Of a stretch of DNA of 64,000 nucleotides, positions 1-64,000 are shown in pieces. The notes under the pieces were generated by a model, which was not told the origin of the DNA, made no database searches, and worked only from the letters and a program-made list of their open reading frames with translations. The stretch is from Tetracentron sinense (taxonomy: Eukaryota; Streptophyta; Magnoliopsida; Trochodendrales; Trochodendraceae): the NCBI GenBank assembly GCA_015143295.1, contig CM026562.1, positions 9,638,041-9,702,040 of the forward strand, given 5' to 3'. The first letter of the stretch is position 1. Every line of letters begins with the position of its first letter. The translations under genes and the position numbers were made by a program.

Positions 1-335
1 TACGAGGGGTGAAAGGTTGAAAGTAAACATGTTCCTCATACCGATCCCTCCCTTATCCGTTGACAAACAGAGATTTTTCCAACTTAACCAATGAATAGGA
101 AAATTTGGAGAATTAATGGATTTTCCCCACCAAAACTTCGTCGAAGTTGATACTATTTCCGCAATCAAGGTCTTGGGTAGCTTGAAGCAATTCATAGCAT
201 AAGGTAGGATCGCCTGGACCACTGATCATATTAAAATGCTACGGCCTACTTGGGTAAGCAAAGAACCCATCCAACCTTTAAGACGATTGAGGACACACTG
301 GTTGATATTGTCGAAAGCCCGTGTTAGCCTTTAGG
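1..335 (-). mobile_element. LINE fragment: end of reverse transcriptase domain
   Basis: Read on the minus strand, this stretch gives the thumb end of a plant L1-type LINE reverse transcriptase. Visible motifs include RLKGWMGSLLTQVGRS, the YAMNCFKLPKTL block, KFWWG and GGIGMRNM, in the order found in intact LINEs. One in-frame TGA falls after the GRSILI block. The fragment is 5'-truncated near 335 and runs off the window at base 1. It may belong to the same LINE as the piece at 20683-22240, which ends inside the RT domain on the same strand, but about 280 residues of RT are missing between them. Family assignment is firm; the link is inference. Confidence 0.8.
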
Positions 336-358
336 TTTTTGACCTAAGGTAGCATCTT

Positions 359-782
359 TGATTTTAATGATAATACAATAATAGAATGACATTTGTGTTA
401 CTAATGTTCTATTGAGTTTAAGTGTAAGCTTATGAAGAGCATTAACACATCATCCAAGACAAAAAGATGAAAATAGCAACCAAACAAGAAATATTCTCCA
501 TCAAGCTATAAAAAAAGCAATTGGACCAAGTTGAGCAATTGGACCAAGTTGAGCATATTGAAGATCATGCCCAAAGTCTAATTCGGATCTTGAAGCTAAA
601 GAAGAAATCTACTCAAGATCAAGATTGAAGATGAAGACTCTCAAGAAAGTTTTATAGTTTATTATTTAGTCTTTGAGAGTACTTAGGATTTATGTAAGAA
701 ATCCTCAAAGTTTGGTTGGTTGAATTGCTTAGTACTTAGATTGACCATATGTGCCTTAAGACCCAATTGAATATCAATCTAA
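359..782 (+). mobile_element. Start of a SIRE-type copia LTR (second copy, inverted)
   Basis: This stretch starts with TGATTTTAATGATAATAC and is clearly similar, over about 400 bp, to the reverse complement of about 20150-20682. Shared blocks include TTTGTGTTA.TAATG, GAAGACTCTCAAGAAAGTTT and AGATTGACCATA. The long LTR starting TGATTTT.ATGATAA is typical of SIRE/Maximus copia elements. It stops where the LINE tail at 783 begins. Its orientation is opposite to the other copy. It contains an 18-bp perfect tandem duplication at 518-553. Confidence 0.6.
518..553. repeat. 18-bp perfect tandem duplication
   Basis: The unit CAATTGGACCAAGTTGAG occurs twice back to back (518-535 and 536-553) inside the LTR fragment. 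Confidence 0.95.
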
Positions 783-1001
783 GAAATAAAAAATAAAAAA
801 TAAAGCCACTCAGGAGGAGTGGGGAGTTTGGCAGACCCCTACTAGATTTATTAATAAAAAAGATGTGGGGGGGGGGGGGGGGGGATAAAACCTGACCCCT
901 ACAGAAAAGCGAAAGAAGAGAAAATGGAGGGGACAAAAAACCTAGCCCCTACAAATAAAGAAAAAATAGAAAACAACTGGAGTGGACATAAAACCTTACA
1001 C

Positions 1002-1628
1002 CTACACTCTGATGTTGAATAAACCTAACTTGTCTATCTGACTTATTCCTTTTAAAGCTTTAGGTAAATCCTGGAAAGACAAGAAAACTTTATCCATAGA
1101 ATGATTGCAAGCTTCATTAGCTAAGAAATCAGCACACTTACTATTTTCTCTATAAGTGTGCTGAAAAATAATTTTAAAATCCTTCTGCATCTGCCTGATC
1201 TTCTTTAAGCAATTCCAGACTTTCCATGGTGATCTAATCCAACTATTAAGAATATCAATAGAAACTTTCGAGTCGCTCTCAACGATGAAATTTTGAATCC
1301 CCATAGAACTACAAAAATTACAATAATCATGAATAGATCTCATTTCAGCTTCTATATTGGAATCCAATCCATAGAACTTATAGAAAGCCCTGATCACCTC
1401 ACCTTTATAATCTCGGATGATACCGCCACCACCACTAGTTCTCGGGTTATTCCTAGAAGCCCCATCAACATTAAGCTTGAACCACCCAGGAGAAGGAACT
1501 AACCACTTTGTTAAGATCGGCCTCTTGTTCTTGAAGAAATTATTATCCAGATTAAAGATATTGCACAACTCCTCTTCCCTTCGGTTAGCTCTAGAAGTAA
1601 ACTCCCAAGAGTTTGCAATAATTCTCAC
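1002..1628 (-). pseudogene. LINE RNase H domain (208-residue open frame)
   Basis: This is the open C-terminal part of the LINE polyprotein. It shows the RVT_3/RNase H pattern: KLNVDGASRNNP with the first Asp, a glycine-rich GGGGIIRD, AEMRS with the Glu, VESDS with the second Asp and CADFLANEA with the last Asp, ending LGLFNIRV before TAG. All four acidic positions are kept, so the domain decayed less than the upstream parts. It is the terminal piece of a retroelement ORF and not an independent host gene, because zf-RVT remains lie directly upstream. Confidence 0.8.
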
Positions 1629-1957
1629 CCACTACATAATGTTATCTTTCAAAACTTGATAAGGCCTTCGAAAATTATCAAACCTGGACCCATTTCTATA
1701 TCGCCAAATTTCCCAGCATGTCACAGTCGGCAAAACCTTAGCAAGCATCCCCGAGATAGATCCCCTCTTCTTATAACTAAAAAATCTCAAAATTCTAGAT
1801 TGGATTGAATCCTGGCTGCAAATCTAGATATTAGTCATCACACTCGCCAGAATCCAAAATTGAACTCCAATCTCACTTTGACAGAAAAATGGGAAAGAGA
1901 TTCCTGAGAAGAAACAAAACAACAATCAAATTTGCTAGCAAGAGCCACCCTTCTTTT

Positions 1958-2575
1958 CTACATGATATTGTCCACTGGAACTGCCTTGTTGAAAATTTTC
2001 CAAAGTAAAAGAGAAATTTTCAGGGGGATCTTATTCATCCAAACGAAGTCAGCCCAAGTGACATTGCATCCTCTATGTCGACAATTTTCCCAACAAGAGC
2101 GAGTAGAAAATTTTCCTGAGTTCTCCAACGTCCAAACAACGGCGTCTGGCTCATCTAATAAGAGCAAATTACTATCTTGAATAATGGTAGAGACGTCAGA
2201 ATCCAGCACTTCAGAGAATATCTCCATATTCCAAACGCCATTGTTGCGAATCTCCCTAATTTTCGGGAAAGCAACTGGACAGCGATAGCTAGATCAATGA
2301 GAGGTTTATCAAGAATCCAATTGTCAAAACAGAAACATGTCTTACCTCCATCCATTATCAAGCTTTTGGTATAACCCAGAGTTACTTTCATACAGCCTGC
2401 AATCCCTCTCCACAGGTTGGAGCCTTTGCTAAATGAATCTTTCATCCAAGGATGATTATCCCAAAGATATTTAGCTTTAAACTCCATAAACTGTTCTTCA
2501 AAATAATCTTCCACACCAATTTCATCCTGAACATAGCCGACACATCTTCGAGTCTTCTAATCCCAAGCCATCCTG
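1958..2575 (-). pseudogene. LINE zf-RVT region, frameshifted
   Basis: Two overlapping frames (2155-2575 and 1958-2227) carry the stretch between RT and RNase H: RMKLVWKI, a WxDNWILDKPL block, then WTLENSGKFSTRS and KIPLKISLLLWKIF, which match the zf-RVT region of plant LINEs. The change of frame around 2160-2230 shows at least one indel. The order relative to the RNase H frame is canonical for the minus strand. Confidence 0.7.
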
Positions 2576-4717
2576 AATATTGAGAGAGAGAGAGAGATTT
2601 CTAGAGAGAGAAAGAGAAAAATGAGGAGAGAGAAAAGTGGTTGCGAGTTGCATGTGTGCTACCCCAAGGTTATTCGACGTGGTGATCGCATTGGCAGGGA
2701 CGGATCGTCCATGCGGACCCTTGAAATGCTAGAAAAAGGTAAAAACCCCACATTTTCCCCTTTTATCGCTATATTTTGGCATGGTTTGAATGTGTGGATG
2801 GATGAAAGGGTCCAAGACCCTGAAATAATCGATGGATGTGTCTGGATTATTGTGGGAAGGGATTAAATGGGTCCGAGACCCTGAAAAATGATGTGTGGAT
2901 GAATGTGGGAAGGGATTTGATCAGAGTAGAGGGATGTAACCTCGGTTTTGGACTGTCCGCAGTCCAAAATTTAGACTGTATAATTTTTTTCGCCTGGTTT
3001 CAAATGTCGTGAAAAAAAAAGGGGGTCCAAGACCCTGCATGTGATGACCGACCAATCATCATGGCGATCGATGGGACGATCGATCCTCCTTGACAGAAAA
3101 AGTTTTCTAAGGCCATGGTGGGCTTCCCTATGTGCTTGGTGGTCATCCTTGGATGACAAATGATATGTGTTGTATTTCTTTTAGACAATGGAAGTGTCCA
3201 TTGGCCTGGGTGCACTCCCTATTGGAGTGGTATACTTTTGGATTTGGTATACGGGCATGATGCCCAAGTGTGTCGGTTATCCAAGTAGGGCTTGAGATAA
3301 TCGGGGTTGTTCATGGTTAGGAAACCTAACCCGTGGTTATGTGGGGCAGTTGTTCCTTCTTGTCTAGGTCTAGGATGGAGGCATTAGATGTCGTGGGTTC
3401 CCTAGGACTGATAGACGGAAGATGTTGGTCTGTTTATCTAGGTCGTCTGTGGTTCCTCTTGGACTAGGTCAGGAGTGTCGGCATTGGATGTCCTGGTTCC
3501 TCCAGGACTGGTAGTTAAGAGATGTCGAAGTCCTAGGGAGTCAGTGGCTGAGCATTCGATGGTGTATAGTCCAGGGGTTCATCTCTAGATGGGTCAAAAG
3601 AGGGCGGCAGTCGGGTCTATCAGGGTTACCTTCGTGGTGGGACGTTTAGGAGTGGTGGCATTGGATGTCATGGTTCCTCCGTAAAACTAGCCAGAAGAGG
3701 CCGGTAGGCAGGTTGGCCGTGGGTTCCTTCTGGACTGATATCCAGCTGAGATGGTGGCGAATACATGAGATGTGGTCGGCCAATGGACTTGAGGAGTTTG
3801 TTCTTGTTGGGCAGGTGCCCGTGTGTTATGAAATCTGCGGCTTCGCAGTTTGTTGAACCGGATTGCTCATATGTCGTAATAGTTGGTCGAGCCGGAGTGC
3901 TCAGGTTGGTATTGAATCTTCGAATTCAAGGTTGTACGAGCAGGTGTGCTCAAAGTTGTAGTGAATTTTCAGATTCTAAATTGGTATTTAGGTCGGAGTA
4001 CCCAAAGTTCGGTCTTGATCGGATATATATTACCCGAGATTGTGTAAGTGAGTGTAAAAGACTCCAGTGATGATTTATGATTGAACAAGGGTCCAAGTAT
4101 GTATAGTGCAAATAAAATTGTGCATGGGCCTCGGCCAGTTAATAGAGTCAAAGGACTCGAAGAATAACATGATTGTTGTGTGGAATGTTAAAATGAATTC
4201 ATAACTAGATATCTTCGAGATTGGGACTCTCGTGTTGGGTAAAATAGCCTTGTGTGACCGTGTGTCACATTATAACTTAGATATATTATTATACTGTATC
4301 ATAACACTGGATCTGTACTATTATGTTGTTATTGATGCATGTAAATTCATGGAAAATAGTATGGAAAGACTGTGGTTTTTATTGGGCTTCATAGCTCACT
4401 AACGTTTTATGTCAACAGATACAGGAACTGCTAAATAGTAGGTGTGGATCCTGCACCTTGGACCTTTTTAGATTTGGATAGAGACTACCCGACGCGTTAG
4501 TGGTGCCTATGTTTTGTAAACAGATATAAATGTTTAATACAGGTGTTTGTTTTGTGGTGATGGCTATTGTGATGACCAATGATGATTTACCTCATTGGGG
4601 GCAAAGTTTGCAAATTCCCGCAATTTTCGCGGGCAAAGTCTTCCGTTGCATTGGTATAAACAACCGGGCGCGCGTGTCAGAACACGATTCCCTAAGACGC
4701 GGTTTTGGGTCGTCACA
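2571..4717 (+). mobile_element. 5' LTR of chromovirus, U3 missing
   Basis: This segment aligns throughout with about 10866-13004 (the 3' LTR). In a stretch of about 345 bp compared by eye (4180-4520 against 12470-12815) there are about 14 substitutions, roughly 4 percent. The first ~955 bases of the LTR, including the TATA box found at 10821 in the 3' copy, are absent. The segment joins LINE sequence at about 2571-2582 with a short shared CCTGAAT. It ends CGTCACA just before the primer binding site. A 15-bp insertion relative to the 3' copy lies near 3340-3355. Confidence 0.85.
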
Positions 4718-4737
4718 ATTGGTATCAGAGCCAATTG
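4718..4737 (+). promoter_or_regulatory. Primer binding site (initiator tRNA-Met type)
   Basis: TGGTATCAGAGCC follows the LTR end after a 2-base gap. It matches the 3' end of plant initiator tRNA-Met, the usual primer of Tekay-type elements. Confidence 0.9.
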
Positions 4738-5466
4738 CAATAACCATCACATAAATCATATTTGAGCATGATACACCTAGGAACCGTTAGATAGGCGATC
4801 CCTTAGGGATTTATTCGATATTCCTAGTTGAGTGATTGCTGTACGTGTCATGTTTCGGAATCAGTTAGTGATTTGAAATATGTGCATGTGTAGGACATGG
4901 CAAGGTTGAACCGAATTCCCACCAAGCGGGAGATAACTCTTTTTGAGTGGGCGGTGACCATGCAAAGAAGCCTTTATGCTTGATGGTCGTCTTACCGCAT
5001 TATACACTTAAAGGCGGTATGACCACTTCACAAGGGATTGACCGCGCAAGCAATGCATGAATCCCTGAGACAGAGTGAGATTGATTGGTTGTTGAGATAG
5101 GCTAGACCTGAGGTAGAGGACCAGGCACCGCAGAAGGATAGTGTAGCGGTCTCACCGATAGAGGTTGAGACTTACGGAGTATAGAATCATGGGGGAAGAG
5201 TGTGGTGCATCTGTACCGTTTTGGCGTTTTGGAGTATAATAGATGCCCTACTCAGTCTTTCTATCATTAGATCACTTTTTGTATGTGTACAACTACATGA
5301 TGTTTTGTATATGCTGGTGTACTACTATACTGTACAGTGTTGCTTTATATATATTAACAGTGAAATGAATGAAATGTTTCTTTTTGACTATCGAACTCTT
5401 GAGTGCATTTCTTTTCATTTCATTATATTTATAAAGCATCCACTATTGTATAATTATAGGAAAACC

Positions 5467-6400
5467 ATGCCACCTCGGAGAGCGCTCGAGAATACTTTGG
5501 CCTGAGCCTTCGAAGCCATCTCGGCTCTAGCTAATTTAATTCAACAACAGCAGGCCCAGAACATGAATGGAAATGGCAATGGTAGTTGCCCTATCGCTAC
5601 TATACCAGAGCATGGGCATGCAACGAGACTCGAGAAATTTAAAAGGCTTGGATCGTCAGCTTTTTCTGGGACGACTGATCCGCTAAAGGCGGAGAACTGG
5701 ATTAGAGGATTGGAAAAGATCTTCCAGGTTATGTCCTTACCCGAAGAAACTAAGCCCGAGTTTGTTATTTTTATGCTCGAGGGAGAAGCCGAGCACTAGT
5801 GGATTACAATGGAGAGAAAAATTCCACCCAGTCAGAGGCCTGTGACTTGGGCAAAGTTCACAGAGCTATTCTATGAGAGATACTTCTCGGCTTCTATGAA
5901 AAAGAAAAAGGAGATTGAATTCCTACAGCTGACTCAAGGCAACATGTCTGTCAATGAGTATGAGCAGAAGTTCAACCAACTCTCCTGGTTTGCTGCAAAA
6001 TTTGTAGAGGATGAGCAATGGAGAGTTGAGAAGTTCAAGGAAGGCTTGAAGCCAGCAATCAAGGGGAAATTAGTGGCACAGCGGTTCACCTCGTCTACAG
6101 AAATTTTGGATAGAGCGCTCCGAGTTGAGCGAGTACATGAGGAAATGTTTCAGTCTACTCAGGGTAAAGGCAAATGACCAGCTGGAAAGCCCTAAGAAAA
6201 GAAGAATACCAGTCGTTTTTCTGGATAGAGAAAGGTTGAAGAATTGCAGGGCCAAGGATCTGTAGGAAGATCGGGGTCGAAATACGAGAAATGTGGGCAA
6301 GCCCACTTGACCAAGGATTGTCGAGGGAAGACTTGCTTCCAGTGTGGGAAGCTCGGGGCACTATAAAAGGGACTGTCCTCAAGCGAAGCCATTAACCTTG
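5467..6400 (+). pseudogene. Chromovirus gag (capsid and zinc knuckles), broken
   Basis: Gag builds the virus-like particle and binds the element RNA. The frame opens with MPPRRALENTLA then TGA where Arg is expected. It continues as AFEAISALANLIQQQQ, the capsid domain (FKRLGSSAFSGTTDP, GEAEH then TAG where Trp is expected) and FYERYFSASMKKKK to about 6175. Two CCHC knuckles follow (6275-6370). In the first the leading Cys seems replaced; the second (CFQCGKLG...YKRDC) is split by a +1 shift. The length fits an intact Tekay gag. At least three stops and one frameshift rule out function. Confidence 0.85.
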
Positions 6401-6439
6401 GAGGGCGGAAAGGGTCGAGTTTTTGCAATTACTCAGGAG

Positions 6440-7018
6440 GAGGCTCAGCAGGCAGAAGGAGTCATCGAAGGTAAACTATTAATATTTCAAGAATTTGCTT
6501 ATGCATTGATTAATACTGGTGCCACACATTCATTTGTTTCTGCATGATTTGCAAAGAACTTAAAGTATGCACCTGATACATTAGAACCCACAATGTCTAT
6601 ATCTACTCCGTCAGGGAGGGTCATTTGCACAAAAACAATCTATGATAGGTGTCCTATCCTTATTAATAGTGTGCAAATGATAGTAGATTTGATTGTTCTG
6701 GACATGAAAGATTATGATATCATCCTTGGGATGGATTGGTTGGCCAACTACCATGTAGTGGTAGACTGTAAAGCCAAGAAGGTGATATTTTGAATTTTGG
6801 ACATTCCAGTGCTCGAGATGCAAAGTGTTGTGCGAGGTCAGGCACCCAAGCTGATCTCTGCTATTAAAGCATGTGACCTTTTTGATAAAGGCTGTACGGG
6901 TTACTTGGCAGCCATTGAAATTGATAAAGATGAAGACATTGTGCTGAGAAATACGTCAGTGGTACGAGAATTTCAAGATGTATTTCCGGAGGAGTTGCCA
7001 GGACTTCCTCCCACTTGA
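6440..7018 (+). pseudogene. Chromovirus aspartic protease, catalytic Asp replaced
   Basis: The retropepsin region reads ALINTGATHSFVSA, then ISTPSGRV, then DMKDYDIILGMDWL. The active site should be D-(S/T)-G-A; here it is N-T-G-A, a single G-to-A change (GAT to AAT) that removes the catalytic Asp. Stops follow at about 6546 and 6793. The ILGMDWL block is intact. The linker to RT (EFQDVFPEELPGLPPT) ends in TGA where Arg is expected. A remnant only. Confidence 0.85.
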
Positions 7019-8150
7019 GAGATCAATTTTTCGATCGATATAACTCCATGCGTAGCTCTGATATCAAAGACTCCGTATCGGATGGCTCCAGCAAAATTAC
7101 AAGAATTGAAGATTCAATTGCAAGATTTACTAGACAAGGGTTTGATTCGCCCTAGTGTGTCGCCGTGGGGAGTACCGGTGTTGTTCGTCAGAAAGAAAGA
7201 CGGAAGTCTTCGTCTGTGCATTGATTATCTTTTGCTGAATCAAGTGACGATTAAGAACAAGTATCCTCTCCCCCGGATTGATGATCTATTTGATCAATTA
7301 CAAGGCGCTCAGGTATTTTTGAAGATAGATCTTTGGTCCGGTTATCACTAGCTGCGAGTCAAGGAAGAAGATATTCGGAAGACAGGGTTTCGAACTCGGT
7401 ACGGACACTACGAGTTCTTGGTGATGCCGTTCGGACTAACAAATGCACATGCGGCCTTTATGGAATTGATTAACCGTCTTTTCCGACTGTATTTGGATCA
7501 GTTCATCATGGTATTCATTGACGACATCCTGGTATACTCTCCTAGCCACGAGGAGCATGATCAGCATTTGAGAATTACGTTGCAAATGCTACGAGACAAT
7601 CAGTTGTATGCTAAGTTCTCCAAGTCCGAGTTTGGATGAAGGAGATCGCCTTCCTTGGGCATATTGTGTTAAGGAATGGAATATCTGTGGATCCCTCCAA
7701 AATTCAAGCAATAAGTGAGTGGGGAAGGCCATCCACTGTAACTGAAGTCCGAAGCTTTCTAAGATTGGCCGGGTATTACCGCAGATTTGTTGAAGTCTTT
7801 TCTAAGATTGCTGTCCCATTAACAAAGTTGATGAAGAAAGATATGAAGTTTGAATGGACTGTAGCACGGGAGCGAAGTTTTCAAGAATTGAAAAAGAGAT
7901 TAATAACTGCTCCAGTGTTGACCACTCCCTCAGGATCAGGAGATTTTGAGGTATACTGTGATGCTTCTGGCAAAGGTCTTGGCTATATGTTGATGCAAAA
8001 TAAAAAGGTTATTGCTTATGGTTCTCGGCAGCTCAAGATTCACGAGTTGAACTATACCACGCATGATCTGGAATTGGCAGCCGTGGTGTTGGTATTGAAG
8101 ATCTGGAGGTTACTTATACGAAGAGAAAATGGTGATCTACAGTGATCACA
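7019..8150 (+). pseudogene. Chromovirus reverse transcriptase and RNase H, broken
   Basis: The RT part runs from about 7080: [45 protein letters not shown] then TAG where Gln is expected, [15 protein letters not shown], and [11 protein letters not shown] with the catalytic FIDD intact. A frameshift near 7636 leads into [10 protein letters not shown] and the thumb. RNase H follows with [13 protein letters not shown] and the [17 protein letters not shown] block. A further shift near 8145 breaks the end of RNase H; the remains of the SLKYLFTQ-like and ADALSRK-like blocks lie at 8150-8295. Clearly a decayed pol gene. Confidence 0.9.
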
Positions 8151-8399
8151 AGAATTTGAAGTATCTCTTCTATCAGAAAGAGCTCAACATGTGTCAGAGA
8201 AGATGGATGGAGTTTCTAAAGGATTACGATTATGTGATCTAGTATCACTCTGGTAAGGGTAATGTGGTGGCAGATGCCTTGGGCAGAAAGACGGTTGGAT
8301 CCGTTGCATACATGAGGGCAGATCGCTAGAAGATGATAGAAGAGTTCAAGAATTGGAATCTGAGTCTAGGATTCCAAAGAAATAGCGTTCGGTTGGCTA

Positions 8400-9857
8400 G
8401 TATTCAAGCTAAGCCTGTATTATTATAAAAGATTCAAGAAGCACAGCTAGAAGATTCAGAGATCAAGGCCATAAAGGACAAAATGCTTTAGGGAAAAGGG
8501 AGTGATTACGAAGAATCAGAAGATGGAATCCTCCGATTTCAAGGTCGTGTGTGTGAACCTGCAAACCTCGAGCTGAAAAATGAACTACTCCACGAGGCAC
8601 ACCGATCGCATTTCGTAGTGCACCCTAGAAGCACGAAGATGTACCATGATGTGAAGAGAAACTACTGGTGGAATGGCGTGAAAAGAGATTGCAGAGTATG
8701 TCTCTCGCTGTCTAGTCTGCCAGTAGGTTAAAGCAGAGCATCAGAAACCACCTAGTTTGCTGAATTCGCTACCGATTCCCGAGTGGAAGTAGGAACATAT
8801 CACGATGGATTTTGTGGTGGGACTACCAAGAACAAGGAGTGTACACGACGCTGTTTGGGTGATAGTCGATAGATTAACTAAGTCGGCCCACTCCCTCGCT
8901 ATTAAAGACACCACGTTGGAAAATCTGTTGAAGCTGTATATCAGAGAGATTGTGAAGCTGCATGGTATACCGGTGACAATTGTATTAGATCACGATCCGC
9001 GATTCACTTCTCGATTCTGGCAAAGTTTGCAAGAAGCCTTGGGTACGTAGCTCAACATGAGTACAGCTTATCATCCTCAGACCGATGGACAGTCCGAGCG
9101 CACGATTCAAACACTGGAAGATATGTTGCGCACTTGTAGCTTGGACTTTTGAGGAAACTGGGATGATCACTTGCCTTTGATTAAATTTGCATATAACAAC
9201 AGTTATCAGGCAAGTATTCAAATGGCTCATTATGAAGCCTTGTATGGCCGGAGCTGTCGGTCGCCAGTATGTTGGACTGAAGGTGGAGAACATAAGCTAC
9301 TGGGATCGAAACTGGTACAAGAAACTACAAAGAAGATCGAGTTAATTCAATCCAGGTTATTAGCTACTCAGAGTCAGCAGAAGAGTTATGCCGATGGAAA
9401 GCGTCAAGACCTGGAATTTCAGGTCAGCAATCACGTCTTCTTGAAGGTCTCTCCATCAAAAGGTGTCGTACGTTTTGGGAAGCGGAGTAAATTAAGTTCG
9501 CGATTTATCGGGCCTTTTAAAAATTTTGCCAAAATAGGCAGTGTAGCCTACCGTCTAGCGCTACCACCAGAGTTGGAGAGGGTTCACAATGTATTTCAAA
9601 TATCCATGTTGAGGAAATATGTTCTTGATCCTTCGCCTGTGATTCGTCATGAACTAATTCAAGTTCGAGAAGACTTAACTTTTGAGGAAAAGCCAGTGCA
9701 AATCTTGGACCGCAAGGAACAAGTGGTGTGGACTAAAACAATCAAGCAGGTCAAGGCATTGTGGCAACATCATGGTGTAGAAGAATCCACCTGGGAGCTT
9801 GAGGACGCAATGCGAGATAGCCATCCTAAGCTGTTTGAGGATTCATCTGTGTTGTAA
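8400..9857 (+). pseudogene. Chromovirus integrase with chromodomain, broken
   Basis: The zinc-binding HHCC region lies at about 8590-8730 (HEAHRSHFVVHPRSTKM, WWNGVKRD, then a frameshift around the Cys pair). The catalytic core begins near 8805 with [12 protein letters not shown] (first Asp), [13 protein letters not shown] (second Asp) and [11 protein letters not shown] (Glu). Stops lie at 9048 and 9151. From 9171 to 9857 an uninterrupted 228-residue frame carries the integrase C-terminal domain and the chromodomain-like tail ending FEDSSVL. Chromodomains of this class bind methylated histone H3 and steer insertion to heterochromatin (family knowledge). Confidence 0.9.
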
Positions 9858-9901
9858 ATCTTGAAAACTAATACAGCAAATTTTGAGGACAAAATTTTTT
9901 G

Positions 9902-9915
9902 TAAGGAGGGGAGAT
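9902..9915 (+). promoter_or_regulatory. Polypurine tract
   Basis: AAGGAGGGGAGA lies directly before the TG of the 3' LTR, the normal place for plus-strand priming. Confidence 0.85.
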
Positions 9916-12900
9916 TGTAATGTCCTATAATTTTAAATAATAAAATTATGCGTTTATTGATCCTTAATTGGGGTTAAATACTTGAGTGTTTGTTAAATTA
10001 ATAAAAAGTGAGTTTTGCTCGGGATTGAAGTGCACCGAGGAAATTTTAGTATCTTTTCTCGAAAATCACACACAGTGTGTCGATTGACTGTTGGGACACA
10101 CTCCTATCGTATCGGTTTCATCAGGTATCATTTCGCGGGACCACGAGACCATTATGAGTGATAAAATTGAGAAAAAAACCAGGAAATTAATGGGTTTTGC
10201 AGTTTTCTTCCGGACTGAAGTACAACAGTCAAAACTCAGTATTTTTCCCCGAAATTTTTACAGTAGGTGTCAGACTACCCCAAGTTTGGTCACTTAAAGT
10301 TTTGGTTCCGTTGCATATCGATTCGAGAGACCGCAGGGGTCTTAAATGTAAGAAAATCGAGAAAATCAGGAAATTCTAGATTTTTTGGAATTCAGTTGAG
10401 ACTCCATAATTGTTGGGGATTCTAATAGAAATCCGTGCGACAGGTACCAGAGTATGTTTGTCATCCATGACGATGACCATTTGTCATTTCGGCAGTTAAT
10501 CATCTCAAACGAAGAAACGGCAACATGTTTTGTGTATAAAATCAGGAAATTAATGGGTTTTACAGTTTTCTTCCAGACTAAAGTGTAGCTGTCAAAACTC
10601 AGTATTTTTCCCTGAAATTTTTATAGCAGGTGTTGCACTACCCCATGGCCGGTCACCTAAAGTTTCGTTAGAATTGGATGTCGTTTAGTATGGTTACACG
10701 GGCCGTTTCCTTGAAAAATCAGAATCCGATCAAACTTGTTCAACCAAGTCAAATGGTTGAAAAGTCAAAGTTCACACAATTTCCTTATGTAAACGTTGTG
10801 CATGATCCAAACCCTTTCCCTATATAAGGCTTTGCCTTAACCCAAAATTTTCATTCGGATAGTGGGTTCCTGAATTTTTAGAGAGAGAGAGAGTTTCTAG
10901 AGAAAGAAAGAAAAAGGAGGAGAGAGAAAAGTGGCCGCGCGTTGCATGCGTGCTACCCCAAGGTTATTCGACGTGGTGATCGCATTAGCGACGACGGATC
11001 ATCCGTGCAGACCCTCGAAACGCTAGAAAAAGGTAAAAACCCCATCTTTTCTTCTCATTTTCCCCTTTTATCGCTATATTTTGGCATAGTTTGATTGTGT
11101 GGATGGATGAAAGGGTCCGAGACCTTGAAATAATCTATGCATGTGTCTGGATTGTTGTGGGAAGGGATTAAATGGGTCCGAGACCCTGAAAAATGATGTG
11201 TGGATGAATGTGGGATAGATTTGATCAGAATAGAGGGATGTAGCCTCGGTTTTGGACTGTCTGCAGTCCAAAATTTAGACTGTATAATTTTTTTGGCGTG
11301 GTTTCAAATGTCGTGAAAAAAAAAGGGGTCCAAGACCCTGCATGTGATGAGCAACCGATCATCGTGGCGATAGATGGGACGATCGATCCTCCCTGACAGA
11401 AAAAGTTTTCTGAGGCCATGGTGGGCTTCCCTATGTGCTTGGTGGTCATCCTTGGATGACAAATGATATGTGTTGTATTTTTTTTTAGACAATGGAAGTG
11501 TCCATTAGCCTGGGTGCACTCCCTATCGGAGTGGTATACTTGTGGATTTGGTATACGAGCGTGATGCCCAAGTGTGTCGGTTATTTAAGCAGGGCTTGGG
11601 ATAATCGGGGTTGTTCGTGGTTAAGAAACCTAACCCGTGGTTCCTTCTTGTCTAGGTCCAGGATGGCGGCATTGGATGTCGTGGGCTCCCTGGGACTGAT
11701 AGACGGAAGATGTTGGTCCGTTTGTCTAGGTCGTCTGTGATTCCTCTTGGACTAGGTCAGGAGTAGCGGCATTGGATGTCGTGGTCCCTCCGGGACTGAT
11801 AGTCAAGAGATGTCGGAGTCCTAGGGAATTAGTGGCTGAGCATCCGATGGTGTATAGTCCGGGGGTTCCTCTCTGGATGGGTTAGAAGAGGGCGGCAGCC
11901 GGGTCTATTGGGGTTACCTTGTGATAGGACGTCTAGGAGTGGTGGCATTGGATGTCATGGTTCCTCCGTAAGACTTGCCAGAAGAGGCCGGTAGGCAGGT
12001 TGGCCGAGAGTTCCTTCTAGACTGATATCCAGCTGAGATGGCGGTGAATACACGAGATGTGATCGGCCAGTGGATTTGAGGAGTTTGTTCATGTTGGTCA
12101 GGTGCTTGTGTGGTATGAAATCTTCGGCTTCGCAGTTTGTTGAACCGGAGTGCTCATGTGTCGTAACAATTGGTCGAGCCGAAGTGCTCAGGTTAGTATT
12201 GAATCTTCGGATTCAGGGTTGTACGAGTAGGTGTGCCCCAAGTTGTAGTGAATCTTTAGATTCTAAGTTGGTATTTGGGTCGGAGTACCCAAAGTTCGGT
12301 CATGATCCAGGTATATGTTACCCGAGATTGTGTAAGTGAGTCTAAAAGACTCAAGTGATGATTGATGATTGGACAAGGGTCTAAGTATGCATAGTGCAAA
12401 TAAAATTATGCATAGGCCTACAGCCAGTTAATAAAGTCGAAGGACTGGAAGAATAATATGATTGTTGTGTGGAATGTTAAAATGAATTCATAACTGGATA
12501 TCTTCGAGATTGGGAATCTCGTGTTGGGTAAAATAGCCCTGTGTGACCGTGTGTCACATTATAACTTGGATATATTATTATACTGTATCATAACACTGGA
12601 TCTGTACTATTATGTTGTTATTGATGCATGTTAATTCATGGAAAATAGTATGGAAAGACTGGTTTTTATTAGAATTCATAGCTCACTAGCGTTTTATGTC
12701 AACAGATACAGGAACTGCTGAGTAGTAGGTGTGGATCCTGCACCTTGGACCTTTTTGGATTTGGATAGAGACTACCCGACGCGTTAGTGGCGCCTACGTT
12801 TTGTAAAGAGACTTAATTTTTTAATACAGGTATTTGTTTTGTGGTGATGGCTATTATGATGACCAGTGATGATTTACCTCATTGGAGGCAAAGTTTGAAA

Positions 12901-13004
12901 ATTCCCACAATTTTTGCGGGCAAAGTCTTCCGCTGCATTACTATGAACGACCAGGCACGCGTCTCGGAACACGATTCCCTAAGACACGGGTTCGGGGCGT
13001 CACA
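9916..13004 (+). mobile_element. 3' LTR of chromovirus, full length
   Basis: It starts TGTAATGTCC and ends GGCGTCACA, 3089 bp, in the range of Tekay LTRs. It includes U3 (9916 to about 10850) and a TATA box (10821). It is followed by CTCTT, a possible target-site duplication that cannot be checked because the 5' end of the other LTR is lost. Immediately downstream is minus-strand copia gag, so the chromovirus probably inserted into that gag. Confidence 0.9.
10821..10827 (+). promoter_or_regulatory. TATA box of LTR promoter
   Basis: TATATAA in the 3' LTR. The corresponding part of the 5' LTR is deleted; its retained sequence starts about 45 bp downstream of this point. Confidence 0.7.
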
Positions 13005-13689
13005 CTCTTCCTTTTCACTTTCATTTATTTGAGAGGATTTTAGAGCATGTCCCTTATATGATTTTGGCTCATTTCTTGATCTTATTGGTTCCTCATGATC
13101 ACCTCATGAGTTATTAATGATCCAAGTAGCTCATCCATGGGGAGCTTGATGAGATCATTTGTTTCTTGGATAGAAGTCACCTTTGGAGCCCAAACTTTTG
13201 GAAGTGAACGGAGGATCTTCCTCACATTTTCTGCATTTGAATAGATTTTTTCAATATATTTTAATTCATTAATAATGTTAGTAAATTTAGTAAACATTAT
13301 AGAAATAGGTTCATCATCTTCCATTATAAATAGTTCATATTTATGGGCCAATATGCTAATTTTTTTTCTTCTTTAACTTGGTTGGCTCCCTCATAGGTAA
13401 TTTAGAGTTTATCCCAAATTTTCTTGACTAATTCACATGCCGAAATTCTATTGATTTCTTGTGGACTTAATGCACAATATAGGTTGCTAATGGCTTTGAC
13501 ATTAAGTTGCACAAGCCTTGTATCGGCTTCCATCCATTCTTCCTCATTCTTTGGTACTTGAATACCATCGATAATTTTAGTGGGGATGTGGGAACCATTG
13601 ATAATGATTTGCCAACATTTATAGTATAAAGCTTGAATGAAATACATCATTCTAACTTTCCAGTAGCTATAATTTTCATCATTAAACAA
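13005..13689 (-). pseudogene. SIRE-type copia gag, broken
   Basis: Minus-strand gag of a Ty1/copia element (UBN2 type). 13402-13689 reads NYSYWKVRMMYFIQAL, then EEWMEADTRLVQLNVKAIS and NLYCALSPQE. 13082-13351 continues IMEDDEPISIMFTKFTNIIN, VRKILRSLPKVW and MDELLGSLITHEVIM. A frameshift separates the two parts near 13360-13400. After a stop at 13082 a further frame (KGHALKSSQINESEKE) runs to the chromovirus LTR end at 13004, where gag is cut. The PBS at 13788 lies correctly upstream. Pol is absent from the window. Confidence 0.8.
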
Positions 13690-13787
13690 TGGAGGTCTAT
13701 AAGTTGATTGGCATTCTCATAGGGTAGTTGAAACATATGTGTCATTATCTTTACTCTAAGATGGTTAAATCTAAAATCAAAGACCTA

Positions 13788-13800
13788 GGCTCTGATACCA
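13788..13800 (-). promoter_or_regulatory. Copia primer binding site
   Basis: On the minus strand TGGTATCAGAGCC follows an LTR end (GGCAACA then AG). It is placed between the LTR and gag, as required for an initiator-Met-primed copia element. Confidence 0.8.
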
Positions 13801-13802
13801 CT

Positions 13803-14150
13803 TGTTGCCTAAGGATTGGACCCTAGAGAGGGGGGGGGGGGGGGGGAATAGGATCTATGACAAATTCAAATTTGTTCCTAATCCCTTAAGAGGAATTTCA
13901 ATTATACTAATTAAAAGGGAATATAAATTAAGAAATTTTACAAACAATGCAAAATAATAAAGTAAAGAGAAGAGAAAAAGAAAGCAAACACAAAATATTG
14001 TTCTCGAGGTTCGACAATCCTACCTACATCCTCGTCTCAAGCTAAACCTACTTGAAGATTTACCATGATTTACTAATAGAACAATCTTCTTACAAGTGAA
14101 GATCAAAGAAGTCAAAAAAAACAAGGGTGTTCAACATAGGGGGAAAGTTC
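13803..14150 (-). mobile_element. SIRE-type copia 5' LTR, inner (U5) part
   Basis: Minus-strand sequence ending CCTTAGGCAACA before the PBS. It carries the usual SIRE-type features: a GAACCTCGAGAAC block, a TTTGCTTTCTTTTTCTCTTC run, and a C-run (CCCC...TCTCTAGGG, 13831-13848 on plus) before the end. The outer part of the same LTR appears at 19945-20682, beyond an inserted LINE. Exact junctions are uncertain by about 20 bp. Confidence 0.7.
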
Positions 14151-14242
14151 TTTAAAAAAAAAAGGCTCTGGAGGTGCATTTTAGCAAAAACAAAATTTAG
14201 GTTTATGTTAGCAAGAACTTGTGGACGTTTTGCTAGGGTTTC

Positions 14243-15937
14243 ATGCTAAACCCTAAGTTAGCCGGCGGTGGGGAGGGAGATCCCACCTCCAGGCCGCCTG
14301 ATAAATCTCCCTCTTATGCTACAGTGGTGAAAAATCTCTCATCTTCTTTGAAGGATGCAAGCCCATGTGCAGTTCCGTTAAAAAATCGAGCAACATTTAA
14401 AGGAGAACCAACAATTTTTTTCACTAAGAAGAATCCTCCATTCTTGCTAGTTTGCAGCGCTTATCTCTAGTTGCAAAGTGTGCTTATGGGCGACCTTCCC
14501 TTGATAACATTAAGATCCACATGAAAAAGTTTGAAGGGCTTCGTCTAGATTTCTCAGTTGGGATCCTAGATTCGCGACATATTTTATTCAGATTTTTATC
14601 AGAAGAGGACTTCCTAATGGTTTGGCTAAAAGAGGTTACATACATCAATGGTTTCCTTTTCAAATTCTTCAAGTGGACTCCCTCTTTTTTATCAGGCATG
14701 GAACCATCCTTGGTGCCGATTTGGGTGAGTTTTCCAAACCTCCCTCTTCATCTATTCAACAACTCAGCCCTTACCTCGATTGGAAGCATTCTTGGAAGAG
14801 TTTTAAAGATTGATGGAGCCATGAAGACTCTTACTAGACCTAGCGCTGCCAGGGTTTGCATAGAGATTGATATTCAAAAAGAAAATCTTGATCGTTTTTG
14901 GTTGGGATTAGGTACTCACGGTAGATGGCAAAAGATGGAGCATGAAAAAAAATATAGGTATTGTGCTCGGTGCAAAAAATTGGGACAGATGCTATCTCAT
15001 GTGCGAAGGGCAGACTCAAAAATCGAGAACTACATCAACATCAAGATGTGGAAGATCAGTCTAAGAATTACACCAAGCAATGGGTCTCGAAAAAATTTCA
15101 CTTGGCAGACACAAATCCTGGTAAAAATTCTATACCAAATCAATCTATAAGTCTCACTACAGATCAGGTTCAAGAGAAAATTTCTGGATCTCTCCCAGCT
15201 CACGAACAAGTTGATGACTGTTTGAATGAGAATAGTGATTTGCAAAAAGAGAAGTATTCCTCTCATAAAATAATTGAAAAGGAAACCTCAAAAGAAGAAT
15301 CTGTTCCGATTATGATAATAGAGACTGAAGGATCCGATTTAAATGGCGAAACAGAATTTGATCAAAGATTTGAAGATTTGAAGATTTTCAGATTCTAGAG
15401 AATGTGGGGAGTAAAAGCAAAGAAGAAGTTTCCAACTCAGTAAATGCAGCAACAGAATTGGTTCTAGGCAAAGCACAGGAAGCGGAATTGGAGGATACCA
15501 GTCTCAAAGAATTTCAGATTATGGAGATAAGAGAAGAATGCTCAAAACAACATAATATTTTCAATAGCAAACAGCAACAGCATATTAATGCCCAGAACCA
15601 GTTAGAGAATGCTGTGGAAGATCAATATTTCTCCTTCAATGACAACGGTATGGACTTTATTATTAATTTTAAAACGAAACTCCATCAGTTAGACAAGAGT
15701 TTGCAAAATTCTTTACCTCCTATAAACAAGCCTTCTCGAGATATTAATTGGCTTTCTTCATCTACAACTGAATTCCATACGAAAGTAGGAACTATACTCT
15801 TTGAGAATAGAGAAAATTTTATGAAAGAAGCTAAAGAATTTCTAGCTCAGATGACAAAGATTAACCATATGCCAGGGAACATAGTGGTTAAGGAGACAAA
15901 CCAAAAAAAAAAAAAAAGGGATTCCCCCATCGGATAG
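14243..15937 (+). pseudogene. LINE ORF1 (RNA-binding protein), frameshifted
   Basis: ORF1 of plant LINEs encodes a nucleic-acid-binding protein. Here SPSYATVVKNLSSSLKDA is followed, after a frameshift near 14450, by the DUF4283 domain (FEGLRLDFSVGILDSRHILF, LVPIWVSFPNLPLHLFN, SIGSILGRVLKIDGAM). A CCHC knuckle follows (YCARCKKLG then, in another frame, AISCAKG). A glutamine- and acid-rich tail occupies 15000-15937 in two frames with a stop at 15398. Length matches the family; at least three frame changes. Confidence 0.8.
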
Positions 15938-15991
15938 AATAACCCGATCTAGAGCTTTTGCTCCATTTTTACTGGAAGAATCTAGTTTCTA

Positions 15992-16539
15992 ATGATTAGT
16001 ATCCTCTCTTGGAATATTAGAGGTGTTGGGAATCTAGCTTCAAAAGCCCATTTGAAGAAATTAATGGAAACTTATAATATTTCGATGATTGCTATTATGG
16101 AACCTATGCAGCATCCGAAAAATATTGCTTCTCTTAGTAAGATGCTGAATATGCCAGGGTACCTCTCTCACCCTAAAATATGGCTCTTCTGGAAAGACTG
16201 GTTGAAAGTTACTCTATTTGCTTCTCTTGATCAAGCCCTGATTATTGATGTGAATTTCCAGGGGAAAAAATGGGAGGTAGAGATCCCAATATTCGGTCTA
16301 TGGAAGAATTTAATGCCTTTATTAATGACATGGGTCTTATTGATGCGGGGTATACTAGTAACAAATTCACTTGGTGTAACAACCAACAGGGCCTTAACAG
16401 AATTTATGCCAAATTGGATCGTATCTTCTATAATATGGACTGGAGTAATAAATTACCTACTCCACAGGTCACTCATTTATCCAAGCTCAATTCAGATCAT
16501 GCTCCTCTCATTCTTAAGTTTGAAACTAGTACAACGTGA
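15992..16539 (+). pseudogene. LINE ORF2 endonuclease domain with internal deletion
   Basis: ORF2 starts MISILSWNIRGVGN with the APE-type Asn and an IMEPM Glu. At about 16262 the frame changes and the text jumps to GGRDPNIRSMEEFNAFI, then NKFTWCNN, RIYAKLDRIF and SDHAPLIL. The middle part, including the expected GDFN catalytic block, is missing (some 70-110 residues). The C-terminal SDH motif is intact. Nicking activity is lost. Confidence 0.8.
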
Positions 16540-18300
16540 AGACCTTCCAACTTTAAGTTTCAGAAAATGTGGTTAACTCATTGGGATTTCAAAAGGCTTG
16601 TGGAAGATTCTTGGGCTTTACCTGTTGCTTCAGATCCTATCCTTGGTTTTTTCTTAAAACTCAAGAGACTAAAAATTTCTCTCAAGAGTTGGAATAAAGA
16701 AACTTTTGGAAATATTTTTGTTCAGATAAAAGAGTTAGAAGAGAAAATATGTGAAACAGAGATTGCTTTACAAGAGACTTGGAATCCCAGAACTGATGAT
16801 CGGCTTATTACTCTAGAGGAGAAATTACAGCAGTTGATAATATAAGAAGAGATATTTTGGAAGCAAAAATCCAGAATTAAATGGCTTAAAGAAGGAGACA
16901 ATAACATGAAATTTTTCCATGCCATTGCAAATCAAAGAAGGAAATAGAATAGTATTCAGAGAAAAACAGCTTGGGGGATTGGCTAGACAATCAGCATGAT
17001 ATTGGACAAGAAGCTTCTAAATATTTTCAAGACCTGCTTACATCTACTCAAAGACCTATCGATTATGACATTTTAAATGTCATTCCTCACATGATTACAG
17101 AAGAAGAAAATTGCGCCCTTTCCTCTCTTCCTTCTGTGGAAGAAATTAAATAGGTGGTTTTCAGTCTTTCGGAAGACAGTGCTCCTGGTCCGGATGGTTT
17201 TGATGGGCATTTTTTCAGGGCTTGTTGGGATATTATCCAAGCTGATTTGGTAAGGTCTGTTCACTATTTTTTTCATTATCCGATTATTCCTAAACCTGTT
17301 AATGCTACTGCCATAGCCCTGATTGCTAAATGTGAAGACCCAACATCTTTTTCAGAGTTTTGTCCCATCAGCTTATGCAACTTTTTCTATAAGATATTTT
17401 CCCGCATATTATCTGACCGTTTGGCTCCAATCCTTCATAAAATTATTTCTAAGGAGCAATCAGGCTTTATTAAAGGTAGGAACATTACTGATAATATTAC
17501 TATTGCTCAAGAAATGGTTAATGAAGTTGAAAGGAAAGTCTTTGGCAGGAACATCATTATTAAACTTGATATGGCTAAGGCGTATGATCGTATGGAATGG
17601 AACTTTATTATAGAGGTCTTGAAGAAGTTCGGGTTCTACAGCAAATTCATTAGACTTATTTAGGGCTGCCTTCAAAATCAAAGCTTCTCAGTTATCATCA
17701 ATGGGTCTCTTCATGGTTTCTTCACTAGCTCCAGAGGTCTTTGCCAAGGTGATCCTTTATCTCCTGCGCTTTTCATCATAGCTGAAGAGGTTCTTAGTAG
17801 AGGCCTTCAAACGATATCTTCTCATCCGAACACTTCCTATGCTATGGGGAGAAATGGTTTTGCTGTTTCCCGTCTGTTATTTGCGGATGACACTCCTATC
17901 TTTTGCAAGGGCAGTGCTATCAAAGGTATTTTTGAGTTTCTCTCTAAATATGAAGACTCTTCAGGGCAAAAAATTAATAAGGAAAAAAGTTCTCTTTATT
18001 GCTCAGATAAGCTTCCTATAGCTAGAAGAAGATCCATCTCCAACAAAACTGGGTTCCAATTTAAACATTTTCCTCTTATATATCTGGGAGTTCCTCTGAT
18101 CAAAGGTAGACAAAAAATATCTTACTTCCTCCCTCTTATTGAGAAAATTCAAAATCGTGTTAGTGGGTGGTCCGGAAAACTTCTATCAGCTGGAGGAAGA
18201 TTAATTCTTATCAAGCACGTTCTTTCTTCGATTCCAATTCACATCATCTCTGGTATTAATATCCCCCCCAGGAATTGCTGGGAAATTTGATAAAATAATG
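16540..18300 (+). pseudogene. LINE reverse transcriptase domain, broken
   Basis: The linker (16567-16960: [40 protein letters not shown]) leads into RT at 17154: EDSAPGPDGFDGHFF, FCPISLCN, SGFIKGRNITDNI, IIKLDMAKAYDRMEW (first catalytic Asp), GLCQGDPLSPALF and SRLLFADDTPIF (catalytic FADD intact), then NRVSGWSGKLLSAGGR. Stops at about 16844, 16945, 17151 and 17661 and a shift near 18287. The 17844-18290 frame is open across the catalytic core. Confidence 0.9.
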
Positions 18301-19460
18301 ACAAATTATTTTTGGAATAACTCAGATATTAATAGACATCGGCATTGGGTGAATTGGAAGCAATGTACTTTGCCTTATACTGAAGGTGGTTTGGGTATTA
18401 GAAAAGTTGCATAATTTTCTAAGGCTTTTCGTGTTAAACAAGCCTGGAGAATATATACTTCGAATTGTCTTTGGTCGCGCTTCTTCAAAGCCAAATATCG
18501 CATTGATCATGTGTGAAATGCTTTACCCATCAGAGGTTCTTCTAAACTTTGGTCAGGTATTTGTGATATGTTTCACTTGATGCTTTCCAACTCTTCAGTT
18601 CTCATTGGTAATGGATCTAAAATAAATTTCTGGTTTGACCGATGGCATAAAGAGTCTTCTCTTATTACTATGACTTCTGCATCTCCTCAGAGTAACCCTT
18701 CTCTTACTCGAATGCTTAACACAGATGGTCATTGGGATCTTTCTCAGGTGAGTCAATTCCTCACACAAGCTACCATTGATGACATCAGAAAAGGTAATTA
18801 TAGTCTATCAAATGGGAAGATAAATTTGTTTGGATCTCTAATAATTCGGGGAAATTCACTATTCAGTCTACCTGGGATATATTACGAAATAAAAGTACTG
18901 CTTTTGAATGGTCTAAATCATTTTGGAAGTCTATGACTCCTACCAAAATTAGAGTTTTTTGCTGGAAAATTATGCATCATGTTATCCCAACTGATTTAAC
19001 CATTCAAAGCATTGGCATTCCGTTGGTTAGTAAGTGTTACTGTTGTGTAGTTTCTTGCTCTGAAAGTACTACTCATCTTCTAACTAACAGTGAGCTAGCT
19101 TCTTCAGTTTGGTCTTTTTTCTTAGCCTGGTGTATTATTCCCTATTTCAAGCATGACTCTATTCATAGTACATTAACTAGGTGGTTCCGAGCGGCTTCTT
19201 CAAGGAATAATGAACTCTTCATTCTCTTGCCCGCCTTGATAGACTGGGAGATTTGGACAGAAAGATGTCGTTGGAAATATGAAAGCATTTCTCGTTCTGC
19301 AAGAGTTCTTATTGAGCACATCTCTAGAAAGGTATGTGATCTTGAATCGACCATTGATAACAAAAATCTTGATTTATCCCCTTTATATCCTTCTAGATCT
19401 ACCCAAAAAAATAGAAATCGGGTGTTGATGATGGACCTTTCCTCCTCGATCCAAGTTTAA
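18300..19460 (+). pseudogene. LINE zf-RVT region, broken
   Basis: 18300-18560 holds the FWNNSD.NRHRHWVNWK and GGLGIRK blocks in shifting frames. 18568-18936 and 18933-19460 carry GSKINFWFDRWHKESSL and the zf-RVT motif around TKIRVFCWKIMHHVIPT, then YCCVVSCSESTTHLL. The order and content match the domain between RT and RNase H in plant LINEs. Confidence 0.75.
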
Positions 19461-19974
19461 GCTAAATGTAGATGGTGCCTCTAAAGGTAATCCTGATAAT
19501 GCTGGAGGTGGAGGGATAATCCGGGATCACAAAGGTAACTTTGTTGCATGCTTTTATTCCCATTATGGCATTTGTTCCAACTATATAGCAGAAATGCGAG
19601 CCCTTTTAGATGGACTAATTCTTTGTAAGAGTCTTCATATTACCAATGTCATCATAGAATCTAATTCTCAGAGTTTGGTTGAGGTGTGGAAAGATAGAAA
19701 TCCAAATACATGGAAAACTTGGTATTGGGACAAGCAGATCAAAAATTGTATGTCAGAAGATTATTTGATAGATCACATTTATCGCGAAGCTAATACAGTA
19801 GCTGATGTGCTAGCTAATATTGGTTGTCAGAGACAAATTTCTGATTCTTTTCATACTCTTGATTTTATTCCTATCAAAGTCAGAACTCTGATCCAGATGG
19901 ACATATTAGGATTAGGAAATTTTCGAAGTGTATTTGATGCTCATCCTGAGGCATCTATTCGACTGGATGGGTGA
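19440..19974 (+). pseudogene. LINE RNase H domain, one catalytic Asp changed
   Basis: KFKLNVDGASKGNPDNAG begins the domain in a frame that crosses from the previous one; 19594-19974 continues AEMRALLDGL, IIESNSQSLVEVW and REANTVADVLANIG. The expected ESDS motif reads ESNS, so the second acidic residue is Asn. The last residues (after LGNFRS) come from read-through into the LTR beyond the LINE end and are not part of the domain. Confidence 0.8.
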
Positions 19975-20682
19975 TCTAGTCGACTGGATGAACACAGTGG
20001 CCAAATAAAATCCTAGCCCTCATCTAGTCGACTGGATGGGTGATTTTCAGCAGAAAATCAACTTTTCTTAAACTTAATGATGGGATTGAATTCATAGGTC
20101 TTCTACCTTATCTTTATCAAGATAATTACCATATTTTGAGATCCTTAGAGTTATTTTTAATTTGGTCTTGAGGTACTTATGGTCAATCTAAGTTTGTGAG
20201 TTTTTCCAACATCCAACTTTTGAGAACTTTTTACTTAAGTCTTAAGCACTTTCAAATGATAAAAAAATAAACTATAAACTTTCTTGAGAGTCTTCAAACT
20301 TGATCTTGGATCTTCCATGATGGTTTCAACTTTGAGATCTTCCAAGACTTCTTCTTAAATAAACTTCATCTTCTTATGAACTTTGGAATGAACTTCAACT
20401 TGATCTTGACTTGATATGTCTTCTTTGGCTTCATGATCAATTTTCTTCTTCTTCATGATATGACTTGGACTTGGATATTATCTTTAACATCTTTAATATG
20501 ATCCAACTTGATCTAATAGCTTGCTTTGACTTGGTAATGAATCTTCCTCATGGATGGAGTCATTTTCATGTTTTTACCTTGAATGGTTTGCTAATGCTCT
20601 TGGTAGACTGATTTTTACATAAACTCAATTGAAACATTAATAACACAAAGATCATTATATTATTGTGTTATCATAAAAATCA
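19945..20682 (-). mobile_element. SIRE-type copia 5' LTR, outer (U3) part
   Basis: On the minus strand it starts TGATTTTTATGATAACACAA at 20682 and runs down to the LINE junction. Similarity to 359-782 covers the first ~500 bp of the LTR. Near the LINE junction (19960-20046) it holds three copies of a motif around AGTCGACTGGATG. With 13803-14150 it makes one LTR of about 1.1 kb. Confidence 0.75.
19960..20046. repeat. AGTCGACTGGATG motif repeats in the LTR
   Basis: ATTCGACTGGATGGGTGAT, AGTCGACTGGATGAACACAG and AGTCGACTGGATGGGTGAT occur within 87 bp. The GTCGAC core is palindromic. Confidence 0.85.
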
Positions 20683-22240
20683 TTAAGGAAACCAATGGTG
20701 GAAACCTATAGCCGGCTAACAAAATCCATTGGAGACTAAAGCCCATCGGTCGGTATTGGTTCATTGTTTTTGGGTTTGACACTTTGGGAATGAGAATGAT
20801 GTGGGTGAACTTGGTTTGTTTCAGGATAAAACGATTCATGAAGAAGCTGTGAACTGCAAGGGAAAGTTCAAAACAAATTAGATCATAATATTTTTGGAAA
20901 AAAATCCTGGCATGCCGCCAGGTTCGGGTACTTTGGTGGGTCCAATTTGGAAAGTCGTGATCTTAATTTCATCATTAGTCGCTGCCCGACAAAGCTCCTC
21001 ATTCATTTGGTTTGAGACTCTCGGGTGGATAGTGTTCATGGTGTCCCAGTGCCAACAAGTTGAGCTAATTGATAAAGATGGTGTAAGTCATGGGCCTTGA
21101 TGTCCTTTTCCTCTTATAGCCAGCTGCCCATGCCAGTTTTAAGGGCCAAAATCTTGTTTCATTGGCGGCGTTAAATTGTTGTGAGGTGGAAAAAGCTGGT
21201 GTTTTTGTCACCTTATACTAGTCAATCGATCCAGGATTTTTGACACCAGAAGACTTCTTCTTGGTTGAGGGCAACACCAACTCGCTTGTTAGATTTAGTT
21301 GAGTGGTGATGCCATTGATGGAGTGGTCATGACATTGGATCTTTGCTAGGTGTTTCTTTAAATTGCTAATGTGAATTTTTAGATTTCCAAAACAAAGCTT
21401 GTTCCCATTAAATCAATTCCTCTCTGTAGAATCGGATGTGAGTACAGAATTGATACAATGAGGAACCCATGGTTTGTTTCTCCCATGCCTTTTTGATAAC
21501 CCTGGAACAATCACTATGCTGATGCCACATTTCTTCATACCGAAATGTCTTTCTTCTTCGGTGTCGGTGGAGGTTGAAACAAGCAAGAAGTGGGCAATGG
21601 CTTGATCCCATCACGGGAAGGACCCTAACAATTTCATTTGGAAAATCTTCTCTTTAGGCCGGGTTGGAAGAGACCCTATCAAGGTGGGCGATAATGAAAT
21701 TTACCCCCAACCTTCTGTTAGACCATGTGAATGATGGGCCTTGGAATCCAATATCCGTTAAGTTTGCTGTAGACACCATCACCCTGAAGGGGAAAATGTG
21801 ACTTTGGTTTTTGGCATTTCCTCCAAGTTTTTCATCTCAAGAATTCATTGAAGTCCTCAATGCACATCCATCGCGCCTTTGACATTCTTCCCCAATGTAT
21901 TTCCAAAGTTATCTCCTAGCAACATCTTCATTTGGTCCATAGATGCACCAAATATGCCATTTAACAGCCATATGATTACCCTTCAGGTTCCACTGTAAAG
22001 ACATTGCTTATTTGCAATTTCTGTGCAATTTGTATCACTTTTTCCCATTTATTTTTGGTTTCCATTACGAACACGAGCTGCGACCGATGGTGTATGACGA
22101 GATCCCTCAGGATCGGAACTGTAAGAGGACGGCTTATCCCATAACATTTCCAAGCTAAGTTGGCATTCCGTCACTTGGGTTTCAGCTGTAAGCATTGGGG
22201 GGGCGTTGTGAAGGTAGTTTGGTGATGCCTTGAATGTGAG
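20683..22240 (-). mobile_element. LINE fragment: endonuclease to start of RT
   Basis: Minus-strand plant LINE. From about 22170 downward it shows ILRDLVIHHRSQ and VFVMETKNKWE (endonuclease start), IEDFNEFLR (GDFN-like block), DIGFQGPSFTWSNRRLGVN, SSHCPLLACFNLH (21408-21614 frame), then the RT entry NDEIKITTFQIGPTKVPEPG and a QYRPMGFS block where FRPISL is expected. Many frameshifts. It is cut at 20683 by the copia LTR. It could be the upstream half of the LINE at 1-335. No intact ORF. Confidence 0.75.
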
Positions 22241-23311
22241 TTTTTTGAAAGAAGTGAGTTGGTATTTTTTGGCCTGAAAAGGGGAGAGTGCCTTAGGAGA
22301 ACATATATCTATATGATAATTTTGATGGGAGCCGTGCTAGCCTTACTCTACTCTCAAGCTATCTGTACTCTACTCTCAGCCAAAAATCGCCACCTCTCCT
22401 TGCTTTCAATCAAAAACCAACACCTATCCCTTTTTTTTTTTTTTTGAAGGTAACCAACACCTATCCTTGCTTTAACAAATGTTGGTTTTTGGCTAGGAGT
22501 AGGGCTAGCACCCCTCCTTGGATGGGTGACACTGTATGAGAAGTAATGCGGACTCCCCTTTATGCATCCCTACAAAGATTCGCATTATTTTTTGTAAAAT
22601 ACTGAGATTCTCTCTCAAAAGATCGGTTATAACCTGGAGATATATCTATCCACTTTCTATTAGTGTTGATGCCCATTGTTAGCTTGAAAGACGATGCAGT
22701 CTGGTATCCATCTGTCATGAGTAGGGTCTGGGCTGTGCTGGAGTCTGTCCAGGCTCACCCCTCACTCGTAAGGGTTCGGCCCAAGCCTTGGGCCCTACTA
22801 ACTTGTTAGGCTCAAGCCCTACCCTTAGGGTTTGGGCTTGAAAAAAAGATCAAGAAAAATGGTGTTGGAAGCTGATGAGGGACAACAATGACAAGAGAGT
22901 AATAGAGAGAATGAAAGAGAGATAAAATAAATAATTAGAGCTAAAAGTCTATCAATAGTGAGTGATCTTTTAAGTAAAGGGATATGCTAGTGAAAATATT
23001 ATCATACCCCAATTAACAGCCCTAGTATACTGCTTCACAAATAGCAGGAGCTGATATCTCAGACCTAGTTCTGCAAGAATCGTTAACGTGCCACCATACT
23101 TTCCCCCGTTTACAACTGACAACACAGGAAAACCTATTTGCAAATGCTAGGTGGATGCACTGTCGTTTTTTGGTTAAAAAAATTGGAAACAATTCTTTTT
23201 TTTCCTTCGGTTTTCGATTTTTTTTTTTACCAATTGTTACTTGTTTGAAGAAACAAAAAATAGAAGAAAACCCGTTTGGTAACAACATAAAAAAAAAAAA
23301 AATTTAAGAGC
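22241..23311. other. Intergenic, no gene seen
   Basis: Holds an inverted-repeat element (22335-22510), an 18-T run near 22428, a GGGCC/GGCTC-rich stretch (22730-22850) and AT-rich sequence. The short minus ORF at 23022-23288 has no recognisable domain. Confidence 0.6.
22335..22510. repeat. Short inverted-repeat (MITE-like) element
   Basis: TGCTAGCCTTACTCTACT at the left matches, inverted, GGCTAGGAGTAGGGCTAGCA at the right, 176 bp overall. Inside, ACCAACACCTATCC occurs twice. No clear target-site duplication. Confidence 0.5.
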
Positions 23312-23572
23312 AATAGTTCGCTCCACAGGTGGGGAGCGAATATTGCTCCCCACTTTCACAAAGCCGCTCCTTCAAATGCCGGGTTAAATATTTTTATCTT
23401 ATTTATCTAAATATCAAGGGCAGATGGGGGTGAACTCTAGGGATGAATGAATCTTAACCACAGTTAAAGGAAGTTAAAAGGGGGACACATGGCAAGAAAA
23501 GGGGAGTCGAGAGTCTCGAGATGCCCTTCCTTGCGTCACCAGTCGAGGAGGTGATTATTTTCCAAAAAATTA
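23312..23572 (-). mobile_element. MITE-like element, inverted copy of 59907-60170
   Basis: The reverse complement starts GGAAAATAATCACCTCCTC, then CTTTTCTTGCCATGTGTC, a TTAACTGTGGTTAAG core and a terminal block with AGCAATAGT inverted. The same order is found at 59907-60170 on the plus strand. About 260 bp. Confidence 0.7.
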
Positions 23573-24214
23573 ATAAAGAAAAACGTTAATCTTTGAACAA
23601 TTAAGGTCTTACTCATTAGTCCACTTAATGGTTTGCAATAAAAAATCATAAACGGAAAATATCATTTTATTGTTGGTGGTGGTAGTTGTGAACGAGTCAT
23701 TCTGTGTTTTCTACTTTTGTTTTTTTAATTTCTAAAAATGGAGGTAACAGATATTTCCTATTACCTTGAATTTTTTTTTAAAATTAGTATTAGACTTTAA
23801 AAACAAAAACATGCTTACAAACATATTTTATGCAAAAGATTTCAAATTTTTGCTTTTAAAAACAAAAAATAGATAAGAAAAGTGCAACCAAATGGGGCCT
23901 TGAGTGTTTAATTTCATTTGGTTCTACAATCTGTTTGTTTCACTATGCTAGGCTCCAATCTCTGAAAAAACCACAGCAATGCAACCAACCAGAATCTGGG
24001 GACAACCCGGACCCGTTTGGCATCACTCCCAAGAAACAATTCTCTATTTCACCGGGCTACCCATTTCAACTGTATCGTTCCTTCATTTATGGTTCTCCTT
24101 TTCAGACTTTTCCGCCATCTAATGTGTATCAAACATTTTGATTTCTAGTTTTGCGTATAATACCCAAAAATGAAGCGCCTATCACAATGTAAGCCATCCC
24201 AGGCCGCATAGGGA
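23573..24214. other. Intergenic, no gene seen
   Basis: AT-rich. A CCCGTTTGGT block at about 23270 and its inverse CCAAATGGGG at about 23888 could be the ends of an element that holds the MITE at 23312-23572; this is weak. The 68-residue ORF at 23935-24141 shows no known domain. Confidence 0.45.
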
Positions 24215-24366
24215 GAAGTTACGAGTGACCACCATGGTTAACATACAGGATCCCTTTATCAGGAGATGCCTGAATCTGATGAACTGCTTCTATGTGGGGA
24301 ACTGATGGTGTATGCATGAATTGGCTCACTACACCAACATAGGCAAGATCCGGCCTCGTAACTGTG
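24215..24366 (-). pseudogene. Ty1/copia reverse transcriptase scrap
   Basis: The minus strand reads VTRPDLAYVGVVSQFMHTPS and then PHIEAVHQIQASPDKGIL, the end of copia RT just before RNase H (the TRPDI.YAV..vSqFM block). No stop inside about 48 codons, but both sides decay at once and no LTR is near. A short relic. Confidence 0.75.
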
Positions 24367-25204
24367 TACTACTACCACAATATTTTCATTCTGACCATGT
24401 CAATCATGCTCTACACACGCTATGCCGTGATCCAATTTTAGAAATCTCAGTCCATACATCTGCCATAACAAGATTTTGATAAGTAGACTATCAAATAAAT
24501 AAAAGAAACAGACTTGACTAAATTAGTACAAGTTGTGAAAAATGGTAAATTTTTACTTGGTAAGTGATCATCTGGAATATGTTAGGTCTACAGTCCCTCC
24601 AAATAATATTGGAGTTAGAGATACAGATGAAGAACAGAAAAGTGGAACGAAAGGAGAAAAAGATTGAATCTAGGGTTTGGTATGCAGAGTGATGGAGTTG
24701 TGAAGTGTTGTAATATTAAATGAGGAAAAGAAAACAGGAAATCTGAATGTCAGATCCCAATTTACCATGAATTACCTTTCGAAAAAAAAAATCCCCATGA
24801 CATTCTGCTCACCAAATCACCGATTAATCCACTCCACATTATGCCTTTGAGAACATGTCAAATGGCTGAAAGCACAATTGAATTTAATCCCAAATCATTC
24901 TGCAAACTTAGTCTCAAACCAAACCTCACTCCAGACTGAGTGAGTACATTTGATCCACTCAACCTTCACACCATGACACTCTTTCTGCAAGTGCCTTCAG
25001 TGCACTAGCTTCTTACCCAGTTGCTCTACTGACTATGATAGCAATAAAGACTAGTCTCCTGAACAAATCATCCCAAAGAGAAGTTTTCATAACCAAGTTG
25101 TAAGGTTATGTGAATAAACTTTCATTTATCCGTGTCCCAAAGATCTTGTAACCAAAGAAACTATATAGATCCAATACTCTTCCTTCCATTAATTTTGATT
25201 GAAC
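24367..25204. other. Intergenic, no gene seen
   Basis: Unique-looking AT-rich sequence without recognisable coding or repeat signal, apart from the adjoining copia scrap and plastid insertion. Confidence 0.5.
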
Positions 25205-25450
25205 CCGTATAATGAACAAATCTTGTCTCCACGTTGGATCAAGAACGGGGTTAGAGGGATCAAAAACTGCTAATTCATATAGAGCCATCGAACTGGCCCA
25301 ACCAGCAACTAGAGTTGTATGCATTATATGAACAGAAAACAATCGACCAAGATCATTCAATATGACAGTATGAACAAGATATCAAGGCAAACCCATGGAA
25401 ATACTGCTTTATCAAAGAAAAAAAGACACTATGTAACTTTATCACATTGG
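25205..25450 (-). pseudogene. psbB: Nuclear plastid-DNA insertion: start of psbB
   Basis: On the minus strand, a plastid-type leader (GTGATAAAGTTACATAGTGTC, 25425-25445) precedes ATG at 25396 and codons 1-63 of the CP47 photosystem II protein: [24 protein letters not shown] and WRQDLFII. Codon 5 (Trp) is TGA; other changes are mostly transitions (for example Pro to Leu, Gly to Ser). After codon 63 the match ends abruptly. Functional psbB is plastid-encoded with about 508 codons, so this is a NUPT relic. Confidence 0.85.
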
Positions 25451-25740
25451 AAACTATAGACCTCCCCTTTTCAGCGTATTATATCAGGGCAATGGTTAAT
25501 ATTTATTACATTCTGTTGATAATAGTAGAACAATTCTGTTCGTAGATACAAAGAGAAGCAGATCTATTCTATACCCGATAAGTACCAATACACAATGGGG
25601 GGCGACAAATGAAACCATCCACCCTCCTTTCTGGACTCTGGATTGACTCACTAGGAGGGGAACATGGAGTTTACCCGCAAACAGTGTATCCCAACTCCCA
25701 AATTCCCCGCTACTCCCCATATTCTCTTAAATCAAATAAT
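25451..25740 (-). other. Possible continuation of organelle-derived DNA
   Basis: Adjoins the psbB leader. An open frame (25496-25720, minus) has no match I recognise. It may be plastid spacer, another organelle piece, or plain nuclear DNA. Confidence 0.3.
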
Positions 25741-27479
25741 GCATAAGTGTACTCGGCCCCCTGTTTATTGTCCCCAAGGTTTAAGACTCCTTAATAAAAC
25801 CTGAAGGCTTGGGTTTAGTCAGGTGAGGAGGCAGGCACACAGACCAACAACCCCCATGAGCCTCACCTCTTTAAGGGTTTCACAAGTCAGCCACCACCAC
25901 CTTCTCTAACCCATTTTTGTAATTGACAACATAAGAGAAAAATAGAATCAGCCCCAAGCTATTATACTAGAGCTACAGCTATATTCTAAGATATTATCCT
26001 AAAAAATTACTGCCCCACAGATCTGAGAGGATGACAAAGACTGCAGAAGATGAGTAGCTAAACCTGGCATGCTAATTTTCACCCAGCCCAGCATTGCCCA
26101 CTTCAATCCCTTTGCCCACTAACTTCATAGTCTTGACCCTCTCTGATAGGCTTCCACACAACCTTATTATCATTATCAATGCAATTGCCCTTTAACTAAA
26201 ATCCTTCAACTAAAATCCTTTAGTAGGAAAACCAGACTTAGACATAAGGCTCAACTTCGAATAAACCTAACTTACCATAAATATTGTAATCGCTGCAAAT
26301 AGCACCTGGCTCTAATAAGCAATATATTAGATGCCAAAAGCTTACACTATATGTCTTGGTTCAAGTATCCAAACTGGTTCAAACTCTTGCATTTACTGAT
26401 TTGAGAGCCAACCTTGAAAATGGTCTCAAGGATCATACAATCTTCAATCTCATCTTGAAAATAGCTACATCCCATGTCTAACTGAACTTCTATTTTCCCA
26501 TTAGAACACATAAAGGGTCTCCTTAATTTCCAACCACTAAAGAGACCTTGTCTCTACCTAGTCACATAAGGACTTGCAAACATGGATGGGGTAATCCCCT
26601 AATAAAAAATTCATGTGGGGCCATGATTGTAGAGGAAATGACCATCGAAGTTGAGCTTGAATTGTCCATGTATCAACTTCTTCCGCATCGGCATCGTTAT
26701 GTTAGCCAGAAACGTCATTATACTGAAATATCCGTGTCAGACACTTCTATTCAAGCATCAATCCCATGGAATTCGGATACCTTCCATATCTTACTGTACA
26801 GTACCATATCCCCAGATGCTACAATCTGTCTCTTCTTTCACTCCTCTAGAATTACTTTCCACTGACTTGTTAACATTAAGTCCACCAAGCTTATTCCTTT
26901 GAAAATTTCCCACAATTGAGCTAACGATTCCATGCATCAACTTCTTCCACATTGATTCTACTACCTCTTTCATCTTGCTCCTCTCTAAAAATTCTTTCCT
27001 TCCACCGGTTCCCCAGTAGGATGGTGGATTTTGCAAGTGGACAGAGCAATGGAAATTGTTCCATTCTGCTTCACGATCTTCATGTTTCTCAAGTGGTTTT
27101 AGTGTCCATTATGAGGGGGAAAAAGAGAATGTATACTTGAAAAATCAGAACACATCATAAATACTGTAAGGAAAGTAGCACAATTTTTACAAGGAACACT
27201 TCAAGCAACCATGAATTCAAAGGCCAAATAAGGAAAAGAAACCTGTAAACCAAGGTGCAAGAAATAAAAAGGTGATTGAACTGCATGTCTACAAGATATA
27301 TGTTCAAAGAAGTACATCAAACTTCAATACAAGAACCTCAAACAGTTACTATAAAACTGTACCATATGACAGCATTTAGTTCACGAGTAGAAGTTCACAC
27401 ATATAGGACTCTCTAGATCACAAAGTGCACACACGTAGCCTTATTCTGTACAACTTTTGGTTTCAGAAATGTAGACACA
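25741..27479. other. Intergenic / 3' flank of SEC14-like gene; possible LINE RNase H relic
   Basis: No intact gene. On the minus strand near 26600-26690 the string GQFKLNFDGHFLYNHGPT followed by stops resembles the first RNase H motif of LINEs, weakly. The plus ORF at 26548-26865 is read as chance. The last ~200 bp before 27480 probably include the 3' UTR of the SEC14-like gene. Confidence 0.4.
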
Positions 27480-30301
27480 CTATGACATACACTCCCTAGA
27501 TGACCATCTCTCTTCGTACCTCCCAAATGAGTAACCCATGGAAGGAATCTCAGATAGATGAAGAGGATCAGGCTCTATCCCATAATCTGTCAGTGGTCTG
27601 TGCTCGAGAACAGCATCATGATTTTGCACAAAATCAGGAATCTCAACCTCTCCTTTCTTTATATCATCCCAAAGATACTGCAACCGGCTAATGTACTTGA
27701 TCTTCCAGTATAACCTACAATGAGACAGCAGAGAACATTTAAGCACAAATGTAAGGTAAAAAGCAAAAAAATAGAAGCTCTTATTATAGCATATACCACA
27801 TTCTAGTTTTCAAACCATATTCTCCTCCAAGATTTCAAGCAAGCACTCACCCTCCACTCAAGAAGAACCGGCCAAGAGTGGCAAAAACTAGCCTCGACCG
27901 GAGTCCGGGGTGAACAAAGTATACAGCACAAAGCCTATCCTTGAAGTCAGAGGGAAGTTCTTCATAAATCCACCTCAAGATGGTCAGCCCAGGACAGTTC
28001 TCCTCCTTTTGCACAGTACTGTGCATGTAGACGATGCAGAAGGGCCCTTCTTGCAACTCGCTAAATATCTTGTGAAAAATGTACTTCTTAAGCCTTTCCC
28101 CACTTACAACCGGAGCTGGATATCATGAAAAAAAAAAGTAGTTCATTTAGGTATGTAGAAAAACAATGCAATAAAAGAAAATCAAAGCACACCAAATTTA
28201 TGTGGTTCGGTAATATGCCTACATCCACGGCTGACGAGTGATCCTTTTACTATTTTATGTGAAAAACAGGTTTACAAATCTTTCCTCACTTTTCTATTTT
28301 CCTCTATGAAAACCCTAGTGTAAATGCAATTATGTATTTTGTACAAAGACGTAAAATTATGAAATTCCAATTCGAGTAACCTCAAAAAATTTGGCGAAGT
28401 TGCTCTTGGTATACAGTTCAAACTGACGATCAACCAGAAAGCAAAGCACAATCATAGTAGGGTATCACATCAATCCCATAGTTTTCATAAAAATAATGAA
28501 TTTCAAATAAACAAACAGACAATGTTAAGGCCCTGTTCTTTTCGCGAGAACTAATGGTGGAAATTGCCAATTCCTGGGAATTGACCGTTTTGATGTGTTC
28601 TTTTGTTAAGAATTCTCGAAATTTCAATTTTCATGTCATAGAAGAACTAATGAAATACAGGTTTTCAATTTTCACCTAAAAGGGAAGGACTTCAATTCTC
28701 ATGCATGTGGATTTGGGAAGAGGCCCCCGATAAATAAATGACCGAGGGCTCCACCCTAACTTCATTTCTTAATCTCGTCTCTCTATTCTCTTCTCCTCTC
28801 CTTTGCTCACATCCTGTCCAGCGACATCGTACATTGCTCGGAAACAGTTCAAAAATAGTTACTAAAGTGAGAAGCAAAAAACAAGAAGCAAAGCGAAAGC
28901 GAGGCTCAAAAGATCCTTAGGAAATTAGAAGTGAGAAATGAGATATAGATACCTCATTCCTACTATGTTGGCATGACCAACCATACCTTAAATTTGAACT
29001 TACATGAAATATTTGCGGAGAAGTAGGTGCCTTAGATTTCAATTTAACAATTCTTGTTTAAGATCTATGCCCTAGGCTTTAGACTCGGGACTATCTCATC
29101 ACTTCCTGCATGCATAGCCTATTTTAACCACAAAATGAGACATGATGGAAACGAGTCTAGGAAAAGAATTTCTTGGGAAGCGAGCATCCCATCTTGAACA
29201 CAGCTTCCCTGCAACTATGGTTCAGACTATCAGATAGTAGACACTATTTCGTCTATCGGCGATTGTTCGTGTCGTCTCTCTCTCTCTCTCTCTCTCTCTA
29301 TCACTAACATGGGATTTTAATTCCATCGAAGCCATTGATAATGGCTTGCCAATTGAAGTAAATTCCTGCAAATTTACTCATGAATTACTCAATGCAAAAA
29401 AAAAGACACAAATATTTCCAAATGACGAGACTTGCAAAGTCTGGCACTTGAAGTCACAGCACTTTGCAAGTCTCACCCAAAAAGGGACCCCTAAGAAAAA
29501 AGAAAAAAAGAAAAAGAAAAATGAAATTTCAATCCCCCCCAACCCCCAATAAATTAATAAAGTGAAATTCCTGCATGACTACATTCCCATGAAACCCTGT
29601 AAACAGATGTGAAAACTTGGGAATAGGCATTGAGAATCTCCTGATTCCATCAAATTACCCAAGCAACAACTTCATTCATTAAAGAGTAGTAAAATATAAG
29701 AATAGTTAAAATTTATCCAAATTGTTGAAATTACTAGACCAGCTTCCCTGATAAATCTTCTCAGACATACCAACATAAACACAACCACAGATAAATAAGC
29801 TTCCTGCAATTAAATATTTTCTATAACCCCAGATTCCTAACAAGAATTCAAAAAGAACTCACTACATACTGAGAATCTCCTTAATCTCTCAAACAACTAA
29901 ATAGATAATCCAGAAACAGCTCAAAATTTTCAAATTATATCATGAAAAAATTTAAATAAAAAAATAACCTCCCCTGAGATTACATGAGCTTGAATTTTGA
30001 AGAAGAATTAGGAAGAATTTCTAGGGTGGAAATGGGGACCTGGAAAGAACTTTCCGACGATACGGAAGATACGATTGCCGGACTTGTCGGAGCCTTGGAG
30101 ACGGAAGGCCTGTAAGGAGTCGAGGTCGGAGAAATCTTCGTCGGGAAGGTGAGAAGGGCAGTCAAGCCACTTCTCTTCTTCTACTTCTACTTCTACTTCT
30201 ACTTCTACTTCTCGATCTGATACCGATAAGAAGGGACGAGCGTCTATGCCCAGGTCTGACGCCAACACCACCACCGAGAAATCCTCCGATGAACTCCCCA
30301 T
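27480..30301 (-). CDS. SEC14-like (divergent CRAL-TRIO) protein, 3 exons
   Basis: Exons on the minus strand: 30301-30040, 28115-27851 and 27714-27480. Splice sites are CAG|GTCCCC, CCAG|CTCCGG, GGAGG|GTGAGT and TGTAG|GTTA. The joined frame is 253 residues, close to the Arabidopsis family members as I recall them. ATG at 30301 is chosen because MGSSSEDFSVVVLASDL opens the conserved N-terminus; an upstream in-frame ATG lies in a transposon. Residues 1-87 include a Val-Glu repeat; the CRAL-TRIO fold spans about 65-200 (GPFCIVYMHSTVQ, LTILRWIYEELP, VYFVHPGLRSRLVFATLGRF, YWKIKYISRLQYLW). The tail has LEHRPLTDYGIEPDPLHL. Such proteins are annotated as SEC14 or GDAP2-like lipid-binding factors; the ligand is unknown. 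Confidence 0.9.
28116..30039 (-). other. Intron 1 of the SEC14-like gene
   Basis: 1924 bp, GT-AG. It contains repeat-like material: a GTGGTTCGG...TGCCTACATCCACGG stretch (28200-28230) common in plant retroelement relics, a possible transposon end GGCCCTGTTCTTTTCGC (28530), and a (TC)n run at 29275-29299. No separate gene seen. Confidence 0.75.
29275..29299. repeat. (TC)n microsatellite
   Basis: About 12 TC units inside intron 1. Confidence 0.9.
30167..30217 (-). repeat. Coding hexanucleotide repeat (Val-Glu run)
   Basis: GAAGTA repeats in exon 1 encode the run EVEVEVEVEVEEE at about residues 29-41 of the SEC14-like protein, before the WLDCPSHLPDEDF block. It lies in a linker and can vary by whole Val-Glu units without shifting frame. 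Confidence 0.85.
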
Positions 30302-30350
30302 CTTCTCTCTCTCTCTCTGGTACTGCAATGCTTTAGGGCTAATTGTTGGA

Positions 30351-30744
30351 GACCCTCGCCTAGTTAGCCAGAGATCCAATCACAACCAATCGCGGTTGAC
30401 TTCGGGGAGAGTTCAATCCACCCATAGGTCAACACGTGTCCCTTTTAACCTTTATTTAACCGTGGTTAAAATTAACTAATCTTTCAATAATCTATCCTTA
30501 GCTTTGAGAAAAACAATTTTAAAAATAATTTAACGTTAAAATTTTAACCCTAGGGTTAAATTTCTTAAAGAATATTTTTAAGAACTTAGGTGAGATTGTT
30601 AAGCCATAAGAGTTAATAAATCTTAACTATGGTTAATAAGGATTAAAATCGACACATGTTGACATGCGGTTGCAACTGAACTCTCCATGAGTTCAATCGT
30701 GATTGGCTGTGATTCGATAGTTAGCCGTGGTTGAGGCAAGGGTC
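30351..30744. mobile_element. Foldback MITE just upstream of the SEC14-like gene
   Basis: Left end GACCCTCGCCT...CAATCACAACCAATCGCGG and right end, inverted, GACCCTTGCCT...AATCACAGCCAATCACG form long terminal inverted repeats (about 100 bp with mismatches), each followed inward by GTCAACAYGTGTC and a GGTTAA core. It begins 50 bp upstream of the ATG, so it overlaps or abuts the promoter. Confidence 0.7.
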
Positions 30745-30838
30745 AAGGCTTACCCAATTATAATTTAAAAATAATTAAAGTATATATTTCTTAATTTTAT
30801 TTTGGATTTTGCTAGCATGTAACTTGGTGGCTACAAAT

Positions 30839-31345
30839 TAGGGTCTCAATGAGCCGAGTTAGCTCGGCTCGACTCGACTCGAAATAAACCGAGATTGAGC
30901 TTTTATTTGGGGCTCGTTGAGCTGAGCCGAGCCTTAAAAAGTGAGCTCGAAAAATAAATGAGCCAAGCCTAAACAATAGGTGGCTCAGCTCAATTAATTT
31001 TATAATAATACCCTTTAAAAATTAAATTTATATTATATATTTAATATACTTTTTTTTTTGGTAAAATATATTTAATATACATTAGCATAATTATTTCGGT
31101 TTAAGTTTTAACTCAAGCTTTCATGTGAGTCACATGACATCCAAAAAAAAAAAATGCCATTTTAATTTTTTTTAAATTAAATTTAGTGTTTATCAATGTA
31201 TTTAAAAAAAAAAATTATCAAGCCGAGCCGAGCTCGAGCCTCAGTAAAATTCCAACGAGCCGAGCTCGAGCTCGAGCCTGAGTCTCTGTAAAATTCCAAC
31301 GAGCCGAGCTCGAGGAGTGCCCAACTCGGCTCGTTGACACCCCTA
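30839..31345. mobile_element. TIR element rich in GAGCTCG
   Basis: Left TAGGGTCTCAATGAGCCGAG and right, inverted, TAGGGGTGTCAACGAGCCGAG are imperfect terminal inverted repeats. Inside are many GAGCCGAGCTCGAG blocks. A related, more decayed copy lies at 34455-34810. Superfamily not assigned. Confidence 0.6.
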
Positions 31346-32342
31346 AAAGTTGCTTTTTTTATTTTTTTAATAGGTTAAAATATTAAACATGTCCACGTGG
31401 TATGGGTTACCTTGCGTCTGTGGAAACTTTTGGACTAAATGCAACTGGGATAGCACTCCTCTTTTATTTTACATGTGGCAATTAGTGATCGGCTCAGAAT
31501 TGTCTCTGGTGAAACCAGAAAGGTGGTCTCGGGTACCATACAACATGCGACAGGTGGTGTGAAGAAAAAGAAGTCTGTTCATTTTCTTCCCATGATTTTG
31601 ACGACTCCCCCCTCCCTACTTTTTTTTTTTTTTGTTTTGATATTTTGAACTAACTAAACACACTCAACACAGACCCACAAGCCCTACAATCTCAACTTCA
31701 AACCTATAACCACACACACTCCTCAAAAAAGAGGGGTGAGGTGGGAGTACTTGAAGGAGAAGGCCCTACAGTCGGTAAGCGAGGTGGGATAAATGGACTA
31801 ACAACTGATAAGAGAGCAAACACATCACACTGTTTTTGTTTTATTTTTCATATATTTTGAACTAACTAAACACACTCAACACACACCCACAAGACACACA
31901 CACACACGCCCTACAATCTCAACTTCAAGCCTATAACCATACATCCCGACCAAAAAAGAGGGGTGACCCCCCCCCACCCCCGATAACACCCTCTTTTTTC
32001 ATCCATATATCGTCACGTGTCATTTAGTTTGTGGAGAAGTCAAAATATGAGGCCTATGATTTTTGCTTCTCCACCACATGTCATTATTTGGTGGCTGCCC
32101 AAGACAAGCACTTCTGGCTTTGCCAGAGAGAATCCAAGGCCTGAGTGATTGCACGTTCGTTGAGCAGTGATCAGCGTACCGTAACGCTCAATACGCTATG
32201 TTGCTATCCAGCGTGCCGCCATGCCATGCCCCGTTTTCTATTAACCATGGTTAAGTTTAATTAAACTGAGATTAATTTTTTTCTAAAAGTTATTGTTGGA
32301 TTGATGAACCAACCACAATTAATGAGTGTTTAAAATGAGCGT
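31346..32342. repeat. Intergenic with a duplicated ~100-bp segment
   Basis: AACTAACTAAACACACTCAA...CTACAATCTCAACTTCAA at about 31648-31742 recurs at about 31858-31968, with an ACACAC expansion in the second copy. A foldback-core relic (ATTAACCATGGTTAAG) lies at about 32238-32262. No gene. Confidence 0.7.
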
Positions 32343-32864
32343 GTGCACCTAGGAAGCACGGATATGGATACGGGTACGATACAATATGGATACGGCGAAA
32401 CGGCAAAACCTAAAAAAAAAAGATACGGATACGATCAGGATACGTCTATAATTTTTTTAAAATAATAATAATACTATATTTTGTATTATTATTACAAACT
32501 AACCATTGGTCAAATTCTGTTTATGTATAAAAAAAGACCTATGTTCATGCAAAAGCAAAAGAAATAAGGTCATCTCATCATCCATTAAGCAAAAAATAAA
32601 GTCATCCAATTATACACTAAGCAAAATATAAAGAAAATCATGTCCATGCAAAAACAAAAGAGATAGGGTCACACCCCTAGTCTCCAAAAAAAAAATTTCC
32701 CGTATCCCGGTCGTATCCCAGCTTATCCATGCCGTATCGGAGCCTTATCTGAAATAAAAAATTTATTTTTAATTAACAAGATAGGTTTCAGCCGTATCCT
32801 GCCGTATCAGATACGGATATGAAGCCTTATTTGGCGTATCCGTGCTTCCTAGGTGTGCACTAAT
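32343..32864. mobile_element. TIR element with GATACGGATACG subrepeats
   Basis: CACCTAGGAAGCACGGATA at the left is matched exactly inverted at the right end (TATCCGTGCTTCCTAGGTG). Both ends are full of ATACGG/CCGTAT motifs. GTGCAC flanks both sides and may be the target duplication. About 520 bp, no coding capacity. Confidence 0.7.
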
Positions 32865-33771
32865 GAGTAGACGTGGATATTATCTTAGATTCCGTTTAGT
32901 TAGATAATTATTGAGCAGTGATAGGCGTACCCATGAATCCTATTTACAAACCTAAGGCTAGACCTCATTGGTCCAGCCCCCCTGCTAACACTTGTCGCCA
33001 CCACCTTGCGTTTGGGACGATTATAACTGATGCTAGCATTTCTGTTATCCGAATAAGTATCCAGCGGAGCAAATTCGGATAGTAATTTCACTTTCCGTTT
33101 ATAATTGGATACGAATTATAAACTATATACATTTTAAATTTATAAAACTAATATAACCTTTAAAATATATTTTTTAATAAAAATTTAATTTAATTTTTTT
33201 AATATTAATTTACATTTTTTAAAACCTTTTTTTTAAAAGTAATCAAATAGATACTATTCAAATACAAATGTTTTAATTGGAGTCGGACACGGATATCATA
33301 TTTCACTATCCGCGTCGGATATTTATTCGGATATTCGAATATATAATCGGATACAAATTCAGATGCCCAACTATTCACTCTGAATCTGATCTGTTTATAG
33401 CCCTACCAATAAGGCGCTATTTATCATACCGAGCGATAAGATAAATATTTGCTTGTTTATTTTTGGGAAATGTTTGGTTTAGCTATATTAGTTTAATGCC
33501 GGTTCTCATTGGTCCATGTCCTCTCGGTGGTTAAGATTCACTCACTCTTACCGTTCATCCATTTAACCTTTGTTTTAAGAAAAAATATTAGTCTTATATT
33601 AGTTAAGCTTAATCAAAATTAGAATTTGGGGAGGGGGGGGGGGGGGGGGTTCGACTATGTAGCCGAAACTAGAGCAGTGATTAGGGGATCGTGTCCACAT
33701 GTCCTTTCTTAACCCTCTTTTAAATTAGTTAAGCTTTATTAAATTAAGGTTTATATTTTTTATTTTCTTTC

Positions 33772-33810
<39 letters not shown>

Positions 33811-34454
33811 TTATTAGTGCTATCAGAAAAATATTATTATTATTATTTTTTTTTTTTGAGTTAGGAAATTTGGATTATTTATGTCATCCCGGAGGACATG
33901 GGTGACATGGTTCGTCATGGATCAAGCAAAGAAGGAAATGGCTGAATTGAGAGTCACTTCCTCAAAGGAAACTTAGGCATATTACTAATTTATTAATTTT
34001 GATTAATAATTAAAATTAAATGATATTTAATTTATTTTTGGTGTATGAGAAGAAAAGGCTGGTGTGCCCGTAGCAGGACCCTTTTTTTTTTGGTAACCCT
34101 TAAAATCTTACTTTGTTTATTAAATGAAATGATAATGCTTCGGAGACCGTCTTAGGGCCGAGACCACCAAGACTGTGCTCTCGAGCACGAGATTTCAGGT
34201 GGGGCCCACCATGTGAAAATGGGTCCCACTTAAAATCCCATGCTCAGTAACACGATCTCGATGATCTCGGCCCTAAGATGGTTTCGGTAGCAAAATCCTA
34301 AATGAAACATGTATTATTATTAGGGAAATGGAAAACGGAACCAGGGGTCTAAGTTGACCCCACTGATCTCATTCATCCACAACCCTTTTTCAGCATACAT
34401 CAAATATGGTTAACTCCTAGGGTTAACCAATCTAACCATCGTTTTTAAAAAAAC
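32865..34454. other. Intergenic, AT-rich, repeat relics
   Basis: Contains a CTAAGGCTAGACCTCATTGG block (32950-32971) shared with 34975 and 45440, GATATCCG-rich sequence (33060-33370), a G-run (33631-33649), a (TA)n run (33776-33802) and foldback-core relics near 33510-33560 and 33705-33745. No gene. Confidence 0.6.
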
Positions 34455-34810
34455 AAAATTATAGCTACTCGTAAAACTGGCTCGTTAAGAGCTTGTTTTA
34501 GCTTGTTTATCAAATAAACAAACTGAGGTCACGCTTGATCTTTGAGCTTGTTTGGTTATCGAGCTCGAACTAAGTTTTTAAGTTTTGGTCTAAGAGTATA
34601 CAAGATAATAAAGGCAGTAAATGATCTCAAGTTCAGATCATTTAAGTAAACAAGCTAACCAAGCTCTAAGTTAATAGTTTTGTTAATAAGCTGAGCTTGA
34701 ACAAGAATAGTGAAACTCGAGTTGAGCAAGAGCACCCTTGTTACTTAACGAGCTGAACCTGAACACCCTATAACTCGGCTTTGCTCGATTAGCCCTATCC
34801 ACATAATACC
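34455..34810. repeat. Decayed relative of the GAGCTCG element
   Basis: Repeated GAGCTTGTTT, GAGCTCGAAC and AACTCGGCT blocks resemble 30839-31345, without clear ends. Confidence 0.4.
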
Positions 34811-34949
34811 ATAGTCGACCGTGTAGGGTCAATACCCCCTTAATTAGATGATGTTATCTAATAAGTGGTTGACCTTTGGTAGGTAACTACTTACACGGGA
34901 CATCAAGTATTAATATGGACAACTATTTCAGCAGGAAAATAGTCAATGT

Positions 34950-35375
34950 ACCTCGATCTCTATTTGCAAACCTAAGGCTGATCCTCATTAGTTCATGCTC
35001 CACTTTGAAATTCTCACCATAATTGGTGGGTTTTTAAGAGTAATGTTATCAGAATCAGACCGGTCAAGTGGCCGATTCCAGTTCAACCTGGTCCGGTTCG
35101 ACTATATCCTTTTTCATAAAAAAAATATTTTTTTTTCAATTTTTACTCATTTATGACCGGTTCTCAATTTTTTTTTACCACCGGTTCCTGGTTCAATCGG
35201 TCGATTCTCACGGTTTGACGGACTACACCCGGTTTTGAATTTCATCCGATTTTGAGGATTTTGGGAACCGGTGAGGGGGTCGGTTCCCGGTTCCACCGCC
35301 CAGTACGGTTCTAACTACACTGTTTAAGAGTGGGGGCGTAAACCAATGACGATCAGCCTTAAGTTTGTAAATGGA
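34950..35375. mobile_element. Inverted-repeat element with a second element inside
   Basis: GATCTCTATTTGCAAACCTAAGGCTGATC... at the left matches inverted GATCTCCATTTACAAACTTAAGGCTGATC... at the right. Between about 35045 and 35320 lies a separate segment rich in ACCGGTT/CCGGTTC, which looks like a nested insertion. No ORF. Confidence 0.55.
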
Positions 35376-36058
35376 GATCCCATATATGCATTGCTCATTT
35401 CAATAAGAAAGTGAGTATATACTCTACAAAGTACTGAACCACACTTTTTCTCGATGTTATAGTAGATGGGAGGGTGTCTTTAGGAGATGAACAGAGAGCA
35501 GAGACGCCACTTTTCTCGAAGCGTCGTTTAGGGTCGGGGTTGAAGAGGCGTTGTGTTTCTTGAAGCGTTGTTTAAAACAATGAAACAATGACAGAGGAAG
35601 AGAAGAATGGAGATGCAAGGCCCAAAGCTTTTCTCCAACTGTCATTTTGTTAAGAATGGGATCGCTTCTAAGGCTCACAAAATTCATATAATATTTGTTT
35701 GAACTGTTTAACAATGATAAGTGTCGCTATCACAGCAAGAGTTTGAACATGGAGAAATATACGCTCTTCTAAGGAAAGGGGAAGGAAAAAGCAGCAGTGG
35801 TTTATAAGGGACTTGACTTTGCAGGGTTGTATAAGGGACAAAACAGCCCTCCTTAAGTCAATCCCTTTTGGAGTGGAGTGATTGAGTGAATTTACCCTAT
35901 GGCACCTTAACCCTAACTATAGGATAAGTGTCATAGGTCTGATTGTGTGTGTTTAGGTGTTTTTCTCAAAAACCAATGTTTAAAAAAACAACAAAAATTT
36001 ATACAAGAGGAATGAAAAAGTCCTGAGAGGAGACTGTAGGATCCTCTTCCTAGCTGAC
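35376..36058. other. Intergenic, no gene seen
   Basis: The 85-residue minus ORF at 35457-35714 matches nothing I recognise; no splice or promoter context supports it. Confidence 0.5.
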
Positions 36059-36059
36059 C

Positions 36060-36235
36060 GCAGCATCCCTTGTCCCTTTTAACCTATTGTTAACTATGAT
36101 TAAACTTAATTAAATTATGATTAATAATTTTTTTAATTTTTTCTTTCTAAAAAGCAAAGCTGGATGGATAAACCCCAGGGATAAGTGAATCTTAACCACA
36201 ATTAATGAGTGTTAAAAAGGAGTGTGGGCTTAGAA
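36060..36235. mobile_element. Foldback MITE member (decayed)
   Basis: TGTCCCTTTTAACCTATTGTTAAC at the left and TTAACCACAATTAATGAGTG at the right are inverted copies of the foldback core; spacer AT-rich. Confidence 0.5.
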
Positions 36236-37119
36236 GCTGACCGCGTGGTTAGTTTTCCATTTCCCAATCAAAAAATGTCCCATTTACAAGTCCAAATGTT
36301 TCTCGTTATGGGTAAGTTTCAATGTTTTTGTTCTTTTTTAAATGAATAAAACTTACATAATTAAGGGAAAAGATATTCCTTTATCATAAGTGTTAACCTA
36401 TGTAATCAAGACAATTGTCGGACGCTCCACGCATATGATTCAAGAGGGCTGTGCACGCTGATTCTGGAGGGTGACTCAAAAATCCTCTTAGATGTGAACA
36501 TGGAGAAAAGTAAATTCCGTCACTGGGCAATGAATATGAAAAATTAAACATGTGAAAAATAAATCAATACAGCTTTTCTTCTGAAAATAGGTCTTGAATT
36601 CAATAGGATCCAAAACTTGATTCCCATTAGCACATGTGAATGCAGTCTTTTTCTAGAGCATCATACTAGTTTTCTAGCCATTAACATTCAAGCTAATCAA
36701 CAAACTGTTTCTATCAAAGGCCAGTTTTCTCTGAATCTGATTCCAGGCCAACTTATAACACACCCAAAACTGAAACGATTAAAAGCAAGACGGAACGAGT
36801 CAAAGTAAAAGGTAGAAGATCTGAAAACATAATAACTAGGTGATCAAGGCGACATCACTGATAAGTTACATTTGATAATAAAACAAGAAGCAAGTGTAAG
36901 GACAGGACATATACCTAACAAATCTCTAACTCATTGTTATACATAGTTCAGAAAAGAACTAACCCTATAACCAATCAGATGTCTACTCATTGCTATACAT
37001 AGCTCAGAAACATATATCGGACCCCACCGTCCGAATAGGAGCTTGCAACCAGACTATGGGTATGCAAAAAAATTAACATTCAGACGTGCAGAATGTGTAT
37101 GAAAAACCTCCGAGAACAC
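36236..37119. other. Downstream flank of FAR1-family locus
   Basis: No clear gene. A ~56-bp tandem duplication occurs near 36930-37015 (CTCATTG.TATACATAG.TCAGAAA twice). It may contain terminal exon or UTR of the FAR1-family gene; no stop-bearing terminal exon could be identified. Confidence 0.4.
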
Positions 37120-38777
37120 CATTGCATGCATTCTGGTCTTGGTTGTTGGTTCTGATAAGTCAAACAAGCCCAAAAACATGCCTATAATTCTCCGATAAGA
37201 GACAAAATCAGTTAAAATACTTGAGAAAGATATTACTGTTGTGACACAAGCACAATGGAAAGCATTGGAATCTCAAACCCTCTCTTTGAAGTTTTATTTA
37301 AAGCCAAACTAGTTGCTCACTCTCAACACAGTTGTCGAGTCAAATTACCCCTGCAACACATTTAAAACCTAGTATTAGCAGATTATAGAATCGGTGAAGT
37401 GTTAAAAACATAGCAAAAGGAACATTTTCTAGGCAACTAAAATTCAACCTTATGTGGGAGGCTCTGTCGCATTTCAGACTGGTCGGTAATAATTGGTTCC
37501 GATAAGTCAAAAAGGCGCTGTAATACGAATAAATTTATTTATATTTTATAAGAGACCAACTTGTTGAAGTAGTTGGTACACAACATTGTCATAGGAAAAG
37601 AAAAAGTTAAGGCATTCTAAATTCAAACCCTTGGAAGAAAATTCTGATATGTGCCAAATTGTTCGCCAAATCTCAGTTCAGGTGTTGATTCTTGCCCCTT
37701 AAAATTTTTTGAAAATCCAGTATAAGAAACAAGCAAAAGCAATTAAAGAAGGTAATGCAAAATTAACAATAGGAACAGGTGCCAGATCACAAGATTTCAA
37801 ACCCTGTGTTGAATGCTCATGCTAGACTGGCTGCCCACTATTGGATCTGATAAGTCAAAATGCCACTGTAATACGTAAAAGAAACGCAGTTGCTGTTACA
37901 ATTATATTGTATGCACAAGATAATCATAAGAGACAATTTTACGATGTTAGAATTTCAAACCTTCTGCTGGAAGTTCTTTTGTGTGCCAAATTGGTTGCCA
38001 GCCCTCAACTCAGTTGACGAGTTCCAGTCCTTCGACAATTAAATATCCAGTATAAGCAAACTAAGAAAGGCAATTAAATTAGACAATACAAAAGCAACAA
38101 TGGGGCTAGGTGAAAGATGACAATATGTCAAACCATAGGTAGGATGCTCATGCCAGGCTGGTTGCTGATTATTGATTTTGATAAGTTAAAATGGCACTGA
38201 CACATGTAAATTTCTTTATTAAGACACAAAATAAGTTGAAGTAGTTGGTATAAAAAAATATCATAGAAAAAAAAGAAGCAGCATGTTTTTGAGGCATGAG
38301 CTAACACCCTCTGTTGTAAGTTTTGTTGTGGACCAAAAGGTTTGCCAACTATCAAGTCAGGTGTTGTGTCTTGTTCCTCTAAGAAATTCAGAAATGCGGT
38401 GCAGATAAACTAACAAAAGCAGTTAACGTAGACAACAAAAAACTAACAAAAGGAACAGATATAAAATGGAAAATTTTCAAACCGTGTATTGGACACTGAC
38501 ACCTGACTGGTTGCGATTTGTTGGTACTGAGAAGTCAAGCTGGCATGAGTAATAGATGTAAGTTTTCTTAATAAGAGACAAATCAGTTAAAGTCCTTGGT
38601 ATGCACAACGCATTCATAAAGGAAGCACGAGTATAAGCTGTAAGGATTTCAAACCGTTTGTTGGAAGCCTTCTTGCACGATAGATGGGCCGTGAACTCTC
38701 AAGTCAGGCGCCTGTAACAAAACTTACAATTAATATAAGCAAACTATTGAAAATAAATAAATAAATAAATTAAAAAA

Positions 38778-38926
38778 ACCCGCATGGGTAGGGTTCCGGT
38801 CTTGGGAGAGATCCCCAAGGTCTCGAGTTCAACTCCTCCCGGGCTTACCCAATGCATGTGGTTTGTGGGTGATTACGTGCATTCGAAGGGACTAGTCCTT
38901 GTCAGGGTTGGGACACCTTCCGTTAC

Positions 38927-38937
<11 letters not shown>
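38778..38937 (+). mobile_element. tRNA-derived SINE inside the cassette array
   Basis: GGTCTCGAGTTCAACTCC (38819-38836) resembles a pol III box B, preceded by a CGCATGGGTAGGGTTCCGG head and followed by a body ending CCTTCCGTTACCAAA and a (CA)n tail (38933-38973). It enlarges one repeat interval of the array by about 230 bp. Confidence 0.55.
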
Positions 38938-38972
<35 letters not shown>

Positions 38973-38973
38973 A
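38933..38973. repeat. (CA)n microsatellite
   Basis: About 19 CA units with one AA interruption, at the end of the SINE. Confidence 0.9.
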
Positions 38974-39751
38974 GTACGAATAGACATTGGGTATGAATGA
39001 TAAGATATCAATGTTCCATACCACATCTTGCATGCTCATACTGAACTGGTTGCCAATTGTTGGTTCTGACAAGTCAAGCTGGCATGGTGATACATGTAAA
39101 TTTTTTGAAGAAAGACAAAAATCAGTTTAAGTACTTCACACAACACTATCGAAAGAGGGGTGAGATTTCAAACCCTTTGTTGGAAGTTCTGTTGTGTGCC
39201 AGACTGGTTACCAACTCTCAACTCAGTAGTTGAGTCAAATTGTCCCTGTAACAAATATAAATACATAGGATAAGCAAACAAAGCAATTCAAGTAACAATG
39301 CAAGCCTAAGAAGAGGAATGTGTTTATGGTGAAAGTAGTTCTGGGCCTGTAATATGAGTAGATTCTCTTGCAAGAAATGAAAGCAATTAAAATACACTTG
39401 GTGGACAACATTGTCATAAAAGAAGTACAAATCTAAGGGGTTAGAATTTCAAACCCTTTGTTGGATGATATGTTGTGTGCAGAACTGATTTCCTATCCTC
39501 AACTCAGTTGGATCGAATTGTTCCTGCAATAATGTAAAGATCTCCTATGACAAGACATCTAAAATAAAGTAGACAAACAGTTTTAACTTTTAAGAAACAT
39601 GATACTATAAGATGACAAAATTCTAAACTGCATGCAAAGCTCTCCTGCATGCTACCCTGGCTGCCAAGACTTGGAGTTTTAGGAACAACTTATAGTTATA
39701 AAACAGAGAGAAAAAAAAGTCATATTAAGAATATGTATTGAATCATTCCCG

Positions 39752-42154
39752 TTATTGTGAATGCACCTTTTGGCAAGTTGATATAGTGTGACCAGGCTCC
39801 TTGCATATGCTGCACATCTCACCCTTTGCTTTTGCTACATTTATTTCCTCTGTGATGGCTATGTTTCTCTCTGATGAAGATTCTGATATCTGTCCTGTTG
39901 GGCAAACTCTTTTGGTCACTTGTAAAGGATCAGATGCACGAGTGCATCTAGTAATACTTGTCTGAGGTATCACAAGCAGCTCGTTCATTCCACTGCTTTC
40001 ACAGGCATTACTATTGTTACTACTACAAGCAACATTTCTCTGTGTGCACACTTTGTCCACATGTGATTCACTTCTTTTACGAGTGTTACGACTACTGCTA
40101 CAAGGCGTAGCCCCAGATTGCATGTCTGTGACGACAAGGTCATTTCGATTGCGAAGATTAAACAATGTCTCTTGTAATGCTTGTAAAGCAACCTCATAGG
40201 TGTGCTCAGATATGGCTGCTTCCTCCACAATTTGAATGATTCGTATGTATAGATCATTATGACGATGTACTTCATTACCAATTCCCACATCACTAGAGCA
40301 ATAATCCAAACACGTGTGTTTAAAATCCTTCCTCCAACGTGAGAGAATGTAACGACATGGAACCTCATCTACATCATTCTCATTAAGGACATATAATGCA
40401 TGTCTACAAAGAAAGCCTTTGAACTGAAACAAACGACAAATGCAATGAACTTCTACTTCAGTTTTATTAAAATGAACTTCATATGTCTTGGGCCCCAAAC
40501 TGCTACCATCCTTGGCAAAACTACGCTCTTTCACCATATAAGTAATAATTGGTCCATCAACCTTAACTTGTAAGATGTTAAAGCAAAGAGACATACCACT
40601 TACCTCAGCTTGGAATTTATTAAATATACCTTTTGTGTATATTTTGGCGAGCTGTCCCTCAAAACAACAGTTGAATTTTAGAACAGGAACTGTATGGAAT
40701 GATTCAAAATCTGCCTGGATTTCCTTCTTGTAGTTACTTTGTAAAACTAACTCGTACTTATCAAGAAAGTCTTTCAAAGAAGTCTTGGGATAAACAAATC
40801 CATCAAAAAAGACATTGAGAGTCTCATTACGTTGGCTAGTGGACATTCCTGCATAAAATGTGTCCTTTACAAAAACTGGGACCCATTTTTGTCGATTTTC
40901 ATATACCATTCGGAGCCATTCATTATCTGCAAGTCCATAACCATTGATCATATTCTCCCAAGCCATTTCAAAGTCACCGACTCTTTTAGAGTCATAAACT
41001 GCATTTTTTAGCACCTTCTTGACTGCTTTATAATCACTTAATCCTCCCAATTTGTCTGGAAGTTTATTCATGATGTGCCACAAGCAGAGACGATGACAGG
41101 CTTCAGGAAACACCTCAGTAGTTGCTCCTTGAATAGACCCACACTGATCTGTAATTATGGCATTTGGAAGGTGTCCTGATACTGATTTTAACCATGCCTT
41201 AAACAACCAAATGAATGACTCTCTTGTCTCATCTGCCAGTAAACCACAGCCTAGCAACACCGATTGCCCATGATGGTTCACTCCCAAAAAATAAACAAGT
41301 GGCATGTCGTATTTGTTTGTCAAACACGTAGTGTCTAACATGATTATGTCACCAAAGTAAGCACATGCTGCCCTAGACCGAGCATCAGCCCAGAACACAT
41401 TCCTTAAACATCCTTCTTCGTCAAGATCGATTACGTAAAAGAAGGCAGGATTCTTAAACTGCATGCGACTAAAAAATTGATGAATGGCCTCTGAATCTCC
41501 TTCTCCAAGCTTCAGCCACCTTGATGGATCAATACAAGTGTAGCATTCTTTTACCCAAAATGGTAAGTTTTCATGTCCCCCTGAGTCTACAACCAAGGTT
41601 GGGTACGACTTAGTCAACATTTTTCTTGCTTCATAATTGGATTGTGAACTCCTCTTACTTCCACCATCCAAGTGCTTATTGGATATAGGGAAACGTTCTG
41701 ATGGATTAAGTGGATGGTTGTGTTCAATTATAGTTTCGACCACTTTCCACTTTTTAGAGTCTGTTAGCTTTAGCCTCATCCTTGCTTTACAATCACTTCT
41801 CAAATCCGGTCTTGGTAAATCGGGTGTTTTTTCTATTCGTCTACTAAAACCCTCCTTGTTACATGTATATAAGACATGGTACAACTCAGAAGTACTCTTT
41901 CTTGCATGTGAGGATTTTAGTTTTGTGGCAAATCCTATGGTCTCAGCATAGAGATTGTAGGCCTCATAAGCTGATTCTTTGGTTTCAAACTCCATTCCAA
42001 CATTAGGAGCTCTATTTGAATCTCCTTCAGTTGTAAAGGGTTCCACAATAGAATAATCTTCTTCCAACTCATGGTCACCTGGATAAAAATTTGTGGTACA
42101 TTCTCCATCTAATCTGTCATTCCTTTCCACTCCTTCCTCTATTAACATCTCCAT
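39752..42154 (-). CDS. FAR1-RELATED SEQUENCE family protein (FRS5-like), 800 residues
   Basis: One uninterrupted frame in the main exon. Domains: FAR1 DNA-binding zinc-finger region about 54-150 (GMEFETKESAYEAYNLYA, CNKEGFS, DCKARMRLKL, EHNHPLNP); MULE transposase-like core about 265-365 (IMLDTTCLTNKYDMPL with Asp, AIITDQCGSI with Asp, HRLCLWHI); SWIM zinc finger C571, C573, C583, H585; C-terminal CCHC knuckle C781, C784, H789, C794. The family descends from Mutator-like transposases and acts as nuclear transcription factors, for example in far-red signalling. ATG at 42154 is the first in frame; the frame is open upstream but lacks another ATG. TAA follows ...CQKVHSQ, but AAAAG|GTGCAT at 39767 is a possible phase-0 donor into the cassette array. 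No TIRs or duplication flank it, so it is read as a host gene. Confidence 0.92.
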   Translation of the reverse strand: MEMLIEEGVERNDRLDGECTTNFYPGDHELEEDYSIVEPFTTEGDSNRAPNVGMEFETKESAYEAYNLYAETIGFATKLKSSHARKSTSELYHVLYTCNKEGFSRRIEKTPDLPRPDLRSDCKARMRLKLTDSKKWKVVETIIEHNHPLNPSERFPISNKHLDGGSKRSSQSNYEARKMLTKSYPTLVVDSGGHENLPFWVKECYTCIDPSRWLKLGEGDSEAIHQFFSRMQFKNPAFFYVIDLDEEGCLRNVFWADARSRAACAYFGDIIMLDTTCLTNKYDMPLVYFLGVNHHGQSVLLGCGLLADETRESFIWLFKAWLKSVSGHLPNAIITDQCGSIQGATTEVFPEACHRLCLWHIMNKLPDKLGGLSDYKAVKKVLKNAVYDSKRVGDFEMAWENMINGYGLADNEWLRMVYENRQKWVPVFVKDTFYAGMSTSQRNETLNVFFDGFVYPKTSLKDFLDKYELVLQSNYKKEIQADFESFHTVPVLKFNCCFEGQLAKIYTKGIFNKFQAEVSGMSLCFNILQVKVDGPIITYMVKERSFAKDGSSLGPKTYEVHFNKTEVEVHCICRLFQFKGFLCRHALYVLNENDVDEVPCRYILSRWRKDFKHTCLDYCSSDVGIGNEVHRHNDLYIRIIQIVEEAAISEHTYEVALQALQETLFNLRNRNDLVVTDMQSGATPCSSSRNTRKRSESHVDKVCTQRNVACSSNNSNACESSGMNELLVIPQTSITRCTRASDPLQVTKRVCPTGQISESSSERNIAITEEINVAKAKGEMCSICKEPGHTISTCQKVHSQ

Positions 42155-42227
42155 CAAGAGAAATCCCCATCTAAACCCCACCAATTGGATCCATGTTGGA
42201 GTAAATCTTCTCCAATCACCAACTCAT
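42117..42227 (-). promoter_or_regulatory. Three upstream ORFs in the FAR1-family leader
   Basis: uORFs at 42227-42216 (3 codons), 42194-42171 (7 codons) and 42170-42117 (17 codons, overlapping the main start by 38 nt in another frame). Such uORFs commonly lower translation of the main frame. Confidence 0.7.
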
Positions 42228-43800
42228 CCGAGTAGATGGAGACTCACTTAATCCAATGGAAGCCTGATACAATCGACACAAAAATATAAGAAGTCTAAAC
42301 CAAAATTCTGCTATAGCATACATCAGGAAAAAATAAAACCACATGGCCTGAGTTTCAGCATAGCAATGGACACAAGAGTATACCATAATTTAGTACAAAA
42401 AATACCAATAAAATAAATACCAGAAAATTTGTAACTGAATTGTAAATTTCATATCAATAATATCACATAAAGTCACAATGGATTTATTAACAATTGCATA
42501 TGGTATGACACAAAATAGTACTATATCATCCTGTAAAACACATTAAGTAATCAACACGGCAAAACAGAAGAAATAAGACAAACAGAATAACATAGCTGAG
42601 AAAATTAACAATATGAAAGTGAATAATTAAAAGACTAAAAGGGAATATTAAAAGAGATCCAAAACAAGAAACATGGTCCTTCATCCCTAGAACAAATAGT
42701 CTGTGAGAAGATAGAGGCAGGGTGCCCCTTGCTGTCATAAACAAAGCAAGCACAGCAATAAAGCATGGCCAATAGAAAGCAAATTTTCCGTAAAGAAAGG
42801 ACACATATTTGCTGGTAAGAATACCAAATTATCAACTGTTGAACATAATTTAATGTAGTGGATATTCTAGACTTCTAGCTCCTTATTTCTGCAGAGAAAC
42901 ATCGAACTATTTGGGGGAGCTGGAGTGGGTAAAACATTACTCATCATCATTAGTATTGAGCATTTCTATGGGACCCCAATTAACCACCTAGGAGCCTTCA
43001 AGCACAAGCACATGAACTAACAAACAGATCAAATGTTCAAACTCAGCTCTATACTAGAGTTTATAAGCGCACTAAATATATAAAATGATGAAACCACTTT
43101 TCTATAGAAGTCGAGTGAGTCATTGAACATGAAAATTACCATCCAGTACGAAGTTAGGTTCCATTGACATACATGATCCACCCCCTAAACTCAGAGGAAT
43201 TAAAACCTGTTTTCTATTATGGTTAGATAATTCAAGAGCTTTTTTGGTTTCTCAATTTCTATATGCAGCTTGAAGTTAGGTTCCAGTATAGTTTTCAATT
43301 TCAATTAAATGAGATCGATGCTCTAAACAACAGAAAAATTGCTACCGCTCCGAATCTTCACATTTCATTAAAGAACAGTAAAATTACAGTGAGCAAAATC
43401 ATACATAGAATGAATTTGTGGAGATAAGCAAACATTATTTGTACAAAGTGACTGATTCAGATTACAAACTCAACCTAAAACATATCTAAAACAAAAAAAA
43501 AAAAGTGACCCAATTGAGCCCTAATGCTAAATTGTGGATCAAAAGCTAGTTTACTGGATTCAAATTGTAGAAGAAAAACAGAAATCACAACTAGAAATTG
43601 CAAAAACAAAGCAAACTAATCGGAGAAACGTAAACCCTAAAAAAAAAGAGCTTGATTGAAGCATTGCCTACCGATTTTGAGGCACTTGGAGAGATTTTAT
43701 ACTCGAACGTTGATCGATGATGTAAAAAGGGAATGCAGAAGAAGAAAGGGGAGGATGGCGGGCTTGAATGGGAGCTTTTTAATTTAAAAAGATAAGAAAT
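42155..43800 (-). other. 5' leader and leader intron of the FAR1-family gene
   Basis: GTATCAG|GCTTCC at 42264/42263 is a good acceptor and AAATCG|GTAGGC at 43672/43671 a good donor on the minus strand, giving a 1408-bp intron in the 5' UTR. Exon 1 would lie upstream of 43672; the start is not visible. The leader exon holds three upstream ATGs (42227, 42194, 42170); the last overlaps the main ATG out of frame. Short ORFs inside the intron have no known domains. Confidence 0.65.
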
Positions 43801-43861
43801 AAAAGAGGAAAAAAAACAGAAGAAGAAGCCCTGGTCTGGTCCTCTAGGGTTGGCCTTTGAA

Positions 43862-44127
43862 GGGATCCTGTCCTGTCCAATTGCGATTGAACTCTCAATT
43901 CGGTCCCCAAAACCCTCTTGTAAAGCTCGTTTGGTTCACAAAGCCCTTTTTAAATGAATTTTTAACTCTAGTTCAGAAGTTTTAACTCTTAAGATAAATG
44001 TTTTTTTTTCTAAAAATCTAGGTTACATTGTTTAACCCTGATAAGGGTTAGTGAATCTTAACCACATGTGTTGACTTTTGGGTGCGATTAAACTCTCTTG
44101 AGTTCAATCGTGATAGAATATGATCCC
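43862..44127. mobile_element. Foldback MITE upstream of the FAR1-family gene
   Basis: GGGATC...CAATTGCGATTGAACTC at the left matches, inverted, GGGATCATATTCTATCACGATTGAACTC at the right, with the TTAAGATTCACTAACCC core inside. About 266 bp, same family as 30351-30744. Confidence 0.65.
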
Positions 44128-44136
44128 AATTATCAG

Positions 44137-44220
44137 GGTTACTCGATTCGCTGCATACTTTATCGAATCACGAACCCTGGGTTACTTGATTCGTTGCCTA
44201 CTTTATTGAAACACGAACCG
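44137..44220. repeat. ~42-bp diverged tandem duplication
   Basis: GGGTTACTCGATTCG...CACGAACC is followed by GGGTTACTTGATTCG...CACGAACC. Confidence 0.8.
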
Positions 44221-44373
44221 ACTCGCAGTTCGATTAGGAAAATTAGCGAATTTCATTATCGTACCTAATTGGTTCGCTGAATTTCTCTTTGAGTTTGGTG
44301 TTCAGACAAAACTTTCTTTTTGGGTTCATGAACTGCTCATTAAAAAATATTTTTTACAATTTTTTATAATAAG

Positions 44374-44379
<6 letters not shown>

Positions 44380-44420
<41 letters not shown>

Positions 44421-44488
44421 TATACATGCTTTAATATGTAAGCAAATCTCAAGTATGGTCATAGTGTATATATATATATATATATATT
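44380..44488. repeat. (TA)n microsatellites
   Basis: Two (TA)n runs (44380-44416 and 44467-44487) before the Helitron 3' end. Confidence 0.9.
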
Positions 44489-44738
44489 AGCAAACACCCC
44501 GTGCAAGGCGCGGGTCGGTGATAAGAAAAAAGTTAAAAAGTGAATGCATTGGATTCCTCTCTTATCAAATGACACTTAACAAGCTGATGCACACAATTAA
44601 GGCTCTGATCTGAACAAAATTGTAAGACCTTCTAATTAAGACGGGGATGAACGGGTTGCACCATGGGTCACATGAGCTTGATCCTATGAACTGAGGAATA
44701 TAATGTAGTCGAAATCAAATAGCACCTGAGATTTTTAT

Positions 44739-44978
44739 GGGGAGTTTGGATTGGATATTTTTGGCCAAAAATCAATTTTGGTAAAATTTATAGTATGGAA
44801 ATTAATGGTTAAATAATCATTTTTCAAATAATAGTGTTGAGAATATATAGATGAGTCTCTCAACTTTGTATTCTCCTAAAACTATTGTTTGAAAAAATGA
44901 TTAATTGATGATGAATTTCTACACAATCAATTTTATCAAAATTAATTTTTGGCCACAAAAATCCAATCTAAACGCCAC
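44739..44978. mobile_element. Foldback MITE (GTTTGGATTGGAT type)
   Basis: GGAGTTTGGATTGGATATTT and, inverted, GGCGTTTAGATTGGATTTTT form the ends; the inner arms include CCAAAAATYAATTTT. About 240 bp, palindromic. Confidence 0.7.
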
Positions 44979-44999
44979 CTTATCCTTCAGTGGGGCCAA

Positions 45000-46040
45000 A
45001 AGAGTTTTTAAAACAAAAACAGCTTTTGAGACCCGAAGAAAGATTTAATGATCTTCTTAGCATATACGTTCTCAAATTTCCACTACATGCATATAAATTA
45101 ATTTAAAAATTCAGAGATAGGTTAATCATCCAAATCACAAATATTATTAATGTATAGTCATCTGATAATTGTGCATTGAACAAATTTAAAGAACACTACC
45201 ATATAAACGGACAAGGTATTTCCCATGAACGAGAAAGATGCAGCCATGAAACTCCTTATACTTTTGGACTGCAGACTCATTTGCGCAGATCTTGAGAACG
45301 AACAGGAAAGTATAATCATCGGCTTATACGCCACCCTATGTAGGCCATCCTATTACAAAGCTTGAAGGCATCTTTGTGAGTGCCATCGATTGAGTATTTG
45401 ACATGAGTATTCCATTCTTCATAAGAGGGGGGGCATGGACCAATGAGGTCCAGCCTTAGCTTCGCAAATGCATTTCCTAGGTACGTTAACTATTTTCCGT
45501 TTTAGAATTGAGGAAGATGAGAAGACTGAAATCGTTGGTATAAGAAGACAAACAATTCGTTTGGGTTGAGAGATGAGAAGGTGAGGAGGCGCATCCGTAC
45601 AGAAGAAGAAAAGGAGGTGAGGGACGAGAGTCAAGTGGTCCCATTAATTGATAAATTCTTTTAGGGTAAATTACACTAACCTCCCTTGAGGTTTGGCAAA
45701 ATTTCTTTTTATAAGGAAGTGAGTGGGTCTACATCCAACTCTTTTAATAAGGAGGTTGAGAAATGAGAAAGCGAGGAGATGTGTCCGTTTAGAAGAAGAA
45801 AGAGGGATGAGTGGAGTGGATCCCACTGATTAATCAAATTTTTTAATAAGAAAGTGAGCGGAGCCTTCTTACATTTCAAATATATGAACAACAATAATTA
45901 GGAGATGACATGTCATTTTCTTATTTTATCAATTTAATCTTATTTGATCAATTTAATAATAGACTCAACATAAACATGGCATCACCAAAAATAAAGAATG
46001 GAGGTCATTGAGATATGCCACGCGAAACTAACCCGCATAT
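45000..46040. other. Helitron interior, no gene seen
   Basis: AT-rich. Includes a copy of the CCAATGAGGTCCAGCCTTAG block (45440-45462), inverted relative to 32950. ORFs at 45419-45634 and 45709-45894 have no known domains. Confidence 0.5.
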
Positions 46041-46250
46041 AATATTAGTACTAGCAAACACCCCGTGCGATGCAAAGATAAAAACAACAAAAGAAAATGC
46101 TAGAACATGAGAGTATTTTCAAGAAGTTAACAGTTGTAATGGGTAAATTTCGTAAAAACCTAAGTATGGTAACAACGAGCTTGTCTTCAGTGTGGTGTTA
46201 TCGTTTGAGCTCATTTCCGTCGTCTCCTCGGCAACGGGCCCGTGGTCGTA

Positions 46251-46458
46251 TGAACGACGAGAACGTGGTCCCATGAACGACGATCACGTCTTCACTCTGA
46301 CGACGGACCCGTGGTCTTGTGAACGACGATCACGTCTTCACTCTGACGACGGACCCGTGGTCTTGTGAACGACGATCACGTCCTCACTCTGGCAACGGAC
46401 CCGTGGTCTCGTGAACGACGATCACGTCTTTATTCTGACGACGTACCCGTCATCTTAT
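46251..46458 (+). repeat. 46-bp tandem repeats in the solo LTR
   Basis: Four 46-bp units start at 46275, 46321, 46367 and 46413 (GAACGACGATCACGTCTTCA...), with a shortened unit at 46251. Located in U3, upstream of the TATA box. Confidence 0.95.
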
Positions 46459-46764
46459 TGTCCACGATCGCGTATCCTAAACACGTAATGAGATCTGGCG
46501 TTGCTGCCCAGTCGCCTGGGACTGATCCTACCTCTACGATGGTAGGTGGGTAACATTGTCTTGGCATTAAATGACATTTAATGCTGTATTTAATGTCAGT
46601 CACCTCGGACGAGTTCCTACTCTTTGCCTGCTCTTTTTGTGTGCAGATGCGCGTGCAGTACGAATGACCGGGAGATCTATCTAAAATGATTACTGAAGTA
46701 CACATCAGGGATTCGAGGTATGCATGGACATCAATGGGTGCCTATGGCCATGGCAAAGGTGGTC

Positions 46765-46772
46765 TATATAAA
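46765..46772 (+). promoter_or_regulatory. TATA box of solo LTR
   Basis: TATATAAA, about 225 bp before the LTR end. Confidence 0.7.
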
Positions 46773-47221
46773 CCTGTGAAGAACAGTGTAAGGGGGACGA
46801 AAAATTGGGAGAGCTAAGACCTTCGAACTCTCTATTCTATTCTTACTGTTCATCATCTCCTACACCTACTGACTTAATCATCGGAGTACAGGTCAGGGTA
46901 TCACACCCTCCACTCCAATCTTCTACCAGTACATCAGAACTTGGGAGGAGCTGCTGCTGACGCGTGTCCTTTCGGTAATTTTCCCCCACAACAGTACAAT
47001 TGAATTCCTTATTCCTTTGGACTTATATCCATACATTAGACTATAGAGTATCAAACTATCCATTATGAGGTTCACACTTCAGTAAAAATTGTTGTGGGTT
47101 CCTTCAAAGTGCACATTCATGAATATTTCACGTCAATCAAATTACTAAGGCTGAGTGTAAAATTCTAACAGGAAACAAAAATGGAAGCAAAGTTTCACTT
47201 GATAACAAAGTAACTAAGTCA

Positions 47222-47479
47222 ATAAGTTACATAACTGTAAAAGAGAAAATCATAAGGGCACAAGTGAAGAAAAAATTATATTTCACCTGGACCTAAAACA
47301 CATTCTAAAAAATATATTACATGAATCTAGGACCTCTCAAGAATATAGAAATAAGTTACATAACTGTAAAAGAGAAAATCATAAGGGCACAAGTGAAGAA
47401 AAAATTATATTTCACCTGGACCTAAAACACATTCTAAAAAATATATTACATGAATCTAGGACCTCTCAAGAATATAGAA
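47222..47479. repeat. 129-bp perfect tandem duplication
   Basis: 47222-47350 and 47351-47479 are identical (starting ATAAGTTACATAACTGTAAA). No mismatch seen, so the event is recent or the locus is misassembled. Confidence 0.95.
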
Positions 47480-48156
47480 ATTCTTAGAGAAATAACAAAG
47501 AATGATTGGTCCACCTATATATGTAGAGCAATTACAGAGATGGAGAGAGGTCTATACATGGTGAGAGAAAGATATGAGCAACAAAAAGAAAAAACGGAAA
47601 AAGAGAGAGAAAGAGAGGTGATGCAGGAGTAGGTATTTAAAATTTTATTAAGATGAAAAGTTAGTTGTCCAAATTTTTTTTTTTTTTTTGGTTAACGTAA
47701 CAACACCCCAAGGCAAGCTATAGTCATGAGGAAGAAGACCACACACATGCACTCACGTGCGCGCGCACACACACGCAAACACACAACACACAACACACAA
47801 TCCAAATAAGCTTCACCCAAACACTCCTCAAAACGGATACCAACTGTTTGAGGCGTGATGGGCTGGTAGTCCAATTTGAACAATGTTAAATGCTAATACT
47901 GCATTGATCAATTCATACAAACACCATATTAAAATTGAAAAGAGAAACCCAAATAAATCAACATATGATCTACTTCTTTCTCTGCAATGTTGAGGTATCA
48001 CAGCTCATAGAAATTGCGGTATTTGTTGATTGCAATGACTCAGCAGCCAGTTTCTCAAGTTGTGCTGAAAATGCCAAAAGAAAATGTGTGAAATAAATGA
48101 AAAATATTGAAGAAAAAATTGACAAAAAATATAATGATGGTACAAAATGTAATAGT
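47480..48156. other. Helitron interior, no gene seen
   Basis: Purine-rich (GAGAGA) stretch, a 16-T run, and a CACACA/GCGCGC stretch (47736-47798). ORF 47450-47632 lies over the duplication and has no known domain. Confidence 0.5.
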
Positions 48157-48523
48157 TCTTCTTTACTATTATAATGCGAGAGCCTTGCGTGGATGAATTT
48201 TTCGAAATTCCCAAACTATCCTTCTGTAAAAACAAAACATTGATTTAATATTTTACTTTAATTCCCAAACTACCCTTTACTCATCTATCTACTTAAAATC
48301 ACAGCCAATCGCGATTGAACTCGGGGAGAGTTCAATCGCACTCGTGGGTTAACACGTGTCCCTTTTAACTGTGGTTAACTCCCTCTCGTGCTCACGTGCA
48401 TCACACGTGCCACTAGCGAGTTCAATCGCACCCACAAGTTAACACGTGTCCCTTTTAACTCCTATTAATTGTGGTTAGCTTCTTCCCCTCGCTCTCACGT
48501 GCATCGCACGGGCCACCCGCTAG
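48157..48523 (+). mobile_element. Small non-autonomous Helitron
   Basis: It starts TCTTCTTTACTATTATAATG and ends with hairpin CACGTGCATCGCACGGG, then CCACCCGCTAG before T. Near the 3' end a ~125-bp segment with the GTTAACACGTGTCCC foldback core and a hairpin is present twice (48330-48415 and 48417-48523). About 367 bp. Confidence 0.65.
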
Positions 48524-49502
48524 TTGTTATATAATAACAAAATAAATATTTTATGTGGTTACTAATAATTTTTTTTAGTTTTGTTTCTAATATTTGTGAA
48601 TGCATGTTCTATTTCTTTTAATCGAAAAGCAAGGACAAGTATTGGTCCTGCAAAGAAAGTGAAGAAAAGAGAAACTGAGGCTAGCATTTTCTTTTTTTTA
48701 AAAAAAGAAAAAAAGAAAAAAAAAGGCTAGCATTCTCCCTTTTTTGTATTGATTTCTATATTTTGTTGGTTACAATCCCATAAACTGATTCGAGAGATAA
48801 GATTAAAAGATTTAATTTATAAAGTAAAATGGTCTTTCTTTTTCAAATCTCAACTCCCTACAGCGTTACCCAGTACCACTTTGTGTGTATAAGATACCAC
48901 CCGGCCCCAAAAGAGGCTCCTATTATACATGATAACTTAACTTCCAAGCATAACATGAGTTCCATGTACCCTATACATTTAACCACATTATCAATTTTCA
49001 AGAGAAATCAATGTGTACACTACTCCCATCAAAACAATGAATTGTAAATATCCTCCTCAACCATTAGATTGATTACGATTCAAAGGTTATGAAATTATCT
49101 CAATGGTTGAGATTGAGCACAAGCTAACAGGATTCTTTTTTCCTTTTTTATTATCTATTTCCATTTTTGTTTTTCCTTTTCTAGTCTCGAAATCTACATC
49201 TCTCCCCCTCTTCTCCTCCACAAAACCAAAGCAAAAATAACCAACTTAATAATCCCCACCATTAATATTAAAAAAAAAAAAATTAACATAAACTATGTAC
49301 ATTACTAGACATCTCAAATAAAAAAAAAAGGGGATAAAAAATGATAGAGATTGGGGCTGAAGCTTCAAAAGCTAAGAAATTACTCGAACATATGGACAAC
49401 AACATGCTCAATGACAACTCGTGTATGTTCAGATGTCCCAGATGCAGTATTGGTCAGAGCCCACAATGCCTCAAACTACACATAAATAAATATAAAATTA
49501 GA
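48524..49502. other. Helitron interior, no gene seen
   Basis: AT-rich with A-runs. The ORF at 49341-49556 contains two CxxC pairs (MFRCPRCSIG) but no wider match and runs into the hAT element, so it is not called. Confidence 0.45.
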
Positions 49503-49510
49503 CCTAATGA

Positions 49511-50118
49511 CGGGCGGAGCCGGGGGGGGCCATGGCCCCCCCAACATTTTTGCTAATCCTTATAGTTTTGGTATGAATTAGTGGGCCCCCCAAAATTTTT
49601 AATTTATTTAGTATACTTGGCCCTCCCATTTTTTTTTGTCTTATATGTATTAGTGGGCCCCCCAATTTTTTTCACACATGTAGTGGGCCCTCCAATGGAC
49701 TCCCTTTATGCCCTTTAGGTCGCCACATGTCTCTATTGAGCACTCCTTAACTATGGTTAAAAACCACTCATTCTTAAAGTTCATCTACTTATTCTTGGTT
49801 TTTTTAAAAAATATTAGATTTTTTAAACTTTATGAGTTAGTGAATTTTAACTATGGTTTGAAAATTTTGATATTTCTTTTAAAAACCAAGGATATGTGGG
49901 TGAATCTTAACCACAGTTAAGGATATCAATAGAGACATGTGGTGACCTCAAGGACATTACCAGAAAAAAATTCTCAAAAAAAAAAATTACCCCAAAAAAA
50001 ATTTTCTCGGGGCTACGCCCCCAAATCCCCAAGTTCCATGCTTACAGATCATATAATGTTTTTTATACATGTATTTCTACCCCCCCAAAAAAATGAAAAA
50101 TTCCTAGCTCCGCCCCTG
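49511..50118. mobile_element. Non-autonomous hAT element with 8-bp target duplication
   Basis: Ends CGGGCGGAGCC (left) and, inverted, CAGGGGCGGAGC (right), flanked by CCTAATGA at 49503-49510 and 50119-50126. The 8-bp duplication and CAGGGGCGGA end are typical of hAT (Tip100-like) elements. G/C-rich ends, 608 bp, no transposase. Confidence 0.85.
49711..49953. mobile_element. Foldback MITE nested in the hAT element
   Basis: AGGTCGCCACATGTCTCTAT at the left equals, with one mismatch, the inverse of the right end (ATAGAGACATGTGGTGACCT); TTAACTATGGTTAA and TTAACCACAGTTAA follow inward. Confidence 0.8.
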
Positions 50119-50900
50119 CCTAATGATATATTAATTTACATGGTTTCTCTGCACAACAGAGTTAGAATCCACGACTAATCCATGGTTGAGGACTTGAGGC
50201 AGATCGTCTTCCAAGAAACTCCACAAATTGTAGAAATCAAAAGCAAAATACAACTCCCAATTTCTCAAAAACCAATAGATCATTAAGGTTGCCATACAGT
50301 AAGTGTGCTGTTGTGGGAGGCAACAACTCTCGCTGCGGAGTTCAACGATGGGCAAAGGCTTGAAAGACAGGAAAAGAAGAAGCGAGCAGAGGATTCCAAA
50401 GACGGATGTAGGAGGGAACCTACGTAATTGAAGGTGTACCTCTCACAATCTAAACAATATTTGAAAGAATGCCATGCAGTTGAACAAAATTTTTCTCTTC
50501 TTGTCCCAAAAATACAAGTCCTTTGGCCTAAATTTTATACGAAGCAAGATGAGAATTAAAACACTATGAAGGAGAAGAGGTGAAGAGGAGTCATAAGTCT
50601 CTATTCCGGCTGTTGGGTTTCTTCTTTAAAGAGTAGAGAGAGGGAGATAATCAGTAATGTTGCTTTAAAGAGGTGAAAACATTACATCTGGTACAAAATT
50701 TAGTATTAATTAATGTTTTGCGCACTATTATTTGGGGAGTAAAGAAAATAGAGACATATAAGGGGAAGTTAATGGGAGAAAAAAAGGAGGAGATGAAAGG
50801 TGAAAAAATTGTGGGTCCCACCAATTAAAAGAAGTTTGATGATGTGACCTTACAAATGGAGAGTAATCCTACGTGGCATCAAGAGGAGGACAGACATGGC
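50119..50900. other. Helitron 5' interior, no gene recognised
   Basis: The minus ORF 50131-50355 (FYNLWSFLEDDLPQVLNHGL) is not one I recognise; it could be a captured exon. Purine-rich sequence follows. Confidence 0.35.
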
Positions 50901-50999
50901 ATCCATAGAAACACATTAACTGTGTTTTAGTATAGAAGATTGATTGACTATTAAGAAGCCGGTGCATGGATAATCAATTGTATTACAATTAAATAATTG

Positions 51000-52060
51000 A
51001 AAGTATAAAAAAATAATATAGAAATTATTTGCACCTAAATATTCTTCTCTTATTTCCCATAACTCTTCTATGATTTTTTTTTGACAATAACATCATAGCC
51101 TTTTTTGGGAGGAGTTCCTTACCACGTGAAAGATATAATTACTAAGGGATAATTTGTTAGTCTTCTCGTGTAGATTGAACCAATTTCACAGCTTTATCTA
51201 ATCAATTGATGAAAAAGAGGGGGGGTGTTAAGGAGCATTATCCACAGTACTCCACTGATAATTTGATGGGTTTTTATGGAGAATGGTTATGTGGGTATGA
51301 ATTATTTTGGGCTAGGTGGTGTGGGGGACTACAGGAAAAATTTTGAGGATTGAGTTCGTGGGTCATCTATTTGATTAATAGATAAATTTTTTTTTTTCAA
51401 AAGTGAGGGTTGCAACTGCCTACATCATACATAAGCAATAATGCAAAGAAGGTAATTGCACAACACCCTTATTGCCAAGAGGTTTGCACTTTGCAATGGT
51501 TATAATATTGTTAAGGGAAGTGATTTAATACTCTCAATAGTACATACTATCGAGAGCTACACCCTTGGATTTTCAATCTAAAGGTCTCAAGCATTAAGTG
51601 GGGCCATCATTTAAAGCATATGAGGACATGGAGCCGTTGGATTTTCAATCCAATGGTCCTTATCGCTTTCATATTTTCAATATGCACCCAAAAAGGAATT
51701 TTTATGAGTATACCTTACTTTTGGCAATTGAGAATCCAAACAGGCCACAAACAATTATAGGTCTTCAAAGTTTGCTAACGACAAAACATATGGACCATTA
51801 GAAGGGAATACACATATCCCGTATTCCCAACCCACTAATCTCCTGTAAACCAAACAACAAAATGGCCCAAACTTTGCACAAATTATAAGCATATCCCATA
51901 TTGGGTCACTTGTTTTTATATTAATTTCTTGATTTCTGAAAAAGTTAGGAAAAAAATCAATTAAACCTGATAACTAATTGTATGAAGTTTAGAGAACAAT
52001 GAAACTTGGTAATTGTATAAAGTTTAGAGAACAATTAAACTTGGCCCACATTAAAAATAA
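51000..52060. other. No gene recognised
   Basis: AT-rich. TTGGATTTTCAATC occurs twice (about 51564 and 51637). ORF 51598-51801 has no known domain. Confidence 0.5.
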
Positions 52061-52640
52061 AATGAATGAAAGGAGGACTAATGTACAATATTAAGGGAGA
52101 CAGTGAGACTGAGGAGGATCTTATGTATTCTCTAATAACAATCATAATGATCAAACCACCAAGGTTGGGAAAGAGCATTCCACTCATGCACGGTTGTGCA
52201 CACCTCATGCATTGCTTCCACCAATCAACTGACCATGAGAAGTGTCCCTCGGTTCTCTCACAACTCGGTTTATTTCTTCCACCAATCAGCTGGCTGATAT
52301 CTTTACAAAACCATTACCACAATTCCCAATATCATGGATTGAAGACCAAATTGGGTCTCTGTGTCTCTCCCTGGCTCAATTTCTTATCAAACGACCAAGG
52401 ATGAGAAAGAGCATTCTGCTCATGCACAATTGTGCACAACTCCTCATGCATTGTTGTGTATAACTCATGTAGAATATTATTTAGTTAGAAAAGATATCCT
52501 CAAATATTTCTAATCTAGAATTCTGTATACTTACTTCTTATCCCATTATTCTTTTGGAGAGTTTCCTTAATAAAGGATTCTCTTGATTGTAACTAATGTA
52601 ATCTTTTATATATGTTAGAAAGAAAGCAATCAGATACGTA
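52061..52640 (+). mobile_element. Ty1/copia 3' end: pol C-terminus and LTR part
   Basis: 52240-52360 encodes TTRFISSTNQLADIFTKPLP, the conserved end of copia RNase H. A duplicated block (AAGAGCATTC.CTCATGCAC) lies on both sides (52169 and 52408). LTR-like sequence follows (52460-52620: TAGTTAGAAAAGATATCC, then GGAGAGTTTCCTTAATAAAG). No PBS or gag; a truncated element. Confidence 0.6.
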
Positions 52641-52880
52641 AGAAAGAACAACTTGAATAGATAGTGGAGTCTAAAAGTAGCTTTGTTACTCATCATTAAT
52701 GAGATTGTAGAGTCTAAGGACCTTGTGGAGAACGTAGTTGTTTAACCTTCCCTAAACTCTACCAATAACTCCAAAATAGGGACAGGATCCATTGCATGGT
52801 AACTCACAGTAATAGAGCTCAAATCAAATATATTAAGGCCTTATTTTCCAAACAGTCCGCAATTCCCAGAGTTGCAATAC

Positions 52881-53102
52881 TCAATGAATTCTCTGAGCAC
52901 CACCACTGCAGTGATGAAGAACTTTCTCCAAAGAAGGGAACTCCACTACCAAGTTGCGACCTCCTCTAGAGCAAACAGGACGCCACCCAGGGCCACAGAA
53001 AGTAACATCGACATCATAGGCTGCCCCATAAGTGATAAGATCCCTACAGTCCCTATGGCCTAGTGCAGCCAGCGCCATTTGAGGGGTAATTTTAAGCTCC
53101 AC
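52881..53102 (-). CDS. Unidentified 73-residue ORF inside Helitron unit
   Basis: I do not recognise this product. Open from MELKITPQMALAALGHRD to GGAQRIH, about 50 percent GC, higher than its AT-rich surroundings. Gly, Cys and Arg residues are frequent (TFCGPGWRPVCSRGGRN). It could be a captured exon of a host gene, since Helitrons carry such pieces, or chance. Confidence 0.25.
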   Translation of the reverse strand: MELKITPQMALAALGHRDCRDLITYGAAYDVDVTFCGPGWRPVCSRGGRNLVVEFPSLEKVLHHCSGGAQRIH

Positions 53103-53620
53103 CTTGGCCTAGCAAGGAAGCAATGCAAGACCCAATGTGCACGAGAGGCCTTTACCAGCAAAGGCAACTGAGATGTCTCCAACGATCTGGGATGATAATT
53201 TATGGAAAACAATCAATTTAAGGATACCCAATTAAGACGTCGGTTAAATTTTAAAACTTCATACCCTTGAATTCTCTTTTGGAAACCGTAGGAATGAGAG
53301 GATTATTATGGAGATAAGAGGGAAGGGACGTAATGCTTTGTGTCTATCCGCATGGCTTAGAAAGACGTTTCGAAAGGGATTTGCCTTAGATTGGTAAGTC
53401 GGAGAGATAAATTAGGTTAGTGGGAGAGATAATTTAGGAGGTTTTTTTTTTGGATCGGTTAGTGGAGGGAGATAAATTAGGAGAATTAAAAGGCCTTCTA
53501 GAGAAGATAACATGGGGAAAGTTATTGATAAGAGAGAATTAGAGAGCCCTAGATTATGGAAACGTGTGAGGGAGGATTAATGAGAGAATTATGAAATCAT
53601 ATTCTTTTATTGACCGGTGA
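53103..53620. other. Helitron leader, no gene seen
   Basis: On the minus strand it resembles the first part of the Helitron starting at 54112 (shared CTCTCATTAATC, TTAATTCTCC.AATTTATCTC and TTTTGAAACGTCT-like blocks). Confidence 0.6.
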
Positions 53621-53938
53621 TCTTCTCCAGTTGTAACCGGTTTTGGGCAAAACCGGTTACTCCCCTATGATCACCACATGTCCCATTTTACACCTCTTAA
53701 CTGTGGTTAAGATTCACCTACCCTTAGGGTTCACTCACCTATCTTTGGCTTTTAAGGAGTTGGTAAATTTTAACCATAGTTAATAAAAAAAATTATTATT
53801 TTTTCTAAAAACAAAGAATAAGTGGGTGAACCTTAGGAGTGAGTGAATCTTAATCATAGTTAAGAGGTATCAAAAGAGACACGTGGCCACCTCAGAGGTG
53901 TAACCGGTTTTGGCAAAACTGGTTACAACTAGAGAAGA
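53621..53938. mobile_element. Foldback MITE with ACCGGTT ends
   Basis: CTTCTCCAGTTGTAACCGG at the left and, inverted, CTTCTCTAGTTGTAACCAG at the right; inside, CACATGTCCCATTTTACACC, TTAACTGTGGTTAAGATTCA and their inverted partners. 318 bp, nearly a full palindrome. Confidence 0.8.
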
Positions 53939-54861
53939 ATACGTCCCTCTTTTATTATGATGATTTGGCCTCACAAATGAAGATGAGTCCTATGTGGCAT
54001 CAAGAGGAACACTCTAACTGTGTTTTATAATAGTATATATATATATAAATTTCCGAATGAACAAATTGCAACAATAACTCCATCAAGACTTAGGATCTAT
54101 AGCTGGAGACATCTATACTACTACTATATGCTAGAGTGAAAACCGTCCTCCTTGCGATATCAAGCTTCCTCTTCATTTGTGAAGCCACCTAAGCAAAGTA
54201 GTGGCACCCACCTTTATTTCTCTCTTCCACTTTGTTACAATCAATAAGTGGACCCATGTTTTTAACCACCTTTCATAATTCTCTCATTAATCTTCTCCTC
54301 ACACACGTTTTCATAATTAAAGCAATCCTCTATTTCTCTCTCATCAACAACTTTCTCTTTCTTTCTCTTTCGTAACCTTCTTTGTGCGTTATTAAAGGGT
54401 GCATTTTGAGTATTAACCTATTGCAATTCCATACCTATCGCACCCCTCTCCCCCCTTTTTTGTCTCCATTTGTAACATCTGCAAAGGGAAATCTCTTTTA
54501 ATTCTCCCAATTTATCTCTCCCCCACTAACCTATCTAAGGGAAATCCTTTTGAAACGTCTAAGCAATGTGAATAGACACAATCCATTACCTTCCTTCCCT
54601 TTTCACTCTATAATTATCCCATTTTTCTCTCCCTTAAAAGAGTTAAACCTCTGTGGTTCAGATCATGTGTTGTTTGTCTACCGGCATAATACCATGAGTT
54701 ATTTATTTATTTTCATCAGTTTTGTGTTAATTTATAGTTTACATTGCTTCATTAAGTGAATGTCTATGTGTTCAAATCTTGAAGCTGTTGTGCCCTAGAT
54801 TGATGACACCTACATCTTCAATTGTTTGTTTGTATATTCGTCCGTATCTCTTCCATCTTCT

Positions 54862-55085
54862 ATGATAAACATTCATCAGAATGGGTAGAAGCCATCAAGG
54901 TGTCTTCAGATATCCCTCCTGATGAGTTTTCATGGAGGAAGTATAGGCATAAGCCAATCAAGGGTTCTCCACGCGATAGGAGATATTGTAAGTGTAACAA
55001 CATGAGAGATGCCCAGCAAGGAAACATGTCTTACGAAGGTGAGCATAACCATTGTAGGCTATTATCACAATTTGCTCACACATAG
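54862..55085 (+). pseudogene. WRKY (group IId-like) domain fragment
   Basis: The frame reads [20 protein letters not shown], then [10 protein letters not shown] and YEGEHNH. The order and spacing match the group IId WRKY domain. WRKYGQK has become WRKYRHK, the second zinc Cys is gone, and about 17 residues before the HxH end are missing. The intron that normally interrupts this domain before GYYKC is absent, so the source may have been spliced RNA. WRKY proteins bind W-box DNA; this piece cannot fold a zinc site and has no N-terminal protein part. Confidence 0.75.
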
Positions 55086-55155
55086 ACTTTGTGGAAGGTG
55101 AGCATAACCATTGTAGGCTATTATCACAATTTGCTCACACATAGACTTTGTGGAA
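55038..55155. repeat. 59-bp perfect tandem duplication
   Basis: 55038-55096 and 55097-55155 are identical; the unit includes the last WRKY residues (GEHNHCRLL). Confidence 0.95.
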
Positions 55156-56000
55156 ATCATCTAGATCAGTAGAAATCATCCAGATCACTTCAACGGCCCC
55201 ACACTGTTCATACACTTCAACATCCAGTTTATGTTTGATTGTGAATTGCTCCTATAAATAATTTGCATGGGACTACAGAAGATGGAGTGCTTTTCTGGCA
55301 TGGAGAGTAGACTTTCCAAATCTTTTAAATTTTTTTTGGGACAGGCTGTGATATTCTCTCACATCAAACCTTTTGCTGGGTTTGATCGCCGGATGGATTC
55401 TTGGTTCCGACATCGCGATAGAGGAGGCCCATGAGGCTATCTACAGCATGTGGAATGATGATAATGATTTTGGTGGTAATTTGGCAGTGTAAAATTTCAT
55501 TGCACCCTAGCACATCTTAATTTACAGTCATTTCCTTGGGAATTTTTTGAATCTTTCATTTAGACCCTTTACCACCTTCTTGCTCTTCTTTTGACCCTAT
55601 GTTGAAGTATTTGAACAGTGTGGGGTCATTGAAGGTAGATAACAACTAACAAGCTCTCAACCTCTTCTTGTCCATCCATCACCACTTCGCCTCTCCTCAT
55701 GACCTTGAGAGGAGATCATTTTGCACTATTTTTTTCTCCTCTTTCTCACTTTTTATATATTTTAAAACATTAATTTCCGTGTTCTTCTTAGTGAACTACA
55801 AGAATGAAACTATAATGACCAACCTTAGATGGTATAACACTATAATTTGCTGTATTAGTTAGAGGGATAATGAATTGAATTAAATTGTTAATTTCTTTTT
55901 ACTGAATTTTCATTCACATTACATAATTCTACAAAATCATATATAATAAAGAATTTGATATAAAAAAGTCTTGAAAAATCTGAGATTCTCACAGTTTTTT
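55156..56000. other. Helitron interior downstream of WRKY relic
   Basis: No gene recognised. AT-rich; ORF 55668-55862 has no known domain. Confidence 0.5.
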
Positions 56001-56047
56001 TTGCTGTATCTTTTCATTTCCTGTGCATTGCATGGGGTGTTTGCTAG

Positions 56048-58417
56048 TTCTCTCTTACGGAAACATCATGGTGACATGTGTCTAAATTGCATGATTTCTT
56101 TTAATAGTCTTAACTGTTTTCCCTCCTTTCTTAGACTTCATTGCTTTTGAATTTTAAGGATATGAAAGTTACAAGATAGATGTTATCATGACATTTCAGC
56201 AAGAGAGGATGTCTATAGCCAGAGACGGCTAAGTCCTTCAATTATACTAAAACAAAGTTAATGACTTCCAAGATCAAATCAACATGTCCCATTTTAAAAG
56301 ATACTAGTTCAAAGACAAGAACTAGTAGGTTCACTCGAAGCAACATAACATGTGAAAAAATAAATATTGAAATCTAAAATAAATGAATAAAAAAATTATG
56401 AACAAGTAGTTGAAAAAGAGAAGAGCATCCATGAAAAATTAAGATTTGCAGAGAGGCGTGGAAAGGGATGAGAAACTAGAACATCCATGAAATTACAACA
56501 ATACCGGATGAGAAAAAAAAGTATTACACCATAACCTTCTTGGGGGTGCTCACTGGCGTTGAAAGGGTGCTCTTTACCGTTATTGTCCAAATTGCCAAAG
56601 CGTAAGGAGAAGAAACCCTAACCCTAAAAAAATTGGCTTATATACTAACTTATAAAAGATAAAGTAGACTTTTTAAAATTTTGATATTTACAAAAATGCC
56701 ACTAAAGCATCTTGTGGTAAATATGTTGAAGGCAAACATAAAATGGTGATGAAATTCATTGAGAGGCATTGCTTGGTGACTAAAGGCGGTTGGGCATTAA
56801 GTGTACTTTCTAACCAAAAGGAAGGCCTCTTTTTTTTATCATTTTTTTTTTTAATTTTCAAATATTTAAAATTTGATTGAGTGGCGTCCTGCTGGCTTTT
56901 TTGCACAACTCAACACGTATACTTTTTACTATGGTTAAGAAGCTTTAATCTTTGGGTTAATACCTTTTAATCCTAATTTTTAGATTAAAAAATTCTAATA
57001 GGTTTCATTAAACTTGTTAATTCGGCCCTCATATGAGGGTCCCTGACCCAACCTGACCTTCAAAATATTGCAAAATAGAGGACTTTTTTTCCACCCATAA
57101 AGCCTATAGGCTCAAGTGGCCCCAAGAAAATAAGCCCACTGACATGAGGGCCGGACTTAGACAACACCCCTAAAGCCTAGCTCGGCCTGAGCCTCATTAT
57201 ATATATAGATAAATTAGTATAAATTCAATATTAATGGTTCTTTGCACATGTTAGAAACATTTTCTTTATGATCACCATTGCTTGTGGGAAAACCTTCTCT
57301 ACATAAAATACAATAAAAACATGCTAATAAAAGTTAAATAGCACACAGATAAATTGTACAATAATAGCTTTGAGAGATGGTACATCATGCTTAATTTACT
57401 TCCACATTGCTCCAATTATGCATAACATTAAAGCTCAATCATTAATAATAGATTCCTATAAACTCACATGATTAGGCTTGTAGATAAACTGTTTAGTGTT
57501 GAATTCTTACATTCACTGTAAAACAAAATAATGAATTGCATGTTCAACAACAAATTTCGGTTGAAAACAACCCTTATTATGTAGTCAAACATATCCAAAT
57601 AAACTACAAGAGACCCTAACAATACATGTATATTTACACATAACGGTGATCATAGGATTATCAAACCTCACTATTTATTGAATAACCATGATTGGTTTAG
57701 AATGCGAAAATTCAGCATAGGATCACAGTTCTCCTAACAACCGTAATCATATTATGATTTTTAATTCATCCTTTACCTAAACCAAGTTTACATCCATCCA
57801 CCTCTATCTCTTCATAACACACAGAGTTCTCATCTCCAGTTTTCAACCCATCGACCTATACAAATCTAATGGCTTCCAACTCATAGAGTAAATTGGCCTT
57901 CGCTCACATCGTCTCTGTAAATGACATTCTAAATAGTTTTCAAATTGAAATCTTAGTTGGACTTTGATTTTTTACATACATATTTCCTCCCCTAATTCCT
58001 TCGTTTGTTGTGTTCTCGACTATAATGAAAAAAATGCTTTCTTAGGAAAAATAAACATTTGGTAGGAAGTGGTTGTGTAGATGGTCTGATAAATACAAAA
58101 GAACTCTTCCCTCTAATACATCAAAGGCAAACCGAACACTTAGAGGCCCCTATCAAATAGGAAAAAATAAAAGGATTGAATTCGATTAAATAGAATGGAT
58201 AAATGATCACAGTTTCATACAAACCACCGTGATATAACATTTTCAAATTTAATAAAAAAAAATTATCATGCAAATCAAGAAGATATACATCATTAGTAAA
58301 GATTTCATTGTTTATTTAGAGAACTGTGAATATAACATAGTGGAAATTCTTGAGGATTTTTAAATCCTGAAGGACTTCAACTATATTATATTAACAGTTC
58401 ACTAAAATGTCAAGGAT
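56048..58417. other. Intergenic, no gene seen
   Basis: The minus ORF at 56396-56590 is unrecognised. A foldback-core relic lies at about 56918-56950. At 57640-57770 and 58205-58245 the AACCGTGAT-type motifs of the adjacent CACTA element also appear, so the element or a relative may once have extended further left. Confidence 0.5.
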
Positions 58418-59350
58418 CACTACTATAAATATGCTTATTACACACGGTTTCAATTTCAAGTACAATCATTGTTTTCATTAAAACTGTGATGCAATCCATT
58501 ATAAATCGTGTTTGAGATAGCGCAAATTTTTTGACAGGATTTTAGATCACGGTTATAATAGGAAACGTGATTAAAAAAACTCGTGGGAACTATTAAATCA
58601 CGGTTATTACGAAACCGTGATCATAAATATTTTTTTGTTGTGCCTATAGATCACTGTTATTAATATGACTATGATCTTATATTGATAAAAAAAATTAATT
58701 AGAATTTATTTGATTTCTGATCACAGTTATAAAACAACTGTGATTGTATTTCTTGTGCACTTACTAAACAAACAACTTCCAGAGAGTTCTTCTCCCTTTG
58801 TCTTTTCTAATATTCATTGTCATTTTATTAATAGAAAGGACTTATGATCACTATTGTTTATAAACTGTGATCGGACTCTAAAATAATTTAATTAAAACTT
58901 ATTAAAGAATATGAAAAGTCGACTGGACTCTAAAATAATTTAATGAAAACTTATTACGGAATATGAAAAGTCAGTCAATAATATCACAATTACGTTGATA
59001 ACTGTGATTAGGATAAGCATTTTAGATCACGATTACCTTAAAAAATCATGATCAAAATTTTATTTCAATCACCGTTTGAAATTCAACCATGATCTTTAAT
59101 ATTAATCTAACCACGATTTTTTAAGCAGTGATCTATTAGACCCATGTGAAACATTTATAATCATGGTTATATAATAACTATCATATATTATTTTCTGTCT
59201 GGAATTTCTTTTCTAATAGTGTCTAAAATCCCATAAGAAATGTTGTGCTTTCTCTCCCATGATTTATAAAGGAATGTATCACGATTCCAGAGAAAACCAT
59301 GATTATTCTTGAAAATGTAACCGTGATCGATAAGCCGATTTGTAGTAGTA
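58418..59350. mobile_element. Non-autonomous CACTA element dense in inverted motifs
   Basis: Left end CACTACTATAAATATGCTTA; right end, inverted, TACTACTACAAATCGGCTTA, where the first C is mutated. The whole 933 bp is studded with ATCACGGTTAT and its inverse ATAACCGTGAT, with variants (at least 14 seen), like the subterminal repeats of CACTA elements. No TnpA/TnpD coding. A matching 3-bp target duplication is not evident. Confidence 0.7.
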
Positions 59351-59906
59351 ATTGGAGAGATTTCGTTACTTGGGAATAAACTTTGTATGCTTTATTACCT
59401 GCGTTTCAACACCCTACAAGGCCCAATTTTCTTGTATTTGAGTTTATTATATTAGCTAATTAGTAATCTTTATTTCCCTACAGACTATGAGTAAGCCACC
59501 ATCACAAAATTCATCATGGCATCAATGAGAATCAACTCTTTCTTTGTACTTCTCATAAGTTCTTCTCATAAGTTCGCTGAATTTTCTTTTGTACATCTTC
59601 ATGATTTTCTTTTAAATGAGTAACAAAACTCTCCCTATCACCACTTCCTCTCTTGAGTTCTGGTTGTAATTAAGCACCCAATTTTCCACCCCGGGGCCTA
59701 TAGATTCCCTTGAGCTTGAGAGAGAAATCTCTAAAATCACCATTCTTTTACAAAATGATTAAAATACCCTTTCTAAAATGATTAAAATACCTTTCATTAT
59801 TTTACCAAAATACCCCCCTACCTTTTTTTTTTCAAATTGGCAAATTAAGTACCTAAGCCCTATATCCCTGTACCCAAATTCAATCCTTGCACCTATAATC
59901 CATATG
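59351..59906. other. Intergenic, no gene seen
   Basis: AT-rich; TTCTCATAAGTTC occurs twice in tandem at about 59549-59573, and AAAATGATTAAAATACC twice near 59753-59790. Confidence 0.6.
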
Positions 59907-60170
59907 GAAAATAATCACCTCCTCAGTCGGTGACCCGAGGAGGGGCGTCTCGGCTCCAATTTTCTTGCCATGTGTCTCCCTTCTAACCCTATTTAACAAT
60001 GGTTAAAATTCATCCACCATTGGGTTCACCCATCTACCCTTGGCTTTTAGAAATATAAAATTAACTAAAGGGTTAAAAAAAACTAACCCAAGTTATTGGG
60101 AGTTGAAGGGTCAGCTATGTGAGAGCGAGGAGGAATAGTCCCCTCCTCGGCCGATGAGGGGACTATTGCT
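59907..60170 (+). mobile_element. MITE-like element, inverted copy of 23312-23572
   Basis: Starts GGAAAATAATCACCTCCTC, contains CTTGCCATGTGTCTCC and a TTAACAATGGTTAAA core, ends GGGGACTATTGCTCAATC. It lies 60 bp upstream of the second gypsy LTR. Confidence 0.7.
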
Positions 60171-60449
60171 CAATCTATATACACCCTAACTCTTAACATG
60201 GTCTATTAACCACCCAAACACACCATACCTGTAGAACCCCGAATCCTTATTTCACTAAGAAGTGAATAGTGTGTGAATAATGTTCAAGTGGAGTTTTATA
60301 CACTAATGAGTTTGATGCTAATGAAAATGTTTGGATATATGGTGTGCATGTGTCGATAGGTATATGTAGCCTAAGGGAGTGTGTTTTGAGTGTAGAAGGT
60401 GTTAGAGTTAGAATGGAGAAGGTCCAAGTAATGGAAAAAGGGTTTTGCA

Positions 60450-60620
60450 GCAACCGATCGCTCGGTAATAACACCGATCGCTCAGCCAACAAGCAATCGA
60501 TCGGTATCTATCGACTGGTTAAAGATTTTGTATGGGGAAAAATTCCAGAGAGGGTGTTTTAAACCGATCTCCCGATCAAAACACCGATCGCTCGGTCTTG
60601 ACCACCGATTGATTGGTTAT
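60450..60620. repeat. CCGATCGCTCGGT motif array in LTR
   Basis: ACCGATCGCTCGGT or close variants occur about seven times within 170 bp (for example at 60452, 60471, 60487, 60562, 60583 and 60603), upstream of the TATA box. Confidence 0.9.
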
Positions 60621-60660
60621 GATTAAGGGTTTTTAAGTCTTTAACCACCACCCCTTTGCC

Positions 60661-60668
60661 TATAAAAG
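60661..60668 (+). promoter_or_regulatory. TATA box of second gypsy LTR
   Basis: TATAAAAG, about 40 bp downstream of the motif array. Confidence 0.75.
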
Positions 60669-61977
60669 GCCCAACTCGTGCCTTAGGGTTTCAGAAACCC
60701 TTAAGGCATATTTTTTTAGGAGAGTTTGAGAGGAGAAGAAGGAGAAAAGCTAGGGTTTGCTCAAGCTTGGAGAAGATGGTCAAATCTTTCCTTCTTTGGT
60801 GTTTTTCAACAAAGAACTCGAAGTTCTCACTTGTTCCAAGCATTTGAAATCGAATTCATCGATTTTGCCAAGGTAGATACATTCTACTACCAAACTTGTG
60901 ATAATACTAGTTCACCACATAATGTTCTCCTCATGCTATGCTAAAAATCTTAGATTGATATGGTATGTGATGTTACTTTTATACTTGGATGTAAACTACC
61001 ATTATTAGGCACTCTATGTGTTTGGTTTAATGCCTCTAAGGGATTTTATGTTTAAATATGCTATTATTTTCATATGCTTCGCATTTCTCGCATGAACCGG
61101 GTTTTTCATGGATTTCTCAAAGTTATAAGAAGGATTTTTGAATAAGTGACTCACATGATGATTTTAAGAAACTCCATGATATTGTCTAAGATCGGTTCAC
61201 AAGTTCCAAGGATCATATTAAACTCACAAGGGACTCTATGATAAGGTCTAAGATCGATGTACAAACTCTAAGGATCATAAATGTAAATGTTCTAAGATCT
61301 CTATGGTTTTGCTCTAAAGCTCTATGGATCATAAATGACTCTAAGGAACTCTATGAACTTAACACGACTCAAAGAATTCACAAGGCTATGATTATCGCAA
61401 GACTCACACGGTTTTGGTTTTTGGATGTCATCACACGTGCTATTTCATGGTTTCTATGCTTCGATATGTTTTAAGGATTTCAGTCTCCATGTCTCGCATG
61501 CTTCCATGATATTATTTCTTTGTTGTTAGTAGTATGTATACGTCGAGTATTCCACGCTCAGCCGATATTTGTTATCATCGGCAAGTGCTTGGGTTTCTTT
61601 TGACTTGTGTGGTTCGGAGCCTTGGGTAGAGGAAGAATACTACGACCCGGAGCCTTCTATGGACCACTACCAGGATGATGGATCGCTAGATAGGCAGCCT
61701 GACTTTGACTTCTGCTGATTATGTTAGGAAGATGAGATATTTTGTTTATCTTGAGAGTGGGACTTGTCCACTCCATATTTTGGATATATATTTTGTTGTT
61801 TCAGACTTGAAACGAATGATAGGAGTAAGTGATTTTAAATCGTTTCTGCTATGTATAAGTTGTGTACTCTGACAGGTTGGTATGTGTGCCTTATGTGTCA
61901 TACGGGATGGTATGAAGCGGCGGTCACGAGCTAAAGTATCCCTAACTCCTAGGGGGTATTTTGGGTCACAACAGACT

Positions 61978-61989
61978 TGGTATCAAAGC
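61978..61989 (+). promoter_or_regulatory. Primer binding site, one mismatch
   Basis: TGGTATCAAAGC matches the initiator-Met type site TGGTATCAGAGC except for one G-to-A change. Confidence 0.8.
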
Positions 61990-62326
61990 TCTAGGGAATA
62001 GTTTCCCTTGGGCTAAGCGGAAGTCAGTCCTCTGAGTTGAACTTAGATGGAATTGTTTGTCTTAAGTTTGCTACCACGACATAACTGGTATCAATCAAAT
62101 CCTTAGGTCAGTCTAGGATCCTAGTTTAGATGCCAGGTTTAGACTATGTCCTTAGTCTTGTTGCAAAAGGATAAACTCTAAGTTATAATTGTGTGATTAT
62201 GTGTATACCTCTATGTATACTATATACGGGTATTAGCATTTCATGTTCATTGATTTGCTATATGTTGTGTGAAGATTGGTATCCAAGTTAGACTTATGTT
62301 TACCATTGATCTCAGGATTTTACATC

Positions 62327-63557
62327 ATGAGACACAGCAATCGGGGTCGTGGTTACCATACTCGGAGATCCAAGGGTGAGGTTCCAAGAGAGGAGGAGCC
62401 GCTTTACTTCACAAATGCTATGGATTCCATAGCAGAGACATTGGCTTTATTGGCAGCCAGACCTGCTGTGACTACTCCTACCCCACCGACTACTCCTATG
62501 CCTCCACCAGTGCATCACACTGCAGGACTTGAGGCTTTCTGGAAACTTCGGCCTCCTACATTCTATGGGACTCTGGACCTGATGGTGGCAGAGGCATGGA
62601 TTATGCAGGTGGAGAAGACCTTTCAGACTATTCGATGTACTGAGGAGCAGTGGGTTGACTGGGCTTCCTTCGTGATAGAAGGTGAAGCCGAGCATTGATG
62701 GAGAGCTAACCAAAGGCAGAGGGATGTTACGAAGACAGGGAAACCCTGGACATGGGGGGAGTTCTTAGACACCTTCTACAAGTAGTATTTTTCCAGATTT
62801 ATCCGGGAATAGAAGGTGAGGGAATTCATGCTCTTAGAGTAGGGAGCGATGAATGTAGTCGAGTACGAGGCTAAGTTCACCGAGTTGTCAAGATTTGCTC
62901 CACATCTGATCGCGACTGATGATCTACGGGTTAGAAAATTTTAGATGGGGTTGAAGGCGTTCATCTGTGATAGGGTGTCCATCCTCCAAGTAGAGTCCTG
63001 GAGGGAGATAGTGGGAAAGGCGAAGATCACCGAGAAGAACGCAGATGATTTTATCAGGAGGAGGGATAGTGGCTTCGGGAGGAGCATGTCCCAGGGTCAG
63101 TCTAGTGGTTCGGCACAGTCCGAGAAGAGGACCTGGATTGCTTCATATCAGTTCTCTCAACCGATGTTGGCTCAGAGGCCTCCTTTTGTGTCTTAAGCAC
63201 CGCGCCCTACGACATCACAGGCTACGAGGGTTAAGCCTCCGGCGTCCTCCGCATCGTAGGCATTTGAGGAGTGCACAATATGTGGTCATCGGTACAAGAT
63301 TGGGGATTGCAAAAGACTATCGGGTGTATGCTTCCACTGTGGTGAGGTTGGTCGTATGATACGGGATTGCCCTCGCAAGTAGTCACAGACTGGGCCACTG
63401 GGAGTCCGACCTCCAGGCAGGCAGACTTCGCTTTAGGGGTCTTCATCGCAGGCCTCCAAATCCTTGCTGCCCACCCAGCAGCCTCGTCAGGTAAATCAAG
63501 GCAGGTTATTTGCCATGACCGATTGAGACGCATAGGCATCTGATGATGTTGTGCAAG
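62327..63557 (+). pseudogene. gag of second Ty3/gypsy element, broken
   Basis: ATG at 62327 opens MRHSNRGRGYHTRRSKGEVP. The capsid domain follows: FWKLRPPTFYGTLDL, VEKTFQTIRCTEEQWVDW and GEAEH then TGA where Trp is expected. Later stops read TAG at positions where Gln is expected (after TFYK, FIRE, MLLE and VRKF). Two zinc knuckles lie at 63268-63366: CTICGHRYKIGDC, then CFHCGEVGRMIRDC in which the His is replaced by Arg. Stops also follow RK and occur in the tail. Non-functional. Confidence 0.85.
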
Positions 63558-63701
63558 GTACGCTCGAGTTTAAGATTGTTAAGGTTCTAGTGTTACCATG
63601 ATGTGTTGTATGTATATATGCTATATAGTGTTTTGCTATGCGTGTATCAACATGTATTAGGTATGTAGTTTATTTGTAACTTGGGTAGTTATAATTCTCA
63701 G
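63558..63701 (+). other. Intron-like 144-nt insertion before protease
   Basis: The sequence GTGCAAG|GTACGC...TTCTCAG|GTGCG splits a Gly codon. Removing it joins DDVVQ to GALLVNECLAWVLID, which fits the expected continuous gag-protease text. It is T-rich near its 3' end, has a stop in frame, and is 144 nt (a multiple of 3). Confidence 0.6.
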
Positions 63702-64000
63702 GTGCGTTGCTAGTGAATGAGTGTTTAGCATGGGTGTTGATCGACATAGGATCCACTCATTCATTCGTCTCGCCCAGTTTTGCCGAAGGTTTTACGTCCG
63801 AGCCAAGTAAGCTACCTCCGAAGTTGTCCATTTCGACTCCACTGGGCAAGTCTGTTGAGGCAGATAAAGTGTATCGGGGTAGTGTTGTGCAAGTCATGCA
63901 GCATGAGTTGCCAATCGACCTGATCATTTTGGGATTTCAAGATTGAGATTTCGATGTTATCCTAGGTATGGATTGACTCTCAGCTCACCATGGACACGTG
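63702..64000 (+). pseudogene. Protease of second Ty3/gypsy element, partial
   Basis: The frame reads ALLVNECLAWVLIDIGSTHS with the catalytic Asp kept (DIGS where D(S/T)G is usual), then LSISTPLGKSV, IDLIILGFQD, a TGA where Trp or Cys could be expected, DFDVILGMD and TGA where Trp is expected. The window ends before RT. Confidence 0.8.

Follow-up and report, generated by a model that had tools for sequence, protein, structure and literature searches.

A FAR1-type gene on the minus strand of the Tetracentron sinense genome is followed by a row of short, spliceable-looking cassettes, which raises the question of whether these are exons of a translated protein tail or a repeat that has only the look of one. 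We addressed this in the 64,000-nucleotide stretch of DNA that carries the gene, called the window here. FRS (FAR1-RELATED SEQUENCE) proteins are transposase-derived transcription factors in light signalling and development. The window gene has in common with the FHY3-FAR1/FRS family of Arabidopsis the FAR1 DNA-binding domain (PF03101, 71 bits against a cut-off of 28.1), the MULE transposase core (PF10551, 106 bits, cut-off 27.6) and the SWIM zinc finger (PF04434, 22.5 bits, cut-off 19.6). A recently mobile MULE transposon was considered and rejected: near-identical dispersed copies were not found, the nearest paralogue found stands at 60% (protein), and the searched part of the array occurs at one place. 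At the C-terminal end of the main exon a knuckle-like CxxCxxxxHxxxxC can be read; with Pfam zf-CCHC_2 this end stayed under the cut-off (E 0.14).

A mini-exon array behind the main exon

The main exon comprises 796 codons, open from the ATG at 42154 to a phase-0 donor (AAAAG|GTGCAT) at 39767. As a preliminary description of the locus had stated, the native stop lies 15 nt past this donor, and VHSQ-stop results when the donor is not spliced. Directly behind the main exon lies a row of phase-0 mini-exons, an arrangement for which we coin the name FRS C-terminal mini-exon array. It consists of 13 cassettes of two alternating types, A1-A7 and B1-B6 (Table 1), where at least 13 at about 340 bp had been described; the A-to-A spacing is 332-350 nt, save 519 nt across a repeat insert and 281 nt for A1-A2, between which a B slot looks to have been lost. 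The description of 11 cassettes as 57-72 nt long, multiples of three and phase 0 also stands: A1-A6 and B1-B5 are intact, stop-free and 57, 63, 69 or 72 nt long, and every one has AG in front and GT behind. GTTTGA is the donor in eight of these 11 (A1, A2, A3, B2, B3, A5, B4 and A6) and in A7 too, so that reading on adds one Val and a stop, which is how the public gene model ends. When A7 is spliced in, the protein ends at the second codon of this cassette, TAA. Glutamine makes up 15% of the joined tail.

Table 1. Features of the FRS gene and its 3' array, with positions counted from the first letter of the window.
Feature	Position	Strand	Remarks
Main exon	39767..42154	-	Single-exon FAR1/MULE/SWIM gene, Tetracentron sinense HHK36_017841; domains by Pfam; exon mapped from public model
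Unspliced extension VHSQ-stop	39752..39766	-	Alternative end of main reading frame
Cassette A1	39455..39523	-	69 nt, EQFDPTELRIGNQFCTQHIIQQR, donor GTTTGA; present in public model
Possible remnant of lost B cassette between A1 and A2	39306..39346	-	41 nt, not a multiple of three; weak assignment, by position only
Cassette A2	39174..39245	-	72 nt, GQFDSTTELRVGNQSGTQQNFQQR, donor GTTTGA; in public model with Val-stop
Cassette B1	39022..39078	-	57 nt, LDLSEPTIGNQFSMSMQDV, donor GTATGG
High-copy repeat in B1-A3 intron	38777..38930	-	39 further scored matches, all within ~38766-38934, 83-91% identity
Cassette A3	38655..38711	-	57 nt, 5' end shorter, APDLRVHGPSIVQEGFQQT, donor GTTTGA
Cassette B2	38483..38539	-	57 nt, LDFSVPTNRNQSGVSVQYT, donor GTTTGA
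Cassette A4	38308..38376	-	69 nt, EQDTTPDLIVGKPFGPQQNLQQR, donor GTGTTA
Cassette B3	38134..38196	-	63 nt, CHFNLSKSIISNQPGMSILPM, donor GTTTGA
Cassette A5	37961..38029	-	69 nt, DWNSSTELRAGNQFGTQKNFQQK, donor GTTTGA
Cassette B4	37803..37865	-	63 nt, WHFDLSDPIVGSQSSMSIQHR, donor GTTTGA
Cassette A6	37629..37697	-	69 nt, GQESTPELRFGEQFGTYQNFLPR, donor GTTTGA
Cassette B5	37449..37517	-	69 nt, RLFDLSEPIITDQSEMRQSLPHK, donor GTTGAA
Cassette A7	37279..37350	-	72 nt, three in-frame stops, the first its second codon
Cassette B6	37108..37181	-	74 nt, degenerate acceptor, phase lost

Signs of coding in the cassettes

The expectation that most copies keep their reading frame was borne out: 11 of 13 are open, and when these 11 are read in the other two frames, a stop interrupts 20 of the 22 readings. 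When the dimers D1-D5 were compared in pairs, exon gaps were multiples of three in 11 of 11 cases, versus 10 of 72 intron gaps. Donors are weak, with 10 of the 11 cassettes matching 5 of 9 consensus positions, a score that equals the most frequent one for the region's 173 GTs. Such donors would suit a noncoding tandem repeat with splice-like sites arising by chance; this reading is already disfavoured, and we regard it as highly improbable, since it sits badly with the open phase-0 frames, with indels in threes only, and with the related mini-exons and public gene models described below.

Coding constraint had been proposed for the cassettes as a whole, to be checked by codon position. It was found for type A (pN/pS 0.62, 0.44-0.86); for type B neutrality was not rejected (pN/pS 0.84, 0.51-1.41). 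The cassettes have a GC content of 0.44 and a T content of 0.23 (A7 and B6 included), versus 0.34 and 0.42 in the sequence between them (repeat insert included). Higher GC and lower T in exons than in introns are usual in plants. Exon identity among the dimers is only modestly above intron identity, with no excess at all in D2-D4.

These values also bear on a decaying 3' UTR array, in which the cassettes were once coding and are now mostly noncoding, the protein ending at VHSQ or past A1-A2. The decay of A7 and B6, the apparent loss of the B slot between A1 and A2, the high divergence and the indistinguishability of type B from neutral sequence are all compatible with it. It accounts poorly for indels that come in threes, and for 11 cassettes whose frame and two splice sites are intact although synonymous differences have reached 0.53 (A) and 0.38 (B) per site; we consider it quite unlikely.

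Related cassettes behind other FRS genes

A repeat occurring widely outside the locus had been named as a finding that would speak against the array. As DNA, the part searched (37100-38760) was found only at its own locus in 1.16 Gb, and a profile search of the window gave no match under E=0.5 outside the array, whose members match by construction. Related cassettes do occur elsewhere, behind many other FRS genes, and the array therefore belongs to the gene family and not to one gene alone. A DNA profile of A1-A7 gave 39 matches at E<=1 in 20 of 29 paralogue loci, which are not independent, several being near-identical copies. All 39 are on the sense strand and behind the matched coding region, and 60 column-shuffled decoys gave 0 such matches at E<=0.2, versus 22 real ones. 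The B profile had no match in the paralogue loci at E<=0.2; type B is tied to the paralogue cassettes only through its relation to type A.

Tested singly against a profile of the paralogue mini-exons, A2, A4 and A5 nominally stood out, with only one or two of 500 shuffles scoring at least as high, and the other eight showed no excess over the shuffles. Relatedness to the paralogue cassettes was found for type A, by three of its six intact cassettes singly and by the A profile. Profile-profile comparison with the paralogue mini-exons gave a P of 2e-4 with a probability of 46% for A, and 7% for B. In the 1.5 kb examined behind the nearest paralogue, L014, there was no clear cassette, only a B5-like stretch at E 2.3.

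Four paralogues, L036, L038, L039 and L041, share six mini-exon positions with a pN/pS of 0.45 (0.34-0.61), so that coding constraint is seen in their mini-exons as well as in type A, and the intron lengths of their arrays vary. We take these four, together with L042, L037, L034 and L035, to be FRS5-like. Like the window gene, they have a row of phase-0 mini-exons behind the main exon, most exactly 69 nt long, with Gln-containing 23-residue peptides ending directly ahead of GT and with Val-stop at once after some donors. Unlike the window array with its 13 cassettes, they have at most six exons, a single peptide type (GxLxSRAPTxDGYYGTQQSxQGM) and no A/B alternation. We interpret the window array as the expanded form of a tail-exon array that is widespread in the FRS genes of the T. 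sinense genome. The rows are less regular in L042, L037, L034 and L035, and a 3' exon array is also seen in recently dispersed FRS copies.

The peptides of the paralogue mini-exons may resemble FRS protein tails of other angiosperms. For the window cassettes, the A and B protein profiles gave only null-level scores against 124 public proteins, P0001 excepted; P0017, for example, scored 2.0 bits versus shuffled maxima of 6.3. Resemblances in Tasmannia (P0080), Macadamia (P0024) and others are therefore leads only. A tail-directed protein search returned P0001 as its sole match (1 of 769 candidates), and in a search from the P0019 tail all 5 matches, out of 611 candidates, were T. sinense proteins. 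A plasmid search gave no match, as expected.

Proposed splicing and length of the tail

Cassette junctions are present in three public T. sinense gene models, which, according to the accessible part of their source, were made with MAKER (PMC7709256) and may be predictions. P0001 (HHK36_017841) consists of the main exon, A1, A2 and Val-stop, without the other nine intact cassettes; P0017 and P0019, which are models of paralogues, likewise have cassettes added at codon boundaries. The two genome papers name the RNA-seq projects PRJNA625382, PRJNA549075, PRJNA547721 and PRJNA548936.

In our view the array is probably translated as a tail of several exons, a type of tail that it has in common with other FRS genes in the T. 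sinense genome. The array would form the 3' end of an FRS gene derived from a transposase, with a long coding exon that closes on a phase-0 boundary and, behind it, small phase-0 exons that each add 19-24 residues. Tandem duplication of an A-B exon pair may long ago have produced about six pairs, of which the last has since decayed. With the transcript read from left to right, the AG and GT of each cassette would serve to join it. Where a GTTTGA donor is left unused, the in-frame TGA that it contains would stop translation; where all cassettes are joined, the stop would be codon 2 of A7. The resulting tail would be made of short repeats in variable number. It had been suggested that cassettes could be spliced in any number or order; the frame allows this as to number, and any order is impossible because linear splicing preserves order. 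We infer that cassettes beyond A2 are spliced and that different numbers are used. The tail would most likely serve as a flexible interaction or stability tail.

An alternative with the same core, differing solely in variable use, is a constitutive tail in which all cassettes are always joined into one long protein of the main exon plus 11 cassettes. All 11 are compatible with this, as is the frame kept in 11 of 11, with A7 supplying the stop, and number and order are nearly alike in the four paralogue arrays. The public model, however, ends after A2, and the weak donors, which in eight of the 11 cassettes lead straight into an in-frame stop, favour incomplete splicing. We hold a constitutive tail to be possible, if somewhat unlikely.

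If FRS tails are rows of joinable mini-exons, annotated FRS C-termini may often be incomplete, a ready source of isoforms may have been overlooked so far, and such an array with its built-in stops would offer a plant test case for weak donors setting protein length. A wider proposal, which we put forward tentatively and judge unlikely, is that FRS tails of the lineage are tunable in length. A 3' exon array common to the whole family would have come down from the transposase ancestor, its weak donors and their built-in stops would let the cell choose how many repeats are added, and tandem expansion would have recurred in separate clades.

Among the matches listed by a literature search there was no description of an FRS mini-exon tail array. 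In the accessible part of a review of FHY3-FAR1 (PMC6000157), the words exon, intron, splic and isoform are absent and a mini-exon tail is not mentioned. Tea CsFRS-14, in the portion of its report that was available, has more than 20 introns (PMC8002597). Tandemly duplicated exons within one gene are described for insect Dscam in the available text of PMC1397879. The exons of a Dscam array are mutually exclusive, whereas consecutive cassettes of the window array are joinable, so that tail length could vary.

Anatomy of the cassette row

The main exon of the FAR1/FRS-type gene encodes FAR1, MULE and SWIM domains, all scoring above the Pfam cut-offs, and is followed by 13 mini-exon cassettes of two alternating types, A and B. 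Largely as the preliminary description had stated, 11 of these (A1-A6 and B1-B5) are in phase 0, open, a multiple of three in length and bounded by AG before and GT after, with GTTTGA directly following eight of the 11; the phase-0 donor of the main exon, AAAAG|GTGCAT at 39767, is also present as described. The remaining two are decayed, A7 having three stops and B6 having lost both acceptor and phase. The two types are mutually related (the A profile finds B4 at E 7.5e-6, the B profile A2 at E 3.2e-5), and across the rest of the window the cassette profiles returned nothing below E 0.5 beyond the array. Cassette donors match the consensus at five of nine positions in 10 of 11 cases (six in A5), the score most often seen across the region's 173 GTs as well, which counts against a coding role. 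Stretches between cassettes contain more T and less GC than the cassettes. The perfect two-copy duplications elsewhere in the window are probably of recent origin.

Coordinates of the main exon, the cassette array and other repeated features (window positions unless a locus is named)
Feature	Position	Strand	Remarks
Main exon	42154-39767	-	796 codons; ends in phase 0
Cassettes A1-A7, B1-B6	37108-39523	-	
High-copy repeat	38777-38930		Inserted in the B1-A3 interval, next to a TG repeat; at least 39 further scored matches
Tandem repeat	46241-46473		GC-rich; 46-nt unit, ~3.8 copies
Two-copy duplication	47221-47481		Perfect; 129 nt
Two-copy duplication	55035-55155		Perfect; 59 nt
Tandem units behind a paralogous FRS gene	L018:3854-4718		~210-nt units
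Two FRS5-type mini-exon stretches	L053:4293-4553 (G000:C7)		No FRS reading frame found in the preceding 4.3 kb

Coding signal and public gene models

Read in frames 2 and 3, the 11 intact cassettes run into a stop in 20 of 22 cases. When the A-B dimers D1-D5 were aligned without A1, using exon bounds of our own choosing, all 11 pairwise exon gaps (about three events) were multiples of three, compared with 10 of 72 gaps in introns; comparisons involving the decayed dimer D6 also have exon gaps of 1, 2, 8 and 14 nt. Identity among D1-D5 was 0.58-0.74 in exons vs. 0.50-0.62 in introns, and near equal in several D2 pairs. The coding constraint suggested earlier was borne out by codon substitutions in type A (pN/pS 0.62, codon bootstrap 0.44-0.86, A7 excluded) but not in type B (0.84, 0.51-1.41, B6 excluded), where the interval spans 1; both intervals are rough because pairwise comparisons are not independent.

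The public model P0001 (HHK36_017841) of Tetracentron sinense, a species of Trochodendrales, covers 28% of the tail query and matches it at 99% there. It could be placed letter for letter on the window locus as three exons, the main exon, A1 and A2, followed by V and a TGA inside the GTTTGA donor, the same Val-then-stop end that had been proposed from the DNA. P0017 (on L018) and P0019 (on L022), which model two paralogues, likewise append cassettes to the main exon with the junctions falling between codons; one boundary in each is ambiguous by a codon, and the final 13 residues of P0019 are unplaced; P0016 (on L014) contains no cassettes. We infer that the HHK36 names belong to the assembly of PMC7709256, which describes annotation by MAKER drawing on transcript assemblies, ab initio gene prediction and homology to proteins. 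Because MAKER mixed these inputs, the model junctions may or may not rest on RNA.

The simplest reading would be ordinary colinear splicing of a row of phase-0 exons. Translation would then end at one of two places: within a GTTTGA donor left unspliced, which itself supplies a stop, or, if all cassettes were joined, at the second codon of A7. It is plausible that the row gives many isoforms; the suggestion that cassettes could be joined in any order does not follow from colinear splicing. Among the matches listed in a literature search of titles and abstract openings, with most subscription papers outside its range, repeated mini-exons in FRS genes were not described. In their accessible portions, PMC10814199, PMC12112247 and PMC8002597 treat exon-intron structure only in general, and these three and PMC6000157 describe no repeated tail exons.

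Relatives of the cassettes in the genome

The expectation that the repeat would not occur widely outside its locus held only in part. The window spans G000:C12:9638041-9702040 of a 1.16-Gb assembly. As DNA, 37100-38760 matched only itself and neighbouring cassettes on contig C12 of that assembly, a query lacking the high-copy insert, A1, A2 and B1, for which a missing match is no proof of rarity. Relatives of type A, however, are found behind other FRS genes. A protein search of the genome gave at least 55 matches (54 of 1473 candidates scored), 30 of which were made into loci: the window's own gene (L013) and 29 paralogues (L014-L042), these last with 1.5 kb of flank. On the paralogues, the A1-A7 DNA profile had 39 matches at E<=1 in 20 loci, every one downstream of the matched coding region and in its sense orientation. 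With 60 decoys, in which exon columns were shuffled and splice flanks kept real, none fell behind the coding region at E<=0.2 vs. 22 real matches, the loci not being independent because some are near-identical copies. Several A-profile matches are in register with exons called independently from AG, GT and open frame. With the B DNA profile, four paralogue matches were obtained at E<=1, none of them at E<=0.2. Against a protein profile of paralogue mini-exons, only one or two of 500 shuffles reached the score of A2, of A4 or of A5, and the other eight cassettes did not stand out.

Mini-exon rows also occur in FRS5-like paralogues. L036, L038, L039 and L041 share six mini-exon positions, nearly all 57 or 69 nt, with the peptide consensus GxLxSRAPTxDGYYGTQQSxQGM and introns of 103-147 nt (four of five measured); in L034, L035, L037 and L042 the rows are shorter or less regular. 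Over the six positions pN/pS is 0.45 (0.34-0.61), with 175 differences at third codon positions vs. 99 and 95 at the others, leaving out L041 at position 4 and L039 at position 6, where they are irregular. The joined L038 tail had 28 genome matches at E<=10 on C2, C3, C7, C11 and C17. Those on C3, C11, C17 and at C2:31.726 Mb lie behind L036, L037, L038, L039, L041 and L042; a further group lies at C2:31.712 Mb, and a single match at C2:5.98 Mb, with E 9.7, probably arose by chance. The pair on C7 has no FRS frame in the preceding 4.3 kb, which suggests an orphan or eroded array.

Placement and dispersed copies

In a tree of 16 paralogues, limited to members of the 30 loci that lack stops and exceed 560 residues, the window gene groups with L014 (support 90/92) and, under a midpoint root, lies in one deep clade with the FRS5-like rows in the other. 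Because cassette-like matches occur in both (e.g. L015, L021, L022; L034, L036, L038, L039, L041, L042), such a tail was probably present before the two clades separated, so far as these short sequences can indicate. L018-type copies, whose FRS gene belongs to another clade, have the ~210-nt tandem units downstream of that gene, and on L018 the last unit is used in P0017; array expansion may therefore have occurred more than once.

Five dispersed FRS copies, L015-L019 (on C1388, C14, C5, C13 and C15), are 98-99% identical over ~4.9 kb, and L026 and L029 are counted with them. The dispersed stretch has the look of an element that moved or was duplicated recently and that carries the tail mini-exons. 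Two copies compared further match over ~8.8 kb, with the left edge near 580 of the joined piece and the right edge beyond the compared stretch, and L026 contains inverted pieces of the left end of the stretch.
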